DNA of 64,000 bases from an uncultured Desulfovibrio sp. (GTDB lineage: Bacteria; Desulfobacterota; Desulfovibrionia; Desulfovibrionales; Desulfovibrionaceae): assembly GCA_913063155.1 (NCBI GenBank), contig CAJXYU010000004.1, positions 1 to 64,000 on the forward strand. The letters are read 5' to 3'. The first letter of the stretch is position 1; every line of letters begins with the position of its first letter. Under the pieces are notes generated by a model, which was not told where the DNA came from, did no database searches, and saw nothing but the letters and a program-made list of their open reading frames with translations. A program made the translations under genes and the position numbers. Shown here in pieces: positions 1 through 64,000 of the stretch.

Positions 1-594
1 GTGGACAAGCCGAGCGGTCTGCTTTCCGTTCCGGGCAAAGGGCCGGACAAGATGGATTGCGTGGTCACCCGCGTCCAGGCCATGTTTCCGGAATGCCGCA
101 AACATCCTGCTGTCCACCGTCTGGACATGGATACTTCCGGTATTCTCGTGCTCGGGCTCACCGCCCGGGCCCAGCGCGAACTTTCCATCCAGTTCCAGGA
201 CCGCAAGGTTTCAAAGCGCTACGTGGCGCTCTTGGAAGGAGCCGTGGATGGCGATGACGGCGTCATCGACCTGCCGTTGCGTGTGGACCTCGACAACAGG
301 CCGCATCAGATGGTTTGTCATGAACACGGCAGACGTGCCCTGACCATCTGGAAAAAGATCCAGATCGAGGAAAACGGCTGGACCCGGATTAATTTCATGC
401 CCATCACCGGACGTTCACACCAACTCCGGATGCATGCGTCACATCACGAGGGGCTTGGCGTTCCCATCGTCGGGGACAGACTTTATGGAACCGGAAAATT
501 CCCTGGAAGGCTGCACCTGCATGCCGAATTTTTGAAATTCACCCATCCCAAAACGGGTGAAGTCATGGAATTTTTGACCGAAGCGCCGTTCTAG
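1..594 (+). CDS. rluA: RluA-type pseudouridine synthase (5' end outside window)
   Basis: This gene converts uridine to pseudouridine in structured RNA; E. coli RluA acts on 23S rRNA U746 and tRNA U32. The visible 197 codons begin inside the protein, at the conserved 'DKPSGLLSVPG' strand, so the true start lies upstream. The catalytic motif HRLDMDTSG (around visible residue 40, with the nucleophilic Asp) is intact, and so is the later GRSHQLRMH motif. No S4 domain is seen in this part. The match is to the short RluA subgroup rather than RluC/D, because the 'NRPHQMVC' and 'LLHAE'-like segments are RluA features. The stop codon overlaps the ribosome site of the next gene, which suggests co-transcription. 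Confidence 0.85.
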   Translation: MDKPSGLLSVPGKGPDKMDCVVTRVQAMFPECRKHPAVHRLDMDTSGILVLGLTARAQRELSIQFQDRKVSKRYVALLEGAVDGDDGVIDLPLRVDLDNRPHQMVCHEHGRRALTIWKKIQIEENGWTRINFMPITGRSHQLRMHASHHEGLGVPIVGDRLYGTGKFPGRLHLHAEFLKFTHPKTGEVMEFLTEAPF

Positions 595-603
595 GAGGGT
601 GTT

Positions 604-954
604 ATGAACCATGACCTCGCTGAAAGCGTCTTTGTCATCTGGAGTTCGGCTGATGTGGAAGTGGCCGAAAACCTGGTCTTCATGTACACGCTCAACGCCA
701 AGCTGAATCAGTGGTGGAAAACCGTCCGTCTAGTCATTTGGGGGCCCACCGCCCGGCTGGCTGCGGAAAACGCCATGGTCCAGGAACGGCTGGGAGAGTT
801 GCTTGAGAGCGGAGTCGAGATCTGGGCCTGCAAGGCCTGCGCGGACCAATATGGTACATCTGAAAGACTTGAGCTGTTGGGCGTCAAGGTTCTGTATATG
901 GGCGCCCCGCTCACCGAGATGCTCAAGCAGGGTTGGAAGCAGCTGACCTTCTAG
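604..954 (+). CDS. DsrE/DsrF-like family protein
   Basis: A 116-residue single-domain protein of the DsrE/F-like fold. Members carry sulfur relay cysteines or act as small sulfur-carrier partners. A cysteine pair, in 'ACKAC' near residues 78-82, sits where many DsrE-like proteins keep their active cysteine. Hydrophobic strands 'ESVFVIWSS' and 'VRLVIWGP' fit the alternating alpha/beta fold. An AGGAGGG ribosome site overlaps the rluA stop nine bases upstream. A second DsrE-like protein with the same 'CKAC' motif is at 22959-23306. The exact substrate cannot be told. Confidence 0.7.
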   Translation: MNHDLAESVFVIWSSADVEVAENLVFMYTLNAKLNQWWKTVRLVIWGPTARLAAENAMVQERLGELLESGVEIWACKACADQYGTSERLELLGVKVLYMGAPLTEMLKQGWKQLTF

Positions 955-958
955 CGGC

Positions 959-1399
959 TCAGTCTCTTGCCGCCAGTTTGAAGCGGACTCTGAGCACCCC
1001 GTCTTCCCAACTATGGCTGATCAACCTGAACAGCCCGATTTCGCTTGTATTCTTTACATGCTCGCCGATACACGGGCATGCGTCGTATTCCCCCACCCGC
1101 ACGATACGCACCGACTCCACTCCCTCCGGGAGCCTGGTCAGGTTGAACCGCTCATGCGCCTGGTCCAGGGTGATGGCTTCTTCAGTCACCTGAAGGTCGG
1201 AAAAAATCTGTTCGTTGACCCGGTCTTCCAGTTCTTGCACCTCGTCGTCCGTCAGGTCGCGGTCGAAATGGTAATCGCATTTTGATTTCTTGGAGTTGAT
1301 GTGCGCGCTGAAACAGCGGTCACAGCCGAGCATGACCACCATGGTTCCGTTCAGAATGTGTTCGGTCGTATGCATGTGCGGTGCATAGTTTTTGCCCAT
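959..1399 (-). CDS. AlaX-like alanyl-tRNA editing (tRNA_SAD) protein
   Basis: This is a stand-alone second-additional-domain protein of the kind that hydrolyses mischarged tRNA(Ala) in trans. The two halves of the zinc site are visible: HTTEH (HxxxH) near the N-terminus and CIGEH (CxxxH) near residue 110. The start chosen is ATG at 1399, which follows a strong GGAGG with 7-nt spacing and gives 146 residues. The reading frame stays open upstream to an ATG at 1519, adding a cysteine-rich extension ('CRGYFFTCADD'). That extension has no clear ribosome site but could be real. It is divergent from the NifX-like gene, sharing the 1400-1557 promoter region. Confidence 0.7.
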   Translation of the reverse strand: MGKNYAPHMHTTEHILNGTMVVMLGCDRCFSAHINSKKSKCDYHFDRDLTDDEVQELEDRVNEQIFSDLQVTEEAITLDQAHERFNLTRLPEGVESVRIVRVGEYDACPCIGEHVKNTSEIGLFRLISHSWEDGVLRVRFKLAARD

Positions 1400-1557
1400 G
1401 ACTTTTCCTCCAGGCCATTTTGCATACACATGATCATCGGCACAAGTAAAGAAATAACCCCGACATGTTTCCGAGGTGTTGCTTTCCGCTTCACAATCAC
1501 TATTTCCTAGGGTACACATCGTTTTCAATTAACGCACACTTTGAGGGAGAATATGTC

Positions 1558-1920
1558 ATGAAAGTAGCAGTACCCACCCGCGACGGACAGGTCGACGATC
1601 ATTTCGGCCATTGCGACCACTTCACCATCTTCACTGTTGAAGACGGCAAGGTTGTTTCCCGGGAAAAACTTGAATCCCCGGAAGGTTGCGGCTGCAAGTC
1701 CAACATCGCTTCCGAGCTCAAGGAAATGAATGTCACGGTCATGCTGGCCGGCAACATGGGCCAGGGAGCAGTCAACATTCTCGGCTCCAACGACGTTCAG
1801 GTCGTTCGCGGCTGTTCCGGCGACATTGATGTATTGGTTGAAAAGTGGATCGCCGGGGAAGTCAAGGATCAGGTCATCGTTTGCGACCACCACGACTGCG
1901 CCAGCCATCACCAGCTCTAA
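1558..1920 (+). CDS. NifX/NifB-type dinitrogenase iron-molybdenum cofactor domain protein
   Basis: A 120-residue member of the Nitro_FeMo-Co family (NifX, NafY, NifB C-terminus, MTH1175). These proteins bind iron-sulfur or Fe-Mo cofactor precursors. The N-terminal signature 'MKVAVPTRDGQVDDHFGHC' is typical. Additional cysteines occur in 'EGCGCK' and 'RGCSGD', and the C-terminus is a His/Cys cluster, 'CDHHDCASHH'. No nitrogenase gene is nearby. Small NifX-like proteins are common in sulfate reducers outside nif clusters, so the role is probably general metal-cofactor handling. The ATG at 1558 has GAGGGAGA upstream. A strong terminator follows. Confidence 0.8.
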   Translation: MKVAVPTRDGQVDDHFGHCDHFTIFTVEDGKVVSREKLESPEGCGCKSNIASELKEMNVTVMLAGNMGQGAVNILGSNDVQVVRGCSGDIDVLVEKWIAGEVKDQVIVCDHHDCASHHQL

Positions 1921-1940
1921 ACCCGCCTTTGCCCAGTACC

Positions 1941-1969
1941 AAAAAAGCCCGCTTTGAGCGGGCTTTTTT
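1941..1969. terminator. Bidirectional rho-independent terminator
   Basis: A perfect GC-rich hairpin (stem AAGCCCGC / GCGGGCTT, loop TTTGA) is flanked by an A-run on the left and a T-run on the right. It can end both the NifX-like gene (+) and the peptide ABC operon (-). Confidence 0.85.
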
Positions 1970-1986
1970 GGTTTCTCTTCAGACCT

Positions 1987-3024
1987 CTAACAATAATCTG
2001 CGGTTCCGAACTTTTCCCGCACGAGTTTTCTGGTTTCCTGGCGCCTGTGGCAGGCCACCTTGTGACCGTCGGCTGCGTCCACCAACGGAGGGTCTTCCTT
2101 GGCACAGACGTTGATGGCGAACGGACAGCGCGTATGGAAACGGCAACCCCGCGGCGGATCAAGCGGGCTGGGCACGTCCCCTTCCAGCACGATACGAGGC
2201 TTGTCCAGATTCGGGTCCGGATTGGGAATCCCGGAAAGCAACGCGTGGGTGTACGGGTGTAACGCCCCTGCAAACAAATCCTCGGTTTTGGCAAGTTCGA
2301 TCATCTTGCCGAGGTACATGACCGCGATTCGTGTGGAGATGTATTTCACCACCAGCAAATGGTGGGTCACGAACAAATAGGTCAGATTCAACTGTTTGCG
2401 CAGCTTGTGCAGCAGATTCAAAATCTGGGCCTGCACGGACACGTCCAGCGCGCTTGTGGGTTCGTCGAGCACGATGAATTCCGGGCTGGCGGCTATGGCG
2501 CGGGCCACGGCGATACGCTGACGCTGGCCGCCTGAGAATTCGTGCGGATAACGCATGAGGTGGTCGCCGGTCAGACCTACCAGATCCAGCAGTTCCACAA
2601 CTTTGGTCTCGAGTTCCCGCGCGCCCCACCTCTTTTGCTCCTTGAGAGGCTCTGCAATGATGTGCTTGATGAGCATTCTCGGGTTAAGCGAGGTGGTTGG
2701 ATCCTGAAAGACCATTTGGAGCTTGTTGCGGATGCCGGTGCGCTGCATTGCGCTGTAGGACATTTTTGCGATGTTGTGGGACTCTCCGCCGTCGCCCGGA
2801 TGATAGAGAATGTCACCGGAGGTGGGCGGGTGCAGTCTGAGGATTGCCTTGCCGGTCGTGGTTTTGCCACAACCGGACTCTCCCACCACGCCGAGACATT
2901 CACCGCGGTAGATGTCCAGGTCGATGCCGTCCAAGGCTCTGACCGAATTGACGGGCCTGCGCATTACGCCGCCGAGGATGGGATAGTGCTTTTTGAGTTT
3001 TTTGAGTTCCAGTATCTTGTCCAT
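1987..3024 (-). CDS. Oligopeptide/dipeptide ABC transporter ATPase (OppF/DppF type)
   Basis: One of the two cytoplasmic ATPases of the peptide importer, 345 residues. Walker [10 protein letters not shown], signature FSGGQRQR and Walker [11 protein letters not shown] are all intact. The C-terminal oligopeptide/dipeptide extension is visible as '[11 protein letters not shown]...C', whose cysteines are typical of OppD/OppF proteins that bind a cluster or metal. The ATG at 3024 lies 4 nt after the upstream ATPase stop, so the genes are translationally linked. The frame stays open further upstream, but that part is antisense-like sequence overlapping dppD. It is the last gene of the operon, ending before the shared terminator. 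Confidence 0.9.
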
Positions 3025-3028
3025 GTTC

Positions 3029-4195
3029 TTATTCCCCGATCTTCTCGTCGATGTGATGGCAGGCGACGCTGTGGCCGTTTCCGAGATCGACCAGCTTCGG
3101 TTTTTCCTGTTTGCAGATGTCCGAGGCGGCCTTGCAGCGAGGATGGAACCTGCATCCCGCGGGCGGATGTACCAGGTTCGGGACGCTTCCCTCAATGGTG
3201 GCCAATTCCCCTTCCACGCAAAAGCGCGGCACGGAATTAAGCAAGGCGCGCGTATAGGGATGGACCGGATTGTTGAAGAGTGTCTTCACGTCCGCCACTT
3301 CGCACAGGATTCCCGCGTACATGACGCCCACCCTGTCGCAGGTTTCGGCCACCACGCCCAAATCGTGGGTGATGAGCAGGACCGAGGAGATGGCCCTGCG
3401 TTCCTTGAGGTCCTGGAGCAATTCCAGGATCTGGGCTTGGATGGTCACGTCCAGGTTGGAGGTGGCTTCGTCCGCAATGAGCAGAGTCGGATTGCAGGCC
3501 AGGGCGATGGCGATGACTATGCGCTGCTTCATGCCGCCGGAGAGGTTGTGCGGATAACGCGTCACCAGTTCGGCCGCATTGGAGATCCCGAGCCTTTCGA
3601 TGATCCCGACAGATCGGTTGACGGCTTCGCGCCGCATGGGCCTGCCCCAGAGTTTGAGGAGCGGCAATTTGCTCATGAGTCTGAGGGCCGGGGCCCGCGG
3701 GTTTTCCGAGGCACGTCTGTAGGCCCACTTGAGTAGCGGACTGAAGATGCCGAAACTGATTTTTCCGGACTCCACGTCGGCCAGAATCTGCCTGCTCATG
3801 GAGCGCTGGCGGTGGAACATGTAACTTTCGGCCACTTGCTCACCGATGGTCAGCACCGGGTTGAGCGCGGCATTGGGTTCCTGGAAAATCATGGAGATGC
3901 GGTCGCCACGAAGTTCGCGCATCGCCTCTTCGGATTTGATCAGCAGGTCTTCACATTGCTCCGGATGTTCCGCATCGTCGCAGTACAGCACCTCTCCGCC
4001 TTCGATGACGCCGGGGGACTGGATGATGCGCATGACCGAACGCACAGTCACTGATTTGCCGCAGCCGGATTCGCCCACCAGACCGAACGTCTCGCCGTGG
4101 TCGATGGAGATGCTGACGTTGTCCAGGGCTTTGACCGATCCTTCATAAGTATAGAAGTTGGTCACCAGGTTCTTCGTTTCCAAAAGTTTCGCCAT
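3029..4195 (-). CDS. Oligopeptide/dipeptide ABC transporter ATPase (OppD/DppD type) with internal insertion
   Basis: The second ATPase of the peptide importer, 388 residues, against a usual length near 330. Walker A GESGCGKS, signature LSGGMKQR and Walker B '[12 protein letters not shown]' are present. The extra length lies between the Q-loop (around residue 105) and the signature. It is a basic stretch of about 60 residues starting near '[10 protein letters not shown]'. The C-terminal 'GCRFHPRC...C' peptide-transporter extension is intact. GGAGG precedes the ATG at 4195 and overlaps the dppC stop region. It pairs with the 1987-3024 ATPase. Confidence 0.9.
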
Positions 4196-4198
4196 GAC

Positions 4199-5122
4199 CT
4201 ACCTCCGCCTCAACTTGGGGTCGAAGGCGTCGCGCAGGGCGTCCCCGATCAGATTCCAGGCCAGCACAAAAAGAATGATGGAAATGCCTGGGAAAAAGAT
4301 GGTGTACCAGAACTTTAGGGGATCGTCCGGTGGTCCCACGATGTAGTTGCGCGCCAGGGCTACCATTTGGCCCCAGTCTGCATATCCCTTGGGAGCGCCA
4401 AGGCCAACGAAGCTCATGAAGGATGCGGAAATGACCATGGAGCCCATGTCCATGGAGGCCATGATCAGCACCGGATAGATGGAGTTGGGCAGGATGTGCC
4501 TGAAAATGATCTTGATGTCGGAAACGCCCATGAGCTTGGCGGCTTCGACGAATTCCTGCCCGCGCAGCTTGATGACCTCGGAGCGGATGACGCGTACGTA
4601 CCAGCGCCATTCGACCAAGGCCAGGGCAAGCATGATATTTTCAAGCCCCCTGCCGAAGGCAACCACAATGGTCATTGCCAGCACAAGGAGAGGGATCGAC
4701 CAGACAATGTCCACGAATCTCATGAGCAGTTCGTCGAACCAGCCTCCGAAATAGCCTGCGATGACGCCCAGGCTGATGCCGATGATCCCGGCGAAGCCCA
4801 CGACGAACAGGCCGATTTTGAATGCGGTTCTGGCCCCCCAGACAATGCCGTAGTAGATGTCGTACTGCCCTGAACTGGTGCCGAATATATTTGCGGCGCT
4901 CGGTGGCTTGGGGGTCGGTGAGTAGCCCTTGTGGGGCATTTGGTATGGGGCGTGCTCAAACTTTGGCGGAGCCAGGTGTGGAGCGGCTACGGCCACGCCC
5001 AGGAAGAATAACAGCAGGGAGAATCCGAGTATTGCCGACGGGTTGCGGAATATCCTGTACAGCGTGAACTTGAGTTCCCGCCATCTGGGATGTTCTTTCT
5101 TGGTTGGTAATGTTGCTTCCAT
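4199..5122 (-). CDS. Oligopeptide/dipeptide ABC transporter permease (DppC/OppC type)
   Basis: An inner-membrane permease of 307 residues with an N-terminal OppC_N segment (one transmembrane helix near residues 28-50). A BPD_transp_1 domain of about five helices follows. The cytoplasmic EAA loop is visible as 'EFVEAAKLMGVSDIKIIFRHILPN', contacting the ATPases. 'AFDPKLRRR' ends the protein, as in DppC. GGAG precedes the ATG. The stop codon is 3 nt before the ATPase start. Confidence 0.9.
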   Translation of the reverse strand: MEATLPTKKEHPRWRELKFTLYRIFRNPSAILGFSLLLFFLGVAVAAPHLAPPKFEHAPYQMPHKGYSPTPKPPSAANIFGTSSGQYDIYYGIVWGARTAFKIGLFVVGFAGIIGISLGVIAGYFGGWFDELLMRFVDIVWSIPLLVLAMTIVVAFGRGLENIMLALALVEWRWYVRVIRSEVIKLRGQEFVEAAKLMGVSDIKIIFRHILPNSIYPVLIMASMDMGSMVISASFMSFVGLGAPKGYADWGQMVALARNYIVGPPDDPLKFWYTIFFPGISIILFVLAWNLIGDALRDAFDPKLRRR

Positions 5123-5137
5123 GTATGTGTTCTCCGG

Positions 5138-6169
5138 CTACTGGAGTTGAATTCTCGGGTCGATGTAGGCGTACATGATGTCGATGATCAGATTCGACAA
5201 CACAAAAACCACACCAATGAACATACAGACGCTCATGAGCACGGGCATATCGAGCTGAGTGGCGGAATGGGCCAGCCACCAGCCCATGCCCTGGCGACTG
5301 AAGACCACTTCCACGGCTATGGAGCCCTCCATGGACAGCGCCACCAATTGTCCCGCCACGGTGATGACCGGAATCAAGGCATTCTTGCGGGCATGCTTGA
5401 TATTGATGGTATGGGCGTCCGCTCCCTTGGCCTTGGCCGTAATCACGTAATCGCGGGAAAGCTCTTCCAGCATGCCGGACCGCATGACGCGCATGAGCAA
5501 GGCTACAACCACGATGACCTGGGTAAGTACGGGAAGCACCAAGTGGTTGAGCGCGTCCCAAGTGACCCAGAGGTGACCATTGAGAATGCCGTCGATGGTA
5601 TACATGCCGGTGTAGCGCGTGAACTTGTCCGGGTTGTTGATGACCCACAGCGAGGTGTCGCTGGAGATGATGCCCGGTGGAAACAGGCCGTAGTAGCCGT
5701 AAAAAATCATGAGCAGAACCAGGGCGAACAGGAAGGTGGGCAATGACCAGCCCACGATGGCCCCGATTCGTGTCCCATGGTCGATCCAGGTGTCCCGGTG
5801 AACCCCTGCCAGCGTTCCCAACCATATTCCGACAATAATGACGAGCGGCGAGGCCAGCAGGTTGAGCTCCAGGGTGGTCGGGAAATAACTCCAAAATGCT
5901 TTGGCGACAGGCCTGGCGGCCACCAAGGACCAACCCAGGTTGCCCGAAGCGACCTCCTTGACCCAACGCGCGTACTGAATGGGAACAGGATCGTTCAAAC
6001 CATATTGTTTCACGAGCTTGGGGATGTCCTTGGCCTGTTGCGGGGTGGTGACGTAGACGGCGGCGCGTCTTTCCGGACTGAAGGTCATGAGCAGTCCGAA
6101 AATGAGAACCGATACGCCGAACAGGACGAAAATCAGAAACAGTAATCGGCGGATGATGTATGCAGTCAT
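5138..6169 (-). CDS. Oligopeptide/dipeptide ABC transporter permease (DppB/OppB type)
   Basis: An inner-membrane permease of 343 residues. The first transmembrane helix at residues 8-30 ('RLLFLIFVLFGVSVLIF') is followed by the usual periplasmic loop and five more helices. The EAA loop 'DYVITAKAKGADAHTINIKHARKNALIP' is intact, and 'AYIDPRIQLQ' is the normal DppB ending. It is encoded 15 nt upstream of dppC. A hairpin at 6183-6212 separates it from the binding-protein gene and could lower permease expression relative to the binding protein. Confidence 0.9.
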   Translation of the reverse strand: MTAYIIRRLLFLIFVLFGVSVLIFGLLMTFSPERRAAVYVTTPQQAKDIPKLVKQYGLNDPVPIQYARWVKEVASGNLGWSLVAARPVAKAFWSYFPTTLELNLLASPLVIIVGIWLGTLAGVHRDTWIDHGTRIGAIVGWSLPTFLFALVLLMIFYGYYGLFPPGIISSDTSLWVINNPDKFTRYTGMYTIDGILNGHLWVTWDALNHLVLPVLTQVIVVVALLMRVMRSGMLEELSRDYVITAKAKGADAHTINIKHARKNALIPVITVAGQLVALSMEGSIAVEVVFSRQGMGWWLAHSATQLDMPVLMSVCMFIGVVFVLSNLIIDIMYAYIDPRIQLQ

Positions 6170-6182
6170 AATGGATGATGAC

Positions 6183-6212
6183 GACCCCGAGGCCGCAGCC
6201 GGTCTCGGGGTC
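6183..6212 (-). other. Intercistronic hairpin between binding protein and permease genes
   Basis: A 12-bp stem with one mismatch (GACCCCGAGRCC arms) and a 6-nt loop lies between the dppA stop and the dppB start. No T-run follows on the minus strand, so it is more likely an mRNA-stabilising or attenuating structure than a full terminator. Confidence 0.5.
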
Positions 6213-6240
6213 CTTGTAATTAAGGTTGCCTATCGGGGGG

Positions 6241-8034
6241 CTACTTGGACAACAGTTTCAGGCTTTCCCACTCGTGATCGAGCATGGGATGGGGCACAAA
6301 GCCCTTGACGTTGTCGCGATAGGTGAAGTGGTCCACTTTCTGGTAGACCATGCAGCCGACCGCATCCTCGTACCAGATATCCTGCAGCCGTTCGTAAATG
6401 TCCTTGCGCTTGGCCGGGTCGACTTCAAAGCGTCCCTCCTTGCACAACCGGTCCACTTCCTCGTTCTTGTAAGCGCTGAACTTTCCGTACACGCCATCCG
6501 AGCTCATGAAAGTGAACATGAAGTTGTCCGGATCCGGGAAATCGGCGCCCCAGCCGATGATGAACATGGGGAACTGATATTTGCGGTAGGCGACCACATA
6601 GTCTTTCCAGTCCATATTGCGTACTTCGATGTTGAATTTGGGGTTCAGGCTCATGATGTTTTCGGCCAGCATGTGCGCGGCGGCTTCGCGCTGATCGTTA
6701 CCGGTGTTATGGGTAATGACCATTTTGAAACCTTTTTCCCAAATCTGGCCACCAAAGGCCTGCTTCATTTCCTCGGCCGCTTTTTCCAGATCGAATTCAT
6801 AAACGGGAACCTGTTTGTAGTACGGCAAACCCTTTGCGTTGGGGCTGGTGGGCATGACCACCTGATCATTCCAAACGTCCTTGGCGTAGGTCTTGCGGTC
6901 AAAAGCGTGCAAGAAGGCCTTGCGAACATGGATATCCGAGAAGAAGTCCACGGGAATACCCTTACCGTCCAGTTTGCCGCTGCCTATATTCGGGTTCGCT
7001 TCAGGATTGATCTTCTGACAGAAGATTGCCCCGGTCACTGAAAGTTGCGGAACCGGATGGATCGTCACGCCCGGCATGTTTTCCACTTCTGCCAGGTACT
7101 GCGGGTCAACAAGCACACGGTCTGCGTCGCCGTTCTGCAGGGCCAGCTTGCGGGAACTCCATTCCTGATTATAACGAACGATTCCGGTTTTGATGGCCGG
7201 TTTGGGACCCCAGTAGTCGTCAAAACGCTCGAAGATGAATTCAACGGACGGCTCCCACTTCAGCATGTAATACGGAGCGGTGCCGTTCTCGATCTTGTGC
7301 AGGGGCTCGGAGCCGAAGGCCGGGTTGTTGTATTTTGCGGCGTTTTCAACCGTGCCGTCCCAGCAGCCGTTTTCGACGCACCATTCCTTGTCCATGATGA
7401 TGCCTCCGTAGGAGTAGGCAAGGACGGCGAGAAACGGCGGGAAAGGTTTGGGCAGGTGCATGACCACCTCATCCCCCTTCACTTCCACTGCCTTGTCGAT
7501 TTTTTCGAAAACACCTTCACGAATTTTGCCGTCTTTACGGGTGGATGGCACGCCCACCAAGGCTTCCAGCATCATCCACATGGGCCCGCCTTCCTGGTCG
7601 ACGACCATATGACGCTTGATGGAGTAGGCAACGTCTTCAGCGGTCAGTTCACCGCCCTTATGAAATTTTACGCCCTTGCGGATTTTGAAGGTGTATGTTT
7701 TGCCGCCATCGGAAATACCGCCGTTTTCCAAAGAAGGAACCTCGGTGGCCAAAACCGGAATAAATTTGTCGGTGGCTGAGCCGTCAAAGAAAATCAGAGG
7801 CTCATAAATGTTCATTATACGCATATGCGAAACGCTGTCGTACCCGCAGGCAGGGTCGAGTGTGCGCAGAGTTCCGTAGGATTCCAGAATGAATTTGTCA
7901 TTAGAGCCGACTTGTGCGGCGGTTTTCGTTTCGGTGGCGGGAGTCTTTTCTGCTTTCTTCTTCATTTCCGGCTTTTCCCCGCATGCTGCCAGCAGCAGGG
8001 AGAAAGCGAGCAACAACATCACTAGTTTTCGCAT
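6241..8034 (-). CDS. Peptide ABC transporter substrate-binding lipoprotein (DppA/OppA family)
   Basis: Periplasmic binding lipoprotein of the SBP_bac_5 family, 597 residues, somewhat longer than typical DppA (about 535). The lipobox LLAAC places the lipidated cysteine at residue 18. The family signature region 'MRIMNIYEPLIFFDG' is around residue 70. The mature protein begins with a lysine-rich spacer. GGAGAG precedes the ATG. It is first in the operon dppA-dppB-dppC-dppD-oppF, and the high gene dosage of the binding protein may be set by the downstream hairpin. Confidence 0.9.
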   Translation of the reverse strand: MRKLVMLLLAFSLLLAACGEKPEMKKKAEKTPATETKTAAQVGSNDKFILESYGTLRTLDPACGYDSVSHMRIMNIYEPLIFFDGSATDKFIPVLATEVPSLENGGISDGGKTYTFKIRKGVKFHKGGELTAEDVAYSIKRHMVVDQEGGPMWMMLEALVGVPSTRKDGKIREGVFEKIDKAVEVKGDEVVMHLPKPFPPFLAVLAYSYGGIIMDKEWCVENGCWDGTVENAAKYNNPAFGSEPLHKIENGTAPYYMLKWEPSVEFIFERFDDYWGPKPAIKTGIVRYNQEWSSRKLALQNGDADRVLVDPQYLAEVENMPGVTIHPVPQLSVTGAIFCQKINPEANPNIGSGKLDGKGIPVDFFSDIHVRKAFLHAFDRKTYAKDVWNDQVVMPTSPNAKGLPYYKQVPVYEFDLEKAAEEMKQAFGGQIWEKGFKMVITHNTGNDQREAAAHMLAENIMSLNPKFNIEVRNMDWKDYVVAYRKYQFPMFIIGWGADFPDPDNFMFTFMSSDGVYGKFSAYKNEEVDRLCKEGRFEVDPAKRKDIYERLQDIWYEDAVGCMVYQKVDHFTYRDNVKGFVPHPMLDHEWESLKLLSK

Positions 8035-8068
8035 ATAACGCTCTCCTTTCCTTGGTCAAAACAAAAGC

Positions 8069-8096
8069 CGCGAATCACCCCACTGTGAATTTCGCG
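8069..8096 (-). promoter_or_regulatory. Imperfect inverted repeat in the dppA leader
   Basis: Arms CGCGAA-TCAC and GTGA-AT-TTCGCG form a 10-bp stem with a 2-nt bulge, 35-60 bp upstream of the dppA start. It could be an operator or a leader hairpin. Nothing identifies the regulator. Confidence 0.25.
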
Positions 8097-8250
8097 ACAA
8101 AAACAACCTGATATCATAGAACAATATATATCACACAGAAACTTCTCACAGATAGAAAGTTTGCGCAACTACATCACCAAATCTCATGAGCTTCATCATT
8201 ATTTTCGTTCCATGTTGATATCATTGAACTCAGATCAGATTCTACGAACT

Positions 8251-9843
8251 TCATGCAGGTGCTTCGTAGGGCAGATCCACAACAAAAGTTGTACCCTTTC
8301 CCGGTTTGCTTTCGCATGTAATGGAACCTCCCAGCTTTTGGGAAACAAGATTGTAGACGACGTGTAGTCCCAATCCCGTACCGCCGTTGGCACGTTTCGT
8401 AGTGAAGAACGGATCGTATATCTTTTTTAAAAGCCCTTCATCCATACCGACACCATTGTCGGCAAAAGTGAAACGGATTTTTTCATGGGAGGATGAAGTT
8501 TTGATGGTTATCCTCCCCTTTTCGATACCGATGAAAGCATGAGTGAGAGCGTTCATGAGCAGGTTGGTGATCACCTGCATGATGGCGCCAGGATAGCTGA
8601 CGAGGGTGACCTCCGGCCCCTCCACTTCAATGGTATGGCCGGTATCCTTGTATCTGGCGTGGAGACTGAGCAGCACTTCCTGAATGTAATTCTTGAGTTC
8701 AAATTCGCGTTTTTGCTCCGATGTCTGGTCCACGGCCACTTGTTTGAAGCTCTGGATCAGCTCACTGGCCCGCTCCAGATTCATGGAAATCGCTGAAGAG
8801 GACTCCCGACATATCCTGATGAATTTTTCGAGATCGGATCGCTTCACCGTTCCCGACCTATAGACCCCGTCCATCTCCTCCGCCGCCTGTCCAAGGTAGC
8901 TGATAGTGGTGACGCCGATCCCGATAGGGGTGTTGATCTCGTGCGCCACGCCCGCCACAAGGCCGCCCAAGGAGGCCATCTTCTCCGATTCCACCAGTTG
9001 TTTTTGCGTTGCCTTGAGAGTACGGAGGGATTCCTCCAGTTCCAGGGTTCGTTCCTTCACGCGCCGCTCCAACTCCTCGTTGAGCTTTTGCAGCTCGTCA
9101 TGAGCCTGTTGCAGCCTGTTTTCGGCCTTCTTGCGTTCCGTGATATCCAACCCAAGGGCCATGACCATGCGTTCCCCTGCACTGTCGGTCATGGGACTGT
9201 ATTGGATATGGAAGGTCCTGCCTGCGTCGTCGGTCCATTCCCGTTCCACGGCCTTGTCTTCGATCATGGCGCCGGGAGGTGGGCATGCCGAGTTGTCCGG
9301 ACTGTGCGCGTCAAGCAACTCCGGACATGTTTTCCCCTTGGGGCTGCCAAATAGCTTCCTGAAATGCCGATTGGCGTAACGAATCGTTTCATCCGGATAA
9401 ATATGAAAGGCGAGACCGGGTAAGGACTCCATGAAGAATATTTGACGTTGCTGCTCTCGACGCAATTCCTCTCCACTCTTGCGCAGTGCAGTTACGTCTT
9501 GGGAGCTTACCGCCACCCTGACAACCATGCCGTCTGCGTCTAGGATGGGGGAGAAGGTATGAATATAGGAACGGTCCGCGTCAACATCCTCAAAACAGGT
9601 CGTATTCTCTTCCCTCAACAATTTTTCGACGGACTGCCTGAAGATATGTGTCATTTCCTCAGGCAGTAGGTCATAGAGCAATGCGCCTTCCAATTCCCCG
9701 GGCTCCGGGCTGCCGAGCATAGCGGCTGCCGCCTTGTTGGCTGCCAGAATGCGGGCTTCGACGTTCATGACCAGAACCGGCTCGGAGCAGGCGTCCAATA
9801 TGCCCCGCGTGGTGGAATCGATAACGGTGCCGTTGGAAGTCAT
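8251..9843 (-). CDS. Soluble PAS-domain sensor histidine kinase
   Basis: A 530-residue kinase with two PAS domains (about residues 5-120 and 130-255). A coiled-coil linker follows ('LNEELERRVKERTLELEESL'). The HisKA motif GVAHEINTP carries the phosphorylated His near residue 300. A HATPase_c domain has 'DNGVGMD' and 'GGTGLGLHVV'. No transmembrane segment or signal peptide is seen, so it should be cytoplasmic. The ATG at 9843 is separated by one base from the upstream kinase stop, with AAGGAG before it. The kinase core is roughly 70% identical by eye to that of its neighbour, indicating tandem duplication. No response regulator is adjacent. Confidence 0.9.
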   Translation of the reverse strand: MTSNGTVIDSTTRGILDACSEPVLVMNVEARILAANKAAAAMLGSPEPGELEGALLYDLLPEEMTHIFRQSVEKLLREENTTCFEDVDADRSYIHTFSPILDADGMVVRVAVSSQDVTALRKSGEELRREQQRQIFFMESLPGLAFHIYPDETIRYANRHFRKLFGSPKGKTCPELLDAHSPDNSACPPPGAMIEDKAVEREWTDDAGRTFHIQYSPMTDSAGERMVMALGLDITERKKAENRLQQAHDELQKLNEELERRVKERTLELEESLRTLKATQKQLVESEKMASLGGLVAGVAHEINTPIGIGVTTISYLGQAAEEMDGVYRSGTVKRSDLEKFIRICRESSSAISMNLERASELIQSFKQVAVDQTSEQKREFELKNYIQEVLLSLHARYKDTGHTIEVEGPEVTLVSYPGAIMQVITNLLMNALTHAFIGIEKGRITIKTSSSHEKIRFTFADNGVGMDEGLLKKIYDPFFTTKRANGGTGLGLHVVYNLVSQKLGGSITCESKPGKGTTFVVDLPYEAPA

Positions 9844-9844
9844 G

Positions 9845-12175
9845 TCACTCCTTGAAGGGCTGGGCCGCAGGGGCCTCGGGTGGCAGATCCACGATGAAGG
9901 TTGTGCCTTTGCCGGGCTCGCTTTCGCAGACGATGGCTCCCCCCAGTTTTTGAGTAACAAGATTGTAAACGATATGCATGCCCAACCCCGTGCCGCCACT
10001 GCTGCGTTTTGTGGTGAAGAAGGGGTCGAAGATTCTGTCCTTGATCATTTCGTTCATACCGACGCCGTTGTCGGAAAAGGTAAAGCGCACTTTGTCTTCG
10101 AACTGCGAAACTTCGATGACGACCCTGCCATGCTCCATGTCTGCAAAAGCATGTTTAAGTGCGTTCATGAGCAGGTTGGTGAGCACCTGCATGATTGCGC
10201 CAGGATAGCTGACCAAAACGACCTCGGCGCCTTTCACTGCTATCTCGTGGGTGGTGTGTTTATATTTCGAGTGAAGGCTGAGCAGCACTTCCTCGATGTA
10301 GTTCTTAAGTTCGAACTCACGTTTCTGCTCAGTTGTCTGATCTACTGCCACCTGCTTGAAACTTTGGACCAGTTCGCTGGCCCGTTCCAGATTCATGAAG
10401 ATGGCTGACGTCGATTCACGGCAGATCTTGATGAATTTTTCAAAATCGGAACGTTTTACCATATCGTTCTTGTATCTCTCATCCAAGTCTCTTGCCTTCT
10501 GATCTAGGTAGCTGATGGTGGTGACGCCGACGCCGATGGGCGTGTTGATTTCGTGGGCCACCCCCGCCACAAGCCCTCCAAGAGAGGCCATTTTTTCAGA
10601 CTCTACCAACTGCTTTTGCGCATCCTTCAAGGATTCCAATGATTTCTCAAGGGCAAGGGTTCTGGCCTGCACGCGCATTTCCAGTTCTTCGTTAAGCCAG
10701 CTCAGTTCATCCTGCGCTTTTTTTCGTTCGGTGCTGTCTATACCCACGGAAAGAACTTCGGTGAACCTGTCCTTGTAGTCAAAGATCGGCTTGTTGGTCC
10801 ACGAAACCCAGACCTCTCTTCCATCCCGGCAGACCGTCCACATTTCTATGTTCAGGAATTCTTCATCATTGTTTTTTATGCCTTCGAGCATTTCAGGCAA
10901 ACGCTCCTTGGATTCCTTGGTTACGGGGAAAATGGTACCGAGAACGTTCTTGCCGATCAGGTCCGGCTCCTCAAACCCGAAAAACTTCAAGGCGAATTCA
11001 TTGACGAAAATAATATTGCCTTCCGTAGTCCAACGCAAAATGATGCTCTGAGCGTTTTCCACCAGTTCCCGATAATTTTCTTCGCTGAACTTCAGCGCTT
11101 CCTCGGTCTTTATCCTGGCCGTAATGTCCCTGCCCTCGGCCACCAGATAATCGATGGAATCGTCTTCTCCCCGAATCGGTTTCACTGAGAAGTCGATGTG
11201 ATGGACATCGCCCAAAAAATTGACGTTGGTGGTTTCATAGCGGTCCATTTCACCACCCGAGGCTTTGGCGACAGCTTGTTTGAGCCGTTCTTGGCATTCT
11301 TCGGAGTGGGCCCACCACTCTGTCTCCCAAAATTTTCTCCCCAACACCTCACTTTCACTCTTGCCCACGAAATCGAGCGACGTCTGGTTCACCTCCAGGA
11401 CGTCTCCCTCCAGAGAAAGCAAAGCAATAAACTGGTAGGTCTGGTTGAATATGGCGCTGAGTTTTTCCCGGCTTTCGCGGACCTCGATACCGGCACGCCT
11501 TCCCTGCCATATGGAAATCATGGACAGGATGAAAGTGAACCCGAGGACAAGGAGAACGTCCAAAGCCAACTCTCCGACCTGAGATTCCGCCTCCGCTTCC
11601 ACATCATCCAGATACAATCCGGAGCCTATGACCCAATCCCAGGGGGCAAAACCTTTCACATAGGAAAGTTTGGGCGCGATGCGGGTCGGGTCGTCCTTCC
11701 ATTGCCACATGTACTGGACAAAACCTCCCTTTTGCCTGCGTACCGTTTCCACGAATTCACGGATCAACTCCTTGCCCGTCACATCTTGCAGATCAAGAAT
11801 ATCTTTGCCGACCAAGTCTGCGCGATACGGATGCATAAGCATGACGCCATCCATGTTGTTGACCCAAAAATAATCCTTGTTTTCCGGGCCGTAACGCATT
11901 GCGTAGAGAATGTTCATGGCCCTTTTCTGAGCGCCCTCTCGAGTGATAATGCCCGCTTTCTCCAGGACGTGCTGCCTCTGGACGATACTCCAGGCCGCTT
12001 CCACGAGATTTTTGACGGCGGCCCGCTTGTGGTTCAACAGACCGACCTTGATTGAGGGAAAATGAATGAAAAAAACGACGAAAAAAAGCAGAAGCAGCGA
12101 AGCGGCTGAAGGCACTGCAATTCTCAGCCAAAGCATTCGGCCCAGTACCCGGTTCTGATGTTTCGTCTGCTTCAT
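9845..12175 (-). CDS. Membrane sCache-PAS-PAS sensor histidine kinase
   Basis: A 776-residue kinase anchored in the inner membrane. In order it has a transmembrane helix (about 16-38) and an extracytoplasmic single-Cache domain with 'YFWVNNMDGVMLMHP', 'GGFVQYMW' and 'WDWVIGSGLYLDDV'. A second helix follows (about 205-222), then PAS (245-355) and PAS (365-485). The coiled coil and HisKA come next (His 541 in GVAHEINTP), then HATPase_c. Single-Cache domains of this type often sense small carboxylates or amino acids. The start chosen is ATG 12175 (MKQTKH); an in-frame ATG at 12217 adds 14 residues, and neither has a strong ribosome site. It is translationally coupled to the second kinase. Confidence 0.9.
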   Translation of the reverse strand: MKQTKHQNRVLGRMLWLRIAVPSAASLLLLFFVVFFIHFPSIKVGLLNHKRAAVKNLVEAAWSIVQRQHVLEKAGIITREGAQKRAMNILYAMRYGPENKDYFWVNNMDGVMLMHPYRADLVGKDILDLQDVTGKELIREFVETVRRQKGGFVQYMWQWKDDPTRIAPKLSYVKGFAPWDWVIGSGLYLDDVEAEAESQVGELALDVLLVLGFTFILSMISIWQGRRAGIEVRESREKLSAIFNQTYQFIALLSLEGDVLEVNQTSLDFVGKSESEVLGRKFWETEWWAHSEECQERLKQAVAKASGGEMDRYETTNVNFLGDVHHIDFSVKPIRGEDDSIDYLVAEGRDITARIKTEEALKFSEENYRELVENAQSIILRWTTEGNIIFVNEFALKFFGFEEPDLIGKNVLGTIFPVTKESKERLPEMLEGIKNNDEEFLNIEMWTVCRDGREVWVSWTNKPIFDYKDRFTEVLSVGIDSTERKKAQDELSWLNEELEMRVQARTLALEKSLESLKDAQKQLVESEKMASLGGLVAGVAHEINTPIGVGVTTISYLDQKARDLDERYKNDMVKRSDFEKFIKICRESTSAIFMNLERASELVQSFKQVAVDQTTEQKREFELKNYIEEVLLSLHSKYKHTTHEIAVKGAEVVLVSYPGAIMQVLTNLLMNALKHAFADMEHGRVVIEVSQFEDKVRFTFSDNGVGMNEMIKDRIFDPFFTTKRSSGGTGLGMHIVYNLVTQKLGGAIVCESEPGKGTTFIVDLPPEAPAAQPFKE

Positions 12176-12243
12176 AAAAAGCTCTACGGATGGATTTACA
12201 AGGACATAGCTCAACAATACGCCAAGTTAGGCATGGATATATT

Positions 12244-12270
12244 ATAAAAAAAGCCGCCTGAAGGCGGCTG
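12244..12270 (-). terminator. Terminator of the ferredoxin gene
   Basis: Hairpin AGCCGCC-TTCA-GGCGGCT on the minus strand is followed by a run of seven T. It lies 25 bp past the ferredoxin stop and before the upstream end of the kinase gene. Confidence 0.85.
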
Positions 12271-12294
12271 GAAAAACAAACTCGACCGTGTTTC

Positions 12295-12585
<291 letters not shown>

Positions 12586-12630
12586 TCAGCTGTTGCCTTG
12601 CTCAAGACATTTGCCTACTTTCCAACTCCC

Positions 12631-13356
12631 ATGATCGAATACTCTTATCTCTTTTTTTGTATCTTTTTCGGCAGTTTCATTCAGGGAGTCACCGGCTTCG
12701 GCGTCGTGCTCATCTCACTGCCCCTTCTTTCTTTTGTTTTTGACATCAAGCTGTTGATTCCACTTGTTTGCCTGGCGGCTCTGGTGATCAACGGAACACT
12801 GAGTTTTCAACTCCGCAAGAGCCTGGAACTCAGACAGGTTCTGATCATGCTCATGGGCACATTTTTTGGTCTCCCCCTGGGCGTATATGCCTTGAAGACT
12901 CTTTCCGCCGACCTTCTGACTTTGTGGCTCGGCATCATTATTCTCGGCTTCATCTCTTACATGCATTTCGCATCCCCTCCCAGCAGGGGCATTCATCGGC
13001 GTTGGGGAATTCTGGCCGGTTTTTTGGGCGGCATTCTTGGAGGAAGCATTGGTGCAAACGGACCACCTGTCATCATGTACCTGAACATGCAGCCCTGGCA
13101 CCGGGATCGTATCAAGTCCACCATGACCACCTATTTTCTGTGCGCGTCGATTTTCAATTCATCCTCCCATGCCATAGGCGGCTTGATCACCATGGACGTC
13201 CTCAAGGGATTCGCTGTGGCCCTTCCGGCCACTTGCCTGGGAATTGCAGCAGGTGTTTTCTGCTACAAACGCATCAGCGATGTGGTGTATAGAAAACTGG
13301 CTCTGACGCTCGTTTTTATTCTGGGGATCACCATGACGGTAAAAGGATTGTTTTAG
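12631..13356 (+). CDS. TauE/SafE family membrane transporter
   Basis: A 241-residue inner-membrane protein with about eight hydrophobic segments in two repeats. The first repeat begins 'FFGSFIQGVTGFGVVLISLP' and the second 'GFLGGILGGSIGANGPPVIMY'. Both carry the glycine/proline motif of the TauE/SafE (DUF81) family. Members export or import sulfonates, sulfite or sulfoacetate. The substrate here is not known, but the sulfur-metabolism setting fits. The start is uncertain: ATG 12631 is preferred over an in-frame TTG at 12598, and neither has a good ribosome site. A bidirectional terminator follows. Confidence 0.85.
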   Translation: MIEYSYLFFCIFFGSFIQGVTGFGVVLISLPLLSFVFDIKLLIPLVCLAALVINGTLSFQLRKSLELRQVLIMLMGTFFGLPLGVYALKTLSADLLTLWLGIIILGFISYMHFASPPSRGIHRRWGILAGFLGGILGGSIGANGPPVIMYLNMQPWHRDRIKSTMTTYFLCASIFNSSSHAIGGLITMDVLKGFAVALPATCLGIAAGVFCYKRISDVVYRKLALTLVFILGITMTVKGLF

Positions 13357-13401
13357 CTGGAATCAAAGACGATCTGTACACAAAGAAAAGACATCCACAA
13401 A

Positions 13402-13424
13402 AAAGCCCCCTTTGAGGGGGCTTT
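13402..13424. terminator. Bidirectional terminator
   Basis: Stem AAAGCCCCCT / AGGGGGCTTT with a 3-nt loop lies between the convergent TauE/SafE and flavoprotein genes. A-rich and T-rich flanks are short. Confidence 0.75.
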
Positions 13425-13432
13425 CGTTTGAA

Positions 13433-14695
13433 CTAGGGATTGTTCAACATGGCCTCGATGTATTCATCAGGCCAAAGCGCCGGCGACGGATCCCCTTCCA
13501 TAAGCAGCTTCTTGCCGTCTTCGTCGAGTTTGAAGCGATTTTTGATGAAGCTTGTATAGAAGCCCGCCGCGTCGATATCGCCTATGAGGATGCAGCCGAC
13601 CAGAATATTGTCGTTGAAGATGAGTTTGCGGTAGATGGAGTTGTCCAGATCTTCGAAGGTGTCGATTTCGTAACCGCTTTCATCTTCAAAGATGGTTTCG
13701 CCGACAGTCACGGTGGGCAACCCGTAATAGGTTATGGAGTTCATGCTCAGACCTCCGGAATAGGGCTTGCCCGCCCCCGTCATGTTGAAACCGGCATAGC
13801 GGCCCTGGGAATAGGCATTGGGCCAGATGGGGCGCACCGTATATTCGCCCGTTAGAAGATCCTTTGCTTCGGCCACGTCTCCGGCGGCATAGATGTCGGC
13901 ATTGCTGGTGGTCATGAAGTCATCGACGACGATACCCTTGTTCGTATTCAACCCAGCTTCGTGGGCTAGTGCCATGTTGGGGCTCACCCCGGCGGCCACG
14001 ATGACGATGTCGGCGGGAAGGAACCCCTTGTCGGTATCGACACCCTTCACCGCGCCGGTGCCGTAACGCTTGATGCGGGAGATCTCTACTCCCTGCATGA
14101 ACTTCAAACCGTTATTTTCCAGATGGCGCACAACCATGTTCCCGGCCGTTTCATCGAAATAGGCGCGCATGATTCTGGAGCGAACCACTACGGTAACGCC
14201 GATCCCCCGTTCGGCAAACCCTTCTGCGGCCTTGAGGGCGATGAGTCCGGCGCCGATGACCACCACGTTCTTTACCGAATCTATGACTTCCTTGAGAGCC
14301 TCGGCATGGGCCACTGTAGTGAAGTTGAAAATGCCCTGCCCTTCTATCCCTCGGATATCCGGGGCCACAGGGCTGCCGCCGGTAGCCAGCAGCAACTTGT
14401 CATAGGTGACTGTCTCGCCGCTCTCCAGAGTCACCGTACGCTTTTGCGGCGACACTGCGGTCACCTTGGAATCGAGCTTCATGGTGACCTTGTTTTTTAC
14501 GTAAAATTCTTCCGGGCGGTACGGCAGGGTGTCGAGTTTGATCTTGTCCGACAAATAATAGGAAATCAGGGGGCGGCCATAGGTCGCTACGGCTTCTTCG
14601 CTGATGATTGTAATGGTCCCTTCGGTATCGTGCTGCCTTATGCCTTCGACCGCACCGATGGCGGCGACGCCGTTTCCCACGATAACATACTGCAT
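13433..14695 (-). CDS. FAD-dependent pyridine-nucleotide oxidoreductase (NirB N-terminal / rubredoxin reductase type)
   Basis: A 420-residue flavoprotein of the Pyr_redox_2 family. The N-terminal FAD Rossmann motif is 'VGNGVAAIGAVEGIR'. The NAD(P) motif 'VVVIGAGLIALKAAEGFA' follows near residue 145, and the second FAD contact 'IYAAGDVAEA' is near residue 280. No CxxxxC redox disulfide is present. It therefore resembles NADH:rubredoxin or nitrite-reductase-like reductases rather than thioredoxin reductase. The electron acceptor is unknown. The ATG at 14695 has GGGGAAAAGA upstream; the 45 codons before it are probably untranslated leader. It is divergent from the carboxylase operon. Confidence 0.85.
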   Translation of the reverse strand: MQYVIVGNGVAAIGAVEGIRQHDTEGTITIISEEAVATYGRPLISYYLSDKIKLDTLPYRPEEFYVKNKVTMKLDSKVTAVSPQKRTVTLESGETVTYDKLLLATGGSPVAPDIRGIEGQGIFNFTTVAHAEALKEVIDSVKNVVVIGAGLIALKAAEGFAERGIGVTVVVRSRIMRAYFDETAGNMVVRHLENNGLKFMQGVEISRIKRYGTGAVKGVDTDKGFLPADIVIVAAGVSPNMALAHEAGLNTNKGIVVDDFMTTSNADIYAAGDVAEAKDLLTGEYTVRPIWPNAYSQGRYAGFNMTGAGKPYSGGLSMNSITYYGLPTVTVGETIFEDESGYEIDTFEDLDNSIYRKLIFNDNILVGCILIGDIDAAGFYTSFIKNRFKLDEDGKKLLMEGDPSPALWPDEYIEAMLNNP

Positions 14696-14830
14696 TCTTT
14701 TCCCCTTTTCTTGTATCCTGTGGAACTCCCTTGCATGGCAATCACGACTTGCCGGCAGTATTGCATTGAAAAAGTAGCGTTGTTTCTTTAGAACGTCCAC
14801 TGCAATGTGCCGAAGCCGCCATAAAAACAC

Positions 14831-14856
14831 CCGTTTGAAATTATTATTTTAAACGG
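14831..14856. promoter_or_regulatory. AT-rich palindrome in the divergent acc / oxidoreductase promoter region
   Basis: Arms CCGTTTGAAA and TTTTAAACGG (one mismatch) surround a 6-nt TTATTA centre. It sits 10 bp upstream of the candidate -35 box of the carboxylase operon. The placement fits a repressor or activator operator shared by two divergent genes. The regulator is unknown. Confidence 0.4.
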
Positions 14857-14865
14857 CAAAAAAAA

Positions 14866-14894
14866 TTGCCAGACTGGAACAGACCGGCTATTGA
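14866..14894 (+). promoter_or_regulatory. Candidate sigma-70 promoter of the carboxylase operon
   Basis: TTGCCA and TATTGA are separated by 17 bp, about 48 bp upstream of the accC-like start. Confidence 0.4.
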
Positions 14895-14941
14895 GCATAT
14901 TCGCTAAAATCACGTACAGGAGACTGAATGTAGCCGTGAGT

Positions 14942-16354
14942 ATGAACGGACATAAAATTTTGATTGCCAACAGAGGCGAAATCGCAGTTCGCATCATGGA
15001 GGCCTGCGCCGACCTCGGACTGCCGTTTGTTGCTCTTTACACCGCGGAAGACACCGAATCCGGCCATGTGGACATCGCCCGCAAATTGGGGGGCGAAAAA
15101 TCCTTATACAGAATTCAAAACTATAACGACGCCGGAGATATTCTGGCCGTGGCCGACGACGCCGGCGCTACCGCCATCCACCCCGGATACGGCTTTTTCT
15201 CGGAAAACTTCCGTTTTGCCAGGAGAGTCACCGAGCGTGACCGCCCCATGATCTTCATTGGTCCTTCCTGGTGGGTCATCCGTGACCTCGGCGATAAAAT
15301 CAACACCAAGCGTCTGGCCCGGCGGCTGGGCGTTCCCACTGTTCCCGGTTCCGACCGGGCCATTTATGATGAATTGGAAGCCGAATCCATTGCCGAAAGT
15401 CTGTTCGAGTTCCAGGACAAACAAGGCATCAAGAACCCGCGCGTGCTGGTAAAAGCTTCTGCAGGCGGTGGCGGCATGGGGATCGATGAAGTCGAAGACA
15501 TGGCTCGATTCCGTCAGGTCTACCGCCGCATCAGAAACTACTCCATGCGTACCTTCAATGATGAAGGCGTGCTTATCGAACAGCGTGTTTTCAACTTCAA
15601 CCACCTGGAAGTACAGGTGGTTTCCGATCGTTCCGGCGTCAACCCGGTCCATTTCGGAACCCGAAATTGTTCAGTGCAGAGCCCCGGGCTGCAAAAACGC
15701 ATCGAAGTCGCGCCCGGATTTTGGCCACAGAACCTGGCATACACTTTCGACGCCCAGAAGGTGCTGGACGACATCGTTGAACATTCCCTGTCCATGGCTC
15801 GCGAAATCAAATACGACAACGTGGGCACCTGGGAATGGATCGTCACCCCCAACGGCATGCCGTTCCTCATGGAAGTGAATACCCGCATTCAGGTGGAGAA
15901 CGGTGTTTCCGCATGTATTGCCAAGACCAAAGGCAACCCGGATGTGAACCTGATCCGCGAACAGATCCGCGTCGGTCTTGGCGAGCCTCTGGGGTATACT
16001 CAGAAAAACATTGATTTCGACGGCGTGAGCATTGAATACCGCATCATTGCCGAAGACACGGAAAGCGGTTTCACCCCTTGGGCGGGAAAGATCGACACCT
16101 TTGGCTGGACCGAGAAGGATTGGTTGTCCATGCACACCCATGTCCCCCGGGAAAGGCCTTACCAGATTCCCACCGAGTATGACCCCAACCTGGCGTTGGC
16201 CATCATCTGGGGCAAGGACCTGGAGGAAGCCAAGACACGGGGCGTCGAGTTCCTCAACGGCCTCAAGCTCGACGGTGAAGACGCCTCCGGCACCAGGATG
16301 AAGACAAACATCCCGTTCCTGATCAATAAAACAAAGAATCTTCTCGAGTTCTAG
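14942..16354 (+). CDS. Divergent biotin carboxylase (acetyl/acyl-CoA carboxylase subunit)
   Basis: A 470-residue protein with the three biotin-carboxylase domains: N-terminal 'ILIANRGEIAVRI', ATP-grasp (about 115-325) and C-terminal domain. It would carboxylate biotin from ATP and bicarbonate. Several usually invariant sites are altered. The glycine loop reads KASAGGGGMGI instead of KASGGGGGRGM, and the catalytic block reads 'NTRIQVENGVSA' where AccC has 'NTRIQVEHPVTE'. The Arg, Gln and Glu of that block are kept. No biotin carrier domain is fused. The start is either ATG 14942 or GTG 14936; a good AGGAG lies at 14919-14922 and an ATG-TAG mini-frame occurs just downstream of it. The carboxyltransferase gene follows after 3 nt. 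Confidence 0.85.
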   Translation: MNGHKILIANRGEIAVRIMEACADLGLPFVALYTAEDTESGHVDIARKLGGEKSLYRIQNYNDAGDILAVADDAGATAIHPGYGFFSENFRFARRVTERDRPMIFIGPSWWVIRDLGDKINTKRLARRLGVPTVPGSDRAIYDELEAESIAESLFEFQDKQGIKNPRVLVKASAGGGGMGIDEVEDMARFRQVYRRIRNYSMRTFNDEGVLIEQRVFNFNHLEVQVVSDRSGVNPVHFGTRNCSVQSPGLQKRIEVAPGFWPQNLAYTFDAQKVLDDIVEHSLSMAREIKYDNVGTWEWIVTPNGMPFLMEVNTRIQVENGVSACIAKTKGNPDVNLIREQIRVGLGEPLGYTQKNIDFDGVSIEYRIIAEDTESGFTPWAGKIDTFGWTEKDWLSMHTHVPRERPYQIPTEYDPNLALAIIWGKDLEEAKTRGVEFLNGLKLDGEDASGTRMKTNIPFLINKTKNLLEF

Positions 16355-16357
16355 CTT

Positions 16358-18595
16358 ATGAGTCTTGATAAAAAGAAAACAGAACTGCAGCAGCGTGCCG
16401 ACTACGCGCGGGAAGTCATTGGAGACAAGGACAGCCCGGAACTGGACGAACTACTGCGCCGCATTGCCGAGTTTGATGAGCATTCCTTCAGCAAGAACGG
16501 CGATGCCGTCAACGCCCTGAAGGCTCTTGAAAAACGTTTGGAGTCCCTGGAAATTTCCTTGGACGCCCGACTGATGCCCATGGACAAGGTCAGGATAGTC
16601 CGGCACCCCCAACGCGTCAGCCTCAAGGACATTCTTGAAAATGTCTATGACAACTACAATGAGATCGGCGGCAAGGATGAACACAGCATCGACCCGGGTA
16701 TGGTAATTGCCCGTGCCTATATCACCCGCCGTAAGGGCAAGACCATCATCAACCAGCCGGTCATGGTGGTCGGTCAGGAAAAAGGGCATGGTGAGGAATT
16801 CCGCAACGGCGGCTCCATCAAGCCTTGGGGGAACTACAAAGCTCTCAAATATATGAAGGTTGCGGCACGGGAACAGATTCCCATCCACGCCTACGTGAAC
16901 ACGCCAGGTTCCTATCCGGTCGAGGATTTCCCGGGAGCGGCACAGCAGATAGCCGAAAACATTTATGAAATGTGCGGCTTGGATGTGCCCGTCATCGCCA
17001 TATTCTCTGAAGGCGGCTCCGGAGGCGCGGAAGCCATCGGCATGGCGGACAAGCGTATCATGCTCTCCCACGGTTACTATTCGGTCATCTCTCCTGAAGG
17101 CGCCGCTGCCATCGAAGGCCGTATCCGCCCTCCCCAGCGAGCATCCCAGGAGCTCATCGAATCCTGCGCCAGCCATCAGAAAATCACGGCCCAAGACAAC
17201 CTGGCCAATGGCTATATCGATGAAATTCTTCAGGAACCGCCCCTCGGTGCGCGCTCCGAGAGCTTCGGCTTCTACAAGCAGCTACGCGAGCGGGTCATCC
17301 AGGCTACGGATGAAGTGACACTGAGCGTCCGTAGCGTCCGCTTTCTGCGCGGGCTGGCCCTGCGCCTTTTCAAGAAGAACGCCGACGTCATTGTGCGTTG
17401 GAACCTGAGTGAACGCGCCCGTGAGCGTTTGCTGGACCGCCGGAGCAAGAAATATCGGCATATGGCCCAGCATGCCTATCAGGACAACCGGACCATTTGG
17501 GAAAAATTCAATGCGGCCCGCTCCGGATTCGTCTCCACCACCTACTCTGTGATTGTCTACGGCATCATCAAACCCGTGCAGCAGACCGTGAAGCGCGTCC
17601 TGGAAGAGCTGACCGACGAAGTGCACGTGATCACGGGCAAGTTCGGTTCCTTGTCAGGCAAGGCGCTCAAGTCGGTGGGCATAGGCTCCGACAACAAACA
17701 GGTGGAAATGGAACTCACCGGCCTGTCCCAACCGGACAAATCCTCTGTCCATGAGAACGGGCACGAGTACGTCAGCCCCCAGTCACTCCAGGACAGGGAA
17801 GTTTCCTGCCCCCACTCCGCCAAGCGTGGTTGCCTGGACATTTGGGCACGCGATCTGTTTACCGATTTCGCCGGAGTCTGCCCCAATTGCGGCCATCATT
17901 TCCGCATGGAATACCAGTGGTACCTGCACAACGTGTTCGACAAGGATTCCATCCAGGAGTTCAACAAGAACATAGCGGCTGGCAACCCCACAGGCTTTCC
18001 CAACTTTGAGGAGCGTGTGAAGGCGGCCAAGGAAAAGAACAACATGCAGAGTGGCTGCATGTCCTTCCATGCATCGTTGGAAGGCATCAAATTGACATGC
18101 GCCATGCTGGTGGCCAATTTCCGGGGAGGTTCCGTCGGTGCGGCCGAGGGTGAGAAGTTCATTCGCGCTCTGGAACTGGCTCAGAAGAAACACCATCCCT
18201 TCCTGGCTTACATTCACGGCACAGCAGGTATTCGCATCCAGGAAGGACTCAACGGCCTTATTCAGATGCCCCGCGTGACCATGGCGGTCCGCAACTACAT
18301 CGAGGCCGGCGGTTTGTACATTGTCCTTTACGACACGAATTCATACGCGGGGCCCTTGGCGTCCTTCCTGGGCTGTTCGCCCTACCAGTATGCGGTGCGG
18401 TCCTCCAATATCGGCTTTGCCGGTCCCGGGGTCATCAAGGAGACAACGGGGCTTGATATCGCTCCTGATTACCACGGCTGTTACAAGGCGCTTTCCCGCG
18501 GCCACATACAGGGAGTGTGGGACAGACGGGATATTCGCAAGAACCTGCACCAATCGTTTTTGACAATCGGTGGTCGAAATTTGTATTATCGATAA
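16358..18595 (+). CDS. Fused alpha-beta acetyl-CoA carboxylase-type carboxyltransferase
   Basis: A 745-residue protein joining an AccA-like half (about 1-330) to an AccD-like half (about 480-745). The linker (330-480) is rich in charged residues. The AccA-like half has 'VVGQEKG' and 'FSEGGSGGAEA' with 'YSVISPEGAAAIEG'. 'NTPGSYP' stands where AccA usually has 'DTPGAYP'. The AccD-like half opens with a zinc knuckle at Cys 484, 492, 508 and 511. The first pair is C-x7-C instead of the usual C-x2-C, while the 15-residue spacing to the second pair is kept. It should move the carboxyl group from carboxybiotin to acetyl- or acyl-CoA. It forms an operon with the biotin carboxylase. No biotin carrier protein is encoded in this window. 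Confidence 0.85.
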   Translation: MSLDKKKTELQQRADYAREVIGDKDSPELDELLRRIAEFDEHSFSKNGDAVNALKALEKRLESLEISLDARLMPMDKVRIVRHPQRVSLKDILENVYDNYNEIGGKDEHSIDPGMVIARAYITRRKGKTIINQPVMVVGQEKGHGEEFRNGGSIKPWGNYKALKYMKVAAREQIPIHAYVNTPGSYPVEDFPGAAQQIAENIYEMCGLDVPVIAIFSEGGSGGAEAIGMADKRIMLSHGYYSVISPEGAAAIEGRIRPPQRASQELIESCASHQKITAQDNLANGYIDEILQEPPLGARSESFGFYKQLRERVIQATDEVTLSVRSVRFLRGLALRLFKKNADVIVRWNLSERARERLLDRRSKKYRHMAQHAYQDNRTIWEKFNAARSGFVSTTYSVIVYGIIKPVQQTVKRVLEELTDEVHVITGKFGSLSGKALKSVGIGSDNKQVEMELTGLSQPDKSSVHENGHEYVSPQSLQDREVSCPHSAKRGCLDIWARDLFTDFAGVCPNCGHHFRMEYQWYLHNVFDKDSIQEFNKNIAAGNPTGFPNFEERVKAAKEKNNMQSGCMSFHASLEGIKLTCAMLVANFRGGSVGAAEGEKFIRALELAQKKHHPFLAYIHGTAGIRIQEGLNGLIQMPRVTMAVRNYIEAGGLYIVLYDTNSYAGPLASFLGCSPYQYAVRSSNIGFAGPGVIKETTGLDIAPDYHGCYKALSRGHIQGVWDRRDIRKNLHQSFLTIGGRNLYYR

Positions 18596-18617
18596 ATATA
18601 CCCCTACGAGATATGAA

Positions 18618-18649
18618 AAGGTGGAGACTTCGGTTTCCGCCTTTTTTTT
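18618..18649 (+). terminator. Terminator of the carboxylase operon
   Basis: A 10-bp stem (AAGGTGGAGA / TTTCCGCCTT, two G-U pairs) is closed by a C(TTCG)G tetraloop and followed by a T-run. It lies 23 bp after the carboxyltransferase stop. Confidence 0.85.
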
Positions 18650-18781
18650 CGGCATGGGAAACCGAATCTCCATGCATTCGTCACGCATCGGTAACAAACA
18701 CAAATCTCTGAGGGCTACAACATTGAGGCGTTTTGGAAAGGCATATTCAACACTTGTCAATATCGCTTTGAGAGAGCTCTC

Positions 18782-21088
18782 ATGAATCGTTCTATTTTTC
18801 GATTGTGGAACCATAGCTCTACCGCTCGGCCCGAGGAAGACTCTATGCACATGGTTTTGTCCGAAAGCTCATCTTTGCACGCGCAGCTGAAACACTACAG
18901 CACTTCCAACCTGCTTCTGGTCATCATCAGGGACTACATCCTCTTCAAGGAGATGTACGGTAATGACTTTGTCGGTCAGCTCGATCGTGAACTCAAGGAT
19001 TCTCTCGTACAGACAGCCAGAGAGCGATACGAGGAAAGCAATGTTTCGGTCATCTCCCTGGCCCCGGGCGAATATGTCCTGATCTGGCCGGACGGAGGCA
19101 TGGACCTGGGCGACAACCTCGGCGACATCGCATACGCATTCAAACTTCAGGCCCAGAACGCCATGAAACGGACCATGCTTAAATGGACCGGCATCGGCAT
19201 AGAGCTCGGTATGGGCTATTCCCATATCCCTCACAACAGCGGCAAGGATTGGGAAAACGCATTGCTGCGGGCCATCAAGGAGGCCCGAATTTACGCCAAC
19301 CAGCCCCTGGATTTAAAATCCCTGGCCATCTCCAAGAATTTCAACCAGATCGTCAAGGAACGGGAAATTTATTGTAAATATCAGCCGATCCTTGATTTCC
19401 GTACCGGCACCATTTGTGGCTGGGAAGCTCTGGCGCGAGGCCCGCAAAACTCCCCTTTCGAATCTCCCTTGGTCATGTTCGAATTGGCCGAACAGATCGG
19501 CAGACTTTTTTCCCTGGAAGAGGTCTGCCGGGAAAAAGCCATCCGCAACCTGGGGCCCATTGCCAAGGGGCAACGGCTCTTCCTGAACATCCATCCCAAG
19601 ACCATGGCCGACCCGGAATTTTCCCCGGGAAAGACCCTGGCTCTACTTGACGAGGTCGGGCTCTCGCCCAAAAATATCGTCTTCGAGATCACGGAACGTC
19701 ACAGTCTGCAAGACTTCAGCCTCTTCTACAGAACCCTGGAGCATTACAGGAACCAAGGATTTCAGATCGCACTGGACGATACCGGCTCCGGCTATTCCGG
19801 GTTGAGCTCCATCGCCGAGCTGCAACCGGAGTTCATCAAGCTGGACAAAACCCTCATTCACAACATCCATCGCGACCCGGTCAAACGCGCCCTGGTTGAG
19901 ACCACGGTCACTTTTGCCGACAAAATCAATTCAAAGATTGTCGCTGAGGGAATAGAGACCAGAGACCAGGCCATTTGTCTCATGGACATCGGCGTGCACT
20001 GCGGCCAGGGATACTACCTCGGCTATCCGGCCAAGACTCGCCCCGAGTTAAGCCCGGAATGCCAGGACCTCCAATCCGTGTCCGAGCTGCCTCGCAAGGC
20101 AGTCACCTGCTCCATCCCCATCGGGGAAATCGCCGAAGCTCCCTATGCGGTGAACGATTCTTTTCTTGTGGCTGACGCCCAGGAATTCTTTTCCAACAAT
20201 TTGCAGTTCTCCAGCATCGTGATCACTGAAAACGATATCCCCAGAGGATTGGTCATGGAATATCACCTCAACCGCCAACTCTCCTCGCAGTACGGAGTGG
20301 CCCTGTTCTCCAAGAGATCCATCACGGATGTCATGGATGAGTCGGCTCTTGTGGTGGACGCATCCACGCCGGTGGAACAGGCCGCCCGCATGACCATGGA
20401 CCGTGAGACTCTCAAGGCTTACGATGATGTCATCATCACCCGTAAAGGCAAATTGTTCGGCGTTGTCTCGGTACAGAAACTGCTCAATACCCTGGCCCGG
20501 GTTCAGGTGGAGATGGCCCGAGGCACCAACCCGCTTACCGGCCTTCCCGGAAATGTGAGGTTGGAGCAGGAAGTGGAGGCCAGGATCAACCGGGAAGATT
20601 CATTCTGCATCATCTACGCCGACCTGGACCACTTCAAGGTCTACAATGACACCTACGGATTCAAGAACGGCGACGCCATCATCAAGCTGGCCGCCGACAT
20701 TCTCTCTTGGGCCGCTTCCAAACATTGCCCCAAAGATTCCCGTCTCTGCCACATAGGCGGTGATGATTTCGTGCTCATAACCAAGCCGGAGGCCGTGGAA
20801 AAGACCTGTATTTCGGTACTGCGCTGCTTCAAACGGCTGGTGGCCCACTACTACTCCGACCAGGACCGGCAGCGGGGGTGGATTCTTGCCAAGGGACGGG
20901 ACGGCAAGGAACGGGAATATCCATTGGTATCCATTTCTCTGGGGGTTATCGAGATCAACGGCTGCTGCACTCTTATGGAGATCGGTGAGCGGGCGGCGGA
21001 CATCAAGAAATACGCCAAATCAATCCCCGGGAATGCCTATGCCAAGGATCGGCGTGCTCCATTGGGAACGAACGGCTCCACAAGATGA
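18782..21088 (+). CDS. Cyclic-di-GMP protein: degenerate GGDEF-like, EAL, CBS pair, GGDEF
   Basis: A 768-residue cytoplasmic protein. Residues 30-175 resemble a degenerate GGDEF fold. The EAL phosphodiesterase domain (about 185-420) keeps its expected residues: Glu215 of EAL, Asn269, Glu302, Asp332-Asp333, Lys353, Glu389 and Gln409. The DDFGTG loop reads DDTGSG. Two CBS repeats (about 440-560) could bind nucleotides. The C-terminal GGDEF domain (about 585-765) has the variant motif GGDDF at 659-663, with 'ADLDHFKVYNDTYG' intact. EAL activity is therefore likely and cyclase activity uncertain. No transmembrane segment is seen. GAGAG precedes the ATG. It is transcribed alone. Confidence 0.88.
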   Translation: MNRSIFRLWNHSSTARPEEDSMHMVLSESSSLHAQLKHYSTSNLLLVIIRDYILFKEMYGNDFVGQLDRELKDSLVQTARERYEESNVSVISLAPGEYVLIWPDGGMDLGDNLGDIAYAFKLQAQNAMKRTMLKWTGIGIELGMGYSHIPHNSGKDWENALLRAIKEARIYANQPLDLKSLAISKNFNQIVKEREIYCKYQPILDFRTGTICGWEALARGPQNSPFESPLVMFELAEQIGRLFSLEEVCREKAIRNLGPIAKGQRLFLNIHPKTMADPEFSPGKTLALLDEVGLSPKNIVFEITERHSLQDFSLFYRTLEHYRNQGFQIALDDTGSGYSGLSSIAELQPEFIKLDKTLIHNIHRDPVKRALVETTVTFADKINSKIVAEGIETRDQAICLMDIGVHCGQGYYLGYPAKTRPELSPECQDLQSVSELPRKAVTCSIPIGEIAEAPYAVNDSFLVADAQEFFSNNLQFSSIVITENDIPRGLVMEYHLNRQLSSQYGVALFSKRSITDVMDESALVVDASTPVEQAARMTMDRETLKAYDDVIITRKGKLFGVVSVQKLLNTLARVQVEMARGTNPLTGLPGNVRLEQEVEARINREDSFCIIYADLDHFKVYNDTYGFKNGDAIIKLAADILSWAASKHCPKDSRLCHIGGDDFVLITKPEAVEKTCISVLRCFKRLVAHYYSDQDRQRGWILAKGRDGKEREYPLVSISLGVIEINGCCTLMEIGERAADIKKYAKSIPGNAYAKDRRAPLGTNGSTR

Positions 21089-21091
21089 CAA

Positions 21092-21129
21092 AGGCCCCCT
21101 GACGGTCACCGTCAGGGGGCCTCTTTTTT
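21092..21129 (+). terminator. Terminator of the EAL/GGDEF gene
   Basis: A perfect 15-bp inverted repeat (AGGCCCCCTGACGGT arm) around a single base is followed by CTTTTTT. On the other strand only three T follow, so it acts mainly on the + strand. Confidence 0.85.
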
Positions 21130-21140
21130 CTTTTGAAAGG

Positions 21141-22823
21141 CTAACGGGTCAGCTTTCTGAACTTGAGGCGGTGGGGTTGGTCGGCCTCGGCTCCGAGGCG
21201 CTTTTTGCGGTCCTCCTCGTAGTCAGAGTAATTGCCTTCGTGGAAGATAACCTGGGAGTCGCCTTCAAAAGCGATTATATGGGTAGCGATTCTATCCAGG
21301 AACCAGCGGTCGTGGCTGATGACCAGGACGCAGCCCGCAAAGTTGTCCAGGGCGTCCTCCAGGGCGCGCATGGTGTTCACATCCAGGTCGTTGGTGGGTT
21401 CGTCAAGCAGAATGACGTTGGCCCCTGATTTGAGCATATTGGCCAGATGAACGCGGTTGCGCTCACCACCGGAAAGCACGTCCACCTTCTTCTGCTGGTC
21501 CGAGCCCTGAAAGTTGAAGCGGCTGCAGTAGGCGCGGGCGTTGACCTCGCGGGTTCCCAGTTTGATGAATTCAGCGCCGCCACTGATGACTTCGTAGACG
21601 GACTTGCCGGACTCCAGGGAGTCGCGGTTCTGATCCACATAGGCGAAATCCACGGTTTCACCGACTTTAAGGGTTCCAACATCGGGCAGTTCCTGGCCCA
21701 CCATCATATTGAAAAGTGTGGTCTTACCAGCACCGTTTGGGCCGACAACACCCACGATGGCGTTGGCTGGAATGATGAAATCCATGCCTTCCACCAAAAG
21801 TTTGTCGCCCATGGATTTGGACACACCCTCGGCAATGAGGACCTGCTTGCCCAGACGATTCCCCGGTGGAATGTAGATTTCCAAATCCTTGGATCGGGCT
21901 TCACTCTCATGGGAAACCATGGCCTCGTATGCATTGATTCTGGCCTTGCTTTTTTTACGGCGACCCTTGGGAGACATTTTGATCCACTCGAGTTCGCGCT
22001 CCAAGGTTTTGCGGCGTTCCGAGTCCTCTTTGTCCTCCTGCTTGAGGCGGCTGTCCTTCTGTTCCAGCCAGGAGGAATAGTTTCCTTTCCAGGGGATACC
22101 GCGGCCGCGATCCAGTTCCAGGATCCAGCCCGCCACATTGTCCAGAAAATAACGGTCGTGGGTTACGGCGATGACCGTCCCCGGGAACGATTGCAGGTAA
22201 CGTTCGAGCCAGGACACGGACTCGGCGTCCAAATGGTTGGTGGGTTCGTCAAGCAGCAGGATATCCGGGCTTTGGAGCAACAGGCGGCACAAGGCCACGC
22301 GGCGTCGTTCGCCACCGGAAATTACCGAAACCGGTGTATCTCCCTGAGGACAACGCAGGGCATCCATGGCCATTTCCAGACGGGAATCAATATCCCATGC
22401 GCCTTTGGCGTCCATGAGTTCCTGAACCTCGGCCTGACGCTGGATCAGGGCATCCATCTCATCGGCTTCCATAGGCTCGGCGAATTTTTCGTTGATCTCA
22501 TTGAATTCTTTGATCAAGGCCATGGTTTCGCCCACTCCTTCCTCCACCACCTCGCGCACAGTGCGGGTTTCGTCCACCAAAGGCTCCTGTTCCAGGTAGC
22601 CAATGGTGAACCCCGGGGAAACATGGGTTTCGCCTTCGAAATTTTCGTCCACACCGGCCAGGATTTTCAGCAGGGAACTTTTCCCCGAGCCGTTCAGGCC
22701 GAGTACGCCGATCTTTGCCCCGTAGAAATAGGACAGGGATATATTTTTCAGAACCTCCCGCTGACCATGACGCTTGGTCACCTTGTACATGGAGTAAATG
22801 ATTTTTTCCTGATCGTTGCTCAT
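21141..22823 (-). CDS. ettA: ABC-F ATPase, energy-dependent translational throttle EttA
   Basis: A 560-residue cytoplasmic ABC-F protein with two ATPase domains and no membrane part. Each domain has Walker A (GLNGSGKSS; GPNGAGKTT), signature (ISGGERRRV; LSGGERNRV) and Walker B with Glu (LLLDEPTNHLD; LLDEPTNDLD). The inter-domain linker is charged (about 240-310, 'KMSPKGRRKKSKARINAYE'). In EttA this region is the P-site tRNA interaction motif. The arm insertion in domain 1 ('MALIKEFNEINEKFAEP') also fits EttA, which gates initiation on ribosomes according to ATP/ADP. Length matches EttA (555). The start chosen is MSNDQE, preceded by AAGGTGA. Confidence 0.9.
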   Translation of the reverse strand: MSNDQEKIIYSMYKVTKRHGQREVLKNISLSYFYGAKIGVLGLNGSGKSSLLKILAGVDENFEGETHVSPGFTIGYLEQEPLVDETRTVREVVEEGVGETMALIKEFNEINEKFAEPMEADEMDALIQRQAEVQELMDAKGAWDIDSRLEMAMDALRCPQGDTPVSVISGGERRRVALCRLLLQSPDILLLDEPTNHLDAESVSWLERYLQSFPGTVIAVTHDRYFLDNVAGWILELDRGRGIPWKGNYSSWLEQKDSRLKQEDKEDSERRKTLERELEWIKMSPKGRRKKSKARINAYEAMVSHESEARSKDLEIYIPPGNRLGKQVLIAEGVSKSMGDKLLVEGMDFIIPANAIVGVVGPNGAGKTTLFNMMVGQELPDVGTLKVGETVDFAYVDQNRDSLESGKSVYEVISGGAEFIKLGTREVNARAYCSRFNFQGSDQQKKVDVLSGGERNRVHLANMLKSGANVILLDEPTNDLDVNTMRALEDALDNFAGCVLVISHDRWFLDRIATHIIAFEGDSQVIFHEGNYSDYEEDRKKRLGAEADQPHRLKFRKLTR

Positions 22824-22910
22824 TGATTCACCTTGAATGCAGTTATTTTGAAGTTTCGAGTGATTTTGCAGAGTGTGGACGGTTTGTCCAGTGCTTTTGC
22901 CCCTGACACG

Positions 22911-22935
22911 AAAAAAGACGGCCGAAAGACCGTCT
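22911..22935 (-). terminator. Terminator of the korA-korB-DsrE operon
   Basis: On the minus strand, AGACGG-loop-CCGTCT is followed by six T. It lies 24 bp after the DsrE-like stop. Confidence 0.8.
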
Positions 22936-22958
22936 CTTGCCATTATCCATGCATTTAC

Positions 22959-23306
22959 TCAGAAGGTGATGACTTCAAAACCACGCTGCAAGTAGGCCCC
23001 GACTGAAGGGTGCCCCGCCATATCATCGAGTAAAGGCAGCCCTTCTTCCTGCACGGCAGCCAAAACTCCCATCTTGGCCGAACAGGCTTTGCAGACCCCT
23101 TCAATCAAACCGGTTTCTCTTGCCTTCAAGTATAGATGATTAAAAGGATTTTCCTGTTTCATCAACTCGGGCGCCAGTTTGGTGGAAGCACCTTCGAATA
23201 TGATGCGCGGATTCATGCCCGTCTGTTTCATATCCAGGGCATTGAGCAACACATGCACGAAGCACATCATCTCTCCGTTGAATGCAAACAACACCACGTC
23301 TTTCAT
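22959..23306 (-). CDS. DsrE-like family protein downstream of korB
   Basis: A 115-residue DsrE-like protein with one cysteine pair, 'VCKACSAKMG', around residues 71-74. The N-terminal strand 'VVLFAFNGEMMCFVHVLLNAL' is typical of cytosolic DsrE-like (COG1416/DUF2117-type) proteins. It starts 15 nt past the korB stop with GGGAG before the ATG, so it is the third gene of that operon. The link to a ferredoxin oxidoreductase suggests a sulfur or redox accessory role, but no function is established. Confidence 0.65.
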   Translation of the reverse strand: MKDVVLFAFNGEMMCFVHVLLNALDMKQTGMNPRIIFEGASTKLAPELMKQENPFNHLYLKARETGLIEGVCKACSAKMGVLAAVQEEGLPLLDDMAGHPSVGAYLQRGFEVITF

Positions 23307-23321
23307 GCTCGACTCCCTGTC

Positions 23322-24173
23322 TCAGGTGAATGAATCAATGATCTCCGCCAGCTTGGTCTTATTCAGCTCCCGTGTCGCCAGAGGGCCTGCCGCCAGGGAT
23401 GGCATCCCTTCCTCAAAGCCCGGCTTGTCGTCCTTGTAGATGACACCGATAGGGATTCTATCCCCGAATTCCACTGCCTTTTTCATGGCTGCGTCCCAGT
23501 CCTTGGGGTCGTGACTTTCATCCAAACGATAACAGCGGTCCTTGTACCAACCGAACGTGTTGACCTTGTTGAAGGAAACGCACGGCTGTAAAATATCCAC
23601 CAAGGAAAACCCTTTATGGTTGATGGCCTGCTTGATGATATTCACCAGATGCTCCTGATCCCCAGAAAAGACGCGGGCCACAAACCCGGTGTGCATGGTC
23701 ACGGCCACCGCCACCGGGTTGAACGGCTCGGAAGGTGCTCCAAAAGGCTGGGTCTTGGTCACCTGTCCTTTTGCCGTGGTCGGGCTGGCCTGACCTTTTG
23801 TCAGCCCGTAGATCTGGTTGTCGTGGGCCAACAAGGTCATATTCATGTTTCGCCGCAAAGCTGCCAGAAAATGATTTCCCCCCTCGCCATAGTTGCAGCC
23901 ATCGCCGCTTTCGGCGATGACCACCATGTTCGGGTTGGCCAGCCGGGCTCCCTGCGCAGCAGGAAGAGATCGGCCATGAAGTCCGTTGAACATGTTGCAG
24001 TTCAGGTACTGTGGCGCCTTGGCGGCCTGGCCGATACCCGAGACGAAGCCCACCTGATGGGGAGCTATGTCCAACTCGGACAGGGCCAGCTTGACGCATT
24101 CGAGGATGGAATGATTGCCGCAACCGGGGCACCATGCCGTATCGAATGTTCCGTATGCTTCGATGTTGATCAT
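23322..24173 (-). CDS. korB: 2-oxoacid:ferredoxin oxidoreductase beta subunit (KorB type)
   Basis: The 283-residue thiamine-diphosphate subunit of a 2-oxoglutarate-type ferredoxin oxidoreductase. It works with KorA to oxidise a 2-oxoacid to its acyl-CoA and reduce ferredoxin. 'WCPGCGNHSI' near residue 14 supplies cluster or cofactor cysteines. The thiamine-diphosphate site is 'ESGDGCNYGEGGNHF...NIYGLTKGQ'-like, near residues 88-125. 'QPCVSFN' near residue 195 is also family-typical. GGGGAGAC precedes the ATG. It follows the alpha/gamma subunit by 14 nt. The specific 2-oxoacid cannot be fixed from sequence. Confidence 0.88.
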   Translation of the reverse strand: MINIEAYGTFDTAWCPGCGNHSILECVKLALSELDIAPHQVGFVSGIGQAAKAPQYLNCNMFNGLHGRSLPAAQGARLANPNMVVIAESGDGCNYGEGGNHFLAALRRNMNMTLLAHDNQIYGLTKGQASPTTAKGQVTKTQPFGAPSEPFNPVAVAVTMHTGFVARVFSGDQEHLVNIIKQAINHKGFSLVDILQPCVSFNKVNTFGWYKDRCYRLDESHDPKDWDAAMKKAVEFGDRIPIGVIYKDDKPGFEEGMPSLAAGPLATRELNKTKLAEIIDSFT

Positions 24174-24187
24174 AGTTGTCTCCCCGA

Positions 24188-25873
24188 CTACAGGATGTTT
24201 TTCAAACCCGCCAGGATGTAGCGGGCCGTGATGGGCCTGCCGTCAAAACGCAGGATGAAGTTGTTGACGCCGTAACCGGTTTCCTGACGCAGCAGCCGTG
24301 CGAACTGGCCGTTGGCGTTGCCTTCGACACAGACCACCTCCTTGGCAGCCTCCAGAAAAGGCATAAACTGCTCGTCCTTGAGCGGGTAAACCTGAGTGAA
24401 GTGCAGTACCGCAACCTTCAAGTCCGCCATTTCCGAGGCATCCAGAGCTGCGCCAAGCGTGCTGCCCCAGCAAAGGAAGAGGACATCCGGCTCGTCCGGA
24501 CCGTAATAACCGGGCGGCACCACTTCTGCCCACAGACCGCACCCTTTGCACAGCCGTTTGCTGTTCTGAGCCACACGGGTGGGCGCGTCCTCGACGATGT
24601 GCCCCTGTTCGTCATGCTCGTCCGAATCCACTTTGACCAAAGCCTCGCTGAATCCGGGAATAGCCCGGGGAGAAATACAGTCGTCACTCAGGGCGTACCG
24701 TTTGTACTCCTTGGGATTTTCCGGTTTGAGCAGTGGCTTGGCCACTTCGGGAAGCTTGTCGAGATCAAAAGGTTCAACCGCCCTGTAGGAATCGGCAAGA
24801 TACTGGTCTGAAAGCACGAACATGGGCGTCTGGTAACGCTCGGCCAAGTCGAAGGCCCGGTGTGTCAGGTAAAAGCATTCTTCTGGCGTGCCGGGCGTGA
24901 AGATGGCTCGCGGAAACTCGCCATGTCCGGCATAAAGCGCCAGATTCAGGTCCCCTTGTTCGGTACGGGTGGGCAGGCCCGTGGCCGGGCCGGGACGCTG
25001 CACCAGAATAACGACCACGGGCGTTTCTGTAACGCCGGCCAGGCTGATGCCTTCGACCATGAGGGCGAACCCGCCGCCCGAAGTGGTCACGATACTGCGA
25101 GCCCCCGCCCAGGAAGCCCCCAGAGCCATGTTGATGGCCGCGATCTCGTCCTCGGCTTGTTCGGCCACGAAGCCGAGCTCTTTGCCCTTGTTGATGAGCG
25201 TCAGAGCCACTGATGTGGACGGCGTCATGGGATAAAAGGACAGGAAATTGCAGCCGGCGGCCAATGCGCCCAGGGCGATGGCCTCGTTGCCGTTGATCAT
25301 GATCCGTTTGTCCGGATTTTCCGGTGGTGGAGGCATGCAGGAAAAATCGAAGTTCTGCTCCTTGACCCAGGCATACGCCTTGCGCAGAACTTCCAGGTTG
25401 GAGGCCACGATTTCGGAGCCCTTCTTGCCGAAAGTATCCTGCAGCAGTCCCTCAAGAATGGCGATATCGTTGCAGACGGCCGCCCCCAGCACGCCGAGCG
25501 CAACCACATTGTAAAAGAGTGGCTTGGACGCAAGGTCGTTGAACGGGACCTTCAAGGCGTTCAATCCCCTGCAATCGATCTTCTCGTCCGCCACCACAAT
25601 GCCACGCTCGGTAAGCTGACTCCCATGGATTTCCAAAGTTTCCTTGTTGAGAGCCACCAGGATGTCCACCATCTCCGTGGTGCACTGGATCGGTTCAGGC
25701 CCGGTGCGGATGGCGAAAAAATTATGCCCTCCGCGGATGCGGGACATGTAATCCTGATTGACCAGGACATCGTGCCCGCCACGAACAAGAGCTTTGGCCA
25801 TAAGCTGACCGATGGTGACAAGTCCTTGCCCCGCTTCACCGCCGATAAGGATATTGATGCTCATTTCCGACAT
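24188..25873 (-). CDS. korA: 2-oxoacid:ferredoxin oxidoreductase alpha subunit with fused gamma domain (KorA type)
   Basis: A 561-residue fusion. The N-terminal gamma domain (1 to about 185) has 'GGEAGQGLVTIGQLMAKAL' and 'SRIRGGHNFF'. The alpha domain (about 195-560) has 'GNEAIALGALAAGCNFLSFYPMTPST' and the 'TSGGGFALMVEG' block. Such gamma-alpha fusions are typical of KorA in anaerobes and archaea. No ferredoxin-like delta domain is present in the operon, so electrons must pass through the KorB cluster to a separate ferredoxin. The ATG at 25873 has GGAG upstream; a second ATG lies 9 nt later. Confidence 0.88.
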   Translation of the reverse strand: MSEMSINILIGGEAGQGLVTIGQLMAKALVRGGHDVLVNQDYMSRIRGGHNFFAIRTGPEPIQCTTEMVDILVALNKETLEIHGSQLTERGIVVADEKIDCRGLNALKVPFNDLASKPLFYNVVALGVLGAAVCNDIAILEGLLQDTFGKKGSEIVASNLEVLRKAYAWVKEQNFDFSCMPPPPENPDKRIMINGNEAIALGALAAGCNFLSFYPMTPSTSVALTLINKGKELGFVAEQAEDEIAAINMALGASWAGARSIVTTSGGGFALMVEGISLAGVTETPVVVILVQRPGPATGLPTRTEQGDLNLALYAGHGEFPRAIFTPGTPEECFYLTHRAFDLAERYQTPMFVLSDQYLADSYRAVEPFDLDKLPEVAKPLLKPENPKEYKRYALSDDCISPRAIPGFSEALVKVDSDEHDEQGHIVEDAPTRVAQNSKRLCKGCGLWAEVVPPGYYGPDEPDVLFLCWGSTLGAALDASEMADLKVAVLHFTQVYPLKDEQFMPFLEAAKEVVCVEGNANGQFARLLRQETGYGVNNFILRFDGRPITARYILAGLKNIL

Positions 25874-25898
25874 GAAAGACTCCGGGCTGTGGGTTCTC

Positions 25899-26402
25899 TT
25901 ATGCCGCGGGCTCCGTGAAGACGCGGGTTGCAAGGTCGCGGTCCAACATGAACAGGGCTCCGCCGTCGCTCACAAGCTTCAGCTTGTTGACGATGTCGCT
26001 CACGGTGGCCTCCTCTTCCATCTGCTCGGAAACGAACCACTGGAGGAATATCTGGCAGGCGTGATCTTTCTCCTCCTGAGCGACTTCCATAAGGTTGTTG
26101 ATGCGCCCGGTGACGATTTTCTCATGGGCCAGAGCGTTTTCAAAGGCCGCCAGAGGGCTGTCCCAATCCTGCGGAGGCGCATCGATGGCGGTAAGCGTGG
26201 CCCGGCCGCCGGCCTCCAGGACATAGTCGAACATCTTCATGGCGTGGAAGATCTCTTCCTTGTACTGAGCCCGCATCCAGTTGGCAAAACCAGGCAGGCC
26301 CTGGCTCTCAAAGTAGGACACCATGGACAGGTATATGTTGGCGCTGAATATCTCGAAGTTTATCTGGTCATTGATGGCTTCTTCCATTCTTTTGGTCGGC
26401 AT
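25899..26402 (-). CDS. ftnA: Bacterial ferritin, FtnA type
   Basis: A 167-residue ferritin that stores iron in a 24-subunit cage. All ferroxidase ligands fall at the E. coli FtnA numbers: Glu17, Glu50, His53, Glu94, Gln127 and Glu130, with Tyr24 also kept. The four-helix bundle is complete. There is no haem-binding Met52 pattern of bacterioferritin. It is probably monocistronic; the 116-bp upstream gap holds an inverted repeat at 26426-26451. In a sulfate reducer it would also protect against iron-driven oxidative damage. Confidence 0.92.
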   Translation of the reverse strand: MPTKRMEEAINDQINFEIFSANIYLSMVSYFESQGLPGFANWMRAQYKEEIFHAMKMFDYVLEAGGRATLTAIDAPPQDWDSPLAAFENALAHEKIVTGRINNLMEVAQEEKDHACQIFLQWFVSEQMEEEATVSDIVNKLKLVSDGGALFMLDRDLATRVFTEPAA

Positions 26403-26421
26403 ATCATACTCCTTGAATAGT

Positions 26422-26452
26422 CATTTGGTGCGTGTCGAAACAGACACAAATG
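26422..26452. promoter_or_regulatory. Inverted repeat upstream of ferritin
   Basis: CATTTG...GTGTC pairs with GACAC-AAATG around a GAAACA centre, with a 4-nt bulge in the left arm. It is 20-50 bp before the ferritin start, a position fitting an operator. It does not match the Fur consensus. Confidence 0.3.
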
Positions 26453-26464
26453 CTACATGAAAAT

Positions 26465-26489
26465 CATTCCTATTGAAAGCAGGAATGAA
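26465..26489 (-). terminator. Weak terminator-like hairpin after recD2
   Basis: Stem TCATTCCT / AGGAATGA with a 9-nt loop, followed by TTTT on the minus strand. It lies 30 bp past the recD2 stop. Low GC makes it weak. Confidence 0.45.
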
Positions 26490-26518
26490 GAAAAAAGGAA
26501 GAAGTACCGAAAAAAAGA

Positions 26519-28729
26519 CTAGATCAGATTGTTCTCGGCAAAAAGATGACGAAGACGGTAGGCGAGGTGTGTTCCCCTCTTCCCGGCGGTGACGTTGTTC
26601 AGGCCTATCTGAAAGGCCCGCTTGCTGCCGATGAGAACAGCCAAATTACGGGCACGGGTCAGCCCGGTATAGAGAAGATTGCGCTGCAACAGCATGTAAT
26701 GCTGGGTGACGATGGGCATGACCACTGCCGGATATTCGCTGCCCTGCGACTTGTGCACACTGACGGCATAGGCAAGACTCAGGTCGTCCATTTCCGAGGC
26801 CTCGTACGTCACGAAGGTGCCCTCGAATTCCACGGTCAGCTCATTCTCCTGAGTGTTCAGATCCACCACCATGCCCAGATCGCCGTTGAAGACATCCTTG
26901 TCATAGTTGTTCCTGGTCTGAAGAACCCTGTCTCCCACACGATAGCAAACCTGGCCGCGCTTGATCTCCCTATCCCCGCTGCGAAGGGGATTGAGCCTCT
27001 CCTGCAACACCTGATTCAGGGCCATGGTTCCCACTTCGCCCTTATGCATGGGAGTCAGCACCTGGATGTCGCGGACAGGGTCCAGCCCATAGCGTTTGGG
27101 AATACGGTCGCACACGCTGTCCAGGATGAGCCGCTGAACTTTTGACTGGTCCTCTTGGGGAATCCAGAAAAAGTCGGCTTCGGGCGCTTCCTGTGGATGC
27201 CCCAAGGGCATTTCTCCCTGGTTGATTCGGTGGGCATTGACAACGATGTAGCTTTCCTTTGCCTGGCGAAAAATATGGGTCAGTCGGGCACAGGGCACCA
27301 TTTCACAGTTGATGAGGTCTGCCAGCACGTTTCCGGACCCAACGCTGGGGAGCTGGTTGATGTCGCCTACCAGAATGAGGCGGCAGGTATGCGGCAAAGC
27401 CCGCAGCACGGACACACACAGGTGCGCATCCACCATGGACGACTCGTCGATGACCAAAACATCGCCCTTCATCTTCTGGTCCTGACAGTACTGAAAACCT
27501 CCATCAGGCTGATATTGAAGCAGGCGATGAATGGTTTGCGCGGGCAGTCCCGTGGCTTCGAACATGCGTTTGGCCGCTCTGCCCGTGGGCGCAGCCTGTT
27601 TGATCTTGAGGCCCAGCTCCTTGAGGGTCAGAACAATGGCCTTGGTAATGGTGGTCTTCCCTGTACCGGGTCCGCCGGTGATGATGAAAACCTTGTTGGA
27701 GCAAGCCTCAAATACGGCCTCCCGCTGTTCGTCGGACAGGGAGAAACCGAGGGTTTCCTCCACCTTGGGCAGAGCCTTGGCCACCTTGTTGCGGCTAACG
27801 GGTGTGGGGTGGTTGATAAGCTGGTGCAGTCGCTGTGCTATCTCGTTTTCAAAATGGTAGAAATGCATGAGATACACAGCCTGTTCAATGTCCTGTTCGG
27901 GCAGGTCCTCGATGCGCACTCTTTTCTTGTCTTCCAGCGAATACAGCGCGGTCTCAAGCTTGTCGAAATCCACATTGTCCATCATGCGCGCCGCATCGGA
28001 CAAAAGCTTGTCCTTGGGCACGAACATATGTCCGCCCCGCTCGCTCAAAGTGAACAGGGTATAGATGAGCCCGGCTTCCAGACGCTGCCAGGCATCCTGC
28101 TTGAAGCCCAGCTTAATGGCCATCTGGTCTGCGGTGCGAAATCCCACGCCCCTGATCTCGTAGGCAAGATCATAAGGGTTCTCACGCAACTTCATTTCTG
28201 CTGTTGCACCGTAAAGGTGAAATATCTTTCCCGCAAAAGTGGTAGGCACATTATGGGTCTGAAGAAAGACCAACAAGTTTTTGATGGCCCGCTGCTTGGT
28301 CCAGGAATCAATGATATCCTGAAGTTTTTTCTTTGATATCCCCTTGATTTCAAGCAATTTTTCAGGATCATCGTCCAAGATGTCCAAAATACCGACTCCA
28401 TATTCGCCCACAAGCACGGTGGCCGTCTTCTCCCCCACTCCCTTGATGGACGACTGCAGGAACTTGATGACCCCGTTTTCCGTGGCGGGCATGGTCTGTT
28501 CGAAAGTCTCCACCTCGAACTGCGGCCCGTATTTGGGGTGCACCTTCCACTTGCCTGTCAGCTCCAGGCTTTCGCCCGGCTGGATGTCTCCCAGAATGCC
28601 GGTAATGGTCGTCATTCCCGGTTCGTTCTTAGAGCTGACACGGGCGATGACATAGCCGTTTTCCGAATTGCTGTAGACGACGCTGCAAACTTCAGCGGCT
28701 TCAAGACGAGTGGATTTTTCCTGATTCAT
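26519..28729 (-). CDS. recD2: RecD2-type ATP-dependent 5'-3' DNA helicase
   Basis: A 736-residue helicase of superfamily 1B, of the RecD2 class that works without RecBC. The N-terminal OB-fold and tandem helix-hairpin-helix regions (about 1-200) precede the motor, as expected for RecD2. Motif I GGPGTGKTT is near residue 350 and motif II 'VLVIDESSMVD' near 425. The C-terminal motif 'AYAVSVHKSQGSEYP' is motif V/VI of UvrD_C_2. Role: DNA repair and fork processing. It lies upstream of the ferritin gene. No strong ribosome site precedes the ATG. Confidence 0.92.
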   Translation of the reverse strand: MNQEKSTRLEAAEVCSVVYSNSENGYVIARVSSKNEPGMTTITGILGDIQPGESLELTGKWKVHPKYGPQFEVETFEQTMPATENGVIKFLQSSIKGVGEKTATVLVGEYGVGILDILDDDPEKLLEIKGISKKKLQDIIDSWTKQRAIKNLLVFLQTHNVPTTFAGKIFHLYGATAEMKLRENPYDLAYEIRGVGFRTADQMAIKLGFKQDAWQRLEAGLIYTLFTLSERGGHMFVPKDKLLSDAARMMDNVDFDKLETALYSLEDKKRVRIEDLPEQDIEQAVYLMHFYHFENEIAQRLHQLINHPTPVSRNKVAKALPKVEETLGFSLSDEQREAVFEACSNKVFIITGGPGTGKTTITKAIVLTLKELGLKIKQAAPTGRAAKRMFEATGLPAQTIHRLLQYQPDGGFQYCQDQKMKGDVLVIDESSMVDAHLCVSVLRALPHTCRLILVGDINQLPSVGSGNVLADLINCEMVPCARLTHIFRQAKESYIVVNAHRINQGEMPLGHPQEAPEADFFWIPQEDQSKVQRLILDSVCDRIPKRYGLDPVRDIQVLTPMHKGEVGTMALNQVLQERLNPLRSGDREIKRGQVCYRVGDRVLQTRNNYDKDVFNGDLGMVVDLNTQENELTVEFEGTFVTYEASEMDDLSLAYAVSVHKSQGSEYPAVVMPIVTQHYMLLQRNLLYTGLTRARNLAVLIGSKRAFQIGLNNVTAGKRGTHLAYRLRHLFAENNLI

Positions 28730-28761
28730 AAATAAATTTGGCTACTTACAGTCAAGGAGAT

Positions 28762-29367
28762 TTAGATCTTCTGGCGATATCTCAAGGATTGCTTTAAGGT
28801 TTCCTTGTCCATGTATTTCACTTCACCACCGATGGGTATGCCCTGGGCAAGACGGGAAACCTTCACGTCCGGAAATTCGTTTTCTACCATGTTCTTGACG
28901 TATGAAGCCGTGGACTCCGCGTCCATGGTGGCGCCGAGGGCGAGGATCAACTCCGTGACCCCGCCGCTGGTCAAATGACGCTTGAGTCGGTCAAATTCCA
29001 GGTGACCGGGCTCAACACCGTCCAACGGGGAAAGTAACCCTCCAAGGACCAGATAACGGCCCTTGAAGAGGTTCATGTCTTCCATTGCCAGCAGCGCATC
29101 CCACTCGGAAACCAGACAAAGCTGGCCATGATTTCTGTTTGGATCTGAACAGAGTGGACAGGGACTGGATTCGGCCAGACTGGCGCACTCTTCGCAAATG
29201 CACAGATTTTCGCGCAGATTGATGATGGACTGGCCTACCCCGGCAGCACGTTCACGCGGCATCTTGAGCAGAGTCAGGGCGATGCGCAGCGCCGATTTCG
29301 GTCCGATGCCGGGCAGTTTGGAGAGCTGTTCCACAACCGCCCGCAACGGAGCAGGAAGATTCTGCAC
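28762..29367 (-). CDS. recR: Recombination protein RecR
   Basis: A 201-residue RecR clamp that works with RecO and RecF to load RecA at gaps. It has a helix-hairpin-helix (LPGIGPKSALR, about 18-28). The four-cysteine zinc finger 'CICEECASL...CPLC' (about 56-75) and the Toprim domain with 'SEWDALLAME' (about 86-175) follow. The start codon is GTG, supported by TAGGAGA whose TAG is the ybaB stop. It forms the common dnaX-ybaB-recR operon. Confidence 0.93.
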   Translation of the reverse strand: MQNLPAPLRAVVEQLSKLPGIGPKSALRIALTLLKMPRERAAGVGQSIINLRENLCICEECASLAESSPCPLCSDPNRNHGQLCLVSEWDALLAMEDMNLFKGRYLVLGGLLSPLDGVEPGHLEFDRLKRHLTSGGVTELILALGATMDAESTASYVKNMVENEFPDVKVSRLAQGIPIGGEVKYMDKETLKQSLRYRQKI

Positions 29368-29376
29368 AAAAATCTC

Positions 29377-29691
29377 CTAGAACAGGCCGGGGATTTTCAT
29401 GCCGCCGGTCAGCTTGCCCATTTCTTCTTCCATGAGGTCCTTGGACTTCTTCAGGGCATCATTGGCGGCGGTAAGCACGAGGTCCTGCAGCATTTCCACA
29501 TCGCCGGACTCAAACACGGACTGTTCGATCTCAACGGAAACGATTTCCTGTCCTCCGGAGCATTTTACTTTGACCATGCCTCCCCCGCTGGAAGCTTCCA
29601 CTTCCATTTCCTTCAGCTTCTCCTGGGTTTCGGCCATCTTTTTCTGCATGAGTTGCGCCTGACGCATCATTTCCTTGGGATTACCAAACAT
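29377..29691 (-). CDS. YbaB/EbfC nucleoid-associated protein
   Basis: A 104-residue DNA-binding protein of the YbaB/EbfC family, a tweezer-like homodimer. 'GNPKEMMRQAQLMQKKMAETQEKLKEMEVE' forms the N-terminal helix, and the glycine-rich 'ASSGGGMVKVKCSGGQEI' strand follows. It sits between dnaX and recR, its usual place. AAGGAGA lies 8 nt before the ATG. Confidence 0.92.
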   Translation of the reverse strand: MFGNPKEMMRQAQLMQKKMAETQEKLKEMEVEASSGGGMVKVKCSGGQEIVSVEIEQSVFESGDVEMLQDLVLTAANDALKKSKDLMEEEMGKLTGGMKIPGLF

Positions 29692-29716
29692 TATGTTTTC
29701 TCCTTGATAGTCTTAA

Positions 29717-31576
29717 TTATTGGTTATTGCGTGGGGTCACCGACATAATCAGCGCGCTGAAGGCTTCCATGACCTTCACCACGCTTTCATGTTCTTCGGC
29801 GTCCTTGCGCAACTGTTTTTCCGACTTTCTCATCGGCACATTACCGAGTTCCACACGAACAGTGATATCCCTGCCCCAATACAGCCCTGCCAGACGTTCC
29901 AGAGCATTGGTTGCGCCGGAAGCCGACATTTGTTTGTACAAAAAGTTGTTGCCACAGAGAACAACGAGCTCGTCACCCTGCAATTCCCCCTTGAGATGTC
30001 GCAGATTGTGGGCATTGACCTCGCTTTTGCCGTTGCAGTCTTTGGCGTATTCCACCAGCCCTTCCCAGCTTTTGAGCCCGTTGGGCGGTGCAGGCAGTTC
30101 GCAGACCGCCTTGGGCACAGACTTGGTTGCCGGACTGTTGACGGGCTCAGCCACTGCCTTCGGTGGCTCGGCCTCCTTTTGCCCCGGCTGGGCGGATTCG
30201 TCTGCAGAAGGGACTTGGCGCGGTTGTGCAGCAGCCGGCTGCTGCGCCCGCTGTTGGTGTGGAGCCTGTTGGACCTGATGCTGCCGGGTCTGTTGTGGGG
30301 GCTTGGGCTGGGACTGCTGAAATTGTTGCTCCCCCTGAAACCGCTGCCCACCCTGCGGAGGGGCTTGGAAGCCGCCTTGGGGCGGGCGCTGCATACCGCC
30401 TCCGGCAGGACCGCGATTTCCGCCGGATACGGGCCCGCGCGGAGGCGCTGCCGGAGAACCGCCCACTTTTTCCAAATCAATGAGATCCGAGAGCGACGCG
30501 ATGTTCAGAAGCAGAAGTTCCAAGGCCATGGCAGGTTCCAAAGAAGTCATGACCCGTTTCTGGCCGTCCAAGGTCATCTGCCAACAGGCGTGGATGTAAG
30601 CGGGGTCGAATTTGGAGGCCCACTCCAGCCAGGTTGCGGCTTCGTCGCCGGAAAGACCGAGCAACGGTAAGGCCTGCTTGCCTGCCTGGCGCAGCAAAAA
30701 CATGTTGCGCCAGCAGCTGGTCAACTCGCGCAGAAAAAACCCGAGATCGAGTCCCTGGTCGAGTACCTGACGCAACAGCTGTCCGACGGCCACCAAATCT
30801 TTGGCATGAATGGCCCCCATGAGCTGAAAGAAGACTTCCTGCCCGGCCAGCCCCAGAAAAGTACGTACATCCTCCTCACGCAATTTACCCTCGTCAAAAG
30901 CCAGGGCCTGCCCCAGCAGGGACATGGAATCGCGCACACTGCCGGCGCCGCGTTTGGCGATGATCTGCAATGCTCCAGGTTCGTATTCGATGGACTCCTG
31001 GGCCAGGATGTTTTCCAGATGAGCCGTCAACTCGCCCTCGGACAGCATTTTGTAGGTGTAATGCTGACAACGGCTGATGATGGTGGCCGGAAATTTGTGC
31101 GGCTCGGTGGTGGCCATGATGAAGGTGGCTCGTGGCGGCGGCTCCTCAAGGGTTTTGAGGAGCGCGTTGAAGGCCTCTTTGGTCAACATATGGGCTTCGT
31201 CAATGATAAAGACTTTGTAGCGACCCTCCAACGGGGCATAGCCGATGTCTTCCTTGAGTCTGCGGGCATCGTCGATGCCGCGGTTGGATGCGCCGTCTAT
31301 CTCGATGACGTCCACGGCCACCCCCGCGGTGATCTGGCGGCAGGAATCACACTCATTGCACGGTTCGGCAGTGGGCGCGTTCTTGCAGTTGAGGGCTTTG
31401 GCGAAAATGCGGGCGATGGTGGTCTTGCCCACTCCTCGGGTCCCGCTGAAAAGATAGGCCGGAGCAACCTTGTCCTGTGCCGCGGCACGGGAAAGGATGG
31501 TCTTGATGGCCTCCTGCCCGGCGACCTGATCAAAGGTCTGGGGACGATATTTTGCTGTCAGGCTGGATGTGCTCAT
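29717..31576 (-). CDS. dnaX: DNA polymerase III subunits gamma/tau
   Basis: The 619-residue clamp-loader ATPase. Walker A GTRGVGKTT (about 44-52), the zinc cysteines 'CKNAPTAEPCNECDSC' (about 64-79) and 'IDEAHMLTKEAFNALLKTLEEPP' (Walker B and SRC-adjacent region) are intact. Residues about 375-480 form a proline/glutamine/glycine-rich linker. A tau-type C-terminal domain (about 495-619) follows. A full-length tau is clearly made; no convincing programmed frameshift site for gamma was found. Confidence 0.93.
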   Translation of the reverse strand: MSTSSLTAKYRPQTFDQVAGQEAIKTILSRAAAQDKVAPAYLFSGTRGVGKTTIARIFAKALNCKNAPTAEPCNECDSCRQITAGVAVDVIEIDGASNRGIDDARRLKEDIGYAPLEGRYKVFIIDEAHMLTKEAFNALLKTLEEPPPRATFIMATTEPHKFPATIISRCQHYTYKMLSEGELTAHLENILAQESIEYEPGALQIIAKRGAGSVRDSMSLLGQALAFDEGKLREEDVRTFLGLAGQEVFFQLMGAIHAKDLVAVGQLLRQVLDQGLDLGFFLRELTSCWRNMFLLRQAGKQALPLLGLSGDEAATWLEWASKFDPAYIHACWQMTLDGQKRVMTSLEPAMALELLLLNIASLSDLIDLEKVGGSPAAPPRGPVSGGNRGPAGGGMQRPPQGGFQAPPQGGQRFQGEQQFQQSQPKPPQQTRQHQVQQAPHQQRAQQPAAAQPRQVPSADESAQPGQKEAEPPKAVAEPVNSPATKSVPKAVCELPAPPNGLKSWEGLVEYAKDCNGKSEVNAHNLRHLKGELQGDELVVLCGNNFLYKQMSASGATNALERLAGLYWGRDITVRVELGNVPMRKSEKQLRKDAEEHESVVKVMEAFSALIMSVTPRNNQ

Positions 31577-31625
31577 GAAATTCCAATTGGGTCAGAAGTG
31601 ACGAAGCCGTAATCATATACAACAC

Positions 31626-31663
31626 AAGGGGAGCCCGGACAAGACGCCGAGCTCCCCTTTTTT
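31626..31663. terminator. Terminator-like hairpin between ilvE and dnaX
   Basis: Stem AAGGGGAGC / GCTCCCCTT with a 16-nt loop and a T-run on the + strand. On the minus strand, where ilvE reads into it, only two T follow, so it may attenuate rather than stop transcription into dnaX. Confidence 0.55.
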
Positions 31664-31685
31664 CGATTCGGTGGCAGCCGGGCCG

Positions 31686-32609
31686 CTAAATTTCGTAGCG
31701 GTACAGCCAGTGTTCGTAATCCGGGTTGTCGCCCTTGAGGATTTTAAAGAACTCCGTTTGCAGCAGCTTTGTCACAGCGCCGGCCTTGCCTTCGCCGATG
31801 ACTCGCGCGTCAATTTCGCGAACCGGGGTCAATTCGGCCGCAGTGCCTGTGAAAAACACTTCATCAGCAGTGTACAACATGTCGCGACCGATGGTGACTT
31901 CGCGAGTTTCGTACCCCAGGTCCGCGGCGAGTGTAATAATGGAATCGCGGGTCAGGCCGCCCAGCACACCGGACATCGGCGGTGTGTAAATGACGTCGTT
32001 CTTGACCATGAACAAATTTTCGCCGGAACCTTCGGAGACATGGCCGGAAGTATCCAGCAGAATGGCTTCGGCGTAACCGTCGCGCACGGCTTCCATTTTG
32101 GCCAGAACCGAGTTCACGTAGTTGCCGCAGGCCTTGGATTTGGTCATCATCACGTTGACGTGGTGGCGGTTGTAGGTGGACACCTTGACGCGAATCCCTT
32201 TTTCCAGGGCGTCTTCACCAAGGTATGCGCCCCAGCTCCATGCGGCGATGATGGTCTGAATCGGGTTGTCGCCGGGATGCACACCCATGGCTCCTGCGCC
32301 GACGAAAACCAAGGGACGAATATATGCACCCTTAAGCTTATTGGCCTTCAGGGTTTCCGTGGTGGCTTCCACCATCTCGTCCGCCGTATAGGGGGCGGGC
32401 AAACCGAGGATTTTTGCGGAATCGACCAGACGCACCATGTGTTCCTTGAGTCGGAAGACCTCGGAGGTCCCGTCGTTACACTCATATGCCCGGATTCCCT
32501 CGAACACGCCCGTGCCGTAATGCAGCGCGTGGGTCAGGACGTGGACATTGGCCTCGCCCCAGGGAACCAGCTTTCCATCCATCCAGATGGTTTCGGATGC
32601 TTGAACCAT
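31686..32609 (-). CDS. ilvE: Branched-chain amino acid aminotransferase
   Basis: A 307-residue class IV (D-amino-acid/branched-chain type) PLP aminotransferase. It interconverts leucine, isoleucine and valine with their 2-oxoacids. 'HALHYGTGVFEGIRAY' near residues 28-43 is the family N-terminal motif. The PLP lysine lies in 'TKSKACGNYVNS' near residue 150. 'SEGSGENLF' and 'GGLTRDSII' are the phosphate and cofactor contacts. The ATG at 32609 has AAGGAGA upstream; the longer frame is unlikely. Confidence 0.92.
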   Translation of the reverse strand: MVQASETIWMDGKLVPWGEANVHVLTHALHYGTGVFEGIRAYECNDGTSEVFRLKEHMVRLVDSAKILGLPAPYTADEMVEATTETLKANKLKGAYIRPLVFVGAGAMGVHPGDNPIQTIIAAWSWGAYLGEDALEKGIRVKVSTYNRHHVNVMMTKSKACGNYVNSVLAKMEAVRDGYAEAILLDTSGHVSEGSGENLFMVKNDVIYTPPMSGVLGGLTRDSIITLAADLGYETREVTIGRDMLYTADEVFFTGTAAELTPVREIDARVIGEGKAGAVTKLLQTEFFKILKGDNPDYEHWLYRYEI

Positions 32610-32725
32610 GGCAGTTCTCCTTTTATGTATTAGTTCGGCTTCATCGCCGATTCCTTTCATAAGCCGTAGGAAGTTAATTTAATCGATTTGGCAGGTCAAG
32701 AAGGCGCCGGAACATCAATTTACTT

Positions 32726-32755
32726 TTGACAGGTGAACCCCACCCCGGATATGCA
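32726..32755 (+). promoter_or_regulatory. Candidate sigma-70 promoter of the alaC-hom operon
   Basis: TTGACA at 32726-32731 and TATGCA at 32750-32755 with an 18-bp spacer, 45 bp before the aminotransferase start. Confidence 0.5.
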
Positions 32756-32799
32756 GATTGATTCAAAGGAAACTAAACTTTACTGAGGAGAATGCGATT

Positions 32800-33987
32800 A
32801 TGCACCAATTTGCTCGAGTCCACCGGCTGCCGCCCTATGTGTTTGCCCAGGTGAACGAATTGAAGATGAAGATGCGTCATCAGGGCGCCGACATCATCGA
32901 CCTGGGCATGGGCAACCCCGATGTCCCCACACCGAAACACATCCTCGATAAGCTTACCGAGGCGGCGTACAAGCCGGGTAACTCTCGTTACTCGGCGTCC
33001 AAGGGCATCAAGGGACTCCGCAAGGCAATCGCAGACTGGTACCAGAAACGGTATTCGGTATATCTCGACATGAATCAGGAGGTGTGCGTGACCATGGGCG
33101 CCAAGGAAGGGCTCGCCCACCTTGCCTTGGTCATGTTGACCCCCGGAGACGTAGTGCTTGCTCCAGACCCGGCCTACCCCATTCATCCGTTCGCCTCCAT
33201 TATCGCAGGTGCGGATGTCCGCCGTATTCCCATCGGCAAGGACCGGGACTTTTTCGAAGACATGACCGTGGCGGTTCGCCACACTTGGCCCAAGCCCAAG
33301 TTGTTGATCATCAACTATCCGCACAACCCGACCACGGAATGTGTGGACATCAACTTCTTCCAGCGCATTGTGGATTTCGCCAAGGAAAACGAACTCTACG
33401 TCATCCACGACCTCGCCTATGCGGACTTCACGTTCGACGGCTACGAAGCGCCCAGCTTTCTACAGGCCGACGGAGCAAAAGACGTGGGCGTGGAGTTTTT
33501 CTCGCTGACCAAGAGTTACTCCATGGCGGGCATGCGCGTGGGCTTCTGTTGCGGCAACCCGGACATGGTCCAGGCCCTGACTCGTATCAAAAGTTACCTG
33601 GATTACGGCATCTACACTCCCATCCAGGTGGCGGCCGCCCATGCTCTTAACGGCGATCAGGAATGCGTCAAGGAAATCATGTCCATTTACCAGGACCGCC
33701 GCGACGCCCTGTGCGAAGGCCTCAACCGTATCGGCTGGGAAGTGACCCCGCCCAAGGCGACCATGTTCCTGTGGGCGGAAATTCCTGATGAATTCAAGCA
33801 TCTCGGTTCTGTGGAATTTTCCAAGATGCTTCTCAAGGAAGCCGAGGTAGCAGTCTCTCCAGGACTTGGCTTCGGACAATATGGCGACGATCACGTCCGC
33901 TTCGCGTTCGTGGAAAACAGACAACGTACAAACCAGGCAATTCGCAATCTGCGAAAATTCTTTTCAGAGGGTAAGATATGCAAATAG
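32800..33987 (+). CDS. alaC: AlaC-type class I/II aminotransferase
   Basis: A 395-residue PLP aminotransferase closest to AlaC (YfdZ, glutamate-pyruvate) and LL-diaminopimelate aminotransferase-like enzymes. '[12 protein letters not shown]' near residue 35 and '[10 protein letters not shown]' near 175 are typical. The PLP lysine lies in '[15 protein letters not shown]' near residue 237. It heads an operon with hom. The first gene of such operons in this lineage may supply alanine or aspartate-family amino acids. GAGGAG lies 9 nt before the ATG; the preceding 14 codons are leader. Confidence 0.85.
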
Positions 33988-35273
33988 TGAAACTCGGACT
34001 GGCCGGATTCGGTACGGTCGGTTCCGGTCTGGCCAAGATTTTGGCCGAGAACGGGGACTGGCTGGGAAAACGACTCAACAAAAAGATTGAGATCAAAACC
34101 GTGGTCGTGCGCGACCTGACCAAGCAGCGTGCCGTCACGCTGGGTTCCGGCACCGAACTCACTACCGACCTTGACCGCCTGACAAATGACCCGGAAATCG
34201 ACATCATCGTCGAGCTCATGGGTGGGCTGGAGGCGGCCAAGACACTCATTGAAAAAGCGCTCAAAGCGGGCAAGCACGTAGTCACAGCCAACAAACACCT
34301 GTTGGCCGAACACGGGCTGGAACTTTTTGAGCTTGCCCGCCAAAACGGCCGAGGCCTGTACTACGAGGCCAGCTGCGCAGGCGGCATTCCCATTGTGCAG
34401 ACCCTGCGCGAGAGTCTCGCGGGCGACCGCATCGAAGAAATACTGGGGATCATGAACGGAACGGCCAACTATATCCTTTCCGAAATGACCACCAAATGCA
34501 TGGACTTCGAAACAGCCCTGCAGCAGGCCAAGGAACTCGGTTACGCCGAAGCCGACCCCACCTTCGATGTGGAAGGCTTTGATACGGCCCACAAGCTATG
34601 CGTGCTCATCCGCATCGCCTATGGCGTGGATTATCCCCTGTCACAACTGCCCATTCAGGGCATTTCCGGGGTCACCCCGCTGGACATCAAGTTCGCACGC
34701 GAATTCGGCTACCGCATCAAACTCCTGGCCCACGTCAAGGAGTACGACGGCAGGTTCGAGGCAGGGGTTCATCCTGCGCTGGTGCCTTACACCTACCTGT
34801 TGGCCCGCGTGGGCGGCAACTACAATGCCGTGCGCGTGGTGGGCAACGCGGTCGGTCCGGTCATGCTTCACGGCCAAGGTGCGGGCGACACCCCCACAGG
34901 CAGTGCCGTGCTTGCAGACATCATGAGCATAGCCCGGATCATGGACGGCGCCACCGCCCCGGACAACACCGGCTTCGGCGACATGCCCCTGCAAAGGGCT
35001 GACATTATGCCGCCTGAAGAGACCATGTCCAAATACTACTTCCGTTTCATGGTTGCGGACAAGACCGGTGTCATGGCCGCCGTCACCCGGTCCATGGCCG
35101 ATCACGGGGTTTCCATCGCTCAGGCGGTGCAAAAAGGCGAGAAAGACACCGAGGCGGTGCCTCTGGTCATCATCACCCACTCAACCACGACCTCGGCGGC
35201 CGAAGCTGTGGCGCGGGAAATCGACGCCATGGACTTTTCCATGGAGCCCTGCGTCAGATTCCGCATCCTCTAG
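33978..35273 (+). CDS. hom: Homoserine dehydrogenase
   Basis: A 431-residue enzyme that reduces aspartate semialdehyde to homoserine in the threonine/methionine pathway. It has the NAD(P) motif '[14 protein letters not shown]' (about 6-19) and the catalytic block '[16 protein letters not shown]' (about 192-207). A C-terminal ACT domain (about 355-431) should give feedback control by threonine. The start overlaps the alaC end by 10 bp and has AGAGGG upstream. The next gene is a predicted homoserine kinase. Confidence 0.93.
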
Positions 35274-35286
35274 GCTGGATTGAACA

Positions 35287-36480
35287 ATGAAAGTACTCTT
35301 TCTCGTCGCAGACGGAATGGGAGACTGGTCCCTGGAGGAATTGGGCGGCAAAACGCCCTTGGAAGCGGCCGAGACACCGAATATGGACGAATTGGCCCGC
35401 ACCGGCATTGTGGGTCGGTGCAAGACCATCCCCGAAGGAATGCCTCCGGGTTCGGACGTGGCCAACATGGCCCTGCTCGGATTCGATCCGGCCCGATATC
35501 ACACCGGACGCGGTCCCATCGAAGCGGCGGCGCAGGGGCTCACCCTGGATGCCGAGGATCTGGTCTGGCGGTTGAATCTGGTCACAGTCTCTCAGTTGGA
35601 CAAAGACGGCTTCATGCTGGACTATTCGTCCGGACACATCTCCACGGAACAGTCGCGTCCTCTGGTGGAACGTCTGCAACGGGAAATCGGCAATGATGTC
35701 TATGAATTCGTGCCCGGTATCCAATACCGCCACCTTCTGGTGCAGAAAGGCGGAGCGCAGACGGACGATGCGGCCATGGCCATCAGTCCGCCACACGACA
35801 TCACGGATAAACCCATCAAAATGGACTTGCGGGCCTTTTCTCGCAATTCCGAACTCTGGGACGTCATTTTCAAGGCCCACGATCTGCTGGCCGACGACAA
35901 CCCCACCAAGGCGAACTCCATCTGGCCCTGGGGCCAGGGCCGCCCCCTCATACTCCCCTCCTTTGCCGAGACCTTCAAGCTTCACGGCGCAGTCATTTCC
36001 GCAGTGGACCTGATAAAGGGGCTCGGCTTTGCCTCGGGTATGGAGGTCATCGACGTGGAAGGGGCCACCGGCCTTCTGGAAACCAATTATGCAGGCAAGG
36101 TTCAGGCTACTCTCGACTACCTCAAGCATGGCGATTTCGCCTTCGTTCATCTGGAAGGTCCGGACGAATGCGGCCATGGTGGGGAGATCGAAAACAAGAC
36201 CGAAGCCATACGCCGTTTCGACGCCCTTGTCGTGGCTCCTTTGCGGGAAGCCCTCAAGGACGAAGAAGTGACCTGGGTCATCTGCTGCGACCACTACACG
36301 CCCATCGCGGTGCGGACGCACACAATGGACCCAGTGCCTTTCGTGGTCAATGCGCCCGGCATGGAACTTTCCGGCCTGGCACGTTTTACCGAGCAAACCG
36401 CTGACAGCACCGGAATCGTCCTTGAACACGGGCATGACCTGATGACGTATGCCCTGCAAAAAGCCGGAATTCTCCCATGA
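35287..36480 (+). CDS. Alkaline-phosphatase-superfamily protein: predicted homoserine kinase / ApgM-like
   Basis: A 397-residue metalloenzyme of the archaeal cofactor-independent phosphoglycerate mutase group. The N-terminal metal motif 'VADGMGDWSLEELGGKTPLE' and the 'PPGSDVANMALLG' nucleophile region are intact. Later metal residues occur in 'EGPDECGHGGE' and 'CCDHYTPIAVRTH'. A subfamily of these proteins (TIGR02535) has been proposed to replace ThrB as homoserine kinase because of its genomic linkage. Here it follows hom by 13 bp, which supports that reading. Phosphoglycerate mutase remains the alternative. Confidence 0.75.
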   Translation: MKVLFLVADGMGDWSLEELGGKTPLEAAETPNMDELARTGIVGRCKTIPEGMPPGSDVANMALLGFDPARYHTGRGPIEAAAQGLTLDAEDLVWRLNLVTVSQLDKDGFMLDYSSGHISTEQSRPLVERLQREIGNDVYEFVPGIQYRHLLVQKGGAQTDDAAMAISPPHDITDKPIKMDLRAFSRNSELWDVIFKAHDLLADDNPTKANSIWPWGQGRPLILPSFAETFKLHGAVISAVDLIKGLGFASGMEVIDVEGATGLLETNYAGKVQATLDYLKHGDFAFVHLEGPDECGHGGEIENKTEAIRRFDALVVAPLREALKDEEVTWVICCDHYTPIAVRTHTMDPVPFVVNAPGMELSGLARFTEQTADSTGIVLEHGHDLMTYALQKAGILP

Positions 36481-36899
36481 GCAAAACAAACGACTTTCCA
36501 CAGCCCGAAGCATGGTATCACCATTTTGTCTCCTATGGCGAGACCGACACTATGGGCGTACTTTACTACGCGGAGTATCTGCACCTTTTCGAACGAGCCC
36601 GAGGGCACCTCATCCGCGAGCGCGGCATCAGCTATGCCGAGGTAGAACGGCGGGGCGTGATCCTGCCAGTACGCGAGGCCCAGTGCCGCTACCGGGTTCC
36701 CGTACGTTACGACGACGAAATATTCGTCCGCGTGGCCGTAAGCGAATTCAAACGCGCCTCCATGAAATTCGCCTATGAAATCAGAGACAAGGACAAAACC
36801 ACCCTGCACGCTACGGGGATGACCGAACACGCCTGCCTGGACCCGGACGGCAAACTTTTCAGGACACCGGACTGGTTGGTGGACATGTTCAAACCTTAA
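36477..36899 (+). CDS. YbgC-type acyl-CoA thioesterase (hotdog fold)
   Basis: A 140-residue hotdog-fold thioesterase of the YbgC / 4-hydroxybenzoyl-CoA thioesterase family. The motif 'SYGETDTMGVLYYAEYLHLFERAR' carries the catalytic Asp. The ATG overlaps the upstream stop (ATGA), so translation is coupled. Though ybgC often sits beside tol-pal, here it closes the hom operon 18 kb away from the tol genes. The substrate is not predictable. Confidence 0.88.
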   Translation: MSKTNDFPQPEAWYHHFVSYGETDTMGVLYYAEYLHLFERARGHLIRERGISYAEVERRGVILPVREAQCRYRVPVRYDDEIFVRVAVSEFKRASMKFAYEIRDKDKTTLHATGMTEHACLDPDGKLFRTPDWLVDMFKP

Positions 36900-36907
36900 G
36901 AAACAAG

Positions 36908-36931
36908 GCCCCGATGGACCGGGGCTTTTTT
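36908..36931 (+). terminator. Terminator of the alaC-hom operon
   Basis: Stem GCCCCG / CGGGGC with a 6-nt loop followed by six T, 9 bp after the thioesterase stop. Confidence 0.8.
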
Positions 36932-36948
36932 CATGGACAAACAAAATC

Positions 36949-37734
36949 ATGCGCTTCGACGTACACACACACGCTTTTCACCCCAAAGTGGCCTCCAAGG
37001 TCATCGACAGCCTGTACTCCCACTATGGAATTCACCCCGTGGGCGTCGGCACCATTGAAGATCTGTTGCCGCACATCAGGACTGCCGGTCTGGATCGGGC
37101 CGTGGTGCATTCCGCCGCCACTGACCCGTCCCAGGTCATCCCGGTGAACAACTGGGCCATCCACTTGCAGAAAACCTACCCCGAAATAATTGCCTTCGGT
37201 TCCATGCACGTAGAATTCGGCAACATCGAGGCGGAGCTGGACCGCATTGAGACTCAGGGCATCAAGGGCCTTAAGTTTCATAACGATTTCCAGGGATTCA
37301 GAATGGACGATCCCCGCTTTTACAATCTCATGGAAATCATCGGCGACCGGTTCATACTCATGTTTCACGTGGGGTCTTCCCTCCCGCCCGAAGAAAACCC
37401 TTCCTGCCCGGTGAAAATGGCCAAGCTGGAAGAAATGTTTCCCCAATCGACCATGATCGCCGCACATATGGGAGGATATCGATACTGGGATCTGGCCTGC
37501 GACAACCTGGCCGGGACAGATATCTACGTGGATACGTCCAGCTCATTGCCCTTTATCTCCAAAGAGCAGTTCATGCATTTTTACGATAAACACGATAAGA
37601 AAAAAATCCTTTTCGGCAGCGACTACCCCATCTTTGATCCCAAGGACACCTTGGATTTGCTTAAGGTCAAGATAGGTCTCAAAGATGGGCAGGTTGAAGA
37701 GTTGCTTACCAACGCAACCCGTCTTTTCGCATAA
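36949..37734 (+). CDS. Amidohydrolase-2 family metal-dependent hydrolase
   Basis: A 261-residue TIM-barrel amidohydrolase of the amidohydrolase-2 family. The N-terminal metal motif is DVHTHAF, and KFHND marks the central lysine/histidine region near residue 105. 'MFHVGS' (about 142) and 'AAHMGGYRYWDL' (about 175) follow, and 'FGSDYPIFDP' (about 223) supplies the catalytic Asp. The family includes decarboxylases and lactonases; the substrate is unknown. The ATG comes only 18 bp after the preceding terminator, and there is no clear ribosome site, so expression may be low or depend on readthrough. Confidence 0.8.
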   Translation: MRFDVHTHAFHPKVASKVIDSLYSHYGIHPVGVGTIEDLLPHIRTAGLDRAVVHSAATDPSQVIPVNNWAIHLQKTYPEIIAFGSMHVEFGNIEAELDRIETQGIKGLKFHNDFQGFRMDDPRFYNLMEIIGDRFILMFHVGSSLPPEENPSCPVKMAKLEEMFPQSTMIAAHMGGYRYWDLACDNLAGTDIYVDTSSSLPFISKEQFMHFYDKHDKKKILFGSDYPIFDPKDTLDLLKVKIGLKDGQVEELLTNATRLFA

Positions 37735-37769
37735 AAGAGCCCCGCAGCCGAAACCACGGGGCTCTTTTT
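37733..37769. terminator. Bidirectional terminator between the amidohydrolase and dgt
   Basis: A 12-bp stem (AAAAGAGCCCCG / CGGGGCTCTTTT) with a 12-nt loop and T-runs on both strands. Confidence 0.85.
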
Positions 37770-37780
37770 ATTCTTGGCTA

Positions 37781-39061
37781 TTACACCAAATCGATGATGG
37801 AACCAAAGTCAGGATCAAAAAGCCGCTTGTAGGTTCGGACCACGAAACCGTCGGTCATGCCGGATATGTAGTCGCAGATGATACGGTATTTCACAGGTTC
37901 GTCTGCCCGTTCAATGGCTCTTGCATAATGATCTGGCAGGAGCACGAAATTACTGTGTTCCCGCTTCACATAGCGCTGCGCAAAAACATTGAAAAGGCGC
38001 CTGAGAATCTGTTCACCCTTGTATTCGAGCTGATGCACCTGAGGGGTGTGGAAGACCAGCGCCACAGCCATCATTTTAAGTAATGTGCAGACATCGTCCT
38101 TTTCCTGCGCCCGCTCTATTCCAAATCCGTAGCGGTGGGTCCTGGCAGACAGGAAGTTTTCACGCCGCACCAACCTGGTGCCGTGAATGAACTCGCCTAT
38201 GAGCCTGGCCAAATAGCGGCTGTAATCGTCGTTGACCATGGCATCGCAAAGTTCTTCCAGGATTTGATCATCCCTTCCCGTGTAGTCCCTTTTCTTCTCC
38301 TGCCGCCATTTGCGGATGCTCTTGATGGTGATGAACCCTGCCTGGATGCCGTCGCTGATGTCGTGGATGCTGTAGGCTATGTCGTCGGCCCAGTCCATGA
38401 TCTGGCATTCAATACTCTTGAAGTTGTTGCGCTCTTTCTCGACCGTCAGTACATCCTTAAACCTTTTTTCTCCGCTGACGAAATCCAGGATCTCCTCCTG
38501 GGAGTCATAGACGAAATGGTTCTTTTTCTTTTCCGAATCGGAAAAAATCGTCTTGTATTTCAGCATGCCGTCCAGAAAGGCGCGGGTTGGCTTCATGCCC
38601 GACCAATCAGTTCCCCGACGATAGAAGATATCCACGAGGATGCGCAGGTTCTGGGCGTTGCCCTCGAAACCTCCCGCATAATGTTTTTTCATGAGTTGGT
38701 TGAGAATATCCTCACCCGCATGGCCAAAGGAAGGATGTCCGATGTCGTGGGCCAGGCAGATGGATTCCACCAGGTTTTGATCGATGATGAAATCGTCCCC
38801 GAGGTCATCGGAGGTGCGGTTCAAGTGGTTGCATATGGAACGACCTATCTGTGAAACCTCGATGGAGTGTGTCAGACGGGTTCGGTAAAAATCATACTCA
38901 CCGGACAGGAATACCTGAGTCTTGTTCTGCAGCCTGCGGAAGGCCGGGGAATAGATGATGCGGTCACGGTCCTGTTCGAAGGGAGTACGGTCCTTGAGCT
39001 TCTTGGCCTCTCCCCTGCCGAACAGTTCCGTGTCAAAGTCGTTGTAAAATGTATTGTTCAA
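37781..39061 (-). CDS. dgt: dGTPase-like HD-domain dNTP triphosphohydrolase
   Basis: A 426-residue HD phosphohydrolase that cleaves dNTPs (dGTP in the type enzyme) to nucleoside and triphosphate. 'SPAFRRLQNKTQVF' near residue 38 and 'RTRLTHSIEVSQIGR' near 61 give the first His. 'CLAHDIGHPSFGHAGE' near 103 gives the HD pair, and 'DWADDIAYSIHDISDG' near 223 the distal Asp. The start codon is TTG, chosen because GGGAGA lies 7 nt upstream. It is a single gene convergent with the amidohydrolase. Confidence 0.88.
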   Translation of the reverse strand: MNNTFYNDFDTELFGRGEAKKLKDRTPFEQDRDRIIYSPAFRRLQNKTQVFLSGEYDFYRTRLTHSIEVSQIGRSICNHLNRTSDDLGDDFIIDQNLVESICLAHDIGHPSFGHAGEDILNQLMKKHYAGGFEGNAQNLRILVDIFYRRGTDWSGMKPTRAFLDGMLKYKTIFSDSEKKKNHFVYDSQEEILDFVSGEKRFKDVLTVEKERNNFKSIECQIMDWADDIAYSIHDISDGIQAGFITIKSIRKWRQEKKRDYTGRDDQILEELCDAMVNDDYSRYLARLIGEFIHGTRLVRRENFLSARTHRYGFGIERAQEKDDVCTLLKMMAVALVFHTPQVHQLEYKGEQILRRLFNVFAQRYVKREHSNFVLLPDHYARAIERADEPVKYRIICDYISGMTDGFVVRTYKRLFDPDFGSIIDLV

Positions 39062-39131
39062 GATATGTCTCCCGATGTTGATGGCGCAGCCTACCCAATT
39101 CCAATTTGATTGAGAACCCCGGGATCATGAC

Positions 39132-39168
39132 AAAAAAAAAGACGCCGACGGAATGCCCCGTCGACGTC
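39132..39168 (-). terminator. Terminator of the amino-acid ABC operon
   Basis: On the minus strand an 11-bp stem with one mismatch (GACGTCGACGG / CCGTCGGCGTC) and a 6-nt loop is followed by nine T. Confidence 0.85.
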
Positions 39169-39185
39169 CTTTCGTGTTCATTCTG

Positions 39186-39896
39186 TTACCCAAGATCCAA
39201 GACCATGCTGTTGTCCGTCCCTCGCGTGCTGCCCTCGCTCAATTTCTTTTCCACCCGCTCAAGGACTTTGGCGAAAGTCAGGGTCAGAGTCAGATATATG
39301 ACTCCGACACCGAGTAGGAAAGGCACATAGGTGTAATACTTGGCGCCAAGCACCTTGGCAGTGAACATGAGTTCCCCATAACCGACCACGGACACCAGGG
39401 AAGAATCCTTGAGAAGCACGATGAGTTCGTTGCACAGGGGCGGAATCATACGCTTGAAGGCCTGGGGCAGGATCACGTAGATCATGGATTGCCTGTGAGT
39501 CAGCCCCGAGCAGCGAGCCGCCTCCATCTGGCCACGATTGATGGACAGGATACCTGCACGGATGACCTCCGCGGTGTAGGCACCGGAGTTGATACCGAGC
39601 GCCACCATACCGAGCCAGAAGGCATCCTGGGGCATACGGGCGTCAAAGGCGATGCTGTACAGCTGCGGCAGGCCGAACATAAAGAAATATATCTGCAGAA
39701 GCATGGGAGTGCCGCGGATGATCTGGATATAGATGTCAGCGATGAAACGGAGCATCGCATTACGGCTGATCCGGGCCACTCCTGCAAGGGTGCCAAGACA
39801 GAGACCGATGGCCAAAGCACTAAACGTGATTTTAAGCGTATTGCCCGCACCGCTCAGAAACAACTCGTAATGCTCGAAAACGAGAGAAAAATCCAA
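39186..39896 (-). CDS. Polar amino acid ABC transporter permease (HisM/GlnP type)
   Basis: A 236-residue inner-membrane permease with about five transmembrane helices. The cytoplasmic EAA-type loop is 'QMEAARCSGLTHRQSMIYVILPQAF' near residue 130. The N-terminus 'YELFLSGAGNTLKITFSALAIGL' is typical of the HisMQ family. The start is TTG 39896, supported by AGGAG 7 nt upstream; no ATG is available nearby. It follows the binding-protein gene but no ATPase gene is present in the cluster, so an ATPase must be shared from elsewhere. Confidence 0.88.
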   Translation of the reverse strand: MDFSLVFEHYELFLSGAGNTLKITFSALAIGLCLGTLAGVARISRNAMLRFIADIYIQIIRGTPMLLQIYFFMFGLPQLYSIAFDARMPQDAFWLGMVALGINSGAYTAEVIRAGILSINRGQMEAARCSGLTHRQSMIYVILPQAFKRMIPPLCNELIVLLKDSSLVSVVGYGELMFTAKVLGAKYYTYVPFLLGVGVIYLTLTLTFAKVLERVEKKLSEGSTRGTDNSMVLDLG

Positions 39897-39927
39897 AACA
39901 AGACTCCTGGGTGAAGTATTCGGTAAT

Positions 39928-39963
39928 CAGGCGGCCGGGAAGGGACATCATCCCGGCCGCCTG
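39928..39963 (-). other. Intercistronic hairpin after the amino-acid binding protein gene
   Basis: A perfect 13-bp stem (CAGGCGGCCGGGA arm) with a 10-nt loop lies between the binding-protein stop and the permease start. There is no T-run. It probably stabilises the upstream message or limits readthrough. Confidence 0.6.
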
Positions 39964-39974
39964 AACTCATCCGT

Positions 39975-40730
39975 TTATTTCATCCATTTGTCAACAAGCT
40001 TGCCCAGTGTTCCATCTTTTTCGACTTCATCCAGGGCCTTGTTCAGGGCTTCGACCAGCTTGGGATTGCCCTTGGCGACGACAACGGCGTTTTCCTCATA
40101 GCTCAACTTTTCCGGAGAAATGACGAACCCCTGCTTTTTGGCGTACTCTTCAGCAACGGGAATGTCGGCCACAACGGCATCAACAGCCTTGGTCTTGAGC
40201 ATCATGAAAGCGGTTGAATAGGTCTCGGGCTTGAGAACTTCGACGCCTTCGATCTTTTCGGCGGCTTCCTGTCCGGTAGTGCCGAGTTGGACACCCACTT
40301 TCTTGCCTTTGAGGTCTGCACCGGACTTGATGGCGGAATCGGGCAGTGTAACGATGACCTGACCGGAAACAAAGTAGGCCTTGGAGAAATCAACACTCTT
40401 CTTGCGATCCTCGGAAACGCTGAAGCCGGAGAAACCGATGTCCACCTGGCCCATGTTCACGGCGGCGATGATGGAATCGAAGCTCATGGTTTTCCACTCC
40501 ACCTTGAGCCCCATTTTTTCCGCCATGGCGTCCATGAGGTCTATATCGAAACCGACACGGGTGTTGCCGTCCATGCTTTCATACGGCGGGTAATCCGGGC
40601 TGTTACCGATGATGATGACCCCATCCTTCCGGATCTTGTCCCACATGTCAGCGGAAGCGATCTGAGAAGTGGCCAGCAGCGCAGTGGCCATCAGGGCGAC
40701 GACGAACAGTTTTTTCAGAGTGAACAGCAT
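39975..40730 (-). CDS. Polar amino acid ABC transporter substrate-binding protein
   Basis: A 251-residue periplasmic protein of SBP_bac_3 type. A signal peptide is visible (about 1-27, ending 'SQIASA'). 'GNSPDYPPYESMDGNTRVGFDIDLM' is the family N-terminal binding motif, with 'GFSGFSVSEDRKKSVDFS' next. 'GVQLGTTGQEAAE' marks the second lobe. GGAGAG precedes the ATG at 40730. It is probably for polar amino acids such as glutamine or arginine; specificity cannot be assigned. Confidence 0.9.
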   Translation of the reverse strand: MLFTLKKLFVVALMATALLATSQIASADMWDKIRKDGVIIIGNSPDYPPYESMDGNTRVGFDIDLMDAMAEKMGLKVEWKTMSFDSIIAAVNMGQVDIGFSGFSVSEDRKKSVDFSKAYFVSGQVIVTLPDSAIKSGADLKGKKVGVQLGTTGQEAAEKIEGVEVLKPETYSTAFMMLKTKAVDAVVADIPVAEEYAKKQGFVISPEKLSYEENAVVVAKGNPKLVEALNKALDEVEKDGTLGKLVDKWMK

Positions 40731-40774
40731 ACTCTCTCCTCTTCTTGCTAGATGAACTATTGACAGCGGGCGCA

Positions 40775-42319
40775 CTATACGGCCGCTTCCTCAACAATAC
40801 CGGCCATAAGCGGACCGATTTTGTCTGGTGTTGCCTTATCGGATGTGGGCAGCATGCCCAGGATGCGTCCGTTGTAAATGACGGCGATCCTGTCTGCCAG
40901 CTGCAGAGCCTCGTTGAGGTCACCGGTGACCAGCAGGATGCCGGCCATGGCCCGAACCTCCAGAAGCCGCTTCCACACTTCTTCCGTCGCCGAAATATCA
41001 AGGCCCTGTGTGGGCTGTTCAGCGACAATAAGCACCGGCTCGCGATACAGTTCACGAGCCAGCACGGCCTTTTGCAGGTTTCCGCCGGAAAGCTGCCAGG
41101 CCAGGGCCTGGATTCTTCCAGGCCTGATGTCGAATTTCTCCACGAGACCGACGGTTTCCGTCGAAGCCCGCTTCTTATCAAGCCACGGTCCTATGGCGAA
41201 ACCCTTTCGTGTCGTCAAAAGAATGTTATCCACCATATCGCATTCCCGCAGGGTGGCAAGTCCCAACCTGTCCTCGGGAATATACGAAAGCGACCGTTTC
41301 CAGGTCGATTCTGCAAAGAATCGTCGCCACGGTTTACCGCCGATGACAATGGTATCCCGAGGCGGTTTGCGGAGCCCGCAGATGGACTCCACCAAAGGCT
41401 TCTGGCCGTTTCCGGCAACTCCCACCAACGCGACGATCTCGCCTTGGCGGACTTCAAAATCAACTTCGTTGAGTCCCATGCCCGAGAGATTGCGTACCTC
41501 AAGTACGGGTTTTCCGGATTCCATTGGTGCGCGGTCGATCTCCAAAATAACTTCCTTGCCCACCATACGACAGGCCAGATCGGCTTTGGATTCGACGCAA
41601 TCGGGATCCACTTCCCCTTCTATGACACCGCGCCGCAGAATAGCGATATCGTCGGCAAGTGCAAGAACTTCTTCAAGCTTATGGCTTATAAAGACAATGG
41701 ACTTGCCTTGTTCGGCCATTTTCCAGAGGGCCTCGAACAGACGGATGGTTTCCTCCGGAGTAAGAACAGCCGTGGGTTCGTCAAAAATGAGTATACGGCT
41801 GTCTCGATACAAGAGTTTGAGAATTTCCACACGCTGCTTTTCTCCCATGGACAGATCGCACACCCTTGCTCCGGGGGCTACGTCAAGGCCGAACCTTCCC
41901 GCCAGCTCACCAACCCGTTTTTCCATTTCTTTGGGATTGATGAAAAAACCGCCGGTCTGTCCCAAGAGCACATTCTGGGCCACTGTCATGGATTCTACCA
42001 GCATAAAATGTTGGTAGACCATGCCGATACCGGCATTGATGGCCTCCTTGGACGAAGAAAAATCCATGACTTTACCGTCTATTTCAATATGGCCTTCGTC
42101 GGGCTTGTAGCGACCGGCCAGCATGGACATCATGGTACTCTTGCCCGCGCCGTTTTCTCCCAACAACGCCTTGATGCGCCCCGGATAAAGGTCAAGATTG
42201 ATGTTGTTGTTGGCCACCACCTTGCCGAAACGCTTGGTGACGCCGACCAGACGAACGACAGGAACTTCGTTTTCCGTGAGGGGCTTACGCGCCGGCCGGA
42301 TAAAATCACAGGTGCTCAC
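40775..42319 (-). CDS. Nucleoside/purine-type ABC transporter ATPase, two domains
   Basis: A 514-residue protein with two ABC domains, as in the YufO / simple-sugar-nucleoside class. Domain 1 has GENGAGKST and 'LSMGEKQRVEI' with 'IFDEPTAVLTP'. Domain 2 has a relaxed Walker A, GVAGNGQKP, plus 'LSGGNLQKAVLAREL' and 'AEQPTQGLD'. Degenerate second sites are normal in this class. The GTG start at 42319 is supported by GGAGGG and lies 2 nt after the permease stop. The frame stays open upstream into permease antisense-like sequence, which is not counted. It is last in the bmp operon. Confidence 0.88.
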   Translation of the reverse strand: MSTCDFIRPARKPLTENEVPVVRLVGVTKRFGKVVANNNINLDLYPGRIKALLGENGAGKSTMMSMLAGRYKPDEGHIEIDGKVMDFSSSKEAINAGIGMVYQHFMLVESMTVAQNVLLGQTGGFFINPKEMEKRVGELAGRFGLDVAPGARVCDLSMGEKQRVEILKLLYRDSRILIFDEPTAVLTPEETIRLFEALWKMAEQGKSIVFISHKLEEVLALADDIAILRRGVIEGEVDPDCVESKADLACRMVGKEVILEIDRAPMESGKPVLEVRNLSGMGLNEVDFEVRQGEIVALVGVAGNGQKPLVESICGLRKPPRDTIVIGGKPWRRFFAESTWKRSLSYIPEDRLGLATLRECDMVDNILLTTRKGFAIGPWLDKKRASTETVGLVEKFDIRPGRIQALAWQLSGGNLQKAVLARELYREPVLIVAEQPTQGLDISATEEVWKRLLEVRAMAGILLVTGDLNEALQLADRIAVIYNGRILGMLPTSDKATPDKIGPLMAGIVEEAAV

Positions 42320-42321
42320 GG

Positions 42322-43239
42322 CTATCCCTCCGGCTCGATGTTGGTGCCTAATGCTGCGGGCATATCCGAATGCTTGCGCCTGCAGGCAGAGAAGACCAGG
42401 GCGATGATGGTCAGCGCATAAGGCAACGCCAGCAGGATGGAGGACGGAATATTCGTTCCGGAAGCCTGTAGACGAAGCTGAAAGGCCATGACGCCACCGA
42501 AGAGATATGCGCCAACGACCGCCCTGCCCGGGCGCCAGAAGGCGAATATGACCAAGGCAACCGCGATCCATCCCCGCCCACCGGAAAGCCCGTTGGTCCA
42601 CAAATGGGTGTAGGCCAGGGAAAGGTAAGCCCCGCCGAGCCCGATAAGAAATCCGCCACCGAGCACGGCACTATAGCGCAACAAAATGGGCTTGAGACCT
42701 GCGGCCGCTGCTGCGGCCGGGTATTCACCCACGGATTCCATGGCCATTCCCAGGCTGGTCCGTTTGAAGAAAAACCAAAACAGTACGGGAACAACGTAGG
42801 AGACGTAGACCAGCGCGTCCTGCTTGAAGAGGATGTCGCCCATCACCGGGATGGACGAAAGAATCGGAAAAGCCGCTTTTTCAAAGCCTTCGCACGGCAA
42901 GCCGATATATGGAGTACCCAGAAAGCGTGTCAATCCAAGGCCCAGGATGGTGAGAGCCAAGCCGGAAACAACTTGATTGCCCAGGCAGGAAATGCAGACG
43001 AATCCGTGAATGAAGGCCAGAAACAGGCCAGCACAACCTCCCGCCAAGAAACCCAGCGTGGCCGAGCCGGTGGTGAACGTGGTCACGAAAGCGGCCAGAG
43101 CGGAAAAGCTCATGATGCCTTCGACCCCCAGATTCAGGACGCCGCCCTTCTCAGTCATCATCTCGCCGAGGGTGGCGTAGAGGATGGGTGTGCCGGACTG
43201 GACCGTGGCGTTCAACAAGGGAACAATTAATTCCAGCAT
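42322..43239 (-). CDS. Nucleoside/purine-type ABC transporter permease (YufQ-like)
   Basis: A 305-residue inner-membrane permease of the BPD_transp_2 family with about eight hydrophobic segments. The motif 'TEKGGVLNLGVEGIMSFSALAAF' near residue 28 is diagnostic of nucleoside/simple-sugar permeases of the YufQ/NupC class. The ATG at 43239 is preferred over TTG 43248. It is 15 nt after the partner permease and 2 nt before the ATPase. Confidence 0.88.
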   Translation of the reverse strand: MLELIVPLLNATVQSGTPILYATLGEMMTEKGGVLNLGVEGIMSFSALAAFVTTFTTGSATLGFLAGGCAGLFLAFIHGFVCISCLGNQVVSGLALTILGLGLTRFLGTPYIGLPCEGFEKAAFPILSSIPVMGDILFKQDALVYVSYVVPVLFWFFFKRTSLGMAMESVGEYPAAAAAAGLKPILLRYSAVLGGGFLIGLGGAYLSLAYTHLWTNGLSGGRGWIAVALVIFAFWRPGRAVVGAYLFGGVMAFQLRLQASGTNIPSSILLALPYALTIIALVFSACRRKHSDMPAALGTNIEPEG

Positions 43240-43254
43240 ATACGACAAGCAGCC

Positions 43255-44325
43255 CTAATCGGACAGCTTCCTCCGTTCCAGTTTGTAGGTCAGGAAGAAC
43301 TGTCCGGCCAAGACCGAAAGCAGGATCATCCCTTCCATGATTTCGCCGAATGCGGCCGGAATCTGAAGCTCCAGCTGCAGATTCTCCACCCCGACCCTGA
43401 GAGCGGCCAGGAGAAAGGAGGCAAAAGCGATGTTCAGCGGTTCGAGCCGGGCAAGCCAGGCAACGACAATGGCCGTGTATCCATAGCCGACCATGAGGCT
43501 CGGTTCCAATCGGCCCGTAGTGCCGGCAACCTCAACGCACCCCGCCCAACCGGCCAGACCGCCGGACATGCACATGACGAACATGACCAGAAATCCGTAG
43601 GGCATACCCGCATACTTGGCAACGCGTGGCCCCTGCCCGCTGGCTTTGAGCTCATAGCCAAGGCGGGTGTAGCGCATAAAGGCCCAGAAAGCCGCACCTA
43701 CGGCCACGCAAAGCGCCACCCCCCAATGAACGCTGGAGCCGAACATGCCAAGGATTCTGGCGTTCTCGGAAAATTTGGGGGTCATGGGAAAGCCGTAACT
43801 CGAAGGATCCTTCCAGATGCCGAAAACCAGATAGTCCAACAGCAGGATGGCAATGTAGTTGAGCATGAGGGTGGAAATGATCTCGTTAACCTTGAGCTTG
43901 AGCTTGAGCGCGGCGGGGATGCCTGCCCAAAGTCCTCCCAACAGGAAGGCCATGATGAACATCAAGGGCATGAGCAGCGTCCAATGCAAATGAGGAAAGC
44001 TCAGGGCCATCCAGGTGGCGCCGATGGCCCCCAAGGCGAACTGACCTTCCGCACCGATGTTCCAAATCTGCATACGGAACGAAATCGCAACTCCCAAAGA
44101 ACACAGAAAAATCGGAACAGCCTTGAGGAGTGCACCCTCAAGAGCCCAGACATGGCCGAAGCTGCCGTCCCACAGGATGAACAGCCCGTCGATAGCGCTT
44201 TTACCCTGCCCCTCCAGAAGAAACGCGCTTATGAGGAGGGAAATGAGCAGGGCGCCCAGGAAAATAACCAGGGCGCCCCACTTCCAGGGTTCATCTCTCT
44301 TTCGAAGTTTAAAACCCGTCAGCAT
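43255..44325 (-). CDS. Nucleoside/purine-type ABC transporter permease (YufP-like)
   Basis: A 356-residue inner-membrane permease of the BPD_transp_2 family. 'QIWNIGAEGQFALGAIGATWMAL' near residue 85 is the family motif. About nine hydrophobic segments are seen. It pairs with the 42322-43239 permease to form the channel. The start is ATG 44325 or GTG 44340; the GTG directly follows the upstream stop. Confidence 0.88.
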   Translation of the reverse strand: MLTGFKLRKRDEPWKWGALVIFLGALLISLLISAFLLEGQGKSAIDGLFILWDGSFGHVWALEGALLKAVPIFLCSLGVAISFRMQIWNIGAEGQFALGAIGATWMALSFPHLHWTLLMPLMFIMAFLLGGLWAGIPAALKLKLKVNEIISTLMLNYIAILLLDYLVFGIWKDPSSYGFPMTPKFSENARILGMFGSSVHWGVALCVAVGAAFWAFMRYTRLGYELKASGQGPRVAKYAGMPYGFLVMFVMCMSGGLAGWAGCVEVAGTTGRLEPSLMVGYGYTAIVVAWLARLEPLNIAFASFLLAALRVGVENLQLELQIPAAFGEIMEGMILLSVLAGQFFLTYKLERRKLSD

Positions 44326-44340
44326 TTCGGTAGTCCACAC

Positions 44341-45474
44341 CTATTCCGTGGTACCGACAACGCCTTCAACGAACCAGGTCATGCCGAGCAACTGCTCGTC
44401 GCTGGCGGACTGGCCTTCGGGAATGGCCACTTCGCCTTTCTGGTTCTTGATCGGGCCCGCAAACACGATGTCCTTGCCGGACTTGATTTCCGCCTTTTTG
44501 GCGTCAACCATCTTGCGCACATCTTCAGGGACCATGTCGCCGTAAGGAGCCAGATCGACAATTCCCTTGTCCATGCCCCACCATATGGCCTGGTCGCCTT
44601 TCCAGGTCCCGTCGCGCACTTCCTTAACGGTTTCCACGTAAAGGGAACCCCAGTTCCAGATGGCTGCGGTCAGGTGGGCTTTGGGAGCAAAGGAAGCCAT
44701 GTCGGAATTGTAGCCGATGGAATATACACCGCGTTCCTGGGCGGCTTCCTGCGGCCCCGGGGAGTCCTGATGCTGGGCAATGATGTCCGCGCCCACATCA
44801 AGCAGGGAGATGGCGGCATCCTTTTCCAGAGCCGGGTCGTACCACGTCTTGGTCCAGACAACGCGCACTTCGGCTTTGGGGTTTGCTTCGCGCACACCAA
44901 GAGTGAAGGCGTTGATGCCGCGGATGACTTCGGGGATGGGGAAGGCGGCGACATAACCGATAATGTTGCTTTTGGTCATTGCCCCGGCGACCAGACCGGT
45001 CAGGTAACGGGCCTGATACATGCGACCGAAATAGTTGTCCATGTTCGCAGATTTCTTGAATCCGGAGCAGTGCATGAACTTTACGTTGGGAAATTCCTCG
45101 GCCACCTTCAGGGTCGGGTCCATGTAACCGAAGCTGGTGGTGAAAATGACGTCGAATCCCTTGCGGGCCATGTTGCGGATGACGCGTTCGGAGTCAGCAC
45201 CTTCGGCAACGGACTCCACAAAGGAGGTTTCCACCCAGCCCAAGTCCTGTACGGCCTGGCGACCCATGTCATGGGCATAGGAATAGCCTGCATCGCCAAC
45301 GGGGGAAACGTAGACGAAACCGGCCTTGAATTTTTTGGCGTCTTCCTTTTTCTCCGCAGCGTTTTTTTCCGCCTTCTCGTCAGCTTTCTTGGGAGCTTCA
45401 CCGCATGCGAAGAGCGACATCAACATCGCCGTGCATGCAAGTGCGGCGATAAAGAACCTCGTGAATTGTTTCAT
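44341..45474 (-). CDS. Basic membrane lipoprotein, nucleoside/purine-binding (BMP/Med family)
   Basis: A 377-residue extracytoplasmic binding lipoprotein of the BMP/PnrA family, which binds nucleosides or purines. The lipobox LFAC places the lipidated cysteine at residue 24. A Lys/Glu/Ala-rich spacer follows (about 28-48). 'KAGFVYVSPVGDAGYSYAHDMGRQA' is the ligand-binding start, and 'GYNSDMASFAPKAHLTA' is near residue 270. GGAGGG precedes the ATG. Together with the xanthine phosphoribosyltransferase gene just upstream it points to purine salvage. Confidence 0.88.
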   Translation of the reverse strand: MKQFTRFFIAALACTAMLMSLFACGEAPKKADEKAEKNAAEKKEDAKKFKAGFVYVSPVGDAGYSYAHDMGRQAVQDLGWVETSFVESVAEGADSERVIRNMARKGFDVIFTTSFGYMDPTLKVAEEFPNVKFMHCSGFKKSANMDNYFGRMYQARYLTGLVAGAMTKSNIIGYVAAFPIPEVIRGINAFTLGVREANPKAEVRVVWTKTWYDPALEKDAAISLLDVGADIIAQHQDSPGPQEAAQERGVYSIGYNSDMASFAPKAHLTAAIWNWGSLYVETVKEVRDGTWKGDQAIWWGMDKGIVDLAPYGDMVPEDVRKMVDAKKAEIKSGKDIVFAGPIKNQKGEVAIPEGQSASDEQLLGMTWFVEGVVGTTE

Positions 45475-45496
45475 GATCCCTCCGTAAATATTGCAA

Positions 45497-45535
45497 ATAA
45501 GGTTGGGCATTATCAACAGCAATGCCCAACCTTAT
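45497..45535 (-). promoter_or_regulatory. Perfect 15-bp inverted repeat before the purine ABC operon
   Basis: Arms ATAAGGTTGGGCATT and its exact complement are separated by 9 nt, 23 bp upstream of the binding-protein start. No T-run follows on the minus strand. It lies directly after a candidate promoter, so it may be an operator or an RNA attenuator. It does not match the known purine riboswitch core. Confidence 0.55.
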
Positions 45536-45564
45536 CAAATACCTGCAAACAGAAGGAACGACAA
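45536..45564 (-). promoter_or_regulatory. Candidate promoter of the purine ABC operon
   Basis: On the minus strand TTGTCG and TATTTG are 17 bp apart, in the gpt-bmp gap and abutting the 15-bp inverted repeat. Confidence 0.35.
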
Positions 45565-45585
45565 GGATATAATTAGGCGCCGAAC

Positions 45586-46068
45586 TTAATCCCGGCAGGA
45601 GATGATGGGTTCCGCGAACTGGGTCTGCGAATCCCACGGGAAAAGAATCCAGGTATCCTGACTGACTTCAGTGATGTAGGTGTCCACGGTGGGACGTCCC
45701 TCCGGCTTGGCGTATACGGTAGCGAAGTGGGCCTTGGGGACCATTTCGCGGGCGATATTCGCAGTTTTTCCGGTGTCCACCAGGTCGTCAATGAGCAACC
45801 ACCCCTCTCCATCGCCTTCCACGCCTTTAAGCACGCTGGAATCCCCCAGAGACTGCCAGTCGTAGGAGGAAATGCAGATGGTATCTATGAGGCGTATATC
45901 CAGCTCGCGGGCGATGATGGCTGCGGGAACAAGCCCCCCCCTGGTGATGGCATATATGCCTTTCCACGGTCCCATCTCCACAAGACGCCATGCCAGCGCA
46001 CGGCAATCGCGGTGCACCTGCTCCCAGGAAATGGGAAACATTCTTTTGTATTTTTCGCTCTTACCCAA
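45586..46068 (-). CDS. gpt: Xanthine(-guanine) phosphoribosyltransferase
   Basis: A 160-residue purine salvage enzyme transferring phosphoribose from PRPP to xanthine or guanine. It aligns closely with E. coli Gpt: '[24 protein letters not shown]', 'DTICISSYD', '[20 protein letters not shown]' (the PRPP loop) and 'DTWILFPWD'. The start is TTG 46068, giving SEKY as in the E. coli N-terminus, with AAAGGGG 7 nt upstream; an ATG at 46041 is the alternative. It lies directly upstream of a purine/nucleoside-type ABC transporter, a coherent uptake-and-salvage unit. Confidence 0.9.
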
Positions 46069-46121
46069 GGTTTGACCCCTTTGTTTCGTGAAATGAAAAA
46101 GGCAACCTAATCGGTTCCGCA

Positions 46122-47576
46122 TCACTTTTCAATAGTGCAGGCACGTCCCTTGTAATCAAAAAGAAACCCGAGCGTCTTGCGGACTTTATCGGAAAAGAGT
46201 TTTTCCCCCAGGACCTTACCGGCAACCCGTTTGTTGATCTCAACCAAGGTCGGATAGGGGTGAATGGCCGAAGCCAGGGTGGAAAGGCCGGCCTTGGAAT
46301 TAAGAGCGGCCACCCATTCTCCCAGCAGGTCCCCCGCATGCATCCCGACGGTTTGAACCCCCAAGGGTCTGCCCTTCCTGTCCAGAAGCAGTTTGACCTT
46401 TCCTTCCCCGGCTCCCTCGGCCAGGGCGCGGTCATTGGAGCCAAACGACTCTTCCCAAACCGTGTATTCCCTTCCGGCGGCTTTGGCGGCTTTCTCGTTC
46501 ATGCCGATGCTGGCCAGTTCCGGATCGGCGTAAGTGCACCAGGGAAGCCATGTGTAGTCGACCTTGCGAGGCAAATGAAACACCGCGTTGGAAAGCACGA
46601 TGCCTCCTTCATACCCGGCAGCATGAGTGAAAAGATATTTTCCGAGCACGTCACCAGCCGCATAAATATGCTTCCGACTGGTGCGTAGCCGTTGGTCCAC
46701 CACGACACCACGTTTGTCAAATTCCACTCCCGCCCTGTCGAGACCGAAGTCGCTGACGTTGGGCGCACGCCCCATGGCCACCAGGAGTTGGCTCCCCTGC
46801 ACGGTCCGAAGTTGCCCCTCTTGCTCAAAATCAATTTCGAACACTCCGTTTCCATGGCGAACTGCTTTAGGTGTCGCTCCCAAGTCAAAAGACACACCAT
46901 CCTGCTCCATACGCGTTTGAACAAAAACGGCCATGTCTGGATCTTCCTTGCTCAGGATCTGCCGACTGCGTTGAATAACCCTGACCTTTGCCCCGAGGCG
47001 GGCAAACGACTGGGCCATCTCCACTGCTATGGGGCCGCCGCCGAGCACCAGCAGGGATTCCGGCAATTCTTCCAAAGAAAAAACATCCATATTGGTAAGG
47101 TACGGCACCGAGGAAAGCCCGGGGATCGGGGGAACAGACGGAGAAGAACCTGTGGCCAGAAGCCAGGTTCCGGCCGTGGCCAATTTACCGCTGAAACGCA
47201 CGGTATGCTCATCCGTGAATTCGGCGGTCCCGAATTCCACTTTGGCCCCCAGCGAGCAAAAGCGCTCCTCGGAGTCATGATGCTGAATGGTATCGATGAC
47301 CGATTTGATCCTGGCCGCGACTTCGGAATAATCGACCCGTTGTGGACTGACAGCAGGCAAGCCATACTTTTCGGCATTCTTCATCATGCTGTAAACCCTG
47401 GCGGTCTTGATCAAAGTCTTGCTTGGTACACAGCCGTAATGCAGGCAGTCGCCGCCCAGCTTTTCCTCCCGTTCTATGAGCAGGACCTTCACCCCCAGCC
47501 GGGCGGCTCCCGCCGCAACGGTCAGTCCGGCCGCCCCACCGCCTATGATTCCGATATCATAATCATATTCAGCCAT
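46122..47576 (-). CDS. Pyridine-nucleotide disulfide oxidoreductase (mercuric reductase-like / dihydrolipoamide dehydrogenase fold)
   Basis: A 484-residue FAD enzyme of the class-I disulfide oxidoreductases. '[20 protein letters not shown]' binds FAD and '[13 protein letters not shown]' is the redox-active CxxxxC pair. '[21 protein letters not shown]' binds NAD(P), and 'HPYPTLVEI' near residue 445 supplies the catalytic His-Glu pair. There is no N-terminal heavy-metal domain and no C-terminal cysteine pair, so mercury reduction is unlikely despite the family name. AAAAGGAG precedes the ATG. It overlaps the TVP38-type gene by 8 bp; this pairing is widespread in bacteria. Confidence 0.85.
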
Positions 47577-48267
47577 TTGAACTCCTTTTGCTTTTGTACC
47601 AGCCAAGGATCTTCTTTGCGGCCAAAGGGAAAATGCCCAACAAGACGAACGACGCCAGCAGGCTGGGGGATATCAGGCCCGAAAGGGAATCGATTTTGCC
47701 CAACTCCTTGCCTGCGTTCACAAAGACCATGGTGCCGGGAAGCATGCCCAATTGGGAGACCCAATAATAGGTCCCCAGCCGCATGGGAGTCAGTCCCATG
47801 ACGAGATTGATGGCGAAAAAGGGAAAAATGGGGATTAACCGCAGGGTGAAAAGATAAAAAGCGCCTTCTTCCTCCACTCCTGCATTGACTCTGGTCAGCT
47901 TGTCTCTGAATCGGGACTGCACCCAGTCGCGAAGCAGGTAACGGGAAACCAGAAATGACAGCGACGCTCCAATGGTGCTGGCAAACGAAATGACCACCAA
48001 GCTGGTCCAGAAGCCGAACAGGGCGGCTCCGGCCAGGCTCAGCACCAGCGCACCGGGTACAGCCAGCGCTGTGGAGATCACATATATGGCGAAATAGACG
48101 CCGAGCACCATCAGCCTGTTGGCCTCGTACATGTCGGCGAAACGGTCCTTGGAATTCTTGAGATACTCGAGAGTCAGATACCGATCGAGGTCGAACACGA
48201 AATAACAGACGACAAGCACGGTGATGATGGCCACCAGGGCCAGTTTCTTGGCGGTATCAGCCTTCAT
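47569..48267 (-). CDS. TVP38/TMEM64 (DedA-like, VTT-domain) membrane protein
   Basis: A 232-residue inner-membrane protein. About five hydrophobic segments are seen, the first at residues 8-26. The VTT/SNARE-associated domain is 'ALAVPGALVLSLAGAALFGFWTSLVVISFASTIGASLSFLVSRYLLRDW' in short pieces, followed by 'FPFFAINLVMGLTPM'. Such proteins are thought to move lipids between leaflets or to help membrane homeostasis. The ATG at 48267 has CCGGAGAA upstream. It is encoded 5' of the flavoprotein and overlaps it, suggesting a joint role such as quinone- or membrane-linked electron transfer. Confidence 0.82.
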   Translation of the reverse strand: MKADTAKKLALVAIITVLVVCYFVFDLDRYLTLEYLKNSKDRFADMYEANRLMVLGVYFAIYVISTALAVPGALVLSLAGAALFGFWTSLVVISFASTIGASLSFLVSRYLLRDWVQSRFRDKLTRVNAGVEEEGAFYLFTLRLIPIFPFFAINLVMGLTPMRLGTYYWVSQLGMLPGTMVFVNAGKELGKIDSLSGLISPSLLASFVLLGIFPLAAKKILGWYKSKRSSNG

Positions 48268-48370
48268 GAATTCTCCGGAGATCCTGTTTTTTTCAATGAC
48301 TCGAGAACAGACCATACACATGTATGTATTTTCACTGTCCGGATCAATGATTGCCGTAGAATCGGCACAT

Positions 48371-48396
48371 AAAAAAGGAGCCCGAAGGCTCCTTTT
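48371..48396 (-). terminator. Terminator of the motA-motB pair
   Basis: Stem AAAAGGAGCC / GGCTCCTTTT with loop TTCG-like CGAA and a T6 run on the minus strand, 26 bp after the MotA stop. Confidence 0.85.
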
Positions 48397-48421
48397 CATA
48401 CGTGACAGGATATGTACCGCC

Positions 48422-49285
48422 TTACGAGGCTTCGGCAAGGCTGACGTTTTGTTCGGGCATGTTCTTGGGCTCGACCGGCCCCTTTTTGCGCTGAACGTAC
48501 TTGCGAGTGATGTTGCGCAGTGCGTCGGTGTTGCCCACCCTTTCGCTGGGGCTGAGAAAGGAGGCCAGCTTGCGCTCCAATTTATAAGGATTCTGTTCCT
48601 TGCTGATGGCCACGATGCCTTCGAGCACCAATTTTTGGTTCAGCAATTCGTTTCGGGTGTTGTAGTTGATACTTTCGGCAATGGGACCGAAAACGAGATT
48701 CCCGAGCACAAGGCCATAGAGAGTGGAAATGAATGCCACCGGGATGTTTTTGAGGATCACGGCCGTATCGTTGATACCCATGAGCAGGCCGATGAGTCCG
48801 ATGACGCTGCCGGCCACGCCGAATGCGGGAGCTATGCGCCCCAAGGTCAAGAAGACGCGTTCGCTCTGCTTGCGACGCTGATTGAAAAAGGCCATCTCCG
48901 TATTCAAACACTCACGAATCTCTTCTTCCTTGTAATTGTCCACCAACAGAATCAGCCCGCTTTTGAGAAACGAGCAAGTCGCCTGCCGTTCCTGCTTTTC
49001 AAGGGAAAGCACGCCGTCAACCTTGCTGCGTACCGACAGGTCCAGGAGTGTACGAACGATTTCATCGGACCCCAGATGTTTGGAACCGTAAACATTTCTG
49101 GCCACCTTCAAAGCGCTTTTCACACGTTCCATCGGGTAGCTGAGCAACAAGACCGCAGACAGTCCGGAGGTAACCACGAGAAATGCGGCCAGATTCCAGT
49201 AGGCTGCGGCATGGCCGGTAAGCAGAAAACTTCCGATGAAAAGGGCCAGACTGAGAAAAATACCTATAATGTTCTGTCTAGGCAT
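48422..49285 (-). CDS. MotA/TolQ/ExbB-type proton channel protein (MotA-like stator)
   Basis: A 287-residue inner-membrane protein with four predicted helices. Two lie at the N-terminus (about 5-22 and 28-48) and two later (about 148-168 and 180-200). The MotA-type motif 'RIAPAFGVAGSVIGLIGLLMGIND...LKNIPVAFISTLYGLVLGNLVFGPI' is covered by these last two helices. A large cytoplasmic loop is basic and acidic, as in MotA. It is encoded 20 nt after a MotB-like gene. No other flagellar gene is here, so it could drive flagella or a different motor. AGGAGGT precedes the ATG. Confidence 0.85.
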   Translation of the reverse strand: MPRQNIIGIFLSLALFIGSFLLTGHAAAYWNLAAFLVVTSGLSAVLLLSYPMERVKSALKVARNVYGSKHLGSDEIVRTLLDLSVRSKVDGVLSLEKQERQATCSFLKSGLILLVDNYKEEEIRECLNTEMAFFNQRRKQSERVFLTLGRIAPAFGVAGSVIGLIGLLMGINDTAVILKNIPVAFISTLYGLVLGNLVFGPIAESINYNTRNELLNQKLVLEGIVAISKEQNPYKLERKLASFLSPSERVGNTDALRNITRKYVQRKKGPVEPKNMPEQNVSLAEAS

Positions 49286-49305
49286 GACTCAAACCTCCTG
49301 TCACT

Positions 49306-50031
49306 TTAGATCATGTCGGTCAAAATTATGACTTCTACACGGCGATTCTGGGCCCGGTTGGAAGAGGACGTACCCGGGACTTCCGGACTATAGGCCCCTC
49401 TGCCGGAAATGATGAACCGTTTCGGCTCCATGCCGAATGTCTTTATCAAGTGTGAGGCGACCTCTGCGGCGCGCCTCGTGGAAAGAGAAAAGCTTTCCGG
49501 CCCGGCAGCCTCGACCTCGTCCACGTAACCGACCACATGAACGGAACCTGCACTGACTTTGACCAGGTCGGCGATTTCTTGAAGATAGGTGTCCACGTCC
49601 GCCGCCAAGGTATCCTGATTTTCCTTGAAAAAGAGATCCCCACGCAGGGAAATGCGGATTTTGCCGTCGCTTTCCTTGATGATGCTGATGCCGTTGTCCT
49701 GTGACTTGTAAATGACTTCATTGGCCGGCATGCGTACGGCATCGGCCCCTCCCCTGCTGGAAGAAAGGCTGGAGATATTGCCGATTAGCCCCATGAGCGG
49801 ATCAAGGGCGCTGGTCGCCTTGGCTTTCTGTGACGCTTCGGAGCTGAACAACACCCGTACGCCCTTATGTGTATCGGCATAGATGAAAAGGACGACAAAA
49901 AGGACGAACATGACCATCATCAGGTCCGACCACGGTACTGCCCACAGACTGCTCCCAGCCATGTCCTCGTTCGATTCGACATGTTCCGCCAAATCAAAGT
50001 CTTGGGTAAAATTTCGTTTCAAGTCGTTCAT
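49306..50031 (-). CDS. MotB-like OmpA-domain stator protein
   Basis: A 241-residue protein with one N-terminal helix. 'WAVPWSDLMMVMFVLFVVLFIYA' (about 32-54) contains the proton-carrying Asp. The periplasmic OmpA/MotB peptidoglycan-binding domain (about 115-240) follows, with 'LRGDLFFKENQDTLAADV' and 'SLSTRRAAEVASHLI'. 'NRRVEVIIL' ends the domain. It pairs with the MotA-like gene. GGAG precedes the ATG at 50031. Confidence 0.87.
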   Translation of the reverse strand: MNDLKRNFTQDFDLAEHVESNEDMAGSSLWAVPWSDLMMVMFVLFVVLFIYADTHKGVRVLFSSEASQKAKATSALDPLMGLIGNISSLSSSRGGADAVRMPANEVIYKSQDNGISIIKESDGKIRISLRGDLFFKENQDTLAADVDTYLQEIADLVKVSAGSVHVVGYVDEVEAAGPESFSLSTRRAAEVASHLIKTFGMEPKRFIISGRGAYSPEVPGTSSSNRAQNRRVEVIILTDMI

Positions 50032-50205
50032 GTCATCTCCAGACGGTTTTATGCACCATGCTGTTAGCAATATATTTGCCACTTTCATAACGTACTATAT
50101 TTAAATGACTTTTTATCAGTCGAAGCCATCGTGAAATTCATTGGGACAAAAAACCGTCACCGCCGGGGAATTGACTCGGTGAAGTTGACAGGGCACAAGT
50201 CCTCC

Positions 50206-50826
50206 ATGACTGCGCAAACACGGAAAATATACGAAACGCTCAAGCCGCTGGTTCTTGCTTCCGGCTCTCCCAGACGAAGGGAACTCCTTGGGTCGGTGGG
50301 ACTGGATTTCACGGTACGCCCCAGCAAGGCGGATGAACCAGCTCCCGAGGCGGGAGAACAGCCCGAGGCCTATGCCATGCGCATGGCGCGCATCAAGGCT
50401 CTGGACATAGCCGGTCAGCACCCGAAAAGTGTGACGCTCGGTTCGGACACCATTGTGGTACTCGGTGCGGAAATCATGGGAAAACCAGTCTCAGAAGAAG
50501 ACGCCCTGCGCATGCTTTCCGCTCTCTCCGGTAAAACTCACCAAGTCATCACCGGCTGCTGTCTGATCATGCCCGGGGAAAAAAAACCGCTCAGCTTCAG
50601 CGTAAGCACGGATGTGGTCATGCGGGAATCCCTGGTGCGGGAACTCAGAAACTACATCACCACGGGCGAGCCCATGGACAAGGCCGGGGCCTACGCCATC
50701 CAGGGAGTCGGCAGCTTCATGGTCAAAGCGATTTCCGGTTCGTACACCAACGTCGTCGGCTTGCCCCTGGCCCGGATTCTGGAAGTGTTAATGAAATGGG
50801 GTGTTATCGTTCCAAGAGAAGACTAA
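50206..50826 (+). CDS. maf: Maf family nucleoside triphosphate pyrophosphatase
   Basis: A 206-residue house-cleaning pyrophosphatase that hydrolyses non-canonical nucleotides or dTTP/UTP. 'LVLASGSPRRRELLGSVGLDF' is the N-terminal motif. 'SDTIVVLG' and 'GKPVSEEDALRML' follow, and 'YAIQGVGSFMVKAISGSYTNVVGLPL' ends the protein. The ATG at 50206 gives the normal length; a GTG at 50131 would add 25 residues without a ribosome site. The last 26 codons are inside a 79-bp direct repeat that recurs downstream. The gene is intact and appears to have been rebuilt by site-specific integration at its 3' end. Confidence 0.9.
   Translation: MTAQTRKIYETLKPLVLASGSPRRRELLGSVGLDFTVRPSKADEPAPEAGEQPEAYAMRMARIKALDIAGQHPKSVTLGSDTIVVLGAEIMGKPVSEEDALRMLSALSGKTHQVITGCCLIMPGEKKPLSFSVSTDVVMRESLVRELRNYITTGEPMDKAGAYAIQGVGSFMVKAISGSYTNVVGLPLARILEVLMKWGVIVPRED
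50748..50826 (+). repeat. maf 3'-end repeat, copy 1 (in the functional gene)
   Basis: The 79-bp segment from the CAACGTCGTC of maf to its TAA stop is identical to 52022-52100. It is the putative attachment core. Confidence 0.95.
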
Positions 50827-50867
50827 AAAAGATACATTCGGGGTGTTTTCATAGGCTGCTTGAGGCA

Positions 50868-50890
50868 AAGTCCCCACTTAGTTCCCACAC
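50868..50890 (+). promoter_or_regulatory. Putative integrase arm-type site, left of unit 1
   Basis: AAGTCCCCAC and TTCCCACAC, separated by 4 nt, begin 41 bp after copy 1. The same two words recur adjacent at 51939-51957 and, diverged, at 52712-52730. Confidence 0.5.
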
Positions 50891-50928
50891 AGAATGGACA
50901 TGAGCGTTCGGCTAAAAGAGTTCTGAAA

Positions 50929-51927
50929 ATGGCGATCAAAAGACAACGTGATGTTGAAGCTGAGAAAATTCACAAAGCAAACAGAGCTGCTGCCGTTGGA
51001 AGGTTGATGCTTGGTAAAGTTTCAAGCTGGGATGAATTTCTTTCCGTAGAAACAATTGGCTACTCCAGCTTGCCCAGAAAACAATTAAAATCTGGGGTTA
51101 AAGATATCCAGAGCAGGCTGTCACAGGAAATAGTAAAGTTCTGTCGAAGCAACTTTGAGAATATGAACGTTGATAGGCTGTCCATGCTGTTTGAGGATAT
51201 TAAGGCTTATAGAGGTCTTGAAATCACCTGTGAAGAATTTGAGCGGAAATATTCAAGAATTCGAAGCCATGTTCTCAATGGCTTGCCAGCACACTCTACA
51301 ATCGTCTTCTGCCTGGATGGAATGAAGTTCAAGTTTCCTGAAGACTACCTAGCCAAGGATCTTCAGTGTTCTCTTGAGGGCCTAATGTCGCCCCAAGGTG
51401 ACAAAGAAAAAGCTATCGAAGATATAAGGTTTGAAGAGTTTTACTTTCGATCCTCTGTGATCACCTCGTTTAATCTTCTCGAGGCATACCTCAATGGTAT
51501 CTCTTGGGATTTTCTTTTCAATACACCCCCTGAAAACTTGAGCAACAAAAGGCGAAAGCTACTCGAAGGATTTCAGGGAGTATCAACCCGAGAAAAACTG
51601 AAGAAGTATCCTGCAATTATTGCAGGAAGTGAACTTTTTGGTGAAGAGGATTCAGATGTTGTGGCGCTTCTTGATATAATGAAGCCATTTAGAGATGCGT
51701 TGGTACATCCTTCGCCGTTTACCATGTCTGAAAAGTTCGGGGGGCATAACAAAGCAGAGCTGTTTTATCGGGTGAACAGTGACACGGCACTTCTTGTCGC
51801 TCACCTGACCTGCAAAATTATCAAGCGCATCAACTCACACATCGGTTCGGACGCGAGACCTGTATGGTTAGCTGAGCTGGACGACTACTTGGATGATTTA
51901 GAAAAAACCAATGTGGAACAGGTGTAG
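50929..51927 (+). CDS. HEPN-motif accessory protein (possible ribonuclease toxin or defence gene)
   Basis: I do not recognise a named family with certainty. The 332-residue product carries RDALVH at residues 255-260, the R-x4-H motif of HEPN ribonucleases, preceded by an acidic patch. Its C-terminal helices resemble HEPN folds found in toxin-antitoxin and abortive-infection proteins. The N-terminal half is unassigned. No signal peptide or membrane segment is seen. The DNA is clearly AT-richer than its neighbours, which points to recent transfer. The start ATG at 50929 lies 10 nt after AAGAG. The gene is the only one between maf repeat copies 1 and 2, so it is the cargo of a small integrated unit. 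Confidence 0.6.
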   Translation: MAIKRQRDVEAEKIHKANRAAAVGRLMLGKVSSWDEFLSVETIGYSSLPRKQLKSGVKDIQSRLSQEIVKFCRSNFENMNVDRLSMLFEDIKAYRGLEITCEEFERKYSRIRSHVLNGLPAHSTIVFCLDGMKFKFPEDYLAKDLQCSLEGLMSPQGDKEKAIEDIRFEEFYFRSSVITSFNLLEAYLNGISWDFLFNTPPENLSNKRRKLLEGFQGVSTREKLKKYPAIIAGSELFGEEDSDVVALLDIMKPFRDALVHPSPFTMSEKFGGHNKAELFYRVNSDTALLVAHLTCKIIKRINSHIGSDARPVWLAELDDYLDDLEKTNVEQV

Positions 51928-51938
51928 GTGCCATGCTG

Positions 51939-51957
51939 CTCCCACACAAGTCCCCAC
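51939..51957 (+). promoter_or_regulatory. Putative integrase arm-type site, right of unit 1
   Basis: CTCCCACACAAGTCCCCAC begins 12 bp after the HEPN-protein stop and ends exactly 64 bp before repeat copy 2. Confidence 0.55.
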
Positions 51958-52021
51958 TTTATGGTGCCGGTAGGCGTAAACTTCAAATTAATACAGCAAG
52001 ATATGCATTTACCATTCTGAT

Positions 52022-52100
52022 CAACGTCGTCGGCTTGCCCCTGGCCCGGATTCTGGAAGTGTTAATGAAATGGGGTGTTATCGTTCCAAGAGAAGACTAA
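52022..52100 (+). repeat. maf 3'-end repeat, copy 2
   Basis: Identical to copy 1 over 79 bp, including the maf stop codon, but not preceded by any maf coding sequence. The region 51928-52231 holds only this copy, the arm-type site and an inverted repeat. Confidence 0.95.
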
Positions 52101-52133
52101 CAGACTTTCACTCAGGGTATTTAGTCCAATAGC

Positions 52134-52188
52134 GATGCTGGATTGACCAGTGTTATTACCCGAAAGCCCCTGGTCCGAATCCAGCATC
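52134..52188. other. Long imperfect palindrome after copy 2
   Basis: Arms GATGCTGGATT and AATCCAGCATC are exact complements. Inside them GACCAG pairs with CTGGTC, with a 2-nt bulge and a 20-nt loop. No T-run follows on either strand, so it is not an ordinary terminator. Confidence 0.6.
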
Positions 52189-52231
52189 ACAACCAAATGA
52201 TTACAATGTGTTAGAAGTAATTCTTAAGTCC

Positions 52232-52540
52232 CTAACTGAAAATTTTATCCCCGCTGGCATTATTAAATCCTGGATGAATATCAAAACGCACCACCCCGAC
52301 CGGGACATCCACTGCGGCAGCGATTTGTGCTGTTCCAACCGCCCCGAACCCTCCGCATAGCTCGATAGCTGAAATATTCTCGTTTTCCACAAGTTCGCGT
52401 GCCAAAGACTCGGCCTGGGCATAATCACTCACGGCTACAGCCAGCAACTCTACTGCTTCAGTACGGACCCAACTTCTGTGTTCTTTCGGATTGGCATTAG
52501 GCGCCACAAAAATAAATGCGGCTTTAAGTACATCACTCAT
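52232..52540 (-). CDS. Small DUF6506-like protein
   Basis: A 102-residue protein resembling the DUF6506 family, whose function is not known. The family features are the N-terminal 'KAAFIFVAPNANPKEHRS', 'AIELCGGFGAVGTAQIAAAV' in the middle, and 'VPVGVVRFDIHPG' near the end. It is the only gene between repeat copies 2 and 3. AAGGA lies 6 nt before the ATG. It has no apparent partner here. The stretch 52541-52933 upstream of it holds only an arm-type site and repeat copy 3. Confidence 0.6.
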   Translation of the reverse strand: MSDVLKAAFIFVAPNANPKEHRSWVRTEAVELLAVAVSDYAQAESLARELVENENISAIELCGGFGAVGTAQIAAAVDVPVGVVRFDIHPGFNNASGDKIFS

Positions 52541-52711
52541 TTGCTTTCCTTATCTGGATGTTGTTGGTTAACGGAAACGCCCATCCTTTCCGACATGGGC
52601 CAAAGAGTTACGCCGTCTTGCGGGCTCACCCCAGATAGTGCCTCTTGTTTCGGGCGCACCTGATATATCTCCGACGGGCTCCCGCCGTCAAAGTCATAGT
52701 AAGAGTGGAAA

Positions 52712-52730
52712 CTCCCACACGGGCCCCCAC
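52712..52730 (+). promoter_or_regulatory. Putative arm-type site, diverged, before copy 3
   Basis: CTCCCACACGGGCCCCCAC differs from the 51939 site at 3 of 19 positions and also ends exactly 64 bp before its repeat copy. The 64 bp between show little similarity. Confidence 0.5.
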
Positions 52731-52794
52731 GGGGCTACACCCGGCAAAGCAAATCATCAATGACGACAAAGTGTTACAGCCTCATCAAACAGAT

Positions 52795-52852
52795 CAACGT
52801 CGTCGACTTGCCCCCGGCCAGGATTCTGGAAGTGTTAATGAAATGGGGTGTT
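52795..52852 (+). repeat. maf 3'-end repeat, copy 3 (diverged, truncated)
   Basis: Matches the first 58 bp of the 79-bp repeat with 3 mismatches and lacks the last 21 bp with the stop codon. It looks like the oldest copy. Confidence 0.9.
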
Positions 52853-52933
52853 GTGGGTCCATCATGAGGCTGATTTCTCCCGACAAGCCTTCCCCACCGA
52901 AAAGTGACCCACTGGAAAGCTTCATGCATTGCA

Positions 52934-53401
52934 TCAGGCCTCCATTTTTTCAAGGACCTCGGTGCGGCGTTTTTTATAATGTTCAGTATGCAGACGCAAG
53001 TGCCTATAGTAATCCTCAACCAGAAACTCAAGTGTCAGCTTTCCCTCTGATGTTTCCCAGGTATTTTGCAACACATCGTGCGACATTGACTCGGCGAGAT
53101 GAAGAAGTAAGGCGTTAAAGCTTGTCCAAAGGGTGGAAAGGCTTTCAAAATCGAACTGGTCATACTTCTGCGAGGCAACCCACGGTTCAGCGTCGTAACC
53201 GGGATAGTCCTTCAAATTTTCAAAACGCAGGCGAACAAAACGTTGATGGTTGTTACTCGCGGAATCGATCAAATGCCCGACGATTTCAGATAAGGTCCAG
53301 GCATCAGGAGATATGCGCAAGTGGCTTTCCCCACCTGATGTCTGGTCCAGCAACGCCTGAAACGATCGAATGGCTTGCTTGGCCTCATCAATATCCAACA
53401 T
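52934..53401 (-). CDS. DinB-like four-helix-bundle protein
   Basis: A 155-residue protein of the DinB/YfiT-like superfamily, whose members use three histidines to bind a metal. 'GHLIDSASNNHQRFVRL' near residues 42-58 and 'HLRLHTEHYKKR' near 134-145 supply candidate metal histidines. The family includes thiol-dependent transferases such as bacillithiol S-transferase, but no specific activity can be assigned. GAGAGGG precedes the ATG. It lies just beyond copy 3 and may be part of the accessory region or the old flank. Confidence 0.75.
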   Translation of the reverse strand: MLDIDEAKQAIRSFQALLDQTSGGESHLRISPDAWTLSEIVGHLIDSASNNHQRFVRLRFENLKDYPGYDAEPWVASQKYDQFDFESLSTLWTSFNALLLHLAESMSHDVLQNTWETSEGKLTLEFLVEDYYRHLRLHTEHYKKRRTEVLEKMEA

Positions 53402-53552
53402 GACACCCTCTCAAATATCTATGTAGTATTTCGATCAAAATCATGTAAATTTGATTCAAGCAGGCGATCAGCTTACAAAAAATTGAATCACTTTATATAT
53501 CCATCAACATTTTTTCCGTCAATTGAAAGTCAAAACACTCGTGGACAAACAT

Positions 53553-54335
53553 ATGAAAGAATATCTTGTTCAATCGTCGAAAGCGGCTCTCCGTTACCAT
53601 GACCTTTCGGGAGCCGGGGCGCCGATACTTTTCATTCACGGCCTCGGCTGCGCATCCTCTCTTGATTATCCGCAGGTGGCCGCGGCAGACGGCCTGCCGA
53701 AGCATCGAAGAATTCTGGTGGACCTGCTCGGTTCCGCATTCAGCGACAAACCCGAGGAGTTCGAATACTCCATTGAATCCCACGCCGTGTATCTCCAAGA
53801 ATTCGTGGAGCACCTGAAACTCGACGAATTTTATCTCTTCGGGCACAGCATGGGCGGGAGCATCGCCATTTCCCTGGCAAGACGCTGCGAAAAACGCCTC
53901 AAGGGAATTCTGATCAGTGAAGCGAATTTAGACTCGGGTGGTGGATTTTTCAGCAGAAGGATCGCCAAGTACGGAGAGAAAGCCTACCGCTCCTTCGGGC
54001 ACGACGAAACGATCAGGGAAGCCAGAGAAGGAGCAAGCACCAATTGGGCCGCCGGGCTTGAGTCCAGCTCCCCTGTCGCAATATATCGCGAAGCCCTGTC
54101 ATTGGTGGAAGGGACGAGTCCCAGCTGGCGCAAAACACTTCATGCCCTGAACATCCCGAAGACATTCATCTACGGCGAACAGTCGTTGCCCGATCCGGAC
54201 GTATCCGACCTTGAACAACACGACGTGCGGATCGAAATCGTTCGAAACGCAGGACATTCCATGGCGTGGGAGAGTCCGGAAGGAGTGGCGGCGGCCATCG
54301 TCAACGGCATTCGCTTTTCCGATTCACGTTCTTAG
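53553..54335 (+). CDS. Alpha/beta hydrolase
   Basis: A 260-residue alpha/beta-hydrolase-fold enzyme. 'ILFIHGLGCASS' is the oxyanion region, 'LFGHSMGGSIAIS' carries the nucleophilic Ser (near residue 108), and 'NAGHSMAWE' has the catalytic His near residue 240. The acid residue is probably in 'YGEQSLPDPD'. The substrate is unknown. The start is ATG 53553 (weak ribosome site); TTG 53523 would add ten residues. Its stop overlaps the stop of the convergent LysE-family gene by 3 bp. Confidence 0.8.
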   Translation: MKEYLVQSSKAALRYHDLSGAGAPILFIHGLGCASSLDYPQVAAADGLPKHRRILVDLLGSAFSDKPEEFEYSIESHAVYLQEFVEHLKLDEFYLFGHSMGGSIAISLARRCEKRLKGILISEANLDSGGGFFSRRIAKYGEKAYRSFGHDETIREAREGASTNWAAGLESSSPVAIYREALSLVEGTSPSWRKTLHALNIPKTFIYGEQSLPDPDVSDLEQHDVRIEIVRNAGHSMAWESPEGVAAAIVNGIRFSDSRS

Positions 54336-54970
54336 GAGTGCTCCGCCATTGCCAGCCTGATCCCCAGGAAGACGAACAAGGCGCCGGTGCAACGCTCGAA
54401 CCAGCGCATGTAGACTCCATTCCCCTTGAGACTCTTTGCAATTCTGGAAGCAGACCAAGCCGCCAACAGACAGACAAGCATGCCATTGATCCAGAAGATG
54501 ATGCCGAGAAAGGCGAACGAAAGAGCCTTGAACGGCGCATCCGGGGTTATGAACTGGGGAAGAAAGGCCATAAAAAAAAGTGCAACCTTGGGATTCAGAG
54601 CATTGGTCAGGAACCCCTGCAGGAAAATTTTCCTGCGCGGCAAGGGCGACGCTTTGCCGGTTATTTGGGCCGCCAGTCCCTTTGAAGAGGAAAAAAGACT
54701 CGTGATCCCCACATAGACCAGATACAAGGCGCCGATGATTTTGACGATCGTAAAGGCCATCGCCGAAGTTGCCAGTATGGCGGAAAGGCCGAGAGTGGCA
54801 GCGGCAATGTGAACAAAGCACCCTGCCCCGATACCGCCAACAGCGACAATACCGTTCTTCAAGCCGCCGGAAGTGCTTCGACTGATAATATAGACAAGAT
54901 CCGGGCCGGGAGCGATGTTCAGCAGCAGCCCTGACAAAACAAAAAGCAGCAAGTCGTGAGTCCCAAGCAT
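54332..54970 (-). CDS. LysE/RhtB family amino acid exporter
   Basis: A 212-residue inner-membrane exporter with about six helices. 'LLLNIAPGPDLVYIISRSTSGG' is the LysE N-terminal motif and 'GFLTNALNPKVALFFMAFLPQF' the central one. Substrate is probably an amino acid such as homoserine, threonine or lysine, unassigned. ATG 54970 is preferred because GGTGG precedes it; ATG 54982 is the alternative. It is convergent with the hydrolase. Confidence 0.85.
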   Translation of the reverse strand: MLGTHDLLLFVLSGLLLNIAPGPDLVYIISRSTSGGLKNGIVAVGGIGAGCFVHIAAATLGLSAILATSAMAFTIVKIIGALYLVYVGITSLFSSSKGLAAQITGKASPLPRRKIFLQGFLTNALNPKVALFFMAFLPQFITPDAPFKALSFAFLGIIFWINGMLVCLLAAWSASRIAKSLKGNGVYMRWFERCTGALFVFLGIRLAMAEHS

Positions 54971-55096
54971 TGATTCCACCATGTGGTTGCGGTTGATGGG
55001 GTTGCCTTGAAAGAATTACGCGACATGTCAAACGCTTGCAATGCTCAATGGACGAGGGCATGGTAAGGCCTTTGAAACTTTTAACTCGGTACCCAG

Positions 55097-55558
55097 ATGA
55101 GCAACAGGATCGCACTTCACTTGGCAACTCTCGGCCCCATCGGCCATCTCCCGAAAATGCCCGGCACCTGGGGATCGCTGACGTCGGCCCTGGTTGCCCC
55201 CTGGCTTTTTCTACCCTTTTCCATGCCCATTCGCGCAGGAATACTCATTCTGGTATTCATTCTGGGCTGCTGGGCTGCAACAGGAGCGGAAAAGGAACTC
55301 GGCGCCTCGGACCCGGGATGCGTCATCATTGATGAACTGTTCGGCCAATGGCTGGCCATGCTGCCTTTTGCCGCTCTCAGCGGCTGGCAGCTGGCAGCCG
55401 CATTTGCCTTGTTCAGGGTATTCGATATCCTCAAGCCATGGCCCATCAAAAATGCCGAGCATGCCTTTCCCCGGGGGCTGGGCGTCATGGTGGACGACGG
55501 CATTGCCGGCATCTATGCAGGAGCAGTGCTCTTCTTCATTCTCCCGTACATTCCATGA
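55097..55558 (+). CDS. pgpA: Phosphatidylglycerophosphatase A
   Basis: A 153-residue integral membrane phosphatase making phosphatidylglycerol from its phosphate. 'GHLPKMPGTWGSLTSAL' near residue 16 is diagnostic. 'DPGCVIIDELFGQWLAML' near residue 72 and 'RVFDILKPWPIKNAEHAFPRGLGVMVDDGIAGIYAG' complete the PgpA signature. About three helices are seen. A terminator lies immediately after it. Confidence 0.9.
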   Translation: MSNRIALHLATLGPIGHLPKMPGTWGSLTSALVAPWLFLPFSMPIRAGILILVFILGCWAATGAEKELGASDPGCVIIDELFGQWLAMLPFAALSGWQLAAAFALFRVFDILKPWPIKNAEHAFPRGLGVMVDDGIAGIYAGAVLFFILPYIP

Positions 55559-55560
55559 CA

Positions 55561-55599
55561 CAAAAAAAAAGCGCCGCATTCCCAAAGAATGCGGCGCTT
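55561..55599. terminator. Terminator between pgpA and pal
   Basis: A 13-bp stem (AAGCGCCGCATTC / GAATGCGGCGCTT) with a 5-nt loop has a nine-base A-run on the left. It therefore ends the tol-pal operon on the minus strand; the + strand T-run is short. Confidence 0.85.
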
Positions 55600-55617
55600 G
55601 ACTCGTTTTTCTGCTTG

Positions 55618-56178
55618 CTAGTAGGAAATCTTGAATTCGTCTCGACGATTCTGCGCCCAGGCCGTTTCGTTGTGGCCGGAATCCAGGGGGCGCTCCTCAC
55701 CAAAACTGACGACACTCATACGTTCGGGCTCGATACCCAGAATGACGAGATGCTCAAAAGCGGCCCGTGCACGGCGTTCACCCAGGGCCAGGTTGTATTC
55801 CTCGGTACCGCGCTCATCGCAATGACCTTCAATGACCATGGTCAGCTCGGGAAACTCCTTCATGAGTTCGGCCTTGCGCCCCAGAACCATGCGGGCTTCA
55901 TCATTCAGTTCGTACGAATCGAACGCAAAATGGATTCTGAACTGCATTTCTTCCACGGCGCGGGCCTGGGCTTCCTTCCGCGCTTCTGCAGCGAGGGTGC
56001 TCTCATCCACCTGCGACTCTTCACCCACTGTATCTTCACTATAATCGGACTTGTCTTCCACCTTCACCTTGGTGGCTCCGGGAGGCATGCTGGACGTGCT
56101 TTTCTTGGCGCAACCCGCTCCAACGAGCAGAACAAGGCTCAACAAAGCAATCAGTGCAAACGAAAAACGAAATTTCAT
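55618..56178 (-). CDS. pal: Peptidoglycan-associated lipoprotein Pal
   Basis: A 186-residue outer-membrane lipoprotein binding peptidoglycan, last gene of the Tol-Pal system. The lipobox VGAGC puts the lipidated cysteine at residue 23. A charged linker (25-75) leads to the OmpA domain: 'IHFAFDSYELNDEARMVL', 'GHCDERGTEEYNLALGERRARAA' and 'NRRDEFKIS'. GAAGGAG precedes the ATG. It is separated from tolB by 118 bp. Confidence 0.93.
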   Translation of the reverse strand: MKFRFSFALIALLSLVLLVGAGCAKKSTSSMPPGATKVKVEDKSDYSEDTVGEESQVDESTLAAEARKEAQARAVEEMQFRIHFAFDSYELNDEARMVLGRKAELMKEFPELTMVIEGHCDERGTEEYNLALGERRARAAFEHLVILGIEPERMSVVSFGEERPLDSGHNETAWAQNRRDEFKISY

Positions 56179-56296
56179 ATCTACTCCTTCGATGTGCCGT
56201 CCATGGCAGTTACTGCAGGAATGTGCGTCACCCCACCGGACATACGGTTAGGTGTACCCTTTCTCAATTAAAAATCAAGTACCCTGACAAAACGTG

Positions 56297-57610
56297 TCAT
56301 CTCTGTAACGATGTATCCCAAGCCGGGGCAAAAGCGGAACCGTTCCCGGTATTGAGCTTTTTGGGAGTATCGCCGTGACGGGTCGTCAGGTACATTTTGT
56401 ATTCCCCGGACCTGTTGGACGCGAAGGCAACGAAGTATCCGTCCGGGCCAAAGGCAGGATATTCATCACTGCCCGGACCGAAGGTCAGCTGCTTTTCGCG
56501 ACCCGTTTTCAGGTCATGAAGGAATATGCGGTGTCCATTGGCTGTTTGGTGGGTGTAAGCTATATATCTTCCATCCGGGCTCAAGCATGGGTGCGTGTTG
56601 TACTTACCGGTGATGGTCACGCGCTTCAGTGCTCCGGTTTTCAGATTCAAGGTGTAAACATGTGGATTGCCTGCACGTCCGGAAGTGAAAGCCATCAGGG
56701 TTCCGGTTCGGTCGAAGCTCGGTGAGACATCGATGTACGAACTCTTCACAATGGTGCGGACCGGCTTGTATTCCTTGTTCAGCAGGTAGATATCGGAATG
56801 TCCCGTCTTGTTCAGGGTCACGGCAATTCGTTCATTGTCCAGGAATTCTGGACTAACCACCAACTGCCCAAGAGTGTTGTTTCGCAGCGTAATCTTACCC
56901 GTCTTGGAATCCCATACACCGAGGGTATGTTTCTTGGCGCCTATATGGGTGAAGGCGACGCGGGAACCGTCCGGGCTCCAGGTGGGGCTCAGGTTGAAAC
57001 CGCCGAGCTTGGTGATGCGGGTCAGTTCCCTGCCCTGCGGCAGCACCGTATAGATTTCCTTGGTCTTGCCCAATTGCTTCACAAACGCAATGGGCGAGTC
57101 GAAAAAACCTTTTTTGCCGGAAAGCTCTTCCAGCAATACCGAGCAGAAACGGTCCGCAACACGGGTGACGAGTTTGCCCTCCACCTGGCCGTAGGCCTTG
57201 CCCACCACCATGCGGCCGCTGAACGTCTCGTAAACGCGGACCTCCAGGTTCGAACCGTTCCACCCCGTGGTCATAACCAAGTCGACTTTGGCCAATTGCA
57301 GCGGTTTGAAATTGATGTCGCTTCCTTTCACTCCCTTGCTCGGGTCGCCGCCCAGCAACTGGGACATGGGAACGTCCTTGAGAAACGGAATATAGGAAAG
57401 ATCGTTTCTGACAACCTTGTCGAATTCGGCGGCGGTCACCGGTATAGCCCGGCCTGTTCGGAGTGTGCGTGGGGGCAGAATGGTCATGTTGACCAGTTTC
57501 TGGCCGGGGCCGTAAATATCCACGGTCAAGGGGGCCTGGGCCGCGGCAAACACAACCGATGTGACAAGCATCAGCGCTGTCATAAGCAAACTAAGAGAGA
57601 TTTTCTTCAT
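56297..57610 (-). CDS. tolB: Tol-Pal system beta-propeller protein TolB
   Basis: A 437-residue periplasmic protein. The signal peptide (about 1-25, ending 'FAAAQA') precedes the N-terminal TolB_N domain (about 26-165). A six-bladed propeller made of PD40 repeats follows: 'LSPTWSPDGSRVAFT', 'VSPSFDRTGTLMAFTS', 'THPCLSPDGRYIAYTH' and 'EYPAFGPDGYFVAFAS'. It links Pal to TolA during envelope constriction. The ATG is 4 nt after the tolA stop. Confidence 0.93.
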   Translation of the reverse strand: MKKISLSLLMTALMLVTSVVFAAAQAPLTVDIYGPGQKLVNMTILPPRTLRTGRAIPVTAAEFDKVVRNDLSYIPFLKDVPMSQLLGGDPSKGVKGSDINFKPLQLAKVDLVMTTGWNGSNLEVRVYETFSGRMVVGKAYGQVEGKLVTRVADRFCSVLLEELSGKKGFFDSPIAFVKQLGKTKEIYTVLPQGRELTRITKLGGFNLSPTWSPDGSRVAFTHIGAKKHTLGVWDSKTGKITLRNNTLGQLVVSPEFLDNERIAVTLNKTGHSDIYLLNKEYKPVRTIVKSSYIDVSPSFDRTGTLMAFTSGRAGNPHVYTLNLKTGALKRVTITGKYNTHPCLSPDGRYIAYTHQTANGHRIFLHDLKTGREKQLTFGPGSDEYPAFGPDGYFVAFASNRSGEYKMYLTTRHGDTPKKLNTGNGSAFAPAWDTSLQR

Positions 57611-57614
57611 AACG

Positions 57615-58496
57615 TTATTCAGACAGTTCCTGGCTGTTGAAGTTTATTCGCAACACCCTGTCACGTGCGGTCTTGGGCGGTACGACAAATTCCGTCTCCT
57701 TGATGGCCCGCAGAATCGACGAATCATATTTGGCGTTTCTGGAACTTTCGACGATCTTGGAACCGATGATTCGGCCGTCCGGGGTAATTTCGATTTCGAC
57801 CGTGGCCACAAGATTCTTGTCGCCAGCCAAGGCGGGGTAGCGCCAATTTTTCTTGATAGCCTCTCCAACGATGGAACCATAGACGGCCCTTAAGCCCGAC
57901 CCTGTTCCCTGCCCACCGGACACTCCGTCCCCAGAATCATCGGAGTACACTTCGTCTCCGGCCTGTTGACGGATGGCGGCCAGTTCACGCCGCACCGCAG
58001 CCTTTTCACGCTCTTCCTCTTTTTGGGCCTGCCGACGCAGTTCCTTCATGGCCTCGGCCCTCAATTGCGAGGCCGTTTTCTTAGGCTTGGGTTTGGGTTT
58101 CGGCTTAGGCTTCGGTTTGGGCTCCGGTTGAGGTTCAACTTTCTTTTCGGTCTTCTTCTTGATGACCTTCTTCTCTTTTTTCTTTTCGCTGATCTTCTTG
58201 GCTTCCGTCTTCACAGGCTTCGGTTCGGGCTTGGGTTCAGGCTCCGGCTTTGATTTTATTTCCTGAACCGGTTCAGAAGCCTTTTTCGGCGCCGGTTGCG
58301 GAGCCTTGGGTTCCGGTGGAGCGGAAACCCGCATGGGCTTTTTCCCGGCCGCGGGAGGAGCCAGGCTGACGATGTCCACCGTATAGACCGGACGATCAAG
58401 ATCCACTCTTTTAGGCTGGCTGCCAACCCAGAACAGAGCAGCAGCCAGAACTCCCACGTGGAAGAAAATGGAGAGGAAAAAGCCAAATATTCGCAT
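57615..58496 (-). CDS. tolA: TolA/TonB-type energy-transducing protein
   Basis: A 293-residue protein spanning the periplasm. One N-terminal helix (about 4-24) precedes a long Pro/Lys/Glu-rich segment (about 45-145) with many PKP and KPK repeats. A charged helical region (145-175) and a TonB-like C-terminal domain (about 205-293, 'YSSILRAI'-type helix and 'VVPPKTARDRVLRINFNSQEL') follow. It is between tolR and tolB, so its role as TolA is clear. No strong ribosome site precedes the ATG. Confidence 0.9.
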   Translation of the reverse strand: MRIFGFFLSIFFHVGVLAAALFWVGSQPKRVDLDRPVYTVDIVSLAPPAAGKKPMRVSAPPEPKAPQPAPKKASEPVQEIKSKPEPEPKPEPKPVKTEAKKISEKKKEKKVIKKKTEKKVEPQPEPKPKPKPKPKPKPKKTASQLRAEAMKELRRQAQKEEEREKAAVRRELAAIRQQAGDEVYSDDSGDGVSGGQGTGSGLRAVYGSIVGEAIKKNWRYPALAGDKNLVATVEIEITPDGRIIGSKIVESSRNAKYDSSILRAIKETEFVVPPKTARDRVLRINFNSQELSE

Positions 58497-58540
58497 ACGT
58501 GCACGGCCGCCGGCCTAAGTCATCAACCGGCCTCCCGTCC

Positions 58541-58957
58541 TTATTTTTTCTTTGTATCCTGCTTTTGTTCAGCAACAATACCGAGTTTGTCGATACCCGC
58601 GCCTTTGATCTCGCCCATGACATCCACGACAAGACCATAAGGAACATCCTTGTCGGCCCTCAGGAAAAGCTGTTTCTTTTGCTTGGCCACCAGATTCTTG
58701 AGATGGTTGCCCAAATCTTCGGGTTTAACCTCGAATTCGTCGAGAAATAACCCGCCGTCCTTCTTGATGGTCAGCACAAGATGGTCCTTGTCCTGTGGAA
58801 GGTTCTTGACCGTCCGCGTGGTGGGCAGGTCGACCTCCACGCCCTGGGTCATGAGGGGCGCCGTAACCATGAAGATGATCAGCAGCACCAACATGACGTC
58901 CACAAAAGGCGTCACGTTGATCTCGGCTAGAAAGCCGTTACCGGTCTTGAGTGCCAT
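58541..58957 (-). CDS. tolR: Tol-Pal system protein TolR (ExbD family)
   Basis: A 138-residue membrane protein. '[26 protein letters not shown]' holds the single helix with the proton-binding Asp near residue 20. The periplasmic domain includes '[11 protein letters not shown]' and '[33 protein letters not shown]' (the ExbD signature). It lies 12 bp after tolQ. Confidence 0.93.
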
Positions 58958-58969
58958 GATCTCGCCCTC

Positions 58970-59659
<690 letters not shown>

Positions 59660-59762
59660 GGAAAATACCCCGTTGCGTTTATTTTGTAGCCCGACAATAA
59701 TCGGCTGAACCTATTAAGTATCCTGACGGCATTCATGCCGAACAGGTGACATTTCCTTAAGT

Positions 59763-60413
59763 TCAACGCATGATGCGCTGAACGATTTCCCAAGAGTGCC
59801 GCTGCGCCTGCTCGTATTCCACAGGCGTCATTCCAGCTCCCAGGGCTATGGACTTGCGCAACTCAGCACTCACCAAATCGCGCGGAGCGTGGGCGTCGTT
59901 GTCGATAACCAACTTGGCTCCGTACTTCCTGGCCAAAGACAGCACATGCCCGTTGGTGTAGCTGTGCCCGCCGCGGGTCGTAATCTCCAGACAAACACCC
60001 TTTTCCGCGGCCAGTCTCACTTCCTCTTCGCCAATCAGGCCAGGATGGGCCAGAATGTCCACACCGGCCTCAATGGCGGCGAGGTTGGTTCCCGGAGCCA
60101 CCGGCTCCACAATAGTTTCCCCATGCATGACCACCAGCTGCGCTCCCAGTTCCCGAGCTTCGGTCACCAGTTCACCTATGAGACTCGGCGGTGTATGGGT
60201 CAGCTCGATGCCGGAAAGAACTGTGATATCGAAGAAATGTCCGTGCTTTTTGGCAAAAGAACCGACATTCTCGAGAATGGTGCGCAGGTTGGTCGCATCA
60301 GCGTGGTCGGTGATAGCGATGGCCTTGTACCCGGAGACACGAGCGCGACGAACCAACTCCGAAGGTATGAGTTCCCCGTCACTGAAGGTGGAATGTGTAT
60401 GAAGGTCTATCAT
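59763..60413 (-). CDS. PHP-domain metal-dependent phosphoesterase
   Basis: A 216-residue stand-alone PHP protein. 'MIDLHTHSTFSDGELIP' is metal motif 1, 'AIAITDHADATN' motif 2, 'GIELTHT' motif 3, and 'LAHPG' with 'VIDNDAHAPRD' supply the rest of the trinuclear metal site. Relatives act as phosphatases (histidinol phosphatase, trpH-like). It follows a BFN-type gene by 13 bp, and this miaB-bfn-php order is common in related bacteria. Confidence 0.85.
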   Translation of the reverse strand: MIDLHTHSTFSDGELIPSELVRRARVSGYKAIAITDHADATNLRTILENVGSFAKKHGHFFDITVLSGIELTHTPPSLIGELVTEARELGAQLVVMHGETIVEPVAPGTNLAAIEAGVDILAHPGLIGEEEVRLAAEKGVCLEITTRGGHSYTNGHVLSLARKYGAKLVIDNDAHAPRDLVSAELRKSIALGAGMTPVEYEQAQRHSWEIVQRIMR

Positions 60414-60426
60414 TTATGTCAGTCGG

Positions 60427-60921
60427 TTACATTTTATATTTGGTGTCATCCTCATCCAAGGAATCAAGAAGATCCTTCCACTTGTCCGGCTCTTCGCTTT
60501 TGACGATCTTCTGCTTCAGATTGTCTTCGCTCACTCCTGCGGTCTTGATGACTTCGGGATTGACGAAAATGGGCGTATCCGCTCGAACCGCCAAAGCGAT
60601 CGCATCCGATGGGCGACAGTCGATACGGTGCTCCTTCCCATCCTGCAATACCACCAGTTCGGCAAAAAAAGTCCCGTCCTCGATATCAGTCACCTGGACC
60701 TGATTGACCAGGCCGCCCAAAGTCTTGATGGAGGAAAGCAACAGGTCGTGCGTCATAGGGCGCGGGAATGGAATCTTGTTCAAGGCCATGGTGATGGACA
60801 TGGCCTCCACCGCGCCTATCCAGATGGGCAGAACCTGCGCCTCGGCTTCATTTTTAAGGATAAGGATCGGGGCTTGACTTGTCTCATCCAGGGCCATGCC
60901 GAATACTTTCATTCTTACCAT
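60427..60921 (-). CDS. Bifunctional nuclease (BFN/DUF151) family protein
   Basis: A 164-residue protein. The BFN domain (about 1-135) has 'VLPIWIGAVEAMSITMAL' and 'RIDCRPSDAIALAVRADTPIFV', both diagnostic. The short acidic tail 'DSLDEDDTKYKM' is unusual. Plant members were reported to have DNase and RNase activity; the bacterial role is not settled. The start overlaps the miaB end by 7 bp with AGGTGA upstream. Confidence 0.87.
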   Translation of the reverse strand: MVRMKVFGMALDETSQAPILILKNEAEAQVLPIWIGAVEAMSITMALNKIPFPRPMTHDLLLSSIKTLGGLVNQVQVTDIEDGTFFAELVVLQDGKEHRIDCRPSDAIALAVRADTPIFVNPEVIKTAGVSEDNLKQKIVKSEEPDKWKDLLDSLDEDDTKYKM

Positions 60922-62267
60922 GGTTCACCTGTCCTTTCGCCCACGAGCGAGTGTTTCTTGGCGACGACGATCCTGACGGGAACCATCATGCCCTCAAGAT
61001 CCACACCTTCGTCAAAACGGAAATTGACGACACGTCCGGCAGAATCACGCCCTCGCCAATAGACTCCTTCATCCTCCTGCTTACGGCTCTTACCTTCCAC
61101 AAGCACGTTATCTTCCGTCCCGACACGTTTCTTTAGACATTTTCTAGTAATATCATTCTGCAAATTCTGCAAGCGTAGAAGCCTGTCTGCTGCAACGTCC
61201 GGGGCGACCTTCGGGGTCATTTTGACTGCAGCCACACCGGGACGATCAGAATACTTGAAAGAAAAACTGCTTTCAAAGCCAACCTGCTCCACCATTTCCA
61301 GGGTTTGCTGGAAATCCTTTTCGGCCTCTCCCGGAAAGGCAACGATCAGGTCCGTGGTCAGGGACAGATCGGGACGTGCCTCGCGCAGGGACTTCACGAT
61401 ATCCAGGTACCGCTTGCAGTCGTATTTGCGCCCCATGCGCCTGAGCACATCGTCGGAACCGGCTTGCATGGGCAGGTGCAGCGACGGGCACAAATTATCC
61501 AGCTCGCCGAATGCGCGTATCACTTCCGGAGCTATGTCCTTGGGGTGCGAAGTGGTGAAACGGAGGCGGTCGAGTCCCGGTATTTCAGCAACCATATGAA
61601 GGAGCTGAGCAAAAGTCACGCCAACTCCCCCCTTATCCAGGCCGTAACTGTTCACATTCTGGCCGAGCAGTGTGATTTCGCGCACTCCGGCCTGCACAAG
61701 TTTGCGGCATTCCTCAACCACCAGCTCGGGATGACGTGATTTCTGGCGGCCGCGTGTGTAAGGAACGACACAATATGTGCAAAAATTATCGCACCCTTGC
61801 ATAATGTTCACAAACGCCTGTCGGGTGGCATGTTCAACCCGGCTGGCGTCCTGGGGCACTTCACGTTCCAGGTAGACGTCCACGAAATCCAGCAAGGCAA
61901 TGCGCTCCTCCGCCCCTTCGGCGAGGCTTTCCAGCGCGTTAGGCGCGTTGGCAATGCCGTCAGTGCCGAAAACCAGCTTCACGAACGGGAAACGGCTGAA
62001 AAAGGCCTTGCCCACCTGCTGCCCCACACAACCGCCTACGGCGGCAAAAATGTTCGGGTCACGTTTCAGATACACGCCGATGCGCCCCAATTCCGTATAC
62101 ACCTTCTGTTCGGGCTTTTCCCGAACACTGCATGTATTCAAAATGTACACCTGTGCCTCCTCTTCCGGGGCCTGTTCCCATCCCCTGCTTTCCAAAGCGG
62201 CGGTCAGCCACTGGGAATCGTGCACGTTCATCTGGCAACCAAACGTCATTATATGAAACTTCATCAA
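60915..62267 (-). CDS. miaB: tRNA-2-methylthio-N6-dimethylallyladenosine synthase MiaB
   Basis: A 450-residue radical-SAM methylthiotransferase that modifies A37 of tRNAs reading UNN codons. The N-terminal UPF0004 domain supplies three cluster cysteines (Cys11, and those in NTCSVRE and GGCVGQ). The radical-SAM motif CDNFCTYC lies near residue 155, and a TRAM domain ends the protein. No extra domain is seen. The first of two adjacent ATGs is used here. It is upstream of the BFN and PHP genes. Confidence 0.94.
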   Translation of the reverse strand: MMKFHIMTFGCQMNVHDSQWLTAALESRGWEQAPEEEAQVYILNTCSVREKPEQKVYTELGRIGVYLKRDPNIFAAVGGCVGQQVGKAFFSRFPFVKLVFGTDGIANAPNALESLAEGAEERIALLDFVDVYLEREVPQDASRVEHATRQAFVNIMQGCDNFCTYCVVPYTRGRQKSRHPELVVEECRKLVQAGVREITLLGQNVNSYGLDKGGVGVTFAQLLHMVAEIPGLDRLRFTTSHPKDIAPEVIRAFGELDNLCPSLHLPMQAGSDDVLRRMGRKYDCKRYLDIVKSLREARPDLSLTTDLIVAFPGEAEKDFQQTLEMVEQVGFESSFSFKYSDRPGVAAVKMTPKVAPDVAADRLLRLQNLQNDITRKCLKKRVGTEDNVLVEGKSRKQEDEGVYWRGRDSAGRVVNFRFDEGVDLEGMMVPVRIVVAKKHSLVGERTGEPW

Positions 62268-62348
62268 TTCAAACCTTGATTTTTAAATACAGGCGCCGAT
62301 GCGCCAAATGGAATGACAAAAGGAACTCGCCGCTCGGGCAGAGGCAAG

Positions 62349-62918
62349 TTAAGCGTTGTCGAGCCAAGTGTCCAGAAAGGCGATGACGATTCGACAGGTT
62401 TCATCCAGGCTCAAGCCGGTATTGTCCACCGTCAGCTCGGCATTCGCTTCCTCAAAAGGGACATCCACGCCGATCACTTCTCCGAGTCCTGCGAATTGTT
62501 CACCTGTTTCCCTGCGTTTCAAGGCCTTTTCATACATATCGGCCATGACCAGCCCTGCCGGGCGAGCCTTTTCCCGTCGCATGGCCTCCAGGAGTTCGCA
62601 TTTGATCATGATCTCGGCAAATCGTTCGATACGCTTACGGGCAGCATTGCGCATGGCCGCCTTATGGGCCGAAGCATCCATGAGTACAACCTTTCCCCGG
62701 GCCACCAGTTCGACCGCCTCGTCAATAAACATTGAATATGCCTTGGCACGCTCCTCCGCAGTATATTGCGGGTTCGGAAAGTACTTCCTACGACGCTTAT
62801 CCATCTCGTGACAGAGCACATCATACCCGGCAGCCTGGCAATATTCGAAGGCACACCGCGCCACAGAACTCTTACCGCTTCCGGGCAGGCCCACAAACCA
62901 GATGGCGCATCCAGGCAC
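62349..62918 (-). CDS. APS-kinase-like P-loop kinase of unknown substrate
   Basis: A 189-residue P-loop protein. Walker A GLPGSGKSS is near residue 10. The C-terminal 'YEKALKRRETGEQFAGLGEVIGVDVPFEEANAELTVDNTG' follows the APS-kinase (CysC) pattern. Where true APS kinases have LDGDNVR, this one has 'HEMDKRRRKYFP', so it is probably not a standard APS kinase. The GTG start at 62918 has GGAG 5 nt upstream and is 2 nt after the neighbour's stop; an upstream TTG at 62951 would overlap that gene by 31 bp. It is translationally coupled to a phosphotransferase. Confidence 0.7.
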   Translation of the reverse strand: MPGCAIWFVGLPGSGKSSVARCAFEYCQAAGYDVLCHEMDKRRRKYFPNPQYTAEERAKAYSMFIDEAVELVARGKVVLMDASAHKAAMRNAARKRIERFAEIMIKCELLEAMRREKARPAGLVMADMYEKALKRRETGEQFAGLGEVIGVDVPFEEANAELTVDNTGLSLDETCRIVIAFLDTWLDNA

Positions 62919-62920
62919 GG

Positions 62921-64000
62921 TCACTCCATATATTTGTTGATGTTCCGCCAATCAAACACTTCTTCTTCAAGAATGTTCTCCATGAACCGAAAAAGACCGA
63001 AGCGCACACCATCCGCATGGTCCGGGTACCATTCCGGAGACGCTATGACCAGGCAGCGGAACACAAAAAACGGGGCGATGACCTTAAGCACCTCCTCGTC
63101 CCCGGTGACTTCAAGATACTCCGAGAAATAAGCCAGGTAGAGCTGCTCGAATTTCCCGGCCAACTTACCATGTTTGGGAAGGCTCCAAAGCAGATAGTTG
63201 ACGGCCATGGTGCACAGGTCACCACCCGGCTCGCCCCACTCGCCCCGGCTGCGGTCCAGTACGGAAAACCCGCCTTCCTCTGTCACCAGTACGTTCCAGG
63301 GATGAAAGTCGCCATGCACGGCAGAAAGCCTGTGGGCATACCCCCGCAACTTCCAACGCCAGTCTATGAGACGCTTTTCCAACGCTGAAAAACCGTCGTC
63401 AGGGTACAAGGGGTACGGATGTGGGTAGGCTTCGTCAATCAGCCCCAGAATGCACTCGCTGGAGCCTATAAGGTTGCGGATTCGACGATAATAAAGATCG
63501 GGGTCGTTCAACTTTTTTGAATGGACTCGGGACAGCCAACGGGCGAATTCCCTGGCAAGATGCTCGTCTTCACCCCGGAACTCTCCTGTACGGATACGCT
63601 CCAAATCCAGAAAATAATCATGTCCTTGCAGCTTTTCATTGACGATGAAGAACTCCACGGGCTCTTCGATGGGAATCAATGAGCCGGACCTGTCAATATA
63701 CCCGAGCCCAAGGGGGTGCACGTGTTTCTCCATGCGTCCGGAAGTCTCGAACTGAAACAGGAGAATTGCAGCCCGGTCCCAATAGAACTGGTGCCCGTAT
63801 TTGTCCCCTTTCATAGTGGAAAGCACGGCCTCCCGCTCCACACCATTCACCAAATAACGAACGAGCAGGGGTTTTCCATAGCCGAAGCTCTTCATCCCCT
63901 GCTCGTCCAGATTTCCGATGTCACCGGCAGTCAGCAGTTCAGCCGACGGACCGTACACATGCTTGAGGTACCTGTCGAGGTCCTGCCTTGTCAGATTGAT
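62921..64000 (-). CDS. Aminoglycoside/choline-kinase-like phosphotransferase (5' end outside window)
   Basis: At least 360 residues of an APH-family kinase. The catalytic motif 'AVHGDFHPWNVLV' (Brenner motif) and 'VLDRSRGEWGEPGGDL' (metal-binding Asp) are visible; the usual 'D' after 'VL' is kept. The frame is open to the window edge (leading residues read INLTRQDLDRYLKH), so the start is not seen. A GTG at 63958 is only an internal codon of that frame. The substrate is likely a small sugar, alcohol or amine. It is coupled to the downstream P-loop kinase, suggesting a two-step phosphorylation. Confidence 0.75.
   Translation of the reverse strand: MNLTRQDLDRYLKHVYGPSAELLTAGDIGNLDEQGMKSFGYGKPLLVRYLVNGVEREAVLSTMKGDKYGHQFYWDRAAILLFQFETSGRMEKHVHPLGLGYIDRSGSLIPIEEPVEFFIVNEKLQGHDYFLDLERIRTGEFRGEDEHLAREFARWLSRVHSKKLNDPDLYYRRIRNLIGSSECILGLIDEAYPHPYPLYPDDGFSALEKRLIDWRWKLRGYAHRLSAVHGDFHPWNVLVTEEGGFSVLDRSRGEWGEPGGDLCTMAVNYLLWSLPKHGKLAGKFEQLYLAYFSEYLEVTGDEEVLKVIAPFFVFRCLVIASPEWYPDHADGVRFGLFRFMENILEEEVFDWRNINKYME

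Follow-up and report, generated by a model that had tools for sequence, protein, structure and literature searches.

The maf Locus and Its Repeats

The window, a stretch of 64,000 nucleotides from the genome of an uncultured Desulfovibrio sp., contains the gene maf (50200–50826, plus strand; Pfam Maf, 7.8e-60), whose last 79 bp are the first of three copies of a repeat. Copy 1 (50748–50826, plus strand) is the in-frame 3' end of maf, with a boundary placed as in the copies of relatives, and would be the core on the attL side of an inserted unit (unit 1). Copy 2 (52022–52100, plus strand), the putative core on the attR side of the same unit, is identical to copy 1 over all 79 bp, from CAACGTCG through the stop codon, and the two diverge directly past it. 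Copy 3 (52795–52861, plus strand), at the far side of a second unit (unit 2), is a decayed maf 3' end with 91% identity over 67 bp. Given the perfect maf 3' end in copy 2 and the decay of copy 3, unit 1 was probably the later insertion; unit 2 is probably older than unit 1, and copy 3 is probably the oldest of the three copies.

Unit 1 measures 1,274 bp from start to start and carries a single gene (50929–51927, plus strand), which encodes a protein of 332 aa from its ATG, with an alternative TTG start possible at 50860. R-x4-H is a sequence that marks HEPN domains. The cargo protein has it at residue 255 and matches HEPN_RiboL-PSP below the cut-off (E 0.03–0.04); it is accordingly described here as HEPN-like. 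This protein (P0002) had no match among plasmids, a PADLOC search gave no match, and its predicted structure, which was made without an alignment, is uninformative (mean pLDDT 37.7). The gene in unit 2 (52232–52540, minus strand) belongs to DUF6506 (Pfam, 1.7e-32).

The C-Rich Motif and Its Spacing

An earlier note on this DNA had claimed that a 19-bp C-rich motif lies exactly 64 bp ahead of copies 2 and 3, and both gaps were again measured as 64 bp. The first motif, CTCCCACACAAGTCCCCAC, occupies 51939–51957 (plus strand), and copy 2 starts at 52022; the second, CTCCCACACGGGCCCCCAC, ends where the note had placed it (52712–52730, plus strand), agrees with the first at 16 of 19 positions, as stated there, and precedes copy 3, which starts at 52795. 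The same words, in the reversed order that the note had described just after copy 1, were found at 50870–50888 (plus strand) as GTCCCCACTTAGTTCCCAC. They form the pair GTCCCCAC-N4-TTCCCAC, 43 bp downstream of the maf stop codon, and this is a putative arm pair on the attL side of unit 1. The sites ahead of copies 2 and 3 are putative attR-side arm pairs of units 1 and 2, respectively. No left arm pair was seen after copy 2, that is, in unit 2.

The window contains two matches to the 19-mer at up to 3 mismatches, compared with a mean of 0.03 in 100 shuffled sequences. In the whole genome (4.3 Mb) there are three such matches, two of which are the pair in the window, while the third is on another contig and has 3 mismatches; the reversed pattern, as a control, has one match in the whole genome. 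The motif is therefore rare here, in answer to a frequency check that the note had proposed, and these counts rule out that it is a common word of this genome. Across 199 genomes of the family, the exact 18-mer TCCCACANNNGTYCCCAC has 8 matches and the reversed pattern 5, so that the word alone is hardly enriched. Four of the eight precede a maf-type core (G000, G058, G205, and G048), and the remaining four have no maf-type core within 110 bp. The unusual feature of the motif is its placement, and the argument that follows is one of place and not of frequency. No tRNA genes were found near other matches of the motif (six of six loci).

The maf 3' End in Related Genomes

Regions downstream of maf were compared at 100 loci, including that of the window; several of them end at contig ends. 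The first 20 were selected by a match of their maf end to window DNA and are consequently enriched in hits, the next 20 came from further members of the genus, and the last 60 were taken from a list of genomes ordered by similarity. One region (L056) was dropped, as it contained no maf. Copies were sought with each locus's own maf end, independently of the motif, and 29 further maf-end copies were found in 19 of the 100 loci, with the window's two included; the two copies of one pair (L044) are only 8 bp apart and are perhaps one copy counted twice. A scan of genome contigs with Maf gave 27 distant loci, which are left out of these counts. In seven members of the genus, no more than about 150 bp separate the maf match from pgpA (near-empty sites), and no more than about 160 bp do so in a relative at the level of the order (L053); the maf-pgpA distance ranges from about 0.7 to 8 kb in the remaining loci with pgpA found.

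In 12 arm-bearing loci, which were chosen by eye, the final 60 bp of maf have a lower GC content, measured against the remainder of the gene, than they do in the 88 others (p = 1e-4). Lower GC at this end would be expected if an inserting element supplies those 60 bp.

In a class-wide scan, 5 of 348 genomes contained GATCAACGTNGTNGGNNTGCC, at six places in all, and it also occurs in 11 viral contigs. One of the 11 also contains the motif (L215) and has the same sequence as G037:C31. The extended motif had no match in viral contigs, and the Maf C-terminus had 6 weak matches among phage records.

In two loci, L039 (G061) and L147 (G255), maf-end copies extend to about 130 bp before the stop, rather than 78. 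Both start at the same position of maf, and perhaps stem from a further group of elements that cut maf elsewhere.

Recurring Distances on Both Sides of the Core

Among the 27 copies outside the window, 12 are preceded by the motif (a match at 12 or more of 15 positions, with its end 40–80 bp upstream), compared with a null rate of 0.0015, and 15 are not. The window, G002, and G058 supplied the consensus used; when the loci of G002 and G058 are also dropped, the motif precedes 10 of 23 copies. The distances fall mainly into two classes. In the longer, the motif lies 62–64 bp from the copy (L037, 62; L090, 63; L121 and L141, 64; and, among copies recorded by genome, G057 and G065, 63; G048 and G037, 64), and in the shorter 51–54 bp (L038, 53; L128, 54; L129, 51; L144, 53, 52, and 53; L147, 52). 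One gap of 71 bp (L150) is outside both. The spacing on which the earlier note relied thus recurs in homologous loci, either as 62–64 bp or about 11 bp shorter. As about 11 bp is approximately one turn of DNA, the separation of the two classes suggests a conserved phase, although the shorter class could instead reflect an integrase that ends earlier (with PTFVPT or PTQLPT directly before its stop).

The mirrored pair GTYCCCAC-N4-TTCCCAC follows the maf stop in 9 of the 100 loci, starting at +33 bp in seven of them and at +43 bp in L121 and the window, compared with 6 of 4955 random windows. It is present in 4 of the 11 loci whose copies are preceded by the motif, in 1 of 8 whose copies are without the motif, and in 4 of 81 without any copy found; none of the seven near-empty maf-pgpA sites has it. 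Because the loci share descent, null rates are not strict probabilities. Short repeated sites thus keep a set phase to either side of the core, at 51–54 or 62–64 bp on one side and at 33 or 43 bp on the other.

The Integrase

In one relative (L215/G037), a copy of the maf end is followed by the remnant of an integrase tail (PF00589, 1e-5, just below the cut-off), the last codons of which are a form of the motif. A search with this remnant gave matches, most of them weak, in 18 of 199 genomes (E ≤ 1e-5) and led to G057, which has an open tyrosine integrase of 352 aa (PF00589, 3.9e-19) ending in PTKVPTKLRLVG at its stop. The last codons of the G057 gene contain TCCCACCAAAGTTCCCAC, and a maf-type core lies 63 bp further. 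The same layout is found in G065 with a broken relative of this integrase. The maf of G057 has the mirrored left pair at +33; it is on a different contig from the element, so that the two ends are unjoined in the assembly. The G057 integrase also has a weak match to Arm-DNA-bind_4 (E 0.045, below the cut-off). Among the nine proteins upstream of it, a PLD-like nuclease domain was the one family to reach the cut-off, and none of the nine matched a phage structural family; the far end of the element is outside the contig. A shorter second gene of the phage integrase family lies about 0.5 kb upstream of the integrase (L250, G057:C62).

Relatives of the G057 integrase at E ≤ 1e-20 are present in 156 of 348 genomes and, among the matches listed, are mostly 30–40% identical. 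The note had advised looking for a distant integrase: an intact one thus exists in a relative, and no cognate one was found in the window's own genome at E ≤ 1e-20. Among 84 integrase loci scanned by pattern, a maf-like end was found only at that of G057 (that of G065 was seen by eye), and at the end of the integrase next in similarity (G066, 49%) there is no motif and no maf core. Results from a regular expression written to find integrases next to maf are left out, as it detected 1 of 5 integrase loci of the window's genome. The G057 integrase has 2 weak relatives in viral contigs and matches in 46 phage records, with an identity of at most 26.6% among the 12 listed; the integrase tail fragment matched only its own source contig among viral contigs.

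According to its reading frame, the motif at 51939–51957 would also be a fossil of C-terminal integrase codons (PTQVPT), and most motif-bearing copies likewise read PTxxPT in the integrase frame. That the motif is a coding fossil of an integrase tail, as this frame indicates, had no place in the earlier note's account. It could accordingly be argued that the motif is nothing but such a fossil (PTQVPTQLRLVK and a stop), decaying and with no role in binding, and that its spacing descends from one ancestral distance between integrase and attachment site. The shared frame fits such a view, as do the stops that several copies have at the integrase end and the whole and broken integrases that end at the motif. 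However, the same words stand mirrored outside the integrase gene, +33 or +43 from the maf stop, and the CCCAC words are kept where the codons that follow have decayed, including in both copies of the window. The gap classes, about one turn apart, also point to phase, although an earlier-ending integrase could account for the shorter. A motif that is fossil alone is therefore improbable.

It is still less probable, to the point of being very unlikely, that the end of maf was copied by ordinary duplication or illegitimate recombination, with motif and spacing coincidental. The 15 motif-less copies outside the window and the copies that reach to about -130 in maf (L039 and L147) could be read in this way, but the cargo between copies of one core differs among genomes, the motif is far above its null rate at set distances, and an integrase gene ends at the site; it is the integrase-bearing relative that makes duplication so unlikely.

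Cargo and Possible Movement Between Genomes

In relatives, the genes between maf and a copy of its end encode an Mrr-type restriction nuclease (L142), ParD/ParE (L129), GFA (L037 and also L140), a RelA/SpoT-domain protein (L140), a DUF2867 protein (L128), a hexapeptide transferase (L090), and a SnoaL-like protein (L147), and the cargo of L215 is a DUF3800 protein. Of ten cargo proteins tested, two were assigned to no family. The GFA genes of G002 and G223, which belong to different genera, are 91.2% identical over 410 bp, whereas maf of the same two genomes aligns over just 152 bp, at 76%. At L140 (G223), a 424-aa RelA/SpoT-domain protein is encoded at 899–2229, right behind a maf with the left arm pair; it could be a toxic nucleotide synthetase.

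There is close to an even chance, if slightly below it, that unit 1 is a dead remnant, correct in its anatomy and the result of an old insertion that is now immobile. The window's genome yielded no cognate integrase at E ≤ 1e-20, unit 2 has no left pair, and copy 3 is decayed. On the other hand, unit 1 retains both arm pairs and two identical cores, and a 91% identical cassette gene occupies the same type of site in two genera. This possibility concerns only whether the unit moves today, and does not conflict with the interpretation given below. A bolder proposal, which we put forward tentatively and rate as somewhat doubtful, is that of a family-wide cassette system, in which minimal integrase-less units with a full attachment site of two arm pairs would move between genera in trans through the integrases of passing maf-targeted islands, stacking defence-like and toxin-antitoxin genes and renewing the maf 3' end.

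A Probable Family of Integrative Elements at maf

The region 50748–52100 very probably belongs to a family of maf-targeted integrative elements, as an integrase-less derivative unit stacked on an older one. The repeat is the maf end; taken together with its copies in relatives, the gaps ahead of them, the mirrored pair, and the G057 integrase, this makes the motif most likely a pair of arm-type sites lying in the terminal 3' part of an ancestral integrase gene. The earlier note had proposed arm sites from the window alone, and the relatives bear it out with the same core, motif pairs on both sides, distance shifts of about one turn, near-empty sites, and an integrase ending in the motif. They likewise support its reading of 50748–52100 as an attL-cargo-attR unit, which is itself without an integrase. 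Several results speak against the proposed family: 15 of the 27 copies outside the window are motif-less, the left pair occurs at just 4 of the 11 loci with a motif ahead of their copies, a search of the window's genome at E ≤ 1e-20 gave no cognate integrase, the pattern scan of 84 integrase loci gave a maf-like end for G057 alone, the G066 integrase has neither feature, and the G057 element and maf lie on separate contigs.

In the proposed mechanism, site-specific integrative elements would insert at the 3' end of maf through a tyrosine integrase acting at the left border of the 79-bp block, or close to it (GATCAACGTNGTNGG in mobile copies). The inserting element would bring a new maf 3' end, and maf would thereby remain whole. 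Two pairs of YCCCAC-type sites are predicted to serve as the arms of the attachment site and to be bound there, one on the attL side, 33 or 43 bp past the maf stop, and one on the attR side, about 53 or 64 bp ahead of the core. In the autonomous form, the attR-side pair would lie within the final codons of an integrase gene abutting attR, and the presence of arm sites in the integrase's own tail would explain why a usable-looking site is left after loss of the integrase. In the window, that gene would have been lost except for its tail, and the unit with the HEPN-like gene stacked on the older DUF6506 unit. Such units would presumably be excised and mobilised when another element supplies a related integrase.

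Relation to Known Elements

In attachment sites of the lambda attP type, a core is accompanied by arm-type sites at set distances on both sides. The maf site likewise combines a core with putative arm sites on both sides, a likeness of layout only. Integron gene cassettes are also small, are stacked at one site, and in some cases carry toxin-antitoxin genes. They differ from the units at maf, in which the core is 79 bp of protein-coding sequence. Unit 1 has the end of the target gene as direct repeats at both borders, as site-specific elements have, and no tyrosine integrase of its own. With the integrase absent from the unit and not found in the genome at E ≤ 1e-20, the unit is classed as a derivative rather than an autonomous element.

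A close parallel is with CIMEs (cis-mobilizable elements), which have lost their integration genes, retain attL and attR, and accrete in tandem at the end of a target gene (PMC5704250). The units in the window resemble these, being without integration genes, with att sites kept, and stacked behind a target gene. Unit 1 is flanked on both sides by cores and arm pairs, and with integration and transfer genes gone it consists of the HEPN-like gene and integrase tail codons. The maf units differ in being very small, often of one gene, in their target, in arm pairs recognisable on both sides, and in a parent element that is not known to have transfer genes. By its sequence, unit 1 thus fits a CIME-like derivative of a site-specific island, which is a known kind of element.

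Islands of the SGI1 type provide a second parallel. SGI1 is found at the 3' end of trmE and related islands at yicC and dusA (PMC8409611), so that there too the end of a protein gene is the target of a tyrosine integrase. These islands differ from those at maf in target gene, integrase, and bacteria, and most maf units are without an integrase. No reports of maf as an integration target were found in a literature search whose coverage excluded most subscription papers, and in one paper (PMC12884075) the passages with 'maf' refer to the program MAFFT only; one paper listed (PMC6425879) contains both 'septum formation protein Maf' and 'integrase'. The analysis thus provides a concrete putative attachment site at a target gene for which no report was found, and marks the 3' end of maf in this bacterial family as a place to seek small genes of an accessory or defence-like kind.

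Further sites were noted in passing. Arrays of three or four maf-end copies, with ParDE-type genes between them, are present in L129 (G215) and L144 (G205). On a contig of G037 other than that with maf (L222/G037:C31, at about 40.8–42.2 kb, and also L215), two maf-type cores and the motif occur together with an integrase tail and a DUF3800 gene. The site ends a bacteriophage region, and its neighbours resemble, by eye, a Dnd-type system.
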